From Bacteriovoracaceae bacterium (GTDB lineage Bacteria > Bdellovibrionota > Bacteriovoracia > Bacteriovoracales > Bacteriovoracaceae): a stretch of DNA of 42,405 bases. The notes under the pieces are model-generated. The model had not been told where the DNA came from. It saw nothing but the letters and a program-made list of their open reading frames with translations, and did no database searches. Positions 1-42,405 of the stretch are shown here, one piece after another. The stretch's first letter is position 1; every line of letters starts with the position of its first letter. The stretch spans positions 1 to 42,405 of the forward strand of contig JAGLPP010000026.1 in assembly GCA_023137315.1 (NCBI GenBank), written 5' to 3'. Made by a program: the position numbers and the translations under genes.

Positions 1-390
1 GCCTTTCATTTTGCGCATTGATCGAATGACTCTGACTCTTTTTGTAATGATTTTTTGGTATTTTCGGCGTTCCTGTTCTGTCTTTTGTGGTTTGTTGAAA
101 ACGGAACGGGCCGGTAGATCGGGTAATACAATTTTGCCTTCAAGAATGTCACTATATTCCTGAAGGGTGAAGCGATACCTTCTTATGAGTGCCTTCTTTC
201 TTTCTTCTGGAAATGTTGTACGTCCATGTTCAAAACGTTCCAAAGTCTTGGGTGAAATGTTGACAGTTTGGGCCGCAGCTTCTCTGGAAATTTTTCGGAA
301 GATGCGCATTTTTCTGATGGCAATAACGTCATCAGTCATTATTTTGGTGTTATAACGTCTTTTTTTTAATTCAAAATTTTTATTTTTCAT
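1..390 (-). CDS. Helix-turn-helix transcriptional regulator, partial (runs off the left edge)
   Basis: The frame is open from an ATG at 388-390 to the window edge, giving 130 residues without a stop, so the C-terminus is missing. A strong Shine-Dalgarno GGAGG lies 6 bases before the ATG. Residues 20-56 read as an XRE/Cro-type helix-turn-helix: a charged first helix, then AAAQTVNISPKTLERFEHGR, the usual turn and recognition-helix pattern. Residues 111-130 (YQKIITKRVRVIRSMRKMKG) resemble residues 13-31, so a second copy of the same domain probably begins where the window ends. The protein is very basic and has no signal peptide or membrane segment, so it should be a cytoplasmic DNA-binding protein. 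Its targets are unknown. It follows tRNA-Gly on the same strand after a 360-bp gap. Confidence 0.72.
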   Translation of the reverse strand, partial: MKNKNFELKKRRYNTKIMTDDVIAIRKMRIFRKISREAAAQTVNISPKTLERFEHGRTTFPEERKKALIRRYRFTLQEYSDILEGKIVLPDLPARSVFNKPQKTEQERRKYQKIITKRVRVIRSMRKMKG

Positions 391-750
391 GATGTACCTC
401 CAACATCCAAATGGGTAAAAAGTTAATACTGAAAATCGTGACGGTTTTGAGATAATCAGAGCAACTTTAAGTCTGTTTTTGAATCCTTTGGATAGCAATC
501 AGGGCAAGGTAACGCTCACTCGATTTTCCAAATAGATTCATAAAGTTACAGTCTATCCGCGACAAATCGGGCAACTTTGATTTTGGCGTAAACAAGCAAG
601 CCAAAAACAAGCCGCCAACAAGTCATCTGATGAAAAACTGTGACTAACTGTGAAGAATTTTAATGTGTCGATAATTGCCAACCTCCTGTAATCATTCGTT
701 AATGTTATTAACGATTTAGAGATTGTTTGTGTGATTTTGTGTTCGAAAGT
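391..750. other. Intergenic stretch between tRNA-Gly and the HTH regulator
   Basis: I find no convincing gene in these 360 bases. They should hold the promoter of the HTH regulator and the 3' end of the tRNA transcript. A short open frame on the minus strand (about 553-675) follows an AGGAGG box but has no usable start codon at the right distance. The clearest structured element is the inverted repeat at 697-713. Confidence 0.5.
697..713. promoter_or_regulatory. Inverted repeat CGTTAAT-gtt-ATTAACG
   Basis: The arms are a perfect 7-bp inverted repeat with a 3-base centre, lying 38 bases downstream of tRNA-Gly on the minus strand. The size and symmetry suit an operator for a small dimeric regulator. 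The helix-turn-helix gene at the left edge is an obvious candidate, but that link is inference. There is no T-run, so it is not a normal terminator. Confidence 0.3.
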
Positions 751-826
751 TGGAGCGGGATACCCGATTCGAACGGGCGACCTTCTGCATGGCAAGCAGA
801 CGCTCTACCAACTGAGCTAATCCCGC
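751..826 (-). tRNA. tRNA-Gly (anticodon GCC)
   Basis: On the minus strand the 76 bases fold as a canonical cloverleaf. The acceptor stem GCGGGAT pairs with ATCCCGC, the D arm is GCTC/GAGC, the anticodon stem TCTGC/GCAGA encloses the loop TTGCCAT, and the T arm GCCCG-TTCGAAT-CGGGT has one G-U pair. The anticodon is GCC, which decodes GGC/GGU glycine codons. The discriminator T and the CCA end are encoded. Confidence 0.97.
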
Positions 827-838
827 ATGAGTGATGAT

Positions 839-867
839 ATACTAATCATGAGGTGATTTTCTGTCAA
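839..867 (-). promoter_or_regulatory. Sigma-70-type promoter of tRNA-Gly
   Basis: On the minus strand a consensus -35 box TTGACA (862-867) is followed after exactly 17 bases by TAGTAT (839-844). The expected start lies about 6 bases before the first base of the tRNA. The -35 box sits just past the kamA stop codon, so the tRNA has its own promoter and need not rely on read-through from kamA. Confidence 0.72.
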
Positions 868-870
868 TTC

Positions 871-2058
871 CTAATCTTCCTCAGGTTCGTAGTAATCATA
901 TTCTTTGTGTTCATAGTTTCTAAGTGTCAGCTTATTATCTTTATGGCCCACTACGTAATTGGGTCCGAGAGGAATTTTTCCTCCACCGCCCGGAGCATCT
1001 ACAACAAAGTGTGGTATTGCAAGTCCGGATGTCCAGCCTCGCATTTTTTCAATAATTTCAACTCCCTTGGAAACCTTGGTTCGAAAATGCCCGATTCCCT
1101 CGGAAAGATCACATTGAAAAATATAATATGGCCTTACTTTCATCAAAAGAAGCTTGTGACAAAGCTCTGTCATGATTTCTGGACTATCATTAATTCCCTT
1201 GAGAAGAACTGTCTGATTGCCAACAGTACAACCGGCCATGGAAAGTCTTGTGGTTGCTAAAAGGGCCTCACGCGTACATTCTTTTGGGTGATTATAATGT
1301 GTGTTGAGATGAATTGGCTGGTGTTTTTCTAAAATACTTAAAAGTTCATCATCTCTCATTCGCATTGGAAGAGTGCATGGATTTCTTGTTCCAAGTCTCA
1401 AAACCTCTACATGTTTAATCGTTCTGATTTCGCCAAGAATATAATCGAGTTTCTGATTGGAAAGACAAAGCGGGTCTCCTCCAGAGACAATAACGTCACG
1501 AACAGTCTTTGTTTGTCTTATATAATCAAGAGCATCCTCAATTTGTTTTTTCTGCGACTCTGCTGAAGGGTTTGCAACTTTTCTCTTTCTGGTGCAATGG
1601 CGACAAAGCGTGGGGCAATCGTTTGAGGCATAAAACAATACACGATCTGGATAGCGGTGAGTTAATCCTTGTACCGGCATGTCCCGCTCTTCGGCCAGTG
1701 GGTCTTCCATGTCTGTATCAAGGATATTCATTTCTTCAGAATATGGAACTGATTGCATGCGAACCGGGCAATTGGAATCAGTGGAATCTATTAGTGACGC
1801 ATAGTATGGGGTGATTGACATTTTGAATTTAGCAGAACATTTTTCGAAATTGACTTCCTCTTCCTTGGTCATGTTAATTATTTTTTTAAGAGTTTCAATG
1901 TCTTCAACCCTGTTTTTGAGCTGCCATTTCCAATCGTACCAATTCTCGTCAGGAACATTCGACCAAATACCTTTTGATGTATCATGGAATTTTTCTAGAA
2001 TATGATGGGGATAAAGTTGTTCCAGATCGAATGTAGTACGAATCTTTTTCCAGTCCAT
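871..2058 (-). CDS. kamA: L-lysine 2,3-aminomutase (radical SAM, PLP)
   Basis: This enzyme interconverts L-lysine and L-beta-lysine. It uses S-adenosylmethionine, a [4Fe-4S] cluster and pyridoxal phosphate. The cluster motif C-x3-C-x2-C is seen in CPTLCRHC (about residues 148-155 from this start). The PLP-binding lysine lies in PGGGGK. Two aspartates, in QCDLSEG and VVDAPGGGGK, match the pair that holds the lysine side chain in the clostridial enzyme; glutamate aminomutases differ there, so lysine is the likely substrate. The length of 395 residues fits full-length KamA rather than the shorter EpmB. I chose ATG 2058 because GAGGAG precedes it and because the upstream GTG at 2088 falls inside the -10 box. 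No ablB acetyltransferase is adjacent, so the purpose (beta-lysine solute, lysine use or EF-P modification) is open. Confidence 0.93.
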   Translation of the reverse strand: MDWKKIRTTFDLEQLYPHHILEKFHDTSKGIWSNVPDENWYDWKWQLKNRVEDIETLKKIINMTKEEEVNFEKCSAKFKMSITPYYASLIDSTDSNCPVRMQSVPYSEEMNILDTDMEDPLAEERDMPVQGLTHRYPDRVLFYASNDCPTLCRHCTRKRKVANPSAESQKKQIEDALDYIRQTKTVRDVIVSGGDPLCLSNQKLDYILGEIRTIKHVEVLRLGTRNPCTLPMRMRDDELLSILEKHQPIHLNTHYNHPKECTREALLATTRLSMAGCTVGNQTVLLKGINDSPEIMTELCHKLLLMKVRPYYIFQCDLSEGIGHFRTKVSKGVEIIEKMRGWTSGLAIPHFVVDAPGGGGKIPLGPNYVVGHKDNKLTLRNYEHKEYDYYEPEED

Positions 2059-2087
2059 GACGCTCCTCTTCTTATTTGATATATCCA

Positions 2088-2116
2088 CTTATATGGTAAG
2101 AAAATTCGGTTTGCAA
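2088..2116 (-). promoter_or_regulatory. Probable kamA promoter
   Basis: On the minus strand TTGCAA (2111-2116) and TATAAG (2088-2093) are separated by 17 bases. This places transcription start near 2081, about 23 bases before the ATG at 2058 and just ahead of its GAGGAG ribosome site. Confidence 0.6.
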
Positions 2117-2168
2117 GGAGAAAGATGACGGTGAATACGCGCGGCATAAAAAGTGTAAAAGCAGTAAG

Positions 2169-3089
2169 TTACTTCTTGCGAAGAATCTCGATTCTTTTTT
2201 TTGTGGAGATGGTTTTCCAATCAACAATTTTTGAAAGAAGAAATGATTTGTGAAGTTTGGATAGAAAGCAATATCCGTACAGGACATTGCCTGCCGGAAG
2301 TGGCAGAAGACTCAGGGCCTTGACCGGGCGGAATTTGTTTTTATGACTTCCACCAGTGTATTTTATTTCAATAATTTCCTGCGTATGAACTTTCTCTTTC
2401 AAGAGTTCCAGATGGTCTGGAATCTCAAATGATTTGTCCATATCAAAGGAAGATAGATCTAAAATATGAGATTCATTTTTTGTTTGTTTCTGTTTTTTTT
2501 CATCACATGCTCTTAATAATCCGTGGGCATAAATTCTAAGGCTTGCGATAGCATCGTCAAGAGCGCGATGGTGGTTGACAATTTCGATGTCCAATCCAGA
2601 GGCAACAGTTGCAAGTTTATGATTAGGCATTTCGTTAAAGACTTTTCTGGAGAGACGGCATGAGCAGTAAATTGGAGATTTTGTAACTCCAAGTTTTTCC
2701 TGATGAAGATTAAAAACAATAAAGCCTGTGTCGAATTGGGCGTTATGTGCAATCAATGGGAGGTCGCCGATGAATTTCATAAATTCAGGCAATACCTTGT
2801 CAATGGTCGGTGAATTACGGACCATATCATCCCTGATGCCGTGAATTGTTATGGTGAATGGAGGAATTGGAATTTGAGGATTGATTAGCTGGTTAAAAGA
2901 ATCAATTCCATTTTTAGTCACTTTGACGGCAGAAATCTCAATAATTTTGTCGATGAGAGGAGAGAGTCCTGTTGTTTCCAAATCCAGAGCGATGACTCCA
3001 TCTGGAAAGTTCTTGAGCAGAATTTCCATTTCTTCATTCTCAAGATGACAGTCAGGCATATTTATTGACATAGACGCTTCTTGGTTCAT
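2169..3089 (-). CDS. DnaQ-like DEDDh 3'-5' exonuclease
   Basis: Residues about 32-190 form an RNase T/DnaQ-type exonuclease domain. Exo I is ALDLETTG (D36, E38), Exo II is IAHNAQFD (D120), and Exo III is HHRALDDA, with the H174-x4-D179 spacing that defines the DEDDh class. All four metal-binding acids and the general-base histidine are therefore present. The roughly 110-residue C-terminal part is not one I recognise. The protein resembles the exonuclease of PolC and DNA polymerase III epsilon, but it stands alone, so it could act in proofreading, repair or RNA trimming. The start is uncertain: a good promoter puts transcription start near 3096, only a few bases before ATG 3089, so the in-frame ATG at 3071, preceded by AAGAAG, is a serious alternative. 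Confidence 0.85.
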   Translation of the reverse strand: MNQEASMSINMPDCHLENEEMEILLKNFPDGVIALDLETTGLSPLIDKIIEISAVKVTKNGIDSFNQLINPQIPIPPFTITIHGIRDDMVRNSPTIDKVLPEFMKFIGDLPLIAHNAQFDTGFIVFNLHQEKLGVTKSPIYCSCRLSRKVFNEMPNHKLATVASGLDIEIVNHHRALDDAIASLRIYAHGLLRACDEKKQKQTKNESHILDLSSFDMDKSFEIPDHLELLKEKVHTQEIIEIKYTGGSHKNKFRPVKALSLLPLPAGNVLYGYCFLSKLHKSFLLSKIVDWKTISTKKRIEILRKK

Positions 3090-3109
3090 ATAGTGATGCC
3101 TATCTATAA
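3081..3109 (+). promoter_or_regulatory. Possible lpd promoter
   Basis: TTGGTT (3081-3086), 17 bases, then CTATAA (3104-3109), about 40 bases before the lpd ATG. Its -10 uses the same bases as the -10 of the opposite promoter. Confidence 0.4.
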
Positions 3110-3131
3110 CGTTTTAGTGATTCTTTTTCAA
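3103..3131 (-). promoter_or_regulatory. Probable promoter of the DEDDh exonuclease gene
   Basis: On the minus strand TTGAAA (3126-3131), 17 bases, then TATAGA (3103-3108). It is back-to-back with the lpd promoter in a 59-bp divergent gap, so only one of the two can be occupied by RNA polymerase at a time. Confidence 0.55.
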
Positions 3132-3148
3132 TAAGAGGATTTAGAAAT

Positions 3149-4540
3149 ATGGAAAAATACGATGTTGTAGTGCTTGGAGGAGGTCCGGGTGGTTACGTCG
3201 CCGCGATAAGAGCAAGTCAACTTGGAAAAAAAGTTGCGATTATAGAAAAGGATAAATTAGGCGGGGTTTGTCTTAATCGCGGTTGTATTCCAACAAAGGC
3301 ACTTTTGAAATCTGCGCATAGTGTTCATGAACTTAAAAGTTTTTCCAGACTTGGAATTAATGTGGAGCTTAAATCCCTTGATGCGGCAAAAGCAGTGAAA
3401 CGTGCCGCCAGTGTGAGCGAAAGGATTGTCAAAGGTGTTGTATTTCTCATGAAGAAAAACAATATCGATGTTCTAAACGGAGAGGGAAGGCTTCTTTCAA
3501 AAAATAAAATGCATGTAAGGCTTCATTCCGGTGAAGAGAAAGAAATTGAAGCAACGAATTTCATTCTGGCCACAGGAGGACGTTATAACTCGTTTCCAGG
3601 TCTTGAGCACGATGAAGATCGTCTTATTGGAGCATTTGAGGCCCTTAGGATGGAAGAACTTCCTGAAACAATTGGTATTGTCGGGGCCGGTGTAATTGGA
3701 ATTGAGTTTGCCTATTTTTGGAACGCATTTAGTGTAAAAGTTCATATTTTTGAAGTGCAGGATCATCTTCTTCCCATGGAGGACACGGATTCAAGTATTG
3801 AGGTGGAAACGGCCTATCGAAGACTTGGGATCAAGCAATCACTTGGAGTTAAAAAGGTTTCCACTGAAAATAATGGTGATCATGTCATCCTCAGGACAGT
3901 GGAAAAAGAAGGTGATGAAAAAGTATATAAGTTTGACAAGGTATTGATTGCCGTCGGCATGAAAGGAAATACAGAAGGTATTGGTCTTGATGAAGTTGGC
4001 ATAAAAACAAACAACGATTTTATTGTCGTTAATGAGTACAATCAAACCAATATGGAAAATATCTATGCGATTGGTGATGTATCCGGTCCTCCACTTCTTG
4101 CCCATGTTGCAAGTCATGAGGGTATGATCGCAGCGGAACATCTTTCAGGTGAAAAAACACGTCCATTTGATAAATCCAATATTCCCGGATGTATCTATTC
4201 TTATCCGCAGGTTGCTTCGATAGGCAGTACCGAGCGTGAACTCAAGGGAAAAAATATAGATTATTCGGTTGGTAAGGTTCCTTTCAGGGTCAACGGAAAG
4301 GCCATTGCAAGTAATGAGATGGATGGGTTTGTGAAAGTTCTTATTGGCAATGATGGAAAACTTCTGGGTGCTCATATTGTGGGAACTCTTGCCACGGAGC
4401 TTATCCATGAATATTCACTTTTCAAGTCAATGGACTGTGTGGATGAGGATATCTTTCACACTATCCATTCCCACCCAACTCTGGGAGAGACGCTTTCAGA
4501 AGCGATAATGGCCGCAAAAAATCGTTCGCTTAATTATTAG
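3149..4540 (+). CDS. lpd: Dihydrolipoyl dehydrogenase (E3)
   Basis: This is the flavoprotein that re-oxidises dihydrolipoamide in 2-oxo acid dehydrogenase complexes and the glycine cleavage system, passing electrons to NAD+. The N-terminal FAD-binding motif is GGGPGG (residues 10-15). The redox disulfide is C41-x4-C46 in GGVCLNRGCIPTK. A second Rossmann motif, GAGVIG, lies near residue 178. The C-terminal catalytic pair H442-E447 is in HPTLGE. At 463 residues the length is typical. GAGG lies about 9 bases before the ATG. No E1 or E2 genes are adjacent, so this E3 is encoded apart from its complexes. It is convergent with the endonuclease gene, with only 7 bases between stops. Confidence 0.96.
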   Translation: MEKYDVVVLGGGPGGYVAAIRASQLGKKVAIIEKDKLGGVCLNRGCIPTKALLKSAHSVHELKSFSRLGINVELKSLDAAKAVKRAASVSERIVKGVVFLMKKNNIDVLNGEGRLLSKNKMHVRLHSGEEKEIEATNFILATGGRYNSFPGLEHDEDRLIGAFEALRMEELPETIGIVGAGVIGIEFAYFWNAFSVKVHIFEVQDHLLPMEDTDSSIEVETAYRRLGIKQSLGVKKVSTENNGDHVILRTVEKEGDEKVYKFDKVLIAVGMKGNTEGIGLDEVGIKTNNDFIVVNEYNQTNMENIYAIGDVSGPPLLAHVASHEGMIAAEHLSGEKTRPFDKSNIPGCIYSYPQVASIGSTERELKGKNIDYSVGKVPFRVNGKAIASNEMDGFVKVLIGNDGKLLGAHIVGTLATELIHEYSLFKSMDCVDEDIFHTIHSHPTLGETLSEAIMAAKNRSLNY

Positions 4541-4547
4541 ATAATTA

Positions 4548-5411
4548 TTAAAAATTTGAAATCATGTGGGCAAGAAACGGATAATCAATGAATGGATTAC
4601 GATTGTTTTGAATTCTATAAATCTCATTGTTCCTATCTATTTCATCTCTATCAACAGGATCTTCATCATTCCACTTGCGAAGATACACCTCTTCCTCATA
4701 ACTTATTTTGATGTCGTATCTGATTGAAAAATAAAAAAGAGCACGGGCCACATTTCCCCTGTGTTCTGTTGGAGGTTCAAAGAAAGAACTTCTGTAGTCG
4801 CCCTTGTACAATTCTGCGTATTGTCCGAGATGTGATGGGGAGCAGAGTGCGTTTGAATTATTACCTTTGACTTCACTAAAGCGATAATTTGATCTTACAG
4901 AATTTGCAACACTATTTGTTGGAAACAGGTGATGAAGATCACTTACCTGATGCGAGCGTGGGTGATTTTCGGTAAAACGGCTTTGCGGCCATGTGTGTTC
5001 GCAATTTACTACATTTGAATTTGGTATTTGCATTGGTCCAAGATTGTGGATGTTTCTTGTTTTTTTAGTTAAAACTTTATTGCAATAAACGTCCTTGATG
5101 TAATAACCCTGTCCGTCTTTTTTTAGATGAAGTTTGCCAAATAGAAATTTTCTGGCATTGCGATAGTTAAGTACATTTTGCGTATAACAGTTTTCCTGGT
5201 TTTCGTCGCATTGGCCCGTAAGAGTATCGGCACTATCTTGATGCGCTAAATGTGCCTTTTGAAGAACGTCCTTGAGAAGTTTTTTCATCTCTTCGTTCTT
5301 GATTCTCATGGACTTTATTTTTTGGTGATGCTCGTAAGGATAGTATGGCATGTGTGTTGCCAGTGCTTGAAACGTCCAAAACAATACTAATACAATCGTA
5401 AGTTGTTTCAT
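4548..5411 (-). CDS. Secreted endonuclease I family nuclease
   Basis: A signal peptide (residues 1-19, MKQLTIVLVLFWTFQALA then TH) directs export. The rest matches the Endonuclease_1 family (EndA/Vvn), which cut DNA or RNA non-specifically with a beta-beta-alpha-metal site. The motif NCEHTWPQS (E138-H139) carries the catalytic histidine. SDLHHLFPTNSVANSVRSN (about 157-175) carries the conserved histidine, asparagine and arginine residues that bind metal and phosphate. Cysteines at 68, 75, 110, 137 and near 190 suggest disulfides, as expected outside the cytoplasm. AAGGGA precedes the start. In a predatory or scavenging bacterium such an enzyme would degrade prey or environmental nucleic acid and feed the salvage enzymes; that role is inferred. 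Confidence 0.9.
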   Translation of the reverse strand: MKQLTIVLVLFWTFQALATHMPYYPYEHHQKIKSMRIKNEEMKKLLKDVLQKAHLAHQDSADTLTGQCDENQENCYTQNVLNYRNARKFLFGKLHLKKDGQGYYIKDVYCNKVLTKKTRNIHNLGPMQIPNSNVVNCEHTWPQSRFTENHPRSHQVSDLHHLFPTNSVANSVRSNYRFSEVKGNNSNALCSPSHLGQYAELYKGDYRSSFFEPPTEHRGNVARALFYFSIRYDIKISYEEEVYLRKWNDEDPVDRDEIDRNNEIYRIQNNRNPFIDYPFLAHMISNF

Positions 5412-5498
5412 CGAATTTCCCTTTGTCGAGTTTGTTGAGGTAAATATGCAACAGTTGTATTAATCTGGCTAATACTTTTTCTAAGTTTCTGCTAATAT

Positions 5499-6791
5499 CT
5501 AAGTTGTGCGCAGCGAGTCGAGCCGTTCTTTCAGGAATCTTTCCTTGCCCATTTCGGTTGGGCCGTAGAATTTTGGTATTTCTTCGGTTGTATATTCTTG
5601 ATTTACCCAGTGATCCGGATAGTTATGTGGATATTTGTATGGAGGAGTTCCCTTTGGAGGGTGGTTTTTCAGGTGATCTGGGACTTCAATAGTATCACGT
5701 TGCTCAACGTAGGATATGGCCTGATTTATCGCATTGTAAGAGGCATTGCTTTTGTAGGTGCTTGCAAGATAACTGGTTGCCTGGCCAAGAATGATTCTTG
5801 CCTCCGGCATTCCGATATTTTTAACGGCGGTGAGTGCTGATGTCGCCAGAGTAAGTGCGCTTGGGTCCGCATTTCCAACATCTTCAGAAGCAAAAATAAC
5901 AAGACGTCTTGCAATGAATACCGGGTCTTCTCCACCGTCAATCATGATCGCAAGCCATAGTAATGCGGCATCCGGATCACTTCCACGAAGGGACTTTATA
6001 AAAGCAGAAATAACATCGTAATGACGATTATTATTTCGATCATATTCTCTTGAGTTGTCCAGAATTAATTTTTTTACTTCATTTAAACCAAGTTCTTTTT
6101 TCTGCGAATTCTTTTCGATTATTTCCAAAAAATTAAGGGCATTTCTGGCATCACCTCCGGAATAATCAGCGATGAATTCGATAATTTCCACGGATGTCTC
6201 AATTTTCCAATTGATTTGTGCCCGTTTGAGGATTTCCAGTATGTCCTCTTCTCCAAGTTTTTTTAATTCGACTATGTGAAGTCGTGAAAGGAGTGCCTTG
6301 TTTACTGAAACACGTGGATTTTCAGTGGTGGCCCCTATCAGCGTAAAAGCACCTTCTTCAACATATGGTAAAAGTGCATCCTGTTGTGCCTTGTTGAAGC
6401 GATGAATTTCATCAATGAAAATGATTGCATCCTTTTTCGTACGGACTTTCATTTCCGCTGCACGTGCAATGAGTTTTTTTAGATCGTTAACTCCACCCAA
6501 AACGGCGCTGAAGCGATAAAGCTCCTTGCTGCTTTTAAGAGCTATTACATTGGCCAGTGTGGTTTTTCCAGTCCCAGGAGGTCCCCAGATAACCATGCTT
6601 GGAATGTTGTCATCCATGATAAATGGATAGCGTTTATAAATATGTTTTTGTCCCTGAAATTCCTCAAAGTCTTTCGGTCTGGCCCTATACGCCAGCGGCC
6701 CTTGCCTGGATGTATCGTGATTTTCCACGTTACTGTCATTCGTTTTGATGTTCAGATTATCAAAAAGTCCTGTTTGTATTTCTTTTATCAT
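5499..6791 (-). CDS. rarA: Replication-associated recombination protein A (AAA+ ATPase)
   Basis: RarA/MgsA is a clamp-loader-like ATPase that acts at stalled replication forks and at single-stranded gaps. Walker A is GPPGTGKTT (residues 70-78), Walker B is IIFIDEIH with D127-E128, sensor 1 is the TEN near residue 156, and an arginine finger is plausible at R170. The C-terminal part has the family signatures for tetramerisation, including the [18 protein letters not shown] block. At 430 residues it is full length. Its ATG overlaps the stop of the upstream secreted-protein gene (ATGA), so the two are translationally coupled. Confidence 0.94.
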
Positions 6792-7639
6792 CTTGCCTTA
6801 TTTTTTAAAACCAATTTTAGAATGGAATTCCATCTGTTATGAATAATTTGTAGAATATTTACAACATTTTGTGGAACAAATACAATACCTTTTGCAATTC
6901 TCATATGAAAGGAATTCCACGCGGAATTAAGTTCCTCCAACCGCTCCAACAGGAATGAAGTGTCTTTTTCCAACATTAGGAACGTTTCAAGATTTTTGAT
7001 AAAAAATAACCATACGGAGGTATAGACTGTGAGAACATCATAAGGTAACTGGCTGACAATGTTTTGTTCACTAAAAGTATGCATTATGTGTATGGTATGT
7101 GTCAGCTCTTCATCTCGATCCATATACTGTTTTGTGCCATCATAAGACATGATAAGTATTTCCTCTATTCTATGAAGTAATTTGTAATTAAGGTTGGAAA
7201 GATTGTCGATTGATCCGGCCAATTTTAAGAGTGAGTCGATATTGCGTTGACTCTTGAAGTAACTTTTCGAAAATACTTTTTTTTGTAACGCATGATGTTT
7301 TTTTTCAAGATTTCTTGATATTTGATAGATATCCGAAAGTTTTTTATTACATACGTCAGTGATGGCCTCGCATTCGTTTCGCCATTTATCCCATTTGTAT
7401 CTCATTTTCATAATCAGGTTTTTATTTTCAATAAGATTGGCGTTGAGCGGATGGAGTTTTTTTAAAGTGAGATAAAATTCCTGAATGATACTTCGCATTT
7501 GAGGCTTGATATATCGATTTACTGTTGAAGCAGGTGGGTGATTTTTCTTCCTGTTGTAGAAATATGACGGATATGGGAGGGCCTGGAATGAGATCAGGAT
7601 GGATAATAATGAACATGATAAAAACGATAAACCGCGCAT
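6788..7639 (-). CDS. Hypothetical secreted protein coupled to rarA
   Basis: I do not recognise the family. Residues 1-22 form a signal peptide (MRGLSFLSCSLLSILISFQA, then a Pro/Tyr-rich start). The mature 260 residues are strongly helical and charged, with heptad-like leucines around 100-200, and no further membrane segment. Two cysteines (near 92 and 98) could pair. The stop overlaps the rarA start by 4 bases. The pre-start region is unusual: TATAAT lies only 8 bases upstream of the ATG and there is no clear ribosome site, so the true start or promoter may lie elsewhere. Confidence 0.65.
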   Translation of the reverse strand: MRGLSFLSCSLLSILISFQALPYPSYFYNRKKNHPPASTVNRYIKPQMRSIIQEFYLTLKKLHPLNANLIENKNLIMKMRYKWDKWRNECEAITDVCNKKLSDIYQISRNLEKKHHALQKKVFSKSYFKSQRNIDSLLKLAGSIDNLSNLNYKLLHRIEEILIMSYDGTKQYMDRDEELTHTIHIMHTFSEQNIVSQLPYDVLTVYTSVWLFFIKNLETFLMLEKDTSFLLERLEELNSAWNSFHMRIAKGIVFVPQNVVNILQIIHNRWNSILKLVLKNKAR

Positions 7640-7678
7640 GCTAAAATTATAAAAGGATCATGGCCGATTGGGAACCTT

Positions 7679-10600
7679 TCAGCACTTGATTTTGTTCAGG
7701 CTAAACCTGAGTTTTCCGTTTTCGATCTGATATTCAAAAACATGACCATCAGGCGCCCCTTTTTGAAGTTTATTGGTCAAGGTTTCCCTGGTTATATGAT
7801 TTTCATGTTTGGAAATAGCTTGTTCGATTTCCGAAGAGGCCTCATATACGATGGTGATACGGTCAGCAACGTTAAGATTGACTTCCTTTCTTGTTTTTTG
7901 GATTCTATTCACAACTTCACGTGCCAATCCCTCATCAATCAGATTCTGATCAAGTTCGCAATCCACATCAATGGAGATGAATCTGTTTGAAAGTGCATTA
8001 GTGCCTTCTTTCGCCTCGCGAAAGATTAGAAAATCACTGGCAATAAAGGTTTCCCCTTCAAGTCCGATGGATTCACCTGTTTCAAGTTTTGCGAGAACAT
8101 CTTCAGGAAGATTCTGGATAAGTTTTCTGAATTGTCCAAAATTCTTGCCGAGGCGTTTTCCGAGTACTGGTGCGTTCGGTTTTGCGTATAGTTTTATATA
8201 TCTGCTTTCCTCTGTTGAGTAGAGGATCTCCTTGATATTAAGTTCCGTTCGGATATATCCTTCAAGTTTTTTGATCTCATTCAGAACGGTTTCATCCTTG
8301 TGGAGGACGGTGATTCTTCTCAGCGGTGTTTTAACCTTGATTTGTTTTTGGTTTCTTTTCTGGCGCCCAAGGAGAATGATTTGTTGCATTCGATTCATGG
8401 CATCTTCGAGTGTTTGGTCTATCATTTTTTCATCTGCCACGGGGTACTTGCAAAGATGAACTGACTCCTCCTCATTTTCAGAAAATTTTCCAAGCTCCAT
8501 GTAAAGGTGTTCTGATAAAAATGGCGTAAACGGGGCCATCGCCATGGAGAGTTCCTTCAGGGTCGTGTACAACGTGGAGTATGCTTCACATTTGTCGGAA
8601 GTCAGACCCTCTCCCCAAAATCGCGAGCGGTTGAGTCTGATGTACCAGTTGGTGAGATCTTCAATAAAAGCGAAAAGCGATGGTACAACATTATAGAGTT
8701 TATAGGCTTCCATTTCGGTGGCAATATTTTTCTTCAATGTCTGAAGGTTTGATAGAATCCAACGATCGGTTATATTATCGCCGTATTTAAAATTTTCTTT
8801 TGGGTTCCAGTTGTCAACCTCTGCATAGGTCTGAAAAAACTTGAAGGAATTGTACCATGGTAGAAGTGCCCGTCTGACCATGTCTTTAACGCCATGATCG
8901 GAAAAGCGCTGTTCTTCCGCACGAACAAGTCCCGAATTAATTAGATAGAGTCTTAGGGCATCTGCGCCGTAATCCTCCATAAGGGAATTCGGAGAGGTGT
9001 AGTTTCTGAGGCTTTTCGACATTTTTTTGCCGTCTTCGGCCATTACAATTCCGTTGACGATTACATTTTTAAACGCAGGTTTGTTATAAAGCGCGGCCGA
9101 AAGAACTGTCAGCGTATAGAACCAACCTCTTGTCTGGTCGAGTCCTTCTGCGATGTATTCGGCAGGGAATCCCTCATCAAAGATTTTTTTGTTTTCGAAT
9201 GGATAATGAAGTTGTGCATATGGCATTGAGCCTGATTCAAACCAGCAGTCCAGAACTTCAGGAATTCTTTTATAGGTTCCACTTTCTCCCTGGACTGTAA
9301 ATTCAAGGAGATCCACGATTTCGCGGTGAAGGTCATTTACTTTTTTTCCTGTGTATTTTTCCAGTTCATCAATCGAACCAATGCAGATAAATTTTCCTGT
9401 TTTGTCGTTTTCCCATATTGGTATTGGGGTTCCCCACGTACGATTACGCGATATTGCCCAGTCTTTGGCACCTTCAAGCCATTTACCAAAGCGGCCTTCT
9501 TTTATGTGATCCGGTATCCAGTTAATGTGCCTGTTTGCCTCGATAATTTTGCCCTTGATTTTTTCAACATTCACATACCAGGACGGAATTGCCTTGTAGA
9601 TCAAAGGCGTGTTGGAACGTTCACAGAATGGATAGCTGTGAACCAATGTGTCCTGATCGTAGAGTTTGCCGTTTTCCTTGAGCCATTTGATTACGTGTTT
9701 ATCAGCGTCCTTGACATACATTCCCGCAAAGTCTGTGACTTCCTCTGTGAATTTTCCAAGATCATCGACAGGGCAGGCATGGACGTGAAGATCGTGATTC
9801 TTCATAATCCTGTTGTCATCTTCACCAAAATCAGGGGCCGTGTGGACAAGTCCGGTACCATCGTCTGTGGTTACATAGCCATCGCAAATAACCTGAAAGG
9901 CACCGTCTTTGGCGAGATCGGCAAAGTATGGAAAGAGCGGCTCGTACCGTCTTTCTTTGAGATCCTTTCCCTCGCATTCCGACAGAATCTTTATTTTTTT
10001 CTTTCTATTTTTCGTGTAGTAGGAGAGTCGATCCTTTGCGATGTAAAAATCAATATCGAGAGTTTCATCCTTGACTTTGACATAGGTGATTTTTTCTCCA
10101 ACGCAGATTGCAAGGTTGGATGGAAGTGTCCATGGTGTGGTTGTCCAGCACGCCAGATAGGCATCCTCGTCTGCAAGTTTGTATAAAATAGTGACAGCAG
10201 GATCTTGCACATCCTTGTAGTTTGATGTGGCCTCAAAATTCGACAGTACTGTTCCAAAGGCCGTTGAAAAAGGTACGACCTTTACTCCCTTGTAGATCAG
10301 CTCTTTATTCCACAATTGCCTTACCACCCACCAGACTGATTCCATGAAGGTGACATCCATGGTTTTATAATCATTTTCGAAATCAACCCATCTTCCGATT
10401 CTATCAATGGTTTTTTTCCATTCCGAGGTATATCTTCCGACGATGGAGCGACACTGATCATTATAGCCTTTGATCCCAAGTTCTTTTATCGCTTCGTGTG
10501 CCGACATGCCCAGTTTTTTATCAATTTCATGTTCGATAGGAAGACCATGGCAGTCCCAGCCAAACCGTCGTTCCACATAAAAACCCTTCATAGTGAAATA

Positions 10601-10816
10601 TCTTGGAACGACATCCTTGAGAATGTTGCCAACAAGGTGTCCGTGATGAGGAAGGCCTGTGGCGAATGGAGGTCCATCGTAGAAAATATATTGTTTTTCG
10701 TTCTGGGTGTTTTTCAGTGATTTCTTGAAGATATCCCTTGTTTCCCAGAAATTAAGAATATTATGTTCGGTTTCAACGAAGGAAAATTGTGAATGTGGGC
10801 CCGTTTTTTCAGACAT
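7679..10816 (-). CDS. ileS: Isoleucyl-tRNA synthetase, type 2
   Basis: This class I synthetase charges tRNA-Ile. The HIGH-type motif is LPHHGHL (HHGH about residues 57-60) and the KMSKS motif is near residues 598-602 (EDGKKMSKS). The long stretch between them includes the CP1 editing domain. The GLPHHGH context, about 1045 residues in all, and no visible C-terminal zinc-finger cysteines point to the eukaryote-like type 2 IleRS. That type is typically much less sensitive to mupirocin than type 1. I chose ATG 10816 because AAGGAG lies 8 bases before it and because the longer frame to 10849 would start inside the promoter -10. Confidence 0.95.
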   Translation of the reverse strand: MSEKTGPHSQFSFVETEHNILNFWETRDIFKKSLKNTQNEKQYIFYDGPPFATGLPHHGHLVGNILKDVVPRYFTMKGFYVERRFGWDCHGLPIEHEIDKKLGMSAHEAIKELGIKGYNDQCRSIVGRYTSEWKKTIDRIGRWVDFENDYKTMDVTFMESVWWVVRQLWNKELIYKGVKVVPFSTAFGTVLSNFEATSNYKDVQDPAVTILYKLADEDAYLACWTTTPWTLPSNLAICVGEKITYVKVKDETLDIDFYIAKDRLSYYTKNRKKKIKILSECEGKDLKERRYEPLFPYFADLAKDGAFQVICDGYVTTDDGTGLVHTAPDFGEDDNRIMKNHDLHVHACPVDDLGKFTEEVTDFAGMYVKDADKHVIKWLKENGKLYDQDTLVHSYPFCERSNTPLIYKAIPSWYVNVEKIKGKIIEANRHINWIPDHIKEGRFGKWLEGAKDWAISRNRTWGTPIPIWENDKTGKFICIGSIDELEKYTGKKVNDLHREIVDLLEFTVQGESGTYKRIPEVLDCWFESGSMPYAQLHYPFENKKIFDEGFPAEYIAEGLDQTRGWFYTLTVLSAALYNKPAFKNVIVNGIVMAEDGKKMSKSLRNYTSPNSLMEDYGADALRLYLINSGLVRAEEQRFSDHGVKDMVRRALLPWYNSFKFFQTYAEVDNWNPKENFKYGDNITDRWILSNLQTLKKNIATEMEAYKLYNVVPSLFAFIEDLTNWYIRLNRSRFWGEGLTSDKCEAYSTLYTTLKELSMAMAPFTPFLSEHLYMELGKFSENEEESVHLCKYPVADEKMIDQTLEDAMNRMQQIILLGRQKRNQKQIKVKTPLRRITVLHKDETVLNEIKKLEGYIRTELNIKEILYSTEESRYIKLYAKPNAPVLGKRLGKNFGQFRKLIQNLPEDVLAKLETGESIGLEGETFIASDFLIFREAKEGTNALSNRFISIDVDCELDQNLIDEGLAREVVNRIQKTRKEVNLNVADRITIVYEASSEIEQAISKHENHITRETLTNKLQKGAPDGHVFEYQIENGKLRFSLNKIKC

Positions 10817-10839
10817 GGTATCTCTCCTTGGTGTCATCT

Positions 10840-10868
10840 TTAATACCAAAACCTACTGTTATTAGCAA
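10840..10868 (-). promoter_or_regulatory. Possible ileS promoter
   Basis: On the minus strand TTGCTA (10863-10868), 17 bases, then TATTAA (10840-10845), giving a leader of about 15-20 bases before the AAGGAG site and ATG 10816. I see no T-box leader. Confidence 0.4.
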
Positions 10869-10977
10869 TATAGACGGTATTTCCCATGCTCGGCGTCATG
10901 AAAGGTCGCACAGGTAGGCACAATCAGCAGGTCTTTTTTTATACGCATACGGTATTAAAATTATAACTGGGAGATGT

Positions 10978-12378
10978 ATGAAAAAACTACTGATTATTGC
11001 GGGGGTTGTTTTTTTCTGTCTTGGATTACACGCAGAAACCTACCGTTATAAGGACCAACAAAAATCCCTGATTGATTGGGATAATATTGATCCTTTGAGC
11101 TGGCTTGATTTGAATGAGTGGAAAAGAGATGCTGAACTCAAGACGGAATATCCTGATTGGCTGGTTTCAAGAAGGGATAAAACTCATCGGGAGATTATTG
11201 GCAGGGTTCTTCAGTGTGTTGGCAATTGTATAAACGAGAAACGCGATGGAAGCTACAAGGTTGGATATCCATCAAAAATTTACGAGGCAAATGAATTTAG
11301 AACCGAAGGCGAAAGTTATGCCTGGATTTTTCTTTATGATGGTACGATGGTTCGTCTTTCCCCCAATTCCTCGGTCACCTTTAATGAATTTAACGTGGCA
11401 AATGACGAGTTATTTGTTTTTGCCAGGATTAATTACGGGAATGTATTGTGGTTGAGGCGCAACAGGGGCAGTTTCAATCCAACCTCAATGAGAGAGACGG
11501 ATGCGATTTTTCTTCCTTTGCCGATCGGGCAGTCCGGGATTGGTGAAAGTGAAATTGGTTACGATGAGAACAACTTGTACGGCGTTGTTGAGAGGAATGA
11601 TGAAAAATTAAAATATGAGAAGCTTAACAGGCTTATCGCGGAAAATAACAAAAATTGTCCCCCCAAGGTATCACAATATTTTCTTGTCATGCCAAATGGA
11701 ATGATTGCCAACAGGGCCGATAGTGCTGAATTCATCGTCCTTCCAGGTGTCGGTTCCTATTTCAAAAAAATAAGTTTTACCAGATATAATAAAAGCTATA
11801 CAAGCAAGGGATGGCTGGATTTTATAGAGGTTGGTTACAAAAAAATTGAGTCAATCGAAATCAGGGATAACAACTGGTATAAGCTGGATTTTTCAGGAAG
11901 AGACATGGTGACGTACCCGGATGGGGAACGGAGATTTGCTTTCGGTGGGCTTCTAACGAAAAGGATTCCATCAATTATGATTGCCAGGGAAATGATGTTT
12001 AAAAAATATTCGATTCCATTTCATCAAACGAATATTAAACCACGGGAATTGGCCAGAAAGTACGGTTACAGACTTTGGAATCACAAGCGCAGTGGTACAA
12101 TGTCCGAGACCGAAAAAAGATTGAAATATTTGAGAGTATTTACAAGAAGACTTGAGCTGACAAATTTAAAGATTTTTGAAAATTATATCAAAATGGTAAA
12201 AAGGGAAGGGAGAGAACTTGTGTTATCGGATTATTCACCGATTTACTTCAGAAAGGCCCTTCACGCTTATAGCGTAAAAAAGGAATCGGAATATTGGCAG
12301 ATGGCAAAGGGTGATAGAAAGGTTCTTAACAGTATGAAAAAACGTTTTTGGCGGACAATTCATGAAAGAAAAAAATAA
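10978..12378 (+). CDS. Secreted FecR-domain protein
   Basis: A signal peptide spans residues 1-20 (MKKLLIIAGVVFFCLGLHA). About residues 95-150 resemble a FecR domain: a basic region with EANEFRTEGESYAWIFLYDG, then MVRLSPNSSVTFNEF, the usual pattern of a bound or sensed sheet domain. The remaining 300 residues are unassigned; the C-terminal third is rich in Lys/Arg and helical. There is no N-terminal anti-sigma segment and no sigma factor nearby, so it is not a classical FecR sigma regulator and is more likely a periplasmic structural or sensory protein. GGGAG precedes the ATG. Its last 17 bases overlap maf. Confidence 0.7.
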   Translation: MKKLLIIAGVVFFCLGLHAETYRYKDQQKSLIDWDNIDPLSWLDLNEWKRDAELKTEYPDWLVSRRDKTHREIIGRVLQCVGNCINEKRDGSYKVGYPSKIYEANEFRTEGESYAWIFLYDGTMVRLSPNSSVTFNEFNVANDELFVFARINYGNVLWLRRNRGSFNPTSMRETDAIFLPLPIGQSGIGESEIGYDENNLYGVVERNDEKLKYEKLNRLIAENNKNCPPKVSQYFLVMPNGMIANRADSAEFIVLPGVGSYFKKISFTRYNKSYTSKGWLDFIEVGYKKIESIEIRDNNWYKLDFSGRDMVTYPDGERRFAFGGLLTKRIPSIMIAREMMFKKYSIPFHQTNIKPRELARKYGYRLWNHKRSGTMSETEKRLKYLRVFTRRLELTNLKIFENYIKMVKREGRELVLSDYSPIYFRKALHAYSVKKESEYWQMAKGDRKVLNSMKKRFWRTIHERKK

Positions 12379-13033
12379 ATTGTACACTTTGGTTTTAGGA
12401 AGTAAAAGTCCCAGGAGGGAAGAGCTTTTAGGATGGACAGGATTGGATTTTAAAATCAAACCTGCTCATATTGATGAGAAAAGTCTCTTTAACACTCCAA
12501 GAGAGATTGCCCAGGATATTGCCGCCAGAAAAGGTGAGGCAGTCATGAAGGAATGCCTCAAAATTGAAGGGACCGGAAAAAATTATTTTCCACTTGTTGT
12601 TGCATCTGACACGATTGTTTGTATTGGTGACGAGATATTGGGGAAGCCAGGCAATATTGATGAGGCTAAAAAAATGCTTCTAAAACTATCAGGAACAACG
12701 CATCTGGTGATCACGGCCGTATGGTTTGGTCGATTGGATATTGAGACAGGCAGGGAATTAAATGAGGTTTTTTCCAGCGAAACTGACGTAACATTTCGTG
12801 ATATAGATGACGATCTTCTTGAACGCTATCTTGATTCTGAAGAATCACTGGATAAGGCCGGGGCCTATGGAATTCAGGGACAGGCCCTCACATTTGTAAG
12901 TCATATCAACGGGTCATATTCCAACGTTGTTGGTTTTCCACTGGACGAAATGATTTTTGAACTAAAAAACTTTTTGAATTATTCGGATGATTTCAGCGGA
13001 GAATGGAGAAAATTGTTTTGTGGCAAAGGTTAA
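12362..13033 (+). CDS. maf: Maf-family nucleoside triphosphate pyrophosphatase
   Basis: Maf proteins hydrolyse non-canonical or excess nucleotides (dTTP, UTP or m7GTP, depending on subfamily) to monophosphates. The signature SKSPRREEL is at residues 14-22, the catalytic acid lies in ASDTIV (D83), and the substrate loops GKPGN and AGAYGIQG are present, followed by GSYSNVVGFPL. At 223 residues it is slightly longer than usual. It overlaps the preceding gene by 17 bases and the following DUF167 gene by 14, so the cluster is one transcript. Subfamily specificity cannot be fixed by eye. Confidence 0.93.
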   Translation: MKEKNKLYTLVLGSKSPRREELLGWTGLDFKIKPAHIDEKSLFNTPREIAQDIAARKGEAVMKECLKIEGTGKNYFPLVVASDTIVCIGDEILGKPGNIDEAKKMLLKLSGTTHLVITAVWFGRLDIETGRELNEVFSSETDVTFRDIDDDLLERYLDSEESLDKAGAYGIQGQALTFVSHINGSYSNVVGFPLDEMIFELKNFLNYSDDFSGEWRKLFCGKG

Positions 13034-13394
13034 TTTTCAAAAAATAATCAGCGAGTTCGAAAGACTTGGCATTAAAATAAAAAAACATAACATTCTGGAT
13101 AATAATCTTTCCATATGCATTGAAATTTGGGCAAAACCAGGTTCAAAAAAAGAAAAGATTTCCCTGGGGGAGGATGGGAGAGTAAATATTCAAATCAGAA
13201 GCAGACCTGTGGATGGAGCTGCGAACAAATCCCTGGTCAAGCTCATTTCTAAAAATCTTGGAATTGCTGCAAGTCAGATTGAGATTGATAAGGGCGGAAA
13301 ATCACGACAAAAGCAGGTTGTGTTGAATTATTTTTTTACAGAGGCCAAGAGTGTGGACTACTATATGAAAAAACTGTTTAAATTTTTTTCCTGA
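13020..13394 (+). CDS. DUF167/YggU family protein
   Basis: The central part (WAKPGSKKEKISLGEDGRV, then VDGAANKSLVKLISKNLG and KGGKSRQK) is the DUF167 fold, a small alpha/beta protein of unknown function found across bacteria and archaea. Translation probably begins at GTG 13020, which follows GGAGAA by 10 bases; an in-frame ATG at 12987 lies deeper inside maf and lacks a better site. The product is about 124 residues with an extra N-terminal helix. The gene is embedded in the maf operon. Confidence 0.82.
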   Translation: MAKVNFQKIISEFERLGIKIKKHNILDNNLSICIEIWAKPGSKKEKISLGEDGRVNIQIRSRPVDGAANKSLVKLISKNLGIAASQIEIDKGGKSRQKQVVLNYFFTEAKSVDYYMKKLFKFFS

Positions 13395-13396
13395 TT

Positions 13397-13879
13397 ATGA
13401 AGCTTTTATTTTGTACTTTCATTGTATTTTTTATTGTTCAATTACCATGTTTCGGTAATCTGACAGTTACAGGGTCTAATAATTCCATGTTGAATACAGA
13501 TACAATTCGAAAGATGGTTGAAACCATAGGAACCATGGATCACAAAGAGTATATATATAATATAGATGGGTATCGAAGGAGTATTGAGCGCTATATTGAG
13601 AACAAAAAAAGGGTGTGTAGCGGGGAATTTTCGACGATTATTGTGGATGACGAAAAGGGGATTTCACCGGCGATAGAGGCAAAGCGGTTGGATGAGCGGG
13701 AGAGAAAGCTGTGTTTCAAGGATATTCAAACCCTTCAAATTAATTTTATCAACAAGATATTCGAGGCCAGGAAGAGATATTTGTTTTATCTGCACAAGAT
13801 AAGACTCAAGGAATTGTCTGAAGCAAGAGAAAGTGTCATTAAAAATTTGAAAGAGTCATTTGAAAAAAGAAAAATTTAA
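13397..13879 (+). CDS. Small secreted hypothetical protein
   Basis: I do not recognise the family. A signal peptide covers residues 1-20 (MKLLFCTFIVFFIVQLPCFG). The mature 140 residues begin with a short Thr/Ser/Asn-rich segment and continue as charged helix with two cysteines, near residues 75 and 107. The ATG is 2 bases after the preceding stop, so it is the last gene of the FecR-maf-DUF167 operon. It is convergent with the small gene at 13882. Confidence 0.6.
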   Translation: MKLLFCTFIVFFIVQLPCFGNLTVTGSNNSMLNTDTIRKMVETIGTMDHKEYIYNIDGYRRSIERYIENKKRVCSGEFSTIIVDDEKGISPAIEAKRLDERERKLCFKDIQTLQINFINKIFEARKRYLFYLHKIRLKELSEARESVIKNLKESFEKRKI

Positions 13880-13881
13880 TA

Positions 13882-14127
13882 TTAATTAGACTTTTTAAGA
13901 TGTGATTGTTGTTCGTTTGTGTCGGTAACGGATTTTATTGTACAACGTTGAATGCTGCGTTGTGGTGTTACGGATCTGTTTGGGCGAAGGCTTTGACCGA
14001 TTGACATCCTGCCGTGTGTTAGATTTTTGCGAGTCTGGGATTTGATGCCTGCAGCGTTACCAGCATTGACGATAAGGTTTTCTGGTAACGGGTTATTTTT
14101 GTTTGACGATTTATTTTCGGTGATCAC
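13882..14127 (-). CDS. Small basic hypothetical protein
   Basis: The start is GTG at 14125-14127, preceded by AGAGGAG at 7 bases, a strong ribosome site that argues the gene is real. The 81-residue product is rich in Asn, Ser, Thr, Lys and Arg with no long hydrophobic run, so it is likely disordered and possibly nucleic-acid binding. I cannot assign a family. It is divergent from the TRAP operon, sharing a 203-bp region that contains the inverted repeat at 14246-14286. Confidence 0.5.
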   Translation of the reverse strand: MITENKSSNKNNPLPENLIVNAGNAAGIKSQTRKNLTHGRMSIGQSLRPNRSVTPQRSIQRCTIKSVTDTNEQQSHLKKSN

Positions 14128-14226
14128 TGTAATCTCCTCTTTTTGAATCAGTGCGTACCCTGTAGTAATACACTAATCATTATTATGCAATTTAACTCGT
14201 TGATATTACCATAAATCTGGAAAGCA

Positions 14227-14255
14227 TTGTATTTGACTGTAATTTTTGCCATAAT
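14227..14255 (+). promoter_or_regulatory. Possible promoter of the TRAP operon
   Basis: TTGTAT (14227-14232), 17 bases, then CATAAT (14250-14255). The expected start is near 14262, about 70 bases before tatT. The -10 box lies within the left arm of the inverted repeat. Confidence 0.4.
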
Positions 14256-14286
14256 TTCAATTCTAAATATTTGAAATATATGGCAA
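14246..14286. promoter_or_regulatory. Long inverted repeat over the TRAP promoter, candidate operator
   Basis: The left arm TTGCCATAATTTCAA (14246-14260) and right arm TTGAAATATATGGCAA (14271-14286) are complementary over 15 bases with a single bulged A and a 10-base centre. The left arm covers the likely -10 and the centre covers the likely start site, which is where a repressor would bind. No T-run follows, so it is unlikely to be a terminator. Confidence 0.5.
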
Positions 14287-14330
14287 TTAACGTGCGCTGG
14301 TTAGGGTGGCGAGTGTTTGAGGAGTCATGA

Positions 14331-15305
14331 ATGTTATATAACATATTAATTTTACTGGCATTGCATATAATTCTGGTTTCTTGCGGTTCCATACAGAAAG
14401 TAGCGGTTGCTACAACTGGGAGCATCATATATGAGGCTTCACCTCATATAGAGAGTGAAACCAGTTTTGAAAGCTTTCAAAAAGGGATTCCAGGCAGTTT
14501 GAAACTGGCTGAGGCGTTTTGGTATTTAAAGCAGGATGACGAGGATTCTCTGGTCAGTCTTATCAAGGGATATACTGGATATGCATTTGTTGTGAATGAA
14601 ACATTTTATCTTAATGACAAGCTTCTTGATGTTGATGAAAGTCCCCACAAAGATCAGGCGATCATCAATTATACCAAGTCAATGCAGTATGGAATGAAAT
14701 TTTTGGAACAAAATGATGTCCCATTTTCCATGCTTGTGGAAAAGATGAAGGAAAATGACGGGATCAAGAAACTTCTGGAGAGTGAATTTTCGGATGATTT
14801 AAGGGACCTGGAGGGTGTTATGTTTACGGCCCAGTCCCTTTCATGTTTGATTAATCTTCAAAAAGACAAAGTGTCCCTATATGCATATGTTCCGATCGCC
14901 AAGGCAATGTATGACTGGGTTTGTTCCAAAAATCCGCAAATCAATCATGGGGCATGTGATATTTTCTATGGTTCCTACGAGGCAAGCAGACCGTCAATGC
15001 TTGGCGGAAATCCCAAAAAAGGGAAAGAGCATTTTCTCAAGGCCATTAAAAATCATCCATATAATTGGCTTGCAAGAGTTATGTATATCCAACATTATCT
15101 AATACCGATGTCCGACGATGAGGGATATGCACAACAGAAGGAATTTTTTGAGATTAATTCAAGAAAATACCACGAAGCAATTAAGTGGAATCCGGATCAA
15201 TCCTATGAGCAGAGAATTTTAGGTGATAAACGCATGAGACTCTATCAGATGATGGCCTTGAAAAGATTTGAGTTCATCAAAAAAAACGATAAGGATCTCT
15301 TTTAA
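14331..15305 (+). CDS. tatT: TRAP-associated lipoprotein TatT (T-component)
   Basis: A lipoprotein signal ends at LVSC, with the lipidated cysteine at residue 18. The next stretch (SFESFQKGIPGSLKLAEAF, then a helical YTGYAFV region) matches the TRAP transporter T-component family. That family is known from Treponema pallidum TatT, a helical tetratricopeptide-like protein that forms a ring with the TRAP binding protein in the periplasm. The 324-residue length is normal. GAGGAG lies 6 bases before the ATG. The three TRAP genes follow directly, which strongly supports the call. It should act as a membrane-anchored periplasmic partner that hands ligand to or from TatP. Confidence 0.88.
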   Translation: MLYNILILLALHIILVSCGSIQKVAVATTGSIIYEASPHIESETSFESFQKGIPGSLKLAEAFWYLKQDDEDSLVSLIKGYTGYAFVVNETFYLNDKLLDVDESPHKDQAIINYTKSMQYGMKFLEQNDVPFSMLVEKMKENDGIKKLLESEFSDDLRDLEGVMFTAQSLSCLINLQKDKVSLYAYVPIAKAMYDWVCSKNPQINHGACDIFYGSYEASRPSMLGGNPKKGKEHFLKAIKNHPYNWLARVMYIQHYLIPMSDDEGYAQQKEFFEINSRKYHEAIKWNPDQSYEQRILGDKRMRLYQMMALKRFEFIKKNDKDLF

Positions 15306-15331
15306 ATATGACAGACAAGTAAGGATGAAAA

Positions 15332-16303
15332 ATGAACAAGGTACTGATTATTTTTTCAATGTTTTTTTTGTTTTCGCTGAATCTACATGCAGTTACCATA
15401 AAAATAGCTGTTCTTGCACCTGATGGAACAACCTGGGCAAAGTATCTTAAGAAGATGTCAAAGGATGTGAAAAAGGCCACTGGGGGAAACGTCAGGTTCA
15501 AAATCTATTATGGTGGTTCCCAGGGAGATGAGCAGGATGTCCTCAGGAAAATACGTGTGGGACAACTTCATGGTGGAATTTTTACAGGAAAAACACTTGC
15601 AGAAATAAACGGTGATGTTCGCGTTATCGAAGTGCCTTTTACATTTTACCATGATCGAAACAAGGCAAATAATGTTCTTAAAAAGATGTCGACGTATTTT
15701 AATGAAGGCTTCAGGAAAAACGGATTTAAAAATCTTGGTTTCTTCGAGCTTGGACAGGTTTACTTTATTTCCAAGAAGAAGGCGGAGAGTATTGATGGCA
15801 TGAAAAACATCAAAATATGGCTCTGGGACGGGGATGAACTTGTTGCCCGCCTGATAAAAAATCTTGAACTTGTTTCAGTACCGCTTGCCTTGACGGATGT
15901 TTTAACCTCCCTGCAGACTGGCATGGTTGAAGCGGCATATGCGCCTCCAACCGGTATTCTGGCCGTTCAGTGGCATACCAAGGTTAAATATTTGATAGAC
16001 TTTCCGTTGGCATATTCGATAGGCGCTTTTTTGGTTAACGATAAAAGTTGGAAAAAAATACCTCTCGAATACAGGAAAATCGTTGAGGAGATCAGTCTCA
16101 AGTATACTGAAAAGGTTAATCAGGCAACAGTGAAGGATAATGTTGAATCGTTGGCAGCGATAAAAAGCACTGGTATTGAGTTTGTGGAGTTTTCCAAAAA
16201 GGATATCGAGCAGAGTTCAGAAATTAGAAAACAGGTGATTAAAGATTTGACTGGTAAGGTTTTTTCAGCAAAGGCCATTAATCTGCTTGAAAAATATTTG
16301 TAG
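15332..16303 (+). CDS. tatP: TRAP transporter solute-binding protein (DctP/TatP type)
   Basis: A signal peptide (residues 1-20) precedes a DctP-family periplasmic binding protein: an IAVLAPDGTTWAKYL start, GGSQGDEQDVLRKIRVGQL, and the hinge region LALTDVLTSLQTGMVEAAYAPP. In most DctP proteins an Arg just before this region (as in a K-I-R motif) clamps the ligand carboxylate. Here the aligned position is Trp163 (IKIWLWDG). The same departure is described for TatP-type proteins thought to bind hydrophobic ligands, so the substrate is probably not a simple organic acid. AAGGAT precedes the ATG, and the gene is 26 bases after tatT. Confidence 0.92.
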   Translation: MNKVLIIFSMFFLFSLNLHAVTIKIAVLAPDGTTWAKYLKKMSKDVKKATGGNVRFKIYYGGSQGDEQDVLRKIRVGQLHGGIFTGKTLAEINGDVRVIEVPFTFYHDRNKANNVLKKMSTYFNEGFRKNGFKNLGFFELGQVYFISKKKAESIDGMKNIKIWLWDGDELVARLIKNLELVSVPLALTDVLTSLQTGMVEAAYAPPTGILAVQWHTKVKYLIDFPLAYSIGAFLVNDKSWKKIPLEYRKIVEEISLKYTEKVNQATVKDNVESLAAIKSTGIEFVEFSKKDIEQSSEIRKQVIKDLTGKVFSAKAINLLEKYL

Positions 16304-16311
16304 GATCAGGG

Positions 16312-16815
16312 ATGTTCAGGTTTTTTACAATTATTGATCGAAGTGTGGAAGAGATGGCCAGATGGTTTCTGATAATCGGGGTGTTTCTGATGTTGGGAAT
16401 CTCCATTCTGGGAATTGTATTTCGATGGTTCAATATTACGTTCATGTGGATTGATCCTTCAGTCAGGCATCTTGTTTTTGCCTGTACTTTCCTCGGGGGT
16501 GTTATTGCCACGGGAAGAGGAACACATATTGGAATTGATATTGTAGGCAAACTTCTGGAAAACAGGAATATGCTCAAGGCCCGTCTATGGGTGAGTCGAT
16601 TCGTCGGTATTATTGCGGTTTTAACTATTGCCTGGTTGGTTTATGCTTCTTTGCATTTTTTTGCCATGGAGGCAAAGTACGGACGTGTGCGGTTTTGGGG
16701 AATACACAGCTCGTATCTTGTCGGAATCATCCCTGTGGGTTTTAGCCTTATAGCTTATAGATTTTTATACAGGCTGATAAAATCTTTTGTGAGAGTGGAG
16801 AATAAGATTGTTTGA
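16312..16815 (+). CDS. tatQ: TRAP transporter small permease (DctQ type)
   Basis: The 167-residue membrane protein has four hydrophobic segments (about 18-40, 58-72, 96-120 and 135-155) and the DctQ pattern of a MARWFLIIGVFLMLGISI first segment and a FRWFN loop. It is the small subunit that pairs with the large permease to drive Na+-coupled uptake of ligand delivered by the binding protein. It starts 8 bases after tatP and overlaps the next gene by 8 bases. Confidence 0.9.
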   Translation: MFRFFTIIDRSVEEMARWFLIIGVFLMLGISILGIVFRWFNITFMWIDPSVRHLVFACTFLGGVIATGRGTHIGIDIVGKLLENRNMLKARLWVSRFVGIIAVLTIAWLVYASLHFFAMEAKYGRVRFWGIHSSYLVGIIPVGFSLIAYRFLYRLIKSFVRVENKIV

Positions 16816-18070
16816 ATTTTTAGTGTTCATTGGGATTATTCTTTTTGCCATTTTGGGGACACCATTATTCGTCATCATGTCTCTTGCGGCCCTGACTCTT
16901 TTTACACTGGCCGGTACAGAAGTTTCCGGAGTCACCGTGGAAATATACAGAATTTCATCGGCGCCGACACTTCTTACCATTCCTCTTTTCACCTTTGCAG
17001 GTTATATGATGGCCGAAAGTGGATCGCCAAGGAGATTGCTAAAGCTTGCCGAAGCGGCATTTGGATGGATGCCTGGAGGCTCCGCCATAGTCAGTCTTGT
17101 GATATGCGCTTTTTTTACGGCCTTTACCGGGGCCAGCGGGGTTACAATTATTGCTCTTGGTGGATTGCTTTATCCAATCCTGATTTCCGAGCAATATTCC
17201 AAAAAGTTTTCTCTTGGACTGGTTACTTCATCAGGATCACTTGGACTGCTCTTTCCACCAAGTCTTCCAATCATTCTCTACGGACTGGTTGCAAAGGTTG
17301 ATATAGAAAAACTTTTCAGAGCTGGAATTATTCCAGGAACGCTGTTAATTCTGATTCTTTCCGGCTGGTCTATTTATAACGGGAAAGGAATAAAAAAGAG
17401 AAGAAAATTTTCGGGGAAGGAATTGATCTCTGCCATCAAGGGAAGTATTTTTGAATTTCTCATTCCTTTTGGTGTATTGATCGGAATCTACGGCGGTTTT
17501 ATAACGGTGAGTGAAGCGGCTGCCTTTACAGCTTTTTATGTATTGATCGTTGAGTGCTTTATTTATCGTGATCTGCATATTTTCAAGGATATTCCCACTG
17601 TCATTTTGGATAGTATGTCGCTTGTAGGGGGGATTCTTCTCATTCTTTGCTGTGCTCTTGGTTTTACAAATTATCTGGTGGATGAAGAAGTTCCAATGAG
17701 ACTTTTTGAACTGATGAGACAGTTTATCACCAACAAATACATGTTTCTTTTATGCCTGAACATTTTCTTGCTTGTTGTTGGATGTTTGATGGATATTTTC
17801 AGTGCCATTATTGTTGTAGTACCACTTATTATTCCAATTGCTACAGAATTTGGAGTTAACCCGGTTCATCTTGCGATTATCTTTCTATTGAATCTGGAGA
17901 TCGGCTATATTACACCTCCTGTCGGTATCAACCTGTTTATTTCCTCATTTCGATTCAAAAAGCCTGTAACACAGCTTTACATGGCCAGTATACCTTTCTT
18001 AATTCTTTCACTTTTTGCACTTCTGCTTGTAACATATATACCACAATTGAGTTTGTTGCTTGTTGAATAA
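16808..18070 (+). CDS. tatM: TRAP transporter large permease (DctM type)
   Basis: The 420-residue protein has about 11-12 hydrophobic segments and DctM landmarks: GTPLFVIMSLAAL at the start, FTAFTGASGVTIIALGGLLYP, GSLGLLFPPSLPIILYG, and EIGYITPPVGINLF near the end. The TPPVGINLF block is characteristic of the large permease and its Na+/substrate site. Translation starts at TTG 16808, with GGAG about 8 bases upstream, inside the end of tatQ. It forms the transport channel of the TatPQMT system. Confidence 0.94.
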   Translation: MFEFLVFIGIILFAILGTPLFVIMSLAALTLFTLAGTEVSGVTVEIYRISSAPTLLTIPLFTFAGYMMAESGSPRRLLKLAEAAFGWMPGGSAIVSLVICAFFTAFTGASGVTIIALGGLLYPILISEQYSKKFSLGLVTSSGSLGLLFPPSLPIILYGLVAKVDIEKLFRAGIIPGTLLILILSGWSIYNGKGIKKRRKFSGKELISAIKGSIFEFLIPFGVLIGIYGGFITVSEAAAFTAFYVLIVECFIYRDLHIFKDIPTVILDSMSLVGGILLILCCALGFTNYLVDEEVPMRLFELMRQFITNKYMFLLCLNIFLLVVGCLMDIFSAIIVVVPLIIPIATEFGVNPVHLAIIFLLNLEIGYITPPVGINLFISSFRFKKPVTQLYMASIPFLILSLFALLLVTYIPQLSLLLVE

Positions 18071-18091
18071 AGTCGTCTCTGGAAAACGTAA

Positions 18092-19681
18092 ATGATTTAT
18101 TTTCGTTGTTTTTTAATCTTTTTTCTAGTTGGTGTTTTAGTTTCGAAAAAAACTTTTTCAAATTCATTAATGAATGATTATCACAAGGAAGCTCTTCTTG
18201 GTGAATTGAGTATTGGTGATTATCACGGGCCGGGGGATTACATGATCCGTCGTGACGTCAATTCCAGGCGTGTTTATTTTTTGGATGAAAAATTTTTTGA
18301 ACAGGTATCCGACATGCCTTTTGATGACGGTCTTAATTTTCTAAGCAGGGAGTTCTTCCCACAGATGCGCTTGGTACACAGATGTCCAAACGAAATTTTT
18401 AAAAATCACATTTCCTATATCAGATATCTGTATCGTCTTCTTACAGTGAGCTATCTTTTTGAGATGATGAAATTGTATAATATGACACTCCATCAGTTTG
18501 GGGCCGAACGACATACTTGTACGCTGGCATGGAATGAAACTTTTGGACGTTGTCGTCCAAAAACCAGTGAGATGACAAAATTCATTAAAAGAATCAAGCC
18601 CGTTTATCTCAAAGCACTTGATCGTGCCAAATTTTCAGGAAAGAAAAAAAGAGAGATTAAAAAATGGGTTGGGAAGGTGGATGGGCCCGTTCAAAGACAG
18701 GTTATGAATTGGTGTAAAGAGGCCGGATGCAGGAAACTTGATCTCCAGACGATAAGGAAAAGCATTGTTAATATTTGCAATCGTGATTTGAAACTTATTT
18801 TAAATGTCTGTTCCGAAAGGGATTCCCTGTATGGAATTTCCTATATAGAGGAAGCGTCCAGACTTTTAAAAACCTCCCACATTATGAATGTTGTTGGGAA
18901 TGACGGTTATGGTATTGGTTGCATGGATCGTTATGTGCGGATTTTCAAAAACAGTGAGAATCCATATCCGTGGTTGGTGGATGTTTACAAGTCGGTTTAC
19001 AAAAAAAATCTTGATAATAATGAACGATACCTTGAAGGAAATCTTTTTCTTCCAGGAACATTGAAGGAATTTGACGACAAGGGATTGACTGATTTTCTTT
19101 TTGTTATTGCAACGCCGGCCCCGGTTCCTGTTTTGACACCAAGGCCAACTCCTGTTTCCACACCGATTGTCAAAGTAACTCCGACTCCCACTCCCACGCC
19201 AGTACGGGTACAAAAACGAAAAGTTCTGGTTGCCAGGCCAACACCAAAACCAGCACCAAGAATATCACAATTTGAAAAGGCCGTGGAACGCAGAAGGGCG
19301 CAGAATCTGAAAAAAGTTGATGTGGACATGGAGCTGTTTGCAGGGGATTTTTTATTTAAAAGTGTAATCAGGAAAAAATTGGGTAAGTCGCTCCATAAAT
19401 ATCAAAGAAGAAAGGCGCTACAGGATATGAAACATTTTGATAAACTTGGATCAAAAAAAGGGCCTGTGCGATTAATGTTTTTGAAGTTTTTAATAGATAA
19501 TGGTGAGCACCAGGGACTTTATAATATTCAAGCCGTTATAGGCACCAGATTCTGGTGCCTCAACGACATTGATGGCATGAAAAAGCCGCAATATATAAAA
19601 TTGGAAAACACCGAGAGGACCAATTATAAATGGACCATCAGTATTTTAAAGCAACCTGCGAAAATCAAGAATAAAAAATAA
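18092..19681 (+). CDS. Secreted Cys-rich protein with Pro/Thr linker, end of the TRAP operon
   Basis: I do not recognise the family. Residues 1-24 look like a signal peptide. The mature protein has about nine cysteines spread through residues 95-310 (HRC, HTC, GRC, NWCKEAGC, NIC, NVC, GIGC) and one near 490, suggesting disulfides in the periplasm. Residues about 340-390 form a TonB-like Pro/Thr/Val linker with PTPTPTP repeats, followed by a basic C-terminal domain. The gene begins 21 bases after tatM, so it is probably co-transcribed and may work with the transporter; that is inference. The linker length would let the two domains span part of the periplasm. Confidence 0.65.
   Translation: MIYFRCFLIFFLVGVLVSKKTFSNSLMNDYHKEALLGELSIGDYHGPGDYMIRRDVNSRRVYFLDEKFFEQVSDMPFDDGLNFLSREFFPQMRLVHRCPNEIFKNHISYIRYLYRLLTVSYLFEMMKLYNMTLHQFGAERHTCTLAWNETFGRCRPKTSEMTKFIKRIKPVYLKALDRAKFSGKKKREIKKWVGKVDGPVQRQVMNWCKEAGCRKLDLQTIRKSIVNICNRDLKLILNVCSERDSLYGISYIEEASRLLKTSHIMNVVGNDGYGIGCMDRYVRIFKNSENPYPWLVDVYKSVYKKNLDNNERYLEGNLFLPGTLKEFDDKGLTDFLFVIATPAPVPVLTPRPTPVSTPIVKVTPTPTPTPVRVQKRKVLVARPTPKPAPRISQFEKAVERRRAQNLKKVDVDMELFAGDFLFKSVIRKKLGKSLHKYQRRKALQDMKHFDKLGSKKGPVRLMFLKFLIDNGEHQGLYNIQAVIGTRFWCLNDIDGMKKPQYIKLENTERTNYKWTISILKQPAKIKNKK
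19540..19560. repeat. Perfect 10-bp inverted repeat inside coding sequence
   Basis: AGGCACCAGA and TCTGGTGCCT flank one base, near the 3' end of the secreted Pro-linker gene. The codons still read IGTRFWCL, so it is within an intact frame. RNA loops of one base do not form well, so if functional it is more likely a DNA-binding palindrome. Confidence 0.45.
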
Positions 19682-19695
19682 AGTCCCTGCTGGAA

Positions 19696-20319
19696 TTATC
19701 TCGCTTTTCTTTTAAGATACTTCTTTGTTTTACTGTCGAGATTCAGCAGCAATAGCAGACCAGATGGATTTCCCTGATCATCCTCTCCGACAAGTGAAAT
19801 GGTTCCGGCCTTTTTTTCGCCGATATAGTAGCGGAAGGTTGCCATCGATCCTTGAAGATCTATTCCCTCGAATGGAACAAAAACACCGAAGAGAGTCGGG
19901 GAAATATAGAATGTTGTATTTTCAAAATCCTCAACAGTAAAGCTCACGCCTGGTAGTGCTCCGGAAGGTATGCCGGGTATCGGGCGATTAAAAGGAATAG
20001 TGATCGGTGGAAGAAGCGAATCATCAAACGACAGTAGTTCGCTGATGTCGATCTTGAATGTCATGGCCAATCCCTTCTCTGCTGTTTCGCCCAATTCCAC
20101 ATATGAGTCTTCAAACTTTGGAATTGGAAATTTTGCATACCCCTCTGAGAGGATGTTTTCAAATTCCATATGGATGGCAATTGTGCCATCTTCAAGAATA
20201 ATAAACGGGCCGTTTATTCCTGGAATTTGAATGTTGCTCCCACTTCCGCAGGATGTGGCGAAAAAAGTTAGAATAATAAAAAATGTTCCAAAAAAAGCTC
20301 TAATAGATGTCTTTTTCAT
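19696..20319 (-). CDS. Lipoprotein, paralogue A of a tandem pair
   Basis: From ATG 20319 (preceded by AGGGGG at 8 bases) the 207-residue product has a lipoprotein signal ending ATSC, lipidated Cys at 24. The mature part starts with a short Gly/Ser run and the block IPGINGPFIIL, then RPIPGIPSGALPGVSFTVEDFENTTF, and ends with AGTISLVG and KKYLKRKAR. The same blocks occur in the neighbour at 20486, so the two are diverged duplicates. I know no function. The alternation of hydrophobic and polar residues suggests a beta-sandwich. Lack of Asp after the Cys allows outer-membrane sorting under the E. coli rule, which may not hold here. Confidence 0.72.
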   Translation of the reverse strand: MKKTSIRAFFGTFFIILTFFATSCGSGSNIQIPGINGPFIILEDGTIAIHMEFENILSEGYAKFPIPKFEDSYVELGETAEKGLAMTFKIDISELLSFDDSLLPPITIPFNRPIPGIPSGALPGVSFTVEDFENTTFYISPTLFGVFVPFEGIDLQGSMATFRYYIGEKKAGTISLVGEDDQGNPSGLLLLLNLDSKTKKYLKRKAR

Positions 20320-20410
20320 AAATGTCCCCCTCTCATTATGTCTATGATGTTTTATCGGTTTAATTTGAGGAAGCCTTAGGTATGGATATGATTTTTTCTG
20401 TGGATGAATG

Positions 20411-20446
20411 CAAAAACCCCCGCTCATCGCGGACGATGAACGGGGG
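20411..20446 (-). terminator. Intrinsic terminator between the two lipoprotein genes
   Basis: On the minus strand a 13-bp stem (CCCCCGTTCATCG with CGATGAGCGGGGG, one G-U pair) and a 4-base loop are followed by TTTTT. It lies 40 bases past the stop of the 20486-21163 gene and about 90 bases before the start of the next paralogue, so it would stop most transcription between them. Confidence 0.88.
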
Positions 20447-20485
20447 CCTTGTTTAAAACTCGACAGGGAGTTTATTGATTAATCA

Positions 20486-21163
20486 TTACCTGTTTTTTCT
20501 TTTCCATCTTTTGTAGTATTTCTTTAGGTATTTTTTGCTTTTGTCGCCAAGATCAATCATCAGTAGAAAACCGGCATGGGTGCCTTCGGCATTCGGGCCG
20601 ACAAGCGAGAGATTTCCTGCACGTTTTCCATCTGAATAAAATCTTGCCGTAATGATGTTGTTTACTCCAATTCCGTTCAACTCGGCAAGCGGATACCATA
20701 TACCAAAGACGCGTTTACCAATGTAAAATCCCATATTGTTGAATTGCTCAACACTGAAGGCAAGAGAAGGCAGACGGCCTCCAGCTATGCCGGGAAGAGG
20801 TCTTCCATCAGGAAGGGATTTTGGCTCAAGTTGGTCAATTCCGTCCTGGCCGTAAAGGATGTCGTGAAGAGAAATGCTTACGGCGATGAGTGTTCCGGAA
20901 GGAACAGCTGGACTTACCTCGATAAAAGAGTTTTTATACTCTTCAAGTCCGAGTAGTGCGAAGGAAATACGGCCGCCGCCGACGATTTCCACGTTTTCAA
21001 AGATAGTGTCGATTCGCATGTAATCCTGGTCAAGATAGAGCTTCGGGCCGTCAATGCCCTTAATCTCCAAATTCTGACCGCCTTTACATGAGAAAAGAAG
21101 CAGCGAAAGTGAAATTAAAAAGAGTGTGAATACCTTTTTAGAAGGAATAATGAAAGTTTTCAT
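20486..21163 (-). CDS. Lipoprotein, paralogue B of a tandem pair
   Basis: The 225-residue product has a lipoprotein signal ending LLFSC (Cys26). After it come IKGIDGPKLYL, GRPLPGIAGGRLPSLAFSVEQFNNMGFYI and a C-terminal AGNLSLVG...KKYLKKYYKR, each aligning with a block in the protein at 19696. The family is unknown to me. Conservation of the first post-lipid block and of the R-P-x-P-G-I loop suggests a shared binding surface. GAGAG is found about 8 bases before the ATG. A 308-base region upstream carries a probable promoter. Confidence 0.74.
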   Translation of the reverse strand: MKTFIIPSKKVFTLFLISLSLLLFSCKGGQNLEIKGIDGPKLYLDQDYMRIDTIFENVEIVGGGRISFALLGLEEYKNSFIEVSPAVPSGTLIAVSISLHDILYGQDGIDQLEPKSLPDGRPLPGIAGGRLPSLAFSVEQFNNMGFYIGKRVFGIWYPLAELNGIGVNNIITARFYSDGKRAGNLSLVGPNAEGTHAGFLLMIDLGDKSKKYLKKYYKRWKRKNR

Positions 21164-21471
21164 GGTGATCTCTCAAAAGAAACGTCGTTTTTTTTGAAAG
21201 TTATGAACCTTTCTACATTACAACGTCCAACAACAACACACGTCCCACAAAGGTCCATTGAAAAAATTTGAAGCTTTTGTAAAAAACCTAATCTATTACA
21301 TTAAACGCAATGCGTCAGCATGATTATATTATCAGAAAAAAAAATCAGTTCAATACAAAAAATCCTACTTATGCAGGGGGATCGGCTATTTTTATCAACT
21401 TCTTGAATTAATGGGGGAAAATGTTAGATTTTTTTTTGATATTGCTATAGTGATGTATGTCAATTGGGCCA
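21164..21471. other. Intergenic region with leader of the paralogue B lipoprotein
   Basis: No gene is visible in these 308 bases. They hold a probable minus-strand promoter (21323-21353), which would give an unusually long leader of about 150 bases. A small minus-strand hairpin, CCTGC-ATAA-GTAGG followed by ATTTTTT (about 21357-21378), could be a weak terminator for the upstream HAD gene. Confidence 0.45.
21323..21353 (-). promoter_or_regulatory. Possible promoter of paralogue B lipoprotein
   Basis: On the minus strand TTGAAC (21348-21353) is followed by overlapping -10 candidates: TAATAT at 16 bases and TATAAT at 19 bases. A run of nine T lies in the spacer. Confidence 0.42.
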
Positions 21472-22164
21472 TCAAAAGAGCCCAGAAAAGTTGTCAATCG
21501 CTTGTAACTTTTTGAATTTATGAGAATCCCACTCATGCCCCTTTAGCGGATCATTGTGTCCTATGATGCGAATTACTGTTTCGCACGCCAGTGTTGCAGA
21601 TGTAAGACCGGTTATGGAATCTTCAAAAATAATTGCGCTGTGGCCTTCAACGCCAAGTTTTCTCATGGTGAAAAGATATGGGGATGGAGTTGGTTTTGGC
21701 AAAAAAATATCTTCCACTGTTGTGACAATGTCAAAGAGGTCTTTCGCTTTAAGTTTTTTTATTATGCAATCAGTTTGTTTTTTTCCACTCGATGTTACCA
21801 ATCCGATTTTCTTTCCACTCCTTTTGAGTTTTTTTAAAAAATTTTTCACTCCCTTTGTTATGAGCTTTTCCAGTTCTTCAGGCGAAAGTTCATCTACAAT
21901 TTTTTCAAAGTAATGATTCTTTTTTTCAGACATTTTTTCGTAGGAGAGTAGGCCATCCTTCTTCAAGATTTTCTCCCAGACTTCATGGTCACAAAGTCCG
22001 GCGTAGTTTTTTTCCAGTTCTTCGGGTGTCATCTTTATGTTTATTTCAAGAAGCGCAAGTGCCAGGGCCTTTGCATGAATTGGCTCGGAGTTCATTAGCG
22101 TACCGTCAAGGTCAACTAATATGGCCTTTTTATTTTCAATAAGTTTGGCGATTTTTGTAATCAT
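21472..22164 (-). CDS. HAD-superfamily phosphatase/phosphomutase (beta-PGM-like)
   Basis: Motif I is LVDLDGTLMNSEP (D18 and D20 from ATG 22164), motif II is the VTSSGK serine, a conserved lysine follows, and motif IV is FEDSITGL. The helical cap between residues about 25 and 95 is of the type seen in phosphoglycolate phosphatase and beta-phosphoglucomutase. About 230 residues is typical. The substrate cannot be told from sequence; candidates include sugar phosphates and phosphoglycolate. The frame also opens two codons earlier at TTG 22170. Neither start has a good ribosome site. It is divergent from the small basic gene at 22278. Confidence 0.85.
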   Translation of the reverse strand: MITKIAKLIENKKAILVDLDGTLMNSEPIHAKALALALLEINIKMTPEELEKNYAGLCDHEVWEKILKKDGLLSYEKMSEKKNHYFEKIVDELSPEELEKLITKGVKNFLKKLKRSGKKIGLVTSSGKKQTDCIIKKLKAKDLFDIVTTVEDIFLPKPTPSPYLFTMRKLGVEGHSAIIFEDSITGLTSATLACETVIRIIGHNDPLKGHEWDSHKFKKLQAIDNFSGLF

Positions 22165-22277
22165 AAACAAGAAAAGCTTGCCCCATGGGTTTTTTAATGT
22201 GCCTTTTTGATAGAATTTATAATGTATTTTGGGAATTGTCAGTTCCTGAAATGATTATTTTCCAAAAGGAGGACTGT

Positions 22278-22646
22278 TTGAAGGTTCTTACTGCATTTAG
22301 AAATAATGAAGGACAAACACCTGTTAAGCGTGCCGCAAAAAAACATCGAGGCAGCACTCCAAAATTTCAGAAAGAGCGCCAGAGACTTTCGGATAATGAG
22401 GTTCGCCAAAAAATCGCACAATTATCAAAGGGGAGAATTGCAAAAAAGGGAATAGGAAAAATGGCCGATGGTGGATATCCAGACGGAACCAAAAAACTGG
22501 AAATCAAAGTAGGTGGAATTGGTTATAATAATCCAAGTGATCCGATGACCAGGGAAAAACTCAAGGTAATTCTTCGAAAAGATGCATTTGGTTTCTCTGA
22601 AAAGGAAAGAAGTGTTCTTGGGAAGATTCTAAAAGACAGTCAGTGA
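22278..22646 (+). CDS. Small basic hypothetical protein (TTG start)
   Basis: I do not recognise the family. The best start is TTG 22278, 5 bases after a perfect AGGAGG; longer in-frame starts at 22185 and 22251 lack a site. The 122-residue product is rich in Lys and Arg in its first half and has a conserved-looking block, KMADGGYPDGTKKLEIKVGG, then a charged helix ending KDSQ. There is no signal or membrane segment, so it is probably cytoplasmic. Its stop is 1 base from the convergent nrnA stop. Confidence 0.6.
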   Translation: MKVLTAFRNNEGQTPVKRAAKKHRGSTPKFQKERQRLSDNEVRQKIAQLSKGRIAKKGIGKMADGGYPDGTKKLEIKVGGIGYNNPSDPMTREKLKVILRKDAFGFSEKERSVLGKILKDSQ

Positions 22647-22647
22647 A

Positions 22648-23628
22648 CTATTTCATCATAACAGTTAATTGGAAGATCGTTCGTTTTACAACACTTTGCA
22701 AATTTCCCTTGATGATTGTAGCTGCCGAATGATCATGGCCGCCTCCCCCCAAAGCATGTGCCATGGTTCCAACATCGATATTTGTGGCACTCCGAAAGGA
22801 GACCTTTACGTAATCCCCCTGTTCCCTGAACATGCAGGCGATCTGGATATGGTCTAAAATTAAAAGATGGTTGATGAAAGCATTTGTTTCATCCTGATCA
22901 ACTTTAAATTTTTTCAGTTCTTCCTCACTCATTGTTATCCACGCAATAACACCATCACGGTCCGTTTGTGCTGTTGAGAGAACTCTTCCAAGAAGCTGTA
23001 TATGTGAGATTTTTTTTGTTCCACAGATCTGGTTATATGCCCACGATGGCCTGATTTCACCCGTTTCCATCAAGCTGGCAACTAGTCGGTGAGTTCCCGA
23101 GCTTACTTTCGGATAGCGGAAACTGGAGGAGTCCACGAGAATGGAACTGTAAAGCGGAAGTGCCATCTGTTTCGTAAAGGCAATACCCAATCCCTCAATG
23201 AGTTTTCCGATAATTTCACCTGTAGCACATTTGTTTATATCAATACAATGAAGCGAAATAACCTCTTTTGGACATGGGTGGTGATCAATAAAAAGAATTC
23301 GATTACTTTTTATTGAAAGTTTTTTCATGTTGGTTCCGATTCTGTCGGTTGTATTGGTATCAACCACTATAAAGAGGTCGAATTCCTTCGGTGCGTCGCT
23401 GCGCATGTACTTATTGTAAGGTATGATTATTTCATTGAGATCAAGGTATTGATGTCTTTTTGTCAGCTTTTCCTCGTTAACACAAACAACTTTTTTTCCA
23501 ATTGACTGTAGCGCGTGTGTCAACGCAATCTGGCTTCCAATACCATCAGCATCAGGCTGTTGGTGAGTTGTAATCAGGATGATCTTGGTGTCTTCCAAGT
23601 ATTCTTTGAACTTCTGAATTGTCTCCAT
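22648..23628 (-). CDS. nrnA: NrnA-like DHH-family phosphoesterase
   Basis: From ATG 23628 the 326-residue protein has the DHH motifs in order: THQQPDADGIGS (H22, D26, D28), FIVVDTN (D90), FIDHHPCP (D115-H116-H117), then an aspartate in LVDSSSFRYP. The C-terminal DHHA1 domain ends with the substrate motif GGGGH. This arrangement is that of NrnA, which degrades nano-RNAs and dephosphorylates pAp to AMP with Mn2+. Many bacteria without Orn rely on it. The frame extends 90 codons further upstream but that part overlaps the ABC operon and lacks a site. A 12-bp palindrome lies in its leader. Confidence 0.9.
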   Translation of the reverse strand: METIQKFKEYLEDTKIILITTHQQPDADGIGSQIALTHALQSIGKKVVCVNEEKLTKRHQYLDLNEIIIPYNKYMRSDAPKEFDLFIVVDTNTTDRIGTNMKKLSIKSNRILFIDHHPCPKEVISLHCIDINKCATGEIIGKLIEGLGIAFTKQMALPLYSSILVDSSSFRYPKVSSGTHRLVASLMETGEIRPSWAYNQICGTKKISHIQLLGRVLSTAQTDRDGVIAWITMSEEELKKFKVDQDETNAFINHLLILDHIQIACMFREQGDYVKVSFRSATNIDVGTMAHALGGGGHDHSAATIIKGNLQSVVKRTIFQLTVMMK

Positions 23629-23644
23629 AATTTTTCTTTTCGGA

Positions 23645-23656
23645 ACAGTCGACTGT
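23645..23656. promoter_or_regulatory. Perfect 12-bp palindrome in the nrnA/ABC divergent region
   Basis: ACAGTCGACTGT is a perfect palindrome 17 bases before the nrnA ATG and 81 bases before the ABC ATPase gene. It is placed where a repressor could control nrnA. No known operator consensus fits it that I recognise. Confidence 0.35.
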
Positions 23657-23737
23657 GGTCTTGAATTGTGTGATAGAATTTTCAATTGTCGGATAATTTT
23701 GCTACAATTTCGTTCAGGTATTTCAGGAAAGCGTGTA

Positions 23738-24667
23738 ATGATAAAAATAGAGTCGTTGACAAAAATATGGCCGGGGATTACGGCCTTGGACAAGGTCAGT
23801 TTCGAGGTGAGACAAGGCAGTATCCATGGTTTTTTGGGTCCCAATGGTGCCGGAAAATCCACGACAATGAATATCATTACAGGACTTATACCTCCCACAT
23901 CAGGACGGGTTTTTATAAAAAATCATGATGTGTGCAAAGAGCGTAAAAGTGTGTTGGGATTGGTTGGTTTTTTGCCTGAGCATGCCCCGCTGTACGACAA
24001 TATGAATGTATTGGAATATCTGAAATTCGTTGCATCTATCAACATGGTTCCTTCAAGAGAGATAAAAAAAAATGTAGATGAAATTATCCATAGCTGCGGC
24101 TTACTCAAGGTTTTTTCACGCACAATAGGAAATCTGTCCAAGGGATTCAGACAGAGGGTGGCACTGGCACAAACGCTGGTTCATAGTCCAGAGCTTGTAA
24201 TTCTCGATGAACCAACAGTTGGACTTGATCCAAATTCTGTAATTGAAATTCGTAATTTGATAAAATCACTGGCAGGAGGAAGGACAGTCCTTTTTTCCAG
24301 TCATACCCTGCATGAAGTTGATCTTCTGTGTGATGATATCACCATCATTGGAAATGGCAGAATCATGCGAAGTGGGAATAAAAAGAAAATTATCAACGAT
24401 TTTCAGACAGGACAAGTCGTGGTTGCCGATGTGAAAAAGTGGAATGATGCCATGGCGACAGAAGTAAAACTCAATATGTCGGTTGAAAGAGTTGAATATG
24501 TCCGCAAGAATGATCACTACGTTGTGAAATTCTTTTCAGGAAAAGATGTGGATATCAGGCATCAGATTTCCAAATATCTTGTTGAATGTGAAGCTGATCT
24601 TCTGTCTCTCACCGAGGAGAGGCCGGGGCTTGAGGATATTTTTCAGAAGGTTACGGTAGACGAATGA
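23738..24667 (+). CDS. ABC transporter ATPase (GldA-like)
   Basis: Starting at ATG 23738 (AGGAAA about 7 bases upstream), the 309-residue protein has Walker A GPNGAGKST (34-42), the signature LSKGFRQR, Walker B LVILDEPTVGLDP, and the switch histidine in FSSHTLHEV. It is of the CcmA/GldA group that powers multisubunit ABC-2 exporters. The following genes are an ABC-2 permease and a GldG-type auxiliary protein, the same order as gldA-gldF-gldG. In Bacteroidetes that set is linked to gliding; elsewhere its substrate is unknown, and nothing here shows gliding. Confidence 0.93.
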   Translation: MIKIESLTKIWPGITALDKVSFEVRQGSIHGFLGPNGAGKSTTMNIITGLIPPTSGRVFIKNHDVCKERKSVLGLVGFLPEHAPLYDNMNVLEYLKFVASINMVPSREIKKNVDEIIHSCGLLKVFSRTIGNLSKGFRQRVALAQTLVHSPELVILDEPTVGLDPNSVIEIRNLIKSLAGGRTVLFSSHTLHEVDLLCDDITIIGNGRIMRSGNKKKIINDFQTGQVVVADVKKWNDAMATEVKLNMSVERVEYVRKNDHYVVKFFSGKDVDIRHQISKYLVECEADLLSLTEERPGLEDIFQKVTVDE

Positions 24668-25413
24668 GGTTGATAAAATTGAGGGAAACCTGGATACTTT
24701 TTGTAAAGGAAATCAAGGATGTTTTCCAGGGACCGCTGATTTATATTCTTACGGGTACGTTCTGCCTTTTGATTGGCTGGCTCTTTTTCAATTATCTTTT
24801 GGGTGCAGGAAGGCTGACTTCGTTAAACATGACATCAGCGGTAATTGTACCGATTTTTGGTAACATGAATTTTATGTTTCTTTTTCTTGCCCCGATGTTG
24901 ACGATGAGACTTATTGCAGGAGAGAAAAAGGCACATACCATTGAACTGCTTTTTATTTCAAATCTAAATCACTTCCAGATTATTGTTGCCAAGTTTATGG
25001 CATCTTTATGCATGGTTTTATTCATGCTTCTTTTTACTGTTGTTTTTCCCGTAATCCTTCATCTTTCCGGTTATAGCGACTGGGGTACTGTTGGCTCCGC
25101 ATATTTGGGAATGATTCTTTCAATTATGTGTTATTTGTCTGTTGGCATGTTTACTTCAAGCCTTACGGAAAATCAGATAGTGGCGGCATTTACCTCTTTC
25201 GGAATCCTGATGGGACTTATGCTTTTGGTGGTGAGTGTGAATGCAACGAATAATTGGATGTTGGGTAATATCGTACAGTATTTAAGTATTCCGGTTCATT
25301 ACGAATCTTTTGTTCGTGGTGCCATAAGAAGTTATGATTTTGTATATTTCTTTTCATTCATAGGTTTTTTTCTATGGCTGACCGACAGATCGTTGGAATC
25401 AAGAAACTGGTGA
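24664..25413 (+). CDS. ABC-2 permease (GldF-like)
   Basis: The 249-residue protein has six hydrophobic segments with the ABC-2 landmarks: a cytoplasmic N-terminus, a GTFCLLIGWLFFNYLLGAG first segment, MLTMRLIAGEKKAHTIELLF (the conserved E-K-K coupling helix) and LTENQIVAAF. It is the membrane channel for the ATPase just upstream, with which it overlaps by 4 bases. Confidence 0.9.
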   Translation: MRLIKLRETWILFVKEIKDVFQGPLIYILTGTFCLLIGWLFFNYLLGAGRLTSLNMTSAVIVPIFGNMNFMFLFLAPMLTMRLIAGEKKAHTIELLFISNLNHFQIIVAKFMASLCMVLFMLLFTVVFPVILHLSGYSDWGTVGSAYLGMILSIMCYLSVGMFTSSLTENQIVAAFTSFGILMGLMLLVVSVNATNNWMLGNIVQYLSIPVHYESFVRGAIRSYDFVYFFSFIGFFLWLTDRSLESRNW

Positions 25414-25420
25414 GTTTTTA

Positions 25421-26959
25421 ATGAAGAAAGGAATGATAAAGCTATTTTGGTTTGTAAACATTGTCCTGTATCTGGTGACAGTGGCAGTCTGGATATCAAT
25501 TCCTGAAGTGCTGACCTTGAATATTTCAGTTTCGGTTTTCTCCCTGTGTCTGACGGCAGTGCTTATTATTTGTGACAGGGAAAGATTTGAGATTCTGTAT
25601 TCGAGTCCACAATTTAAAAAGATGATGGCAACCATATTAAGTGCTTTTTTGATTTTTTGCATTCTTGGTGTGGTTAATTATCTTTTTTTTAAACATCCAT
25701 TGAAGTTGGATGTTACAAAAATCAAGGCAAACTCACTTACAGAGGAATCTGTTTTGCTCATGAAGAAACTCAAAGGGCCTGTTTCTGCGACGGTTTTTGC
25801 ACGAAAGAACGAAGCACTTGCGATTCTTCCACTGGTTGAACTTTATCGTTTTGAAAAGAGTGATATTTCCATCGATGTTGTTGATGTGGAATTAAGGCCT
25901 GATCTTGTTAAAACCGTTGGTATTACAAAGAGTGGCAGTATCCTGTTTGAATACAAGGGAAGACAGATTGTCGTGGATGAGATTTCCGAGCTTGATATTA
26001 CAAATGCAATGATAAAGCTGGCAAGAAAACGTGATCCCGTTGTTATATTCACAAGCGGTCATGGAGAATGGTCCATCGATGAAAAGAAAAAGGAGGGTAT
26101 TTCAAGGATAAAGAATTTTCTTGAGGCATCCTATTTCGATATAAGACAAGTTGGACTTGCAAGTATTACCGATTTGCCGCCACATCTGGATCTTCTGGTC
26201 ATATGGGGGCCAAAAACCGCTTTTATGGAAGGTGAGATCGGGATGGTAAAACGGTTTTTGGACAGGGGAGGCAAACTTTTGATTGCGCTTGATCCTTCAT
26301 TCAAGGATGACAAGTCAGGTTCCTTGAGAGCACTTGTTCAAAAATGGGGAATAAAGGTCGCAAATGATATTGTTATGGATCGTATCAGACATATAAGCGG
26401 TTCAAACGGGACGGTTCCGATGGTTGATAAAATCAAAAATGACCATCCAAGTCTTTCCGGCGTTTCCGGCCCTGTTTTTTTTCCACTTGCATCTTCGGTT
26501 TCAAAGCTTGAGGTTCCTGGTCTTGAAGGGGACGTTACCACCATGATTAATACAACTCATTTTCCTGCGAGCTGGGCGGATTCCGATCCATCCGAACTGG
26601 TAAATGGAAAGGTGACGTTTAGTGCAGACAATGACACAAGGGGGCCTGTATCCCTGATGGCCGTTTATGATGAAACAGGAAAGACCAAACCTGTGAAGAT
26701 CGCCGTATTTGGAAATTCAACATTCATTCAGAACTCTTACGCAAAATTCGGCAAGAATTACAAACTGTTTTTAAATACCGCTTCATGGCTGGTGAGTGAT
26801 GATCTGATTGATTCATTCAATCTGCCCATTGGAAGAAATGATCCGATTGTAATGAGTACGCCTCAAATAGGCATTATCTTTTATTTTTCAGTTATTTTTC
26901 CTCCGGTGATTTTATTCGGTCTGGCACTTTTTACATATAAGAGGAAAAGAAATTCATGA
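25421..26959 (+). CDS. GldG-like ABC auxiliary protein
   Basis: Residues 1-90 hold three hydrophobic segments. They are followed by a large extracytoplasmic domain, and a final segment at about 483-505 ends in RKRN. Residues about 90-390 match the ABC_transp_aux family: LDVTKIKANSLTEESV, then KKLKGPVSATVFA, FTSGHGEWSID, LVIWGPKTAFMEGEIGMVKRFLDRGGKLLIALDP. This is the GldG pattern, a partner of GldA/GldF in the inner membrane. The domain has a GATase/IFT52-like fold but not an evident catalytic triad. It follows the permease by 7 bases and overlaps the DUF4340 gene by 4. Confidence 0.88.
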   Translation: MKKGMIKLFWFVNIVLYLVTVAVWISIPEVLTLNISVSVFSLCLTAVLIICDRERFEILYSSPQFKKMMATILSAFLIFCILGVVNYLFFKHPLKLDVTKIKANSLTEESVLLMKKLKGPVSATVFARKNEALAILPLVELYRFEKSDISIDVVDVELRPDLVKTVGITKSGSILFEYKGRQIVVDEISELDITNAMIKLARKRDPVVIFTSGHGEWSIDEKKKEGISRIKNFLEASYFDIRQVGLASITDLPPHLDLLVIWGPKTAFMEGEIGMVKRFLDRGGKLLIALDPSFKDDKSGSLRALVQKWGIKVANDIVMDRIRHISGSNGTVPMVDKIKNDHPSLSGVSGPVFFPLASSVSKLEVPGLEGDVTTMINTTHFPASWADSDPSELVNGKVTFSADNDTRGPVSLMAVYDETGKTKPVKIAVFGNSTFIQNSYAKFGKNYKLFLNTASWLVSDDLIDSFNLPIGRNDPIVMSTPQIGIIFYFSVIFPPVILFGLALFTYKRKRNS

Positions 26960-28323
26960 AACTGAATTTGATTCTGGGGATTGTCCTTGCTCTTCTTCTG
27001 ACCTTCACATATTTCTTTGAGGAAGTTGGTTATATTCGTGATAAACAACAGGAAGAGGAAAGCAGGCGTTTGTTTGACAAAAACAAGCTTGGAAAATTGT
27101 TGGAAATAAGGACGATGAACTCCAGCTTGAAACGAAAGGGTAATATCTTCTATCTGGCGGGATCTGAATTTCCTGCAGATGCAGTTTCCATACAAAAGAT
27201 TTTTGATATTTTGTCACAGATAAAAATCAATCGCTATCTCAAGAAGGATGAAATCAGGGAAAAAGACTATTCACTTTTTATACCGGATACTTCGAGAAAA
27301 ATGGTTTTTACATTTGAAAAGAGTGAACTGACGTTCATTTTGGGAAGCAAGCTGGAGTTTTCCACGTCCTTTTATATGGAAGTGCGAAATAATAATGAGC
27401 GAAATCTCATACTGGCATGGGATACTTCCGCAAAGAAGGGTGTCTATGATACCAAAAAGGCACATCTTACCTCTGAAAAATATGATCGCCTAAAGAACAT
27501 CTTCAAACTCACCAATGACTTTTTTATGGACAGGGCGGTTTTCAGGGTTATGGATTTTGGAAAAGAATTTTCCATATGGAGGAAAATCAAGATAAAAAAC
27601 TCAAGGAACCGTGTTTTTGAAGTTGATATTCAAAACAGAACAACAAGTCCTGAATCGTTGCAGTTGCTTGGATATAACAATGATTTTTTTGATCGTTATT
27701 ATTCGGAATTGACCAGGCTCAGGGGAACAGTGGTTCATTATCCCGGCAAGCCGGAACAACTTAAAAACAAGATTGCCACCATTGTAGTTAACGGAAAAAG
27801 GACGGTTAATCTTGAACTTTACAAAAACTATGGTGAAAGAAACGGCCATTTTGTAAAGACGTCTTTTGGAAAGGCCATTTACGGGATTGACAGAACCGGT
27901 CTCAGATTATTTTTTTCCAATGTGCAGGATTTCTGGAATAAAAATCTTTTGCCAGAAACATTTTTAAAGGAAAAAAAACAGGTAAAATTTTATATGAAGT
28001 TTGATTCAAAAATTGAAATGGTTTTGCGTAACTTCGAAAATTTCAGCGTAATTTCAAATGATACAATGTACAAACCACAAAATGTGTCATTCAGGAATTT
28101 TTTTGATTTTTTGACCCGAAAGGCGGATCATGTACGGCCGTTGGATAAAGGTATAATTTCCAAAAAACACTTTTCATTCGGCATTGACGATCTTTTTTAT
28201 CATGTTGTTTTAAAAGACGGTGAAGTTGTCATTTTGGAACCCAAAAAACGGTATCAGTTCCATTATTGGGTGGGGGAACGTTCTCCAATAGGACTAAAAA
28301 TGAAGGATTATTTTAAGTTATGA
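26956..28323 (+). CDS. DUF4340 protein of the ABC/GldG operon
   Basis: One N-terminal membrane segment (residues 1-22) anchors a 430-residue extracytoplasmic part. This part contains repeated DUF4340-like units: VSIQKIFDILSQIKINRYL, then FTFEKSELTFILGS, and NLILAWDTSAKKGVYD. DUF4340 proteins are typically encoded directly after gldG-like genes, as here, and are presumed periplasmic partners. The biochemical role is unknown. Overlaps of 4 bases at both ends show tight coupling to gldG and to the next membrane protein. Confidence 0.82.
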   Translation: MKLNLILGIVLALLLTFTYFFEEVGYIRDKQQEEESRRLFDKNKLGKLLEIRTMNSSLKRKGNIFYLAGSEFPADAVSIQKIFDILSQIKINRYLKKDEIREKDYSLFIPDTSRKMVFTFEKSELTFILGSKLEFSTSFYMEVRNNNERNLILAWDTSAKKGVYDTKKAHLTSEKYDRLKNIFKLTNDFFMDRAVFRVMDFGKEFSIWRKIKIKNSRNRVFEVDIQNRTTSPESLQLLGYNNDFFDRYYSELTRLRGTVVHYPGKPEQLKNKIATIVVNGKRTVNLELYKNYGERNGHFVKTSFGKAIYGIDRTGLRLFFSNVQDFWNKNLLPETFLKEKKQVKFYMKFDSKIEMVLRNFENFSVISNDTMYKPQNVSFRNFFDFLTRKADHVRPLDKGIISKKHFSFGIDDLFYHVVLKDGEVVILEPKKRYQFHYWVGERSPIGLKMKDYFKL

Positions 28324-28946
28324 ATGAATTTTTCCGGACAATATACAGCTACGTGTTTGTATTGATTCATCCGTTCAGGTCACATGAATATTTTCGTTGT
28401 TTGAGAAATTCCGGCAGAAGACATGTATTGGAAAAATTAAAACCACTGTCACTTGAGGAATCTGTAAGTGTTTCCTGGATTTTTGAGATAATAGGTGCAA
28501 TTTATTACATTGTTTCCATTTATGCCGTTGTATATTCCGGCAAAAATGTTCATGGATTCCTTTTTTTAAGTAATGTTGCGCTGGTGGGAGCAACTCTTGC
28601 ATGGATACTTTTTTTTCCTTTTTTTACCTGGATCTATGTCAAGGTCTGGATGTTTTTAATCAATTTTTTTGCCAGAATCTACGGTATTGAGGGTGATATC
28701 AGGCATGCGATTACAGAGGTTATGTCGGCATCCTTGAGTTCAAATTTTCTAATGGTGATTCCATTTTTCGGTGATGCCATAAGAAAGCCTGGGCAGATGA
28801 TTCTCATATTTGCAGGTCTCAGAAGGAATATTGGAATGACAACGATTCAAAGTGTGTTTGTTCTGATCGCACCTGCGCTCATTGTATTTCTTTTTCTTGT
28901 AACCATGGTGTCATATCTCTTTCTTCTATTCAGTATTTGCTTTTGA
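28320..28946 (+). CDS. Multi-pass membrane protein, end of ABC operon
   Basis: The 208-residue product has about five hydrophobic segments (near 58-75, 80-105, 112-125, 140-160 and 178-205), and its cytoplasmic N-terminus is basic. The pattern is like YIP1-family proteins but I cannot confirm that. The ATG overlaps the stop of the DUF4340 gene, so it is likely a fifth component of the transporter operon. The next gene follows after 61 bases and seems a separate unit or a weakly coupled one. Confidence 0.62.
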   Translation: MNEFFRTIYSYVFVLIHPFRSHEYFRCLRNSGRRHVLEKLKPLSLEESVSVSWIFEIIGAIYYIVSIYAVVYSGKNVHGFLFLSNVALVGATLAWILFFPFFTWIYVKVWMFLINFFARIYGIEGDIRHAITEVMSASLSSNFLMVIPFFGDAIRKPGQMILIFAGLRRNIGMTTIQSVFVLIAPALIVFLFLVTMVSYLFLLFSICF

Positions 28947-29007
28947 CTAATCGCGTATTTTGACGTATCCATGGTCAAACCTGCTGGAAATACGAAGGAT
29001 ATCAATT

Positions 29008-29826
29008 ATGTCGAAAGATATGCAACATGTGAATTTGAACTATGAACTGGCCGAGATAGAACACAAATACGGGGATAAAATCCATATTATTTCCAACCCT
29101 TACTGGCAATCACTGCTTGCTAAATTTTCGACACCTGATATGAATCAACCTCTTCTTAATAATTATATTAAAAGGTTTTATTCATACCTTCTTTCCGAGG
29201 TTATTGCTTTCACATTTCCCACGGAGGAAATCTCCTGGGATACTCGTATGAAGGAATTTCACAAGGATGGGACATTTGAAGGCGATGTTATAAGGCAGGG
29301 TACCAAGGTGGTATGTGTGGATATTGCGCGTGCAGGAATGCTTCCCACTTATGTTTGTTATGATGAGCTTAATTATTTTCTTGCTCCGGAAAATATACGG
29401 CAGGATCATTTCTTTTTAAATCGCAAGATTAATGAAAGCGAGGAAGTCGTGGGAGTTAGTGTTTCAGGCTCGAAGATTGGCGGAGACAAGGAGGGGGCGA
29501 TTGTTCTTTTTCCCGATCCAATGGGTGCCACCGGTGGAAGTATTTCCTACGCAATTAATCACTACAAGAAAGAGGTTTCAGGAAAGGCACTGAAATTTAT
29601 CGCAATGCACGTGATAGTCACACCGGAATATATCAAGAGAATGAAAAAAGATCATCCCGATGTTGAAGTCTATGCATTGAGACTGGATCGTGGGCCATCG
29701 CCTGCGAAAGTCCTTTCTTCAATGCCTGGTACATATCCCGACGTTGAAACAGGTCTTAATGAAAAGCAATACATTGTTCCGGGTGTCGGAGGAGTGGGCG
29801 AGATACTTAATAACTCATTTGTTTAG
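29008..29826 (+). CDS. upp: Divergent uracil phosphoribosyltransferase
   Basis: UPRT converts uracil and PRPP to UMP. The PRPP loop is FPDPMGATGGS (about 168-178) and VDIARAG (104-110) replaces the usual PILRAG motif. HPDVEVYALRLDRG aligns with the segment just before the uracil-binding loop. Two differences stand out. About 20 residues (229-248) are inserted before GLNEKQYIVPG, and the loop reads YIVPGVGGVGE in place of the family YIVPGLGDAGDR. The 272-residue length exceeds the usual 208 because of this insert and a longer N-terminus. AAGGAT precedes ATG 29008. It leads an operon with hpt, so base salvage is likely, but base specificity could differ. Confidence 0.85.
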   Translation: MSKDMQHVNLNYELAEIEHKYGDKIHIISNPYWQSLLAKFSTPDMNQPLLNNYIKRFYSYLLSEVIAFTFPTEEISWDTRMKEFHKDGTFEGDVIRQGTKVVCVDIARAGMLPTYVCYDELNYFLAPENIRQDHFFLNRKINESEEVVGVSVSGSKIGGDKEGAIVLFPDPMGATGGSISYAINHYKKEVSGKALKFIAMHVIVTPEYIKRMKKDHPDVEVYALRLDRGPSPAKVLSSMPGTYPDVETGLNEKQYIVPGVGGVGEILNNSFV

Positions 29827-29836
29827 AGGATTTATT

Positions 29837-30385
29837 ATGTCTGATGAAAAAATTATGAATAGTGATATTATGATTTCAAGTGAAAGTATTCAAAGCAGAA
29901 TCAAGGAACTTGGAAAACAGATTACAGAGGATTATAAGGGAAAAAAAATAGTTGTTATCGGTGTTTTAACCGGTGCATACGTTTTTTGTGCCGATCTTTT
30001 GCGTGAAATCAAGGTACCTGTGGAATTGTTGGAATTTGTTTCAGTCTCCTCTTATGGTGATTCCACTGAAAGTTCCGGAAACGTCAGAATGTATCTTGAT
30101 CTCAAGCGTGATATCAAGGATAAGCATATACTTATTATTGAGGATATTGTTGATACAGGACTTACACTGCATAGTCTGATGGAGATTTTTGAAAGAAGGC
30201 ATCCGGCATCAATCAAGCTGGCCTCATTGTTACACAAGCCTGCAAAAAGCAAACATAAAATTGATATTGATTATCTTGGTTTTACCATTGAAGATAAATT
30301 TGTCTATGGCTACGGACTTGATCTTTTTGGTACGGCCCGTGAACTTCCACATATTGCAATTTACAACGGAGAACCGAAAAAATGA
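29837..30385 (+). CDS. hpt: Hypoxanthine phosphoribosyltransferase
   Basis: From ATG 29837 (AGAGGA at 6 bases) the 182-residue enzyme has the type I PRPP loop LIIEDIVDTGLTL (about 99-111, with E102-D103 and D106-T107-G108), the VLTGAYVFCADL first loop, SSYGDSTESSG of the flexible catalytic loop, and a C-terminal GYGLDLFGTARELPHIAIY that stacks on the purine. It salvages hypoxanthine or guanine to IMP or GMP. It is 10 bases after upp and overlaps the GHMP kinase gene by 4. Confidence 0.95.
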   Translation: MSDEKIMNSDIMISSESIQSRIKELGKQITEDYKGKKIVVIGVLTGAYVFCADLLREIKVPVELLEFVSVSSYGDSTESSGNVRMYLDLKRDIKDKHILIIEDIVDTGLTLHSLMEIFERRHPASIKLASLLHKPAKSKHKIDIDYLGFTIEDKFVYGYGLDLFGTARELPHIAIYNGEPKK

Positions 30386-31392
30386 TTGTCAGGGAAGGAA
30401 GTGTAAGAATAGATCTTTTGGGTGGAACGATTGATCTTTGGCCGATTAATCTGGTTTTACCGAATGTTGTTACACTGAATCTGGCCACTTCTCTTAAAGC
30501 AAAAGTGGAGATAAAAACCACGGATTTTAATGGTGTTCGCTTTAATTCGCTGGATTATAATGCAACGGCGGAATTTAAAGAGGATGAATTCACCAGGGAA
30601 AATCTCGACAGTGATTATTTTGGAAATTTTTCATTTTTTACGCAAATCTTGAATGTTTTTAAACTGAATTCAAATTTGGAAATAACCCTTGGCTCCGATT
30701 CTCCTCCTGGCGCAGGTCTTGGAGGTTCTTCGGCAATGGGAATAACTTTTTATCATGCTCTTTGTGAAAAGACAGGATTAAGGTTTGATCGCGATGAGGC
30801 CGTGGCCAGAATAAGCGATATTGAGGCACGTCTTTTGGATTGCGGCCCGGCTGGATATCAGGATTATTATCCGGCCCTTTATGGAGGAGTGCTGGCACTT
30901 TTTCCATCTCCTGGTTCCGTTACCGTAAAACAGCTATATTCAAGCGAACTCAGGGAAAATATTGAAAGTCGCATGACTCTTGTCTTTTCAGGTGAAACCC
31001 GTTTTTCAGGTATAAATAATTGGGAGGTTTACAAGGCCTTCTTTGATAAAAAAAATAATGTGCGAAGTGGTCTCTTTAATATTGCAGAACTTTCATTTAG
31101 TGCATTCAATTCAATCGAAAAAGGTGACTATGACACTTTTTTGAAACTTATTGGAGAAGAGGGACGGGAGCGGCAAAAACTTTTTCCAAACATCGTAACT
31201 CAAAAAGTTCTCGATCTGGAGACAGGGCTCAGGAAGGTTGTGCCTGAACTGGGTGTGAAAGTATGCGGTGCCGGAGGTGGTGGCTGTTTTATTCTTATCC
31301 ATGGAGAAAAAGACAGAAAAATAATTGATGATAATATCAGGGATGCCGGTATGAAAAGGCTTCCTTTTACCGTGGAAAAACCGATCGGATAG
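30382..31392 (+). CDS. GHMP-family sugar kinase
   Basis: The 336-residue protein has the GHMP kinase motifs: an N-terminal RIDLLGGTIDLWP, the ATP loop SPPGAGLGGSSAMG (107-120) and the C-terminal VCGAGGGGCFIL (about 294-304). The first motif and overall length are closest to the D-glycero-D-manno-heptose 7-phosphate kinase and L-fucokinase branch, so a sugar or sugar phosphate is the likely substrate. It overlaps the hpt stop by 4 bases (ATGA) and is followed 4 bases later by a conserved unknown gene. Confidence 0.88.
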   Translation: MIVREGSVRIDLLGGTIDLWPINLVLPNVVTLNLATSLKAKVEIKTTDFNGVRFNSLDYNATAEFKEDEFTRENLDSDYFGNFSFFTQILNVFKLNSNLEITLGSDSPPGAGLGGSSAMGITFYHALCEKTGLRFDRDEAVARISDIEARLLDCGPAGYQDYYPALYGGVLALFPSPGSVTVKQLYSSELRENIESRMTLVFSGETRFSGINNWEVYKAFFDKKNNVRSGLFNIAELSFSAFNSIEKGDYDTFLKLIGEEGRERQKLFPNIVTQKVLDLETGLRKVVPELGVKVCGAGGGGCFILIHGEKDRKIIDDNIRDAGMKRLPFTVEKPIG

Positions 31393-31396
31393 TCCA

Positions 31397-32341
31397 ATGG
31401 AAAGCAAATATATCGCAGGGATGAGTATTAAAGGTGGAAGAAATAATGATTTTTTCTTTTGTCTGTTGGAATATTTTGAGGGCGGAAAAAAACTTTTTGT
31501 AAAATCGCTGTTGAAATTAAAGGATGAAGATGAGGGTGAGGCCGAACAGGCCATTAAAAACTGGGTGGACAAGTTTGAGCTTGGAGATCTGGTTGTTGAT
31601 TGTCCACTTTCCTCTCCTGTTTGTGAAAATTGTGCCATAGATTGTCCCGGGGCATGTAAGTGTCCACAGGTTTCCATCGTTGAAGTCAGAAAAAAAATCA
31701 AGAAGATTCTCGAGGTGGACAGGACAAGTCACAGTAAAAATCCCAAAAAATATGAAAATGAAAGAAACAAGGATGACGAGATATTTTACAGCAAGGATAT
31801 TCTTTCGAAGGATTCCAATGAGCATATTCTTTCACGTTCCTTCAAGAGAAGATTGGGCAGGGAATTTCTTCCTTATTGGAACAGGGCCTTGGATTTTTGG
31901 ATATGGTGTAATTATCATGATCAACTCCTTGAACTGTTCAAGATGAGCTTTGACTCCTTTGGAAATACATCGCTAATGCTTTTAAAAAGGTTTAATTATC
32001 TCAGACGTCATATACCGGAAACCCTTTCACTTCATGAGGCCAATGTTAATATTGTTTTTATTGAATTTTTACGTGCAGGTTTTGTTTCCAAGTACGATAT
32101 TTTTGCCACTCGTAATATTGATTCCAGCGCGGGCGCAAGGCTTGCAATTTTACGCAAGCTTGAAAGAAAGATGAATCTTTTTATCTACGATCAGGAGTTG
32201 GAGATTTTGATGAAAAATCCAAAGGCATTTAATTCATTTATTCTGGCGCTGGCAGGACATCGTCTGCATCTTGGAAAAATACGTCAGATGCCGATTTGGA
32301 CTGAATCCGAAGTAACTAATTTTATTCTTCCGATTTTTTAA
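31397..32341 (+). CDS. Conserved hypothetical protein with Cys cluster and possible RNase H-like (DUF429) fold
   Basis: I cannot name a family with confidence. The N-terminus (YIAGMSIKGGRNNDFFFCLLEYF, then DLVVDCPLSSP near residue 65) resembles DUF429-type RNase H-like proteins, where a first strand with Gly-rich turn and a later D-x-P strand hold metal. The C-terminal helix (FNSFILALAGHRL) fits the last helix of that fold. Just after the D-C-P strand is a dense cluster, C69-x6-C76-x2-C79-x3-C83-x3-C87-x-C89, likely to bind zinc or iron-sulfur. The gene follows the sugar kinase by 4 bases and closes the upp-hpt operon. Nuclease or nucleotide-related activity is inferred only. Confidence 0.58.
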   Translation: MESKYIAGMSIKGGRNNDFFFCLLEYFEGGKKLFVKSLLKLKDEDEGEAEQAIKNWVDKFELGDLVVDCPLSSPVCENCAIDCPGACKCPQVSIVEVRKKIKKILEVDRTSHSKNPKKYENERNKDDEIFYSKDILSKDSNEHILSRSFKRRLGREFLPYWNRALDFWIWCNYHDQLLELFKMSFDSFGNTSLMLLKRFNYLRRHIPETLSLHEANVNIVFIEFLRAGFVSKYDIFATRNIDSSAGARLAILRKLERKMNLFIYDQELEILMKNPKAFNSFILALAGHRLHLGKIRQMPIWTESEVTNFILPIF

Positions 32342-32840
32342 AAGACTCCGGGATGCATTGTGAAGATATTTCACCGTACCACCTATAGGTGAAAAATCCC
32401 ATAAATACAAAAAGATACAGTATGGTTTGTAAAAGAAACCATGAATGATAAATGTTGGTTCCAAGTTCATTTACCCATATTGTGACGGAGGCCAGTGCCC
32501 CCATTATTCCCAGAATGTGAACATATGCCCTGCAGGTTTTTTTGTCCTTGAGGTAAAAAATATAGATGAGTAGATGGGCACAAATTATCAGAAGTATGCT
32601 GCCAAAGAGCCAGTTCATCCATAGCTCGAAGACCTCACGGACGGTCGTATCCTCATACTCGGAAATGCTCGTTCCCGTTCTCCAAATGAGGGCCATATTC
32701 ATATAGTATTTGTAGAGTTCGATGTCGGCAAACTTGTTGTAAATATATCCTAGAATGGAAAAATCACCCAAAAGACAGAAAACAGTGGAATACACCTTGA
32801 ATTTTTTCAAAGTCAATTTCTGGTAGAAATGGTTTAACAT
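32322..32840 (-). CDS. Four-helix membrane protein of unknown function
   Basis: The 172-residue product has hydrophobic segments near 19-33, 76-95, 106-122 and 132-150. It has a YEDTTVREVFELWMNWL loop that may be periplasmic. No family is recognised. Its 3' end overlaps the convergent gene at 31397 by 20 bases, and it is divergent from the antiporter gene with a 46-base gap holding two palindromes. AGAG lies before the ATG. Confidence 0.55.
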   Translation of the reverse strand: MLNHFYQKLTLKKFKVYSTVFCLLGDFSILGYIYNKFADIELYKYYMNMALIWRTGTSISEYEDTTVREVFELWMNWLFGSILLIICAHLLIYIFYLKDKKTCRAYVHILGIMGALASVTIWVNELGTNIYHSWFLLQTILYLFVFMGFFTYRWYGEISSQCIPESFKKSEE

Positions 32841-32851
32841 ATGCTAATCTC

Positions 32852-32867
32852 TGTTTTTGTAAAAACA
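32852..32867. promoter_or_regulatory. Palindrome TGTTTTTGTAAAAACA in a divergent gap
   Basis: Seven-base arms flank GT, between the start of the membrane protein gene (32840, minus) and the antiporter gene (32887, plus). A second 10-bp palindrome, GACATATGTC, abuts the antiporter ATG at 32877-32886. Both suit a shared operator; the ligand is unknown. Confidence 0.35.
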
Positions 32868-32886
32868 TTATTATCGGACATATGTC

Positions 32887-33834
32887 ATGCTAACACAAGC
32901 TCTTTGGTTTCAAGTAATCCTTATGACAGCCTCTCTCGGCATCCTTTATATTGGGGCTGATCTTGCGCTGGCAAGTGCTGAAAAAATAGGAAAAGCGATT
33001 GGAATATCCTCCCTGGTTGTTGGACTTTTGATAGTCGGTTTTGGAACATCTCTTCCTGAATTTTTTGTTTCACATCTTGCCTGTATCCACGAAAAACCTG
33101 GAATTGCTCTTGGAAACATTATTGGTTCAAATGTCGCAAATTTATTTTTGATCATGGCCATTGCCGGAATCCTGGTGCGTTTAACTTTTTCGACAAGGGA
33201 TATCATTAAACAATTGATACTTCATCTTGTTATCACCATTTTGGTTTTCGTAATCTTTAAATGGATTAATATTCTTCATTGGGCATCATTTTTCATTCTT
33301 TGTGGATTTTTTGCGTGGTATCTCTATTTCACATTTAAAAAGATGGAAAAACACATACACGATGAAAATGAACCAAAACCGAAACTGAATTTTATTGATA
33401 TAGGAAAACTTCTTGTCGGGTTTATTCTTCTCTACGTCGGAGGGGAACTTTTGGTTTATTCAGGTTCATCACTGGGAAAAATACTGGGAGTTTCTACATT
33501 TGTTATTTCTGCAATATTTGTCGCTTTCGGCACCTCTTTCCCGGAATTAATGACTGTGCTGGTTGCCTGTATCAAGAAAAAAGACGTTAATCTTATTACC
33601 GGTAATATAATCGGATCAAATATCTTCAACGTTGGTTTCGTGATGGGGTCGATCAGTATTTATAAAGTGAAGCTGACGGAGACATTTTATTATGAAATGG
33701 CGGTGCTTTTCTTTGCATGTTTCTTTTTACTCTTACTGGCGTTCATGAAAAAAAAGTTCCATAGATGGAGCGGTGTTGGTTTTTTGTTGATCTATATTGG
33801 AATGGTCTGCTATTGGGTTTGTTGTAGGGGCTGA
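32887..33834 (+). CDS. CaCA-family Na+/Ca2+ antiporter (YrbG-like)
   Basis: The 315-residue membrane protein has about ten hydrophobic segments in two inverted repeats. Each repeat carries an alpha motif: GFGTSLPEFFVSHL with ALGNIIGSNVANLFL (about 52-90), and AFGTSFPELMTVL with ITGNIIGSNIFNVGF (about 218-250). The glutamates in the two P-E motifs coordinate the cation. It exchanges Ca2+ for Na+ or H+ across the inner membrane. Residues 155-175 form a short charged central loop, without the large regulatory loop of animal NCX. Confidence 0.93.
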   Translation: MLTQALWFQVILMTASLGILYIGADLALASAEKIGKAIGISSLVVGLLIVGFGTSLPEFFVSHLACIHEKPGIALGNIIGSNVANLFLIMAIAGILVRLTFSTRDIIKQLILHLVITILVFVIFKWINILHWASFFILCGFFAWYLYFTFKKMEKHIHDENEPKPKLNFIDIGKLLVGFILLYVGGELLVYSGSSLGKILGVSTFVISAIFVAFGTSFPELMTVLVACIKKKDVNLITGNIIGSNIFNVGFVMGSISIYKVKLTETFYYEMAVLFFACFFLLLLAFMKKKFHRWSGVGFLLIYIGMVCYWVCCRG

Positions 33835-33838
33835 AATT

Positions 33839-34288
33839 TTATTCGTATTGTCCCTGCTTTAATCTTTTTTCACTGTCTTTTTTTGCCTGGTCGTGACGTT
33901 TGTCATGTTGTTTTTTGCCCTTGGCAAGTGCAATTTCAATCTTAACGTGTGATTGTTTGAAGTAGATTATTGTTGGAACAACAGTCAATCTCTGTGTCAT
34001 TATCAGGTGGTGGATGTTTTTTATTTCGTGCTGATGTAAAAGAAGTTTTCTTTTTCTGGCCTCCTCATGGTTGTTACGGTTGCCAAATTCATAAAGCGGA
34101 ATTTTCATATTATGAATCCACGCCTCACCCTTTTCATCAATTTTTACATAGGCCTCTGAAATGCTTACTTTTCCGATGCGAAGGCTTTTTATCTCCGTTC
34201 CCTTGAGAACAAGTCCTGCTTCGAATTTTTCCGTTAGGAAGTAGTTATGGTAGGCTTTCTTGTTTTTGACTATAATTTTGATTCCCAT
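33839..34288 (-). CDS. smpB: SsrA-binding protein SmpB
   Basis: SmpB binds the tRNA-like part of tmRNA and carries it to stalled ribosomes. The beta-barrel signatures KKAYHNYFLTEKFEAGLVLKG, then GTEIKSLRIGKVSISEAYV and NHEEARKRKLLLH, are all present. The basic C-terminal tail (KGKKQHDKRHDQAKKDSEKR), which reads the empty mRNA channel, is present too. At 149 residues it is full length. AAGGAT lies 6 bases before the ATG. It is the last gene of tsaD-rsmA-smpB, and its RNA partner ssrA is at 41984. Confidence 0.97.
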   Translation of the reverse strand: MGIKIIVKNKKAYHNYFLTEKFEAGLVLKGTEIKSLRIGKVSISEAYVKIDEKGEAWIHNMKIPLYEFGNRNNHEEARKRKLLLHQHEIKNIHHLIMTQRLTVVPTIIYFKQSHVKIEIALAKGKKQHDKRHDQAKKDSEKRLKQGQYE

Positions 34289-34297
34289 GGATAATCC

Positions 34298-35110
34298 TTA
34301 TGAATTCATTTTAACATTTCGTTTGAGCTTTTGATAGAGTGTCTGAATTGTTAAAAGGTCAAGGGATTCCGCTCTGTCGGTTGTGCTGATGCCACATTCA
34401 TTCAAGGCATCCAGAAGTCTGGATTTTTCATAGGTTCGCTTTAAAATTGTACCTATTTGCTTTCGTTTAAAAGCAAACAAGCGGCGGAGAAATTGCTCAT
34501 AGGAGTCAAATTCACGAAGTGGAATTGTAGGATGATCCCAACGCTTAAAACTAATCACAACGGATTCCACCTCTGGCGGGGGAGCAAAGGAGCCCGGGTG
34601 CACCTTGCAAAGCTGTTTGCAGTCAAAATAGTTACAGCAGATTGCCATAAGTGAATTCATAATGTTTTTTTTATTTGAGTTGGGAACTATCTTTTCTCCA
34701 ACCTCCTTTTGAAACATCAAGGTCATATATTTGATGTTTTCCACTCTTGTGAATTTCATCATAAGCGGTACGGAGATATTGTATGGGAGATTGGAAACAA
34801 GCCAGATTTTTTCATCATTCCAGCTTAAATCATCAACGAGTTTTTCAAGGTCGATTTTCAGTGCATCACCGAAGGTAATTTGATTTTCCTCGAGAATGTC
34901 CAACAGGATATCCCGCATTCTTTCATCTTTTTCGATGGCATGTGTTGGGATGTTCCATTCTATAAGAAGATCTGTAAGAACCCCTTTTCCCGGTCCGACT
35001 TCAATAATGGCGGAGGACTCACGGGCCCAGTCGTCGGCAATTTCCCTGGCGACCTGTTTGTTTACAAGGAAATGTTGACCGAGTTTTTTTTTGGCATAAA
35101 CTTTTTTCAT
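34298..35110 (-). CDS. rsmA: 16S rRNA dimethyladenosine transferase (KsgA)
   Basis: RsmA dimethylates A1518 and A1519 of 16S rRNA (E. coli numbering) late in small-subunit assembly. From ATG 35110 the protein begins KKKLGQHFLVNKQVA and has the SAM motif IEVGPGKGVL (36-45), an acidic ribose site, GDAL, and the catalytic motif NLPYNIS (107-113). PGSFAPPPEVES follows, then a C-terminal domain. The length of 270 residues is normal. The ATG is 1 base after the tsaD stop and has little ribosome site of its own, so it depends on coupling. A longer frame upstream begins inside tsaD and is not credible. Confidence 0.95.
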   Translation of the reverse strand: MKKVYAKKKLGQHFLVNKQVAREIADDWARESSAIIEVGPGKGVLTDLLIEWNIPTHAIEKDERMRDILLDILEENQITFGDALKIDLEKLVDDLSWNDEKIWLVSNLPYNISVPLMMKFTRVENIKYMTLMFQKEVGEKIVPNSNKKNIMNSLMAICCNYFDCKQLCKVHPGSFAPPPEVESVVISFKRWDHPTIPLREFDSYEQFLRRLFAFKRKQIGTILKRTYEKSRLLDALNECGISTTDRAESLDLLTIQTLYQKLKRNVKMNS

Positions 35111-35111
35111 A

Positions 35112-36197
35112 TTAAATTGTCTGGAAATTTTGTTTGTTGATATATCTGCTTTTGGCATCCAGCAACAGGCAATCAGGATAAGCAACCTGCATGTTCCATG
35201 TGCGAAGGGCGTAATTGGCTATCATGGTTCCGTTATCGGTGCAAAAGCGTGGTTCAACAAAATTAACGTTATTATATCTTTTTACAAGAACTTTTCGAAG
35301 GGCGCTGTTGCATGCGACTCCACCACCGACAACCACAGGAAGCTCTATTCCAGTGACTTCCATGCCTTTTTTCAACGCAAATTTCAATTTTAAGGATAGT
35401 GCTTCGATAATTGCCTTTTGGTATGAAGCGCAGACATCACGAAGTTTTTGTGAATAAGATTCCCCGGTTCCGTCATGCAGATGATCAGGGTTTTTTTCAA
35501 GGAACTGTCTCAGTGAGGTTTTTGTTCCCGAAAATGAGAGATTGGCATTTTTTGATCCCCTGAGTCCTATTGGAAATTCGTATTTTTCAGGATCACCGGT
35601 TTTGGCCAGTTCATCAATCAATTTACCTGCTGGATAACCAAGTTTCAGAAGTTTTCCACCCTTGTCGAATGCTTCACCTGCCGCATCATCAATAGTGGTT
35701 CCAATTATTTTGAAGTCAGACTCTGAATTAACCAAAAGATAAAGTGAATGTCCCCCTGAAATCAAAAGTCCAAGATAGGGATATTTTAATTGTTTTTTAA
35801 GATGAATCGCTTCAAGGTGCGCAAAAAGATGATTGACTGGTGTGATGGCAACCTGAAAAAGAAGTGACATGGTTTTTGCCACGTTGAGTCCGGTAAGAAG
35901 CGGCCCCAAAAGTCCGGGATGTGTTGTTACACCGATCAGGGAAATATCCTCCGGTTTTGTTCCGGAATTTAGAAATGTCTCCTCCAAAAGAGGGACAAGT
36001 TTTGCCAGATGATTTCTGGATGCGATTTCGGGGACAACCCCTCCCCATTTTTTCAAAATGGTTTCCTGCGAGAAAAAACTGTGTGCAAGTACCTCTGGAG
36101 GATCATTATATATTCCAGGATCTCCCTTTAGGATGCTGACGGATGTGTCGTCACAACTTGTTTCGATTCCAAGAATCAGTTTCTTCATAATGATCAT
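35112..36197 (-). CDS. tsaD: tRNA N6-threonylcarbamoyladenosine transferase subunit TsaD
   Basis: TsaD (Kae1/YgjD) transfers the threonylcarbamoyl group to A37 of ANN-decoding tRNAs, with TsaB and TsaE. The start GIETSCDDTSVSIL, the metal site NHLFAHLEA (H123-x3-H127), GGHSLYLL and the ATP-binding GGGVACNS are all present, and it ends in the usual FTDN-like FCTDNGTM segment. The annotated ATG and the one three codons later (36188) are both possible; neither has a strong ribosome site. TsaB and TsaE are not in the window. It is the first gene of the operon with rsmA and smpB. Confidence 0.96.
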   Translation of the reverse strand: MIIMKKLILGIETSCDDTSVSILKGDPGIYNDPPEVLAHSFFSQETILKKWGGVVPEIASRNHLAKLVPLLEETFLNSGTKPEDISLIGVTTHPGLLGPLLTGLNVAKTMSLLFQVAITPVNHLFAHLEAIHLKKQLKYPYLGLLISGGHSLYLLVNSESDFKIIGTTIDDAAGEAFDKGGKLLKLGYPAGKLIDELAKTGDPEKYEFPIGLRGSKNANLSFSGTKTSLRQFLEKNPDHLHDGTGESYSQKLRDVCASYQKAIIEALSLKLKFALKKGMEVTGIELPVVVGGGVACNSALRKVLVKRYNNVNFVEPRFCTDNGTMIANYALRTWNMQVAYPDCLLLDAKSRYINKQNFQTI

Positions 36198-36287
36198 ATA
36201 GCACGAAATTTTCCCATTTAAAACTGCAAGCGGGAAATTAATGCAACATATAAATGTTGTCCAAAATTCTATAATATTAAAAATTAT

Positions 36288-36315
36288 AAATTATGCCATC
36301 GTTGTGGCATAATTT
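36288..36315. promoter_or_regulatory. Inverted repeat upstream of the DUF3015 gene, candidate operator
   Basis: AAATTATGCCA (36288-36298) and TGGCATAATTT (36305-36315) are perfect 11-bp arms around 6 bases, 37 bases before the DUF3015 ATG and 91 bases from tsaD. The minus-strand reading of its right arm, TGAAATTATGCCA, differs by one base from that of the left arm of the TRAP inverted repeat (TGAAATTATGGCA). Confidence 0.5.
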
Positions 36316-36351
36316 CATGTAAATGTATTCAGTAAATTCAATGGAGGAATT

Positions 36352-36792
36352 ATGAAACTATTTGTCGGTATAATTGTTTTATTTCTGACTTTTTCAGCCT
36401 ACGCGGTTGATAAATCAAGTGGATGTGGTGCTGGCTGGTATGTCACCAAGAGAAATTCGCTTGTTTCCTCGACAATAAGAGGGACTACAAATGCAATTTT
36501 TTTCAATGCAACACTTGGTATGACCAGCGGGACAATGAACTGTGCCAGACACAGTATTGTTAAAAGTGAGAAAAGAGGCATTCACTATGCGGAAGCAAAC
36601 TTTCATCAGCTAATGGTTGATATGTCCCGTGGGGAAGGTGAGTTTCTGGAAGGGTTTGCCCATGTGGTTGGATATTCCGGAGACATGAAATTATTTGGTG
36701 GAATGGTTCAGCAAAATTTTGGTGACATTTTTGTGAATAGTGATACAACTGCTCAAGAAATGTATGAGAATTTCAAAAACGTAGTGATCTAA
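36352..36792 (+). CDS. DUF3015 secreted protein
   Basis: A signal peptide (residues 1-19) is followed by a short SSGCGAGWYV segment and TTNAIFFNATLGMTSGTMNCARH. The 'TSGT..C' block is the mark of DUF3015 proteins, small periplasmic proteins of unknown role. The rest (YAEANFHQLMVDMSRGEGEFLEGFAHVVGYSGD) is helical and conserved in the family. AGGAGG-type site GGAGGAA lies 5 bases before the ATG. The next gene, 21 bases on, encodes a DUF4105 protein; DUF3015 and DUF4105 genes often sit together, which supports the call. Confidence 0.85.
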   Translation: MKLFVGIIVLFLTFSAYAVDKSSGCGAGWYVTKRNSLVSSTIRGTTNAIFFNATLGMTSGTMNCARHSIVKSEKRGIHYAEANFHQLMVDMSRGEGEFLEGFAHVVGYSGDMKLFGGMVQQNFGDIFVNSDTTAQEMYENFKNVVI

Positions 36793-36813
36793 AACAAGGA
36801 GAATGACGGGCAG

Positions 36814-38682
36814 ATGAAGAAATTGCTCGTTACCATAATATTTTTATCAATGGCCGCTTCTTGCGAGGCGGCTTCTTTGTATGACAAACTGCAAGGCCGC
36901 ATGGGACTTCAGTATTGGTTAAAGCTCCTTCATTACAAGCCAAATTTTTGGGGACATTACAAAAGCATTACAGATAGTCCGAATTTTTTCCTCGATAAAA
37001 ATGGAAAATATAATCCCGAGGCGGAATTTTATGCAAGCATCAAGGCATTCAAGGATGGAAAACCGCTGGTAGGAACATTGAAGCTTCATCCTCAGTGTGC
37101 CTTTCCTGAACGCTACAGATTTCTCAAGGAAATTGGATTGTTAAACACGATGGATGCTCCATGCAAGGATTTCAAGGAATGGAAGAAGGGAATCAATGCA
37201 GAATCCATTTCTCTCGTTTTCTCCACTTCTTTTCCAAACAATCCGGCCTCTCTTTTCGGCCATACGTTTATACGGATTAACCAGAAAGGGAAAAAAAGCG
37301 ATCTTTTGGATTATGCTGCAACTTATGGTGCGAATACCAGCGAGGAAGGTTCAAAATTCAGATATGTTTTCTACGGTCTCTTTGGCGGCTACAAGGGGTA
37401 TTTCAATTTTATGCCCTATTACCAGAAGGTGAATGAATACAACAACTCCGAATCCAGGGATATCTACGAATATAAACTGAACCTCGAACCGGACGGAGTG
37501 GATCGTATAGTGAACCATCTTTGGGAACTCTACACCACGGCCTGGTTTGATTATTATTTTCTTGATGAAAACTGCTCGCTTATTCTCGGCGGTGTTTTGG
37601 AACTTGGCCGTGATGAGTGGAATCTCACCAAAAAGGACAAGTGGTACTATCTTCCAGCCGATTTGATTAAACTTATAGCTAAAACAAAAGGTGCGGTGGA
37701 TGAGGTTGGATTCCGTCCTTCCATCGGACGCAGGCTTGATTGGCGACTTTCCAGTCTTAATTCAGGGGAAAAAAAACTTTTCAGTGCAGTTAAGAGCGGG
37801 GACGTTATTTCTGAACAGATTGGTAACACCAAGGTACTGGACGCCCTGATAGTTTATTTTGATTTTCTCAAGCACAAGGAATTCGGTGTATTGAGACCAA
37901 AACATAAAAAAATCTATCACCAGGTGCTTTTAAGAAGATCAAAATTCAAAGATGGCACGGCGATAAAGAAGGACTGGAAAAGAGATAACAAACCTGATTT
38001 GGGACACGGACCGCAAAAATTTTCGCTTATAGCAGGGGCCGTTAACGATTCTTCGGTGGCCGGAATTCATTTCAAGTTCGGCTATCATGATCTGCTGGAT
38101 AACGATAAGGGATATGAGCCGTTTTCGGGTCTGGATTTTGCCGAAATAGGAGTTGAATATAATTATGATCTGAAGGAGTTGGATATTTCACATATCGGTG
38201 TTATTAACATCTTTTCACTCCATCCCATGAACTTTTATGATCCGCGCTTTTCCTGGCAGGTTGGATTGAATCAATTGTTTGCCGGTGAGATTGATGGAAT
38301 GGGAAAAACAAAGTGGAGGGCCGATGGAGGTGCCGGTGCCACATTCAATCTGGGAAGTGATTATTTCAGATGGTATTTTATGTTTGGGGCGGTTGCAGAA
38401 ACAAGCAAGCATTTCGAAAATAGCTGGCGTTTAGGCCCGAAGGTGGATACCGGATTGTTGATGAACCCGACTGAAAAATATAAATTGACCCTTACTGGCA
38501 GGGTTATCGGGGATGTTATTCGTCGAATAAAAAAAGATTACTATGGCGAAGCTGTCCTCGGACAGTCTTTGTGGATAAAACGGAATCAGGAATTACGGTT
38601 GAATGTTGCATATGTCAGCAGATTCGGCAGCTTTGATCGTAGTACTTATAGTGCCAGGTTCGGATGGAATTTTTGTTTTTAA
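36814..38682 (+). CDS. DUF4105 (Lnb-like) protein with C-terminal barrel-like domain
   Basis: After a signal region (MKKLLVTIIFLSMAASC, possible lipobox with Cys17) comes an unknown N-terminal part. Residues about 132-260 form the DUF4105 domain: SFPNNPASLFGHTFIRI (S146, H150), YYFLDENCSLIL (C254). In Gram-positive Lnb, this fold moves an acyl chain within lipoproteins, and its His and Cys are equivalent; a cysteine acyltransferase or peptidase-like chemistry is inferred here. Residues about 390-622 alternate hydrophobic and polar residues with many aromatic residues and end in FGWNFCF, the C-terminal Phe typical of outer-membrane barrels. The protein may thus sit in the outer membrane with its catalytic part in the periplasm. 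AAGGAG is 12 bases upstream, a little far. Confidence 0.82.
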   Translation: MKKLLVTIIFLSMAASCEAASLYDKLQGRMGLQYWLKLLHYKPNFWGHYKSITDSPNFFLDKNGKYNPEAEFYASIKAFKDGKPLVGTLKLHPQCAFPERYRFLKEIGLLNTMDAPCKDFKEWKKGINAESISLVFSTSFPNNPASLFGHTFIRINQKGKKSDLLDYAATYGANTSEEGSKFRYVFYGLFGGYKGYFNFMPYYQKVNEYNNSESRDIYEYKLNLEPDGVDRIVNHLWELYTTAWFDYYFLDENCSLILGGVLELGRDEWNLTKKDKWYYLPADLIKLIAKTKGAVDEVGFRPSIGRRLDWRLSSLNSGEKKLFSAVKSGDVISEQIGNTKVLDALIVYFDFLKHKEFGVLRPKHKKIYHQVLLRRSKFKDGTAIKKDWKRDNKPDLGHGPQKFSLIAGAVNDSSVAGIHFKFGYHDLLDNDKGYEPFSGLDFAEIGVEYNYDLKELDISHIGVINIFSLHPMNFYDPRFSWQVGLNQLFAGEIDGMGKTKWRADGGAGATFNLGSDYFRWYFMFGAVAETSKHFENSWRLGPKVDTGLLMNPTEKYKLTLTGRVIGDVIRRIKKDYYGEAVLGQSLWIKRNQELRLNVAYVSRFGSFDRSTYSARFGWNFCF

Positions 38683-38684
38683 AA

Positions 38685-39509
38685 ATGAAGATAATAATTC
38701 ATATTCTTACATTAATGCTCGTGTCCTGTACCCATGTCTTTTTTCAGCCGGACAGGATTCATTATTATGATCCTGCGTTGCAGGGAGTACATGATTTTGA
38801 GGACATGTATTTTGGTTCGTATGATAATTTAAAACTCCACGCACAGTATTTAAAGGGTGAAAAAAATAAAAAAGGTCTTTTGGTGCATTTTCACGGCAAT
38901 GCTGAAAATCTTTCTTCGCATTTTATGCATTTTCTCTGGCTTCCAAAATTTGGTTATGATTATTTTATTTTCGATTATCGCGGTTACGGTAGAAGCTGGG
39001 GGAAACCTTCATTTGACGGGGCCATCGCTGATGGAAAGGAGGCACTTGATGTTGCGTGGAAATTGTTCAAAAAAGAGGGATACGAAAAATTTATTGTTTA
39101 CGGTCAGAGTCTTGGCGGGCCCATACTCTTAAAATCACTTCAAAAATTTAAACATGCAGCAGAAATAGATCTGTTGGTTTTGGATTCCACATTTGTTGAT
39201 TACAAGAAAGAGGCGTTTGATGTTTTGAGCGGAAATGCGGTGACTTTTTTGTTTTCACCTCTGGCATTTATGCTTGTTTCCAACACGCACTCCCCAAGAA
39301 AGGATCTTGCCGCTATAAATATTCCAACGCTTGTAATTCACGGAAAAAAAGACAGGACTGTTGATTTCCATCATGGTGAATATATTTTCAATAATCTAAA
39401 AACGAAAAAATGGTTCTGGCCGATTGAGAAGGGAAGACATACGGATATTTTCTTTAATGGAAAGAAAGAGTACAGAAAAAAATTCGTTGATTTTATTGAT
39501 TCCCTATAG
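38685..39509 (+). CDS. Alpha/beta-hydrolase lipoprotein
   Basis: From ATG 38685 the 274-residue product has a lipoprotein signal ending LVSC (Cys15). The hydrolase core shows HGNAENLS (oxyanion region), FDYRGYGRSWG, the nucleophile elbow GQSLGG with S142, aspartate in HGKKDRTVD (D223) and histidine in KGRHTDIF (H252), a complete Ser-Asp-His triad of the BEM46/YfhR type. It would be an esterase or lipase held at a membrane. It follows the DUF4105 gene by 2 bases and so is probably coupled to it. Its stop overlaps the convergent ybgF-like gene by 6 bases. Confidence 0.88.
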   Translation: MKIIIHILTLMLVSCTHVFFQPDRIHYYDPALQGVHDFEDMYFGSYDNLKLHAQYLKGEKNKKGLLVHFHGNAENLSSHFMHFLWLPKFGYDYFIFDYRGYGRSWGKPSFDGAIADGKEALDVAWKLFKKEGYEKFIVYGQSLGGPILLKSLQKFKHAAEIDLLVLDSTFVDYKKEAFDVLSGNAVTFLFSPLAFMLVSNTHSPRKDLAAINIPTLVIHGKKDRTVDFHHGEYIFNNLKTKKWFWPIEKGRHTDIFFNGKKEYRKKFVDFIDSL

Positions 39510-40271
39510 TTGTGGAATCAGTTTTTTTGCCTCAATCGCCTTTTTGGATCGAGGATAGCGTCTTACAAGTTCTTCAAGTGTCTGTTTGGCAGCATCCTTC
39601 TGTCCGAGTTTTTCAAAACTTCTTCCAAGAAAAAACATGGCATTTGAATTGTATTTGAATTTCGGGTATTTGGTTATAAGTTTGGAAAAATAAACAATTG
39701 CTGATTTGTGTTTATCCAAAAGATAATCACTCATGCCTATATTATGATAAACGCGTGCCTTTTTGTTTCCACGGATTTTTTTGTTCTTCAAAAGGGATTG
39801 AAGTTTTGGACGTGCCTTTTTATATCTTCCCTTGCGGTAAAGTTTCATTGCCTCATCATATGAGGAGACTTTCTTCACACCGGATATTTTACCAAGCGTT
39901 TGTAAAACCTTATCAAGATATTTTTTCTGTGCTGTAAGTTCTTCCTGGTTTTCTTTGAGTTGATCAATGGCATTTTGGTGCTTTTCCTTTAAAAGCTCCA
40001 CATCTTCCTTGAGTCTTTTTATGTTGTCTTCCCTGGAGAGTTCTCTTTTATGTGATTTCTCCTCCACCGTTCCTGTGAGTTGCGACAGGCGTTGTTCAAT
40101 TTCCTGCATCTTCAGTTCTTGATCTGTGGAGAGTTTTTGCAGTTGCACCATTTGCTGGGCGATATTGTCGATGAGCTGCTCTCTTTGAATTTGTTCACTT
40201 GTCTTACATGAAAAGAGTGCTACCAGCATGATGACAGGGAGAAGAACATATATTTTGGAAAACATAGGCAT
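39504..40271 (-). CDS. YbgF/CpoB-like coiled-coil TPR lipoprotein
   Basis: The signal ends ALFSC (Cys22). Residues about 30-125 are a long, charged coiled coil. Residues about 135-255 form three or four tetratricopeptide repeats (SYDEAMKLYRKGRYKKARPKL, then a pair with YHNIGMSDYLLDKHKSAIVYF and AMFFLGRSFEKLGQKDAAKQTL). The arrangement, coiled coil then TPR, is that of CpoB/YbgF, which links Tol-Pal activity to cell-wall synthesis at division. Here a lipid anchor replaces the soluble form. The ATG at 40265 has better spacing from AAGGAA than that at 40271. It is the third gene after pal. Confidence 0.83.
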   Translation of the reverse strand: MPMFSKIYVLLPVIMLVALFSCKTSEQIQREQLIDNIAQQMVQLQKLSTDQELKMQEIEQRLSQLTGTVEEKSHKRELSREDNIKRLKEDVELLKEKHQNAIDQLKENQEELTAQKKYLDKVLQTLGKISGVKKVSSYDEAMKLYRKGRYKKARPKLQSLLKNKKIRGNKKARVYHNIGMSDYLLDKHKSAIVYFSKLITKYPKFKYNSNAMFFLGRSFEKLGQKDAAKQTLEELVRRYPRSKKAIEAKKLIPQL

Positions 40272-40283
40272 TGTTCCTTTGAT

Positions 40284-40592
40284 TTATTTTTGATCAAGGC
40301 TCTCCGACATACCTTTTAGTTGGGCGGTGATTTCAGCTTTTTCGGAGTAACTTTGTGAGAGCAGTGCGTATTGTTTTGCCTTGTTGAAATATTTTTTTTT
40401 GTAAGCGGATTTTGCTTTCAGGTAGTAATGCTCGGCCTTTCGATAATGACCTGGAGATAAAACCTGTGCATTGGCCTCTTTGGCCGCCATAAACGCAGTA
40501 GCGGCCAAAGTCATCTCAAGCTTCGGGCGTTCGGTCATAAGTCCGCACGCCCCGAATATTGAAAGTAATGTAATAAGGGCCAGTTTTCTTAT
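40284..40592 (-). CDS. DUF4398-type lipoprotein, apparent ATA start
   Basis: The body, with TLAATAFMAAKEANAQVLSPGHYRKAEHYYLKAKSAY, is a DUF4398 domain: two helices rich in Ala and Lys, normally on a short lipoprotein. The first ATG (40538) would leave a cytoplasmic fragment without signal. Upstream in frame are RKLALITLLSIFGAC and a lipobox-like FGAC, a typical lipoprotein signal. No ATG, GTG or TTG opens it. The only codon placed correctly is ATA at 40590-40592, 5 bases after GAGGT and 3 bases after the pal stop. CTG and ATT codons further in would lose the basic N-region. I therefore annotate from ATA; sequence error or mutation is possible. Confidence 0.7.
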   Translation of the reverse strand: MRKLALITLLSIFGACGLMTERPKLEMTLAATAFMAAKEANAQVLSPGHYRKAEHYYLKAKSAYKKKYFNKAKQYALLSQSYSEKAEITAQLKGMSESLDQK

Positions 40593-40595
40593 TTA

Positions 40596-41102
40596 CTACC
40601 TCGCGGATATTGCGGTAATAACGAAATTACCTCTTCTGTTTTTTGACCATGAACTTTCGTCATGTCCAAATTCAATTGGTCTTTCTTTTCCAAACGTAAC
40701 AGTGGTTATCCGTGAAGAGGCTATTCCAATGTTTGATAGATATCCTCTTATAGAATTCGCTCTTTTCTCTCCGAGGGCTATGTTATACTGAACACCGCCG
40801 CGTTCATCACAATGGCCTTCGATTTGAACGTCAACCTGCTTGAATTTTTTAAGAAATTCCGCATTGTCTTTTAGTGCTGCTCTTGCAGAAGAAGTCAGTT
40901 GACTTGAATTAAAGTCAAAATAAACTGTCTGCAGAAGTCCGGCCTTTCCTGAATCGCTATCAGCATTAATTTCAACATCAAGATCGCTGATATTGTCTAC
41001 TGCTGCCAGTTGTTCAGATACTGCTGGTTTCTTTTTCTTGGTGGCACAACCAGTTAGTGCAAGTGCCATTGATAGAATCATGATCGCAATAATGTTCCTC
41101 AT
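40596..41102 (-). CDS. pal: Peptidoglycan-associated lipoprotein Pal
   Basis: The signal ends ALTGC (Cys19). After a Lys-rich linker comes an OmpA-like domain: VYFDFNSSQLTSSARAAL, then VQIEGHCDERGGVQYNIALGEKRANSIRGYL and a VTFGKERP block. These bind meso-diaminopimelate of peptidoglycan and anchor the outer membrane. The 168-residue length fits Pal rather than OmpA. AAGGAG lies 7 bases before the ATG. Genes for a DUF4398 lipoprotein and a YbgF-like protein follow. The tolQRAB genes are not in this window. Confidence 0.95.
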   Translation of the reverse strand: MRNIIAIMILSMALALTGCATKKKKPAVSEQLAAVDNISDLDVEINADSDSGKAGLLQTVYFDFNSSQLTSSARAALKDNAEFLKKFKQVDVQIEGHCDERGGVQYNIALGEKRANSIRGYLSNIGIASSRITTVTFGKERPIEFGHDESSWSKNRRGNFVITAISAR

Positions 41103-41172
41103 TACATACTCCTTCTTTTTTCAGATACGTTAAACCTGTTGTTTCTATTTAATCGGTGTATAAAAATTAATA

Positions 41173-41202
41173 TTTATAGTAACTTAGTTATATTACATAC
41201 AA
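41173..41202 (-). promoter_or_regulatory. Possible pal promoter
   Basis: On the minus strand TTGTAT (41197-41202), 18 bases, then TATAAA (41173-41178), giving a leader of about 60 bases before pal. Confidence 0.42.
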
Positions 41203-41270
41203 GAGAAATGTTTTTAAAGGGAAAATTGCTTAAAAGACTTAATATGTCAGGTATTGCGTTTATTGTGAAT

Positions 41271-41813
41271 TTACTCTTCGCCTAATTCGTATTTGACAGT
41301 TCCGCCTTTTGTTGTGTGATCAAAAGTAACGGTGATCTTGTAGGACCACCATCCGGGCCCGCCGCTTCCAATGCATGAGTTGTATCCGCCGTCACCTGTT
41401 CCGTCGATGAGGAAGTGGATATAGATACCACTGTTGTTCTTCAGGCCATCTTCGTTGATGGTTCCAGTCAGGGCGTATCCGCAAGGATATGGTTCTCTGA
41501 CAGTGGCGTTGCGTGTGAGATATTTCCAGATATAGCGTGCAATATTTTTTGCGTTTGACAGATGGGCGCTGTTTCTTTCCACGGAGAATTCAAATTCGCC
41601 GCTTGAATGTTCGGTATCAAAGTATTCCGATTCAGAAAAATTCTTGAGGCTTCCAGTATAGTTAGAGGTGACCAATGTGTCGTATACGAAGGCCTCTTTA
41701 ACTTTGACGTTGATGGAGTCGCCACTCCACGCGTATGCCTGGGCCATTAAGAACAGGCCGGCCATGATGGCCATTATTTTTATAGTTTTGTTTGTTGTAA
41801 ATCTTGTAATCAT
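41271..41813 (-). CDS. Secreted protein of unknown function
   Basis: A signal peptide ends near residue 28 (MAIMAGLFLMAQAYA then WSG). The mature 152 residues are beta-rich, with alternating hydrophobic residues, a SCIGSGGPGWW segment near residue 145 and two cysteines (near 117 and 144) that may pair. No family is recognised. AAGGAG lies 7 bases before the ATG. It stands alone between pal and ssrA, facing away from ssrA. The GPGWWSYKITVTFDHT ending looks like a beta-sandwich edge. Confidence 0.68.
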   Translation of the reverse strand: MITRFTTNKTIKIMAIMAGLFLMAQAYAWSGDSINVKVKEAFVYDTLVTSNYTGSLKNFSESEYFDTEHSSGEFEFSVERNSAHLSNAKNIARYIWKYLTRNATVREPYPCGYALTGTINEDGLKNNSGIYIHFLIDGTGDGGYNSCIGSGGPGWWSYKITVTFDHTTKGGTVKYELGEE

Positions 41814-41946
41814 AATCCAACTCCTTATTTACAGACTCAGACTATAAAAGGGGGTGGAAGATGTTAAATAGATTATTCTTATGATTGCAATCTAATTATT
41901 AGATGAAAGGGTCAGATAATTGACTCTTTAGTTAAATTTATTTCTG

Positions 41947-41955
41947 TGTTATAAA
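41947..41955 (+). promoter_or_regulatory. Possible extended -10 promoter of ssrA
   Basis: TGTTATAAA fits the extended -10 motif (TG, one base, then TATAAA). It would start transcription near 41962, leaving a leader of about 22 bases to be removed by RNase P before the mature 5' end. No matching -35 box is visible. Confidence 0.4.
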
Positions 41956-41983
41956 TGATGCGAAGCAAAGTTCTTAATCTGAT

Positions 41984-42355
41984 GGGGGTGTCCTGGTTTC
42001 GACAGGGGATACGTTGGATTAGACGGGCGTGTCCAGGTTTGTCTCCCGGCCTGGTAAAAAGGAGACAACATTTAAATTGGCGAATCTTTTGATTATGCCG
42101 TAGCTGCCTAGTTAATAACTATCGCACTGCTGAGGGCCCGGTTACCAAGAAACAGAAGCCGGAACTTATGTTTGGATCTGCATGTAAACTAGGTCCCGTG
42201 AAACTGCCGGGTTAATCACGTAAAAAAACCACCGGGATTTGCGAAGGTTACATATCTTCGATAGTCGTGTTTCTCGACGAAAAACAGGAACTACGCACGT
42301 AGGCCGCTAGTTCATGGTCTTTTGGACGCGAGTTCGATTCTCGCCACCTCCACCA
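41984..42355 (+). ncRNA. ssrA: Transfer-messenger RNA (tmRNA, ssrA)
   Basis: The 5' end GGGGGTG-TCCTGGTTTCGACAG and the 3' end GAGTTCGATTCTCGCCACCTCCACCA pair as the tRNA-like domain; the acceptor stem has one G-U pair and CCA is encoded. Between them lie the message and pseudoknots. The tag frame opens at GGC 42079 and reads GESFDYAVAA, closing at TAG 42109-42111. The ending YAVAA is a variant of the usual YALAA degradation signal. The RNA should rescue stalled ribosomes with SmpB (33839) and tag proteins for ClpXP/ClpAP-type proteases. Length is 372 bases, typical of one-piece tmRNA. Confidence 0.96.
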
Positions 42356-42374
42356 CTCAAAGTCTGAGTGGTGG
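42350..42374 (+). repeat. Inverted repeat spanning the tmRNA 3' CCA
   Basis: CCACCACTCA (42350-42359) and TGAGTGGTGG (42365-42374) are perfect 10-bp arms around AAGTC. The left arm includes the mature CCA end. No T-run follows, so it is not a classical terminator. In the precursor it would sequester the acceptor end and could be a processing signal or a relic of duplication at the gene's 3' end. Confidence 0.55.
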
Positions 42375-42405
42375 AACCTTGAAGGTCCATTCCGGAGACA
42401 TAGGT

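Follow-up and report, generated by a model that had tools for sequence, protein, structure and literature searches.

Organization of the locus

The window (the whole stretch of DNA analyzed, 42,405 nucleotides) corresponds to contig C143 in a draft genome of 3.1 Mb. Among the named genomes that match it most closely are Bdellovibrionales, Bacteriovoracaceae and other metagenome genomes. Between positions 36352 and 39509 it holds three consecutive genes on the same strand, coding for a DUF3015 protein, a DUF4105 protein and an alpha/beta hydrolase. A preliminary description of this DNA had named the same three genes, and each of them is matched by Pfam. The features of the locus are:

36288..36315, strand not applicable: perfect inverted repeat AAATTATGCCA-N6-TGGCATAATTT, 28 bases, in the divergent tsaD/DUF3015 intergenic (promoter) region
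36352..36792, + strand: DUF3015 protein, 146 aa (PF11220, 111.6 bits)
36814..38682, + strand: DUF4105 protein, 622 aa, with signal peptide, DUF7843, Lnb_N, linker, barrel and terminal F622
37171..37683, + strand: stretch coding for Lnb_N (PF13387, aa 120-290, 169-172.7 bits)
37987..38631, + strand: stretch coding for the DUF7840 barrel (PF25222, aa 392-606, 125.7-128.9 bits)
38685..39509, + strand: alpha/beta hydrolase lipoprotein, 274 aa (Pfam), with an alternative in-frame ATG at 38664

The DUF3015 and DUF4105 genes are 21 bases apart. For the hydrolase, the start at 38685, 2 bases past the DUF4105 stop, is more plausible than the overlapping one at 38664, and the LVSC lipobox of the protein is the same with either. 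Upstream of DUF3015 lies tsaD, in divergent orientation, while a TPR protein and a Pal-like OmpA-family lipoprotein are encoded downstream on the opposite strand. Further along, positions 41271-41813 of the minus strand code for an exported 180-aa protein with no significant Pfam match. The inverted repeat is a candidate operator or terminator-like element, to which we assign no role; as the genome holds no second copy of it at 0-2 mismatches, no regulon was found.

A predicted outer-membrane barrel follows the catalytic domain

The DUF4105 protein has an N-terminal signal peptide, as judged by sequence inspection, followed by DUF7843 (aa 33-106, 63.5 bits in Pfam), Lnb_N, a helical linker (aa 291-376) and the C-terminal DUF7840 region. 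AlphaFold2, run on this protein with 51 relatives, gave a model with a mean pLDDT of 90.8 and a pTM of 0.90, in which residues 402-621 form twelve strands, most of them at pLDDT >85. A Foldseek search of this model against solved structures returned 72 matches at E<=1e-3, and the best 50 of these 72 are outer-membrane barrels; those listed include porins, NanC (target TM-score 0.61), NalP, EspP, EstA, OmpG, PcoB, BamA and BcsC. The barrel of 8-12 strands that had been suggested for residues 390-622 is therefore what the model contains, and since the matches are outer-membrane barrels we infer that it is closed, with an even number of strands. Hydrophobic and other residues alternate in most of the strands. 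Moreover, 114 of 119 complete relatives end in F or Y, against ~9% of other ORFs, and the window protein itself ends in F622, the terminal Phe already noted in the preliminary description. The protein is thus predicted to reside in the outer membrane, anchored by its own 12-stranded barrel.

As the number of strands is even, the two ends of the barrel should both lie on the periplasmic side, and this would place the catalytic domain there as well. The barrel turns next to the catalytic domain are the better conserved ones, with a mean top-residue frequency of 0.45 against 0.24 for the turns on the opposite face, and they carry the conserved motifs (H425, D426, G433, L469 and P471), a pattern that is consistent with the barrel touching the catalytic domain. 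The same evidence bears on an autotransporter-like arrangement, in which the 12-stranded barrel would export the N-terminal enzyme to act at the surface or outside the cell, as in EstA. Not only does the order of an N-terminal enzyme and a C-terminal 12-strand barrel suit such a protein, but EstA, NalP and EspP are all among the Foldseek matches listed. Nevertheless, we consider it distinctly improbable, as the far-side turns are short and variable while the conserved ones lie toward the catalytic domain, and no autotransporter Pfam family matched either the window protein at E<=1 or the 51 members at E<=0.001. In addition, the N-terminal domains stay with the barrel in 51/51 members, all of which retain DUF7843, Lnb_N and DUF7840 when aligned.

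Permuted catalytic residues suggest probable acyl chemistry

Residues H150, Y247, N253 and C254 of the DUF4105 protein are invariant in 121/121 relatives, so the conserved His150 and Cys254 of the preliminary description were correctly placed. C95 and C117 are likewise invariant in all 121 and perhaps form a disulphide. In the AlphaFold2 model, taken as secondary structure only, H150 opens a strand and C254 opens a helix. The order His, Tyr, Cys is that of the permuted NlpC/P60 scheme, whose enzymes carry His, a polar residue, Tyr and Cys in order, together with a hydrophobic pocket; one of them, YiiX, had bound a fatty acid (PMC3142127). DUF4105 has been classed within this permuted group, with Tox-Act1, which cleaves PG and PE, as its sister clade (PMC12994826). 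Because the permuted relatives Lnb and Tox-Act1 act on acyl chains and YiiX binds a fatty acid, acyl chemistry is the best class prediction for the Lnb_N domain.

The wider superfamily also includes peptidoglycan peptidases, and the domain could be read as a peptidase or amidase that acts on the cell wall or on proteins, as canonical NlpC/P60 enzymes do, with lipids not involved. Such a role would agree with the fusion of one hydrolase homologue to an M23 cell-wall peptidase domain and with the presence of genes for Pal-like and TPR proteins close by in the window. However, the order of the catalytic residues is permuted, and the permuted relatives that have been characterized act on acyl chains (PMC3142127, PMC12994826), so we judge a peptidase or amidase very unlikely. 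A sequence search of solved structures with the DUF4105 protein found no relative. The Max protein was rejected as one, given that the profile matches were weak and confined to the helical linker.

Relation to Lnb, Lnt and PldA

Lnb is reported to N-acylate lipoproteins in Bacteroides (PMC12994826 and PMC12345273, both of which cite Armbruster et al., 2024), and the first of these papers notes the identification of DUF4105 as Lnb in that genus (PMC12994826). The preliminary description was mistaken in treating Lnb as Gram-positive, as Bacteroides is Gram-negative. Lnb and the DUF4105 protein share a homologous N-terminal Lnb_N domain with a catalytic His and Cys, but the latter adds DUF7843, the helical linker and, in place of the C-terminal half of Lnb, the DUF7840 barrel. 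Against the curated Lnb model (NCBIfam equivalog NF051878) it scores 19.8 bits, far under the cut-off of 550, in an alignment that covers only positions 26-148 of 394, and 20 of 51 family members match the model weakly.

A counterpart of Lnb would be expected to supply lipoprotein N-acylation where Lnt is missing; here Lnt accompanies the barrel protein. The Lnt of the source genome scores 232.9 bits and appears to be intact, as the protein contains IWPE, KLIPFGE and ICYE motifs. Lnt was matched in 58 of 59 relatives, 56 of them above the cut-off and among these all 45 good-quality genomes, as well as above the cut-off in 8/8 distant genomes that carry the barrel protein. Since these genomes have a true Lnt, N-acylation does not need the DUF4105 barrel protein, and we rejected it as an Lnt stand-in. 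DUF4105 proteins have been described as displaced by Lnt in some contexts (PMC12994826); judging by the genomes sampled, this pattern does not hold for the barrel-anchored subgroup. An Lnb-like enzyme that moves or remodels the acyl chains of lipoproteins at the outer membrane would fit the homology of the catalytic domain and the weak model matches, but the low score, the different C-terminal half and the presence of Lnt make it unlikely. The earlier suggestion of lipoprotein or lipid remodelling thus survives as regards acyl chemistry, the likely class, and is weakened as regards lipoprotein acylation.

The module as a replacement for the outer-membrane phospholipase PldA likewise found no support, as the two show no anticorrelation. 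PF02253 (OmpLA/PldA) has no match in the source genome.

The gene neighborhood is conserved across lineages

The DUF3015 protein has a signal peptide, conserved GCGxG, TTNG and GTxxC motifs (C25, C64) and a helical C-terminal part; no fold match was found for its model. We analyzed its linkage to barrel-type DUF4105 genes in two samples, the first with 40 relative loci picked by DUF7840 alone, which contain 41 barrel genes, and the second with 80 loci from other genomes, picked by the DUF4105 profile and drawn from Bdellovibrionota, Nitrospira, Marinobacter, Pseudomonas, Gallionella, Thalassotalea and others. DUF3015 adjoins 41/41 barrel genes in the first sample, on the same strand every time, and 75/80 in the second, where three of the five exceptions begin at a contig end. 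In all, it adjoins 116 of 121 barrel-type genes from Bdellovibrionota, Nitrospirota and Proteobacteria, a few of these neighbors being weak matches of 42-46 bits (L069, L074, L086). In a set of 59 genomes, DUF3015 and the barrel protein also agree in presence and absence (34/1/1/23; Fisher p = 4e-14, uncorrected for phylogeny). When the neighbors of 118 loci were clustered, DUF3015 was present in 100 and the hydrolase in 53, both recurring across lineages; the next group was a generic ABC ATPase, followed mainly by single-lineage genes. The arrangement is not due to chance.

The third gene had been described as a lipidated Ser-Asp-His hydrolase, which agrees with an LVSC lipobox (Cys15) and with S142, D223 and H252, all three invariant in an alignment of 11 sequences. 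It matches Hydrolase_4 (PF12146, 64.6 bits) and Abhydrolase_1 (PF00561, 51.4 bits) and has an HGN motif at residues 70-72, and its relatives also carry a Cys after a hydrophobic stretch. In relative G056 the neighboring lipoprotein hydrolase (L039:6663-8060) continues at its C-terminus into a fused peptidase domain of the M23 (LytM) type.

The link between the hydrolase and the barrel protein is looser. A hydrolase lies within 1.2 kb of the barrel gene in just 10 of 41 cases in the first sample and 36 of 80 in the second (24-45%), 23 of these 36 at >=200 bits. Since ~60% of barrel genes are without a hydrolase nearby and about a third of barrel-bearing relatives have no strong orthologue, the hydrolase is, judging by gene content, not essential to the barrel protein. 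It might then be a bystander, with DUF3015 and the barrel protein alone as the functional pair, an explanation compatible with any of the other readings. We doubt it on several grounds. Besides the generic ABC ATPases, the hydrolase is the sole other family that recurs beside the pair across lineages. In the source genome the window hydrolase stands apart, with 403 bits vs 55 for the next protein; genomes usually have one strong orthologue, and the best match is the module copy in 5 of 6 distant genomes. Moreover, with orthologues defined by a cut-off of at least 200 bits in 59 relatives, 25 genomes have one, and the barrel protein is encoded in 24 of these 25; in half of the 24 the two genes are unlinked. 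The Fisher test for this co-occurrence gives p = 3e-7 overall and 7e-4 within one family, uncorrected for shared ancestry.

Proposed activity and known systems

We propose that the module is an outer-membrane acyl-lipid enzyme, in which a periplasm-facing thiol enzyme, partnered by the hydrolase and DUF3015, would cleave or transfer acyl chains, and we give this reading an even chance of being right. With His150 activating it and Tyr247 assisting, Cys254 would attack an acyl chain held by an ester bond in a lipid of the outer membrane, in all likelihood a phospholipid, and form an acyl-thioester. The acyl group could then be released to water, as by a phospholipase, or handed to another acceptor, as by a transacylase. 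The Ser-Asp-His lipoprotein hydrolase, presumably anchored in the same membrane, would process the product, a lyso-lipid or a fatty ester, and DUF3015 would work alongside the barrel protein as a small partner in the periplasm, perhaps in a regulatory, inhibitory or folding role. More tentative is a broader form of the proposal, that a barrel-anchored papain-like acyl-enzyme belongs to a widespread outer-membrane pathway and edits lipid or lipoprotein acyl chains within the outer membrane itself, together with the lipoprotein hydrolase and the DUF3015 partner, in cells where Lnt is already present; this is possible, and we lean somewhat against it.

The DUF4105 protein has its His-Tyr-Cys order in common with Tox-Act1, TseH, YiiX and LRAT (PMC12994826, PMC3142127). 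The members of this permuted group that have been characterized carry out acyl-lipid chemistry, whereas that of the DUF4105 protein is predicted only; unlike it, none of them has been described with an outer-membrane barrel. EstA (3kvn) combines an N-terminal enzyme with a C-terminal 12-strand barrel, as the DUF4105 protein does, but it is a serine esterase and not a thiol enzyme of papain-like fold, and its partners differ from those conserved here. OmpLA/PldA is also a 12-stranded outer-membrane barrel, and resembles the DUF4105 protein in the acyl-lipid activity that we propose for the latter. The Ser-His-Asn center of OmpLA sits on the barrel itself, whereas the putative center of the DUF4105 protein is in a separate Lnb_N domain.

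To our knowledge, few enzymes alter acyl chains inside the outer membrane. If the proposal is true, the module, which has a defined catalytic center and a predicted barrel anchor and is conserved in lineages as distant as Bdellovibrionota, Nitrospira, Marinobacter and Pseudomonas, would represent a new type of outer-membrane acyl enzyme. Databases annotate such proteins as 'DUF4105 domain-containing protein' beside 'DUF3015 domain-containing protein', and in the limited literature collection searched we found no paper on the barrel, on the pair with DUF3015 or on all three genes together. The domains are already catalogued, and what appears to be new is that an acyl-enzyme domain of a known kind is combined with an outer-membrane barrel and accompanied by conserved partners. 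Caution is also advisable in naming, as not every DUF4105 (now 'Lnb_N') protein deserves the name of lipoprotein N-acyltransferase.

Related loci

The source genome carries two Lnb_N paralogues (C148:9454-11301 and C35:29058-30992; L078 and L079) with DUF7844 before Lnb_N. They have Lnb_N in common with the DUF4105 protein but no barrel, and are joined instead to a domain with an HExxH motif (HELAH or HEIAH) that looks metalloprotease-like. One of them has a gene for a small exported protein directly upstream, just as DUF3015 precedes the barrel gene. Three more, shorter matches to DUF3015 occur elsewhere in the source genome (C15, C176, C16), and in several genomes tandem DUF3015 duplicates lie upstream of the barrel gene (L043, L045, L049, L060, L070 and others).

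A gene for the outer-membrane lipid-transport lipoprotein MlaA lies within a few kb of the module at L160:9684-10715 and at 13 other Nitrospira-type loci, with Pfam confirmation in L160. This proximity, seen in the Nitrospira lineage only, is a suggestive hint of a lipid role. Finally, the A. baumannii plasmid pJ9-3 (L163) carries a DUF4105 gene of full-length similarity with no DUF3015 among its annotated neighbors. It adjoins blaADC, between two copies of ISAba1, and has apparently hitchhiked with the beta-lactamase.
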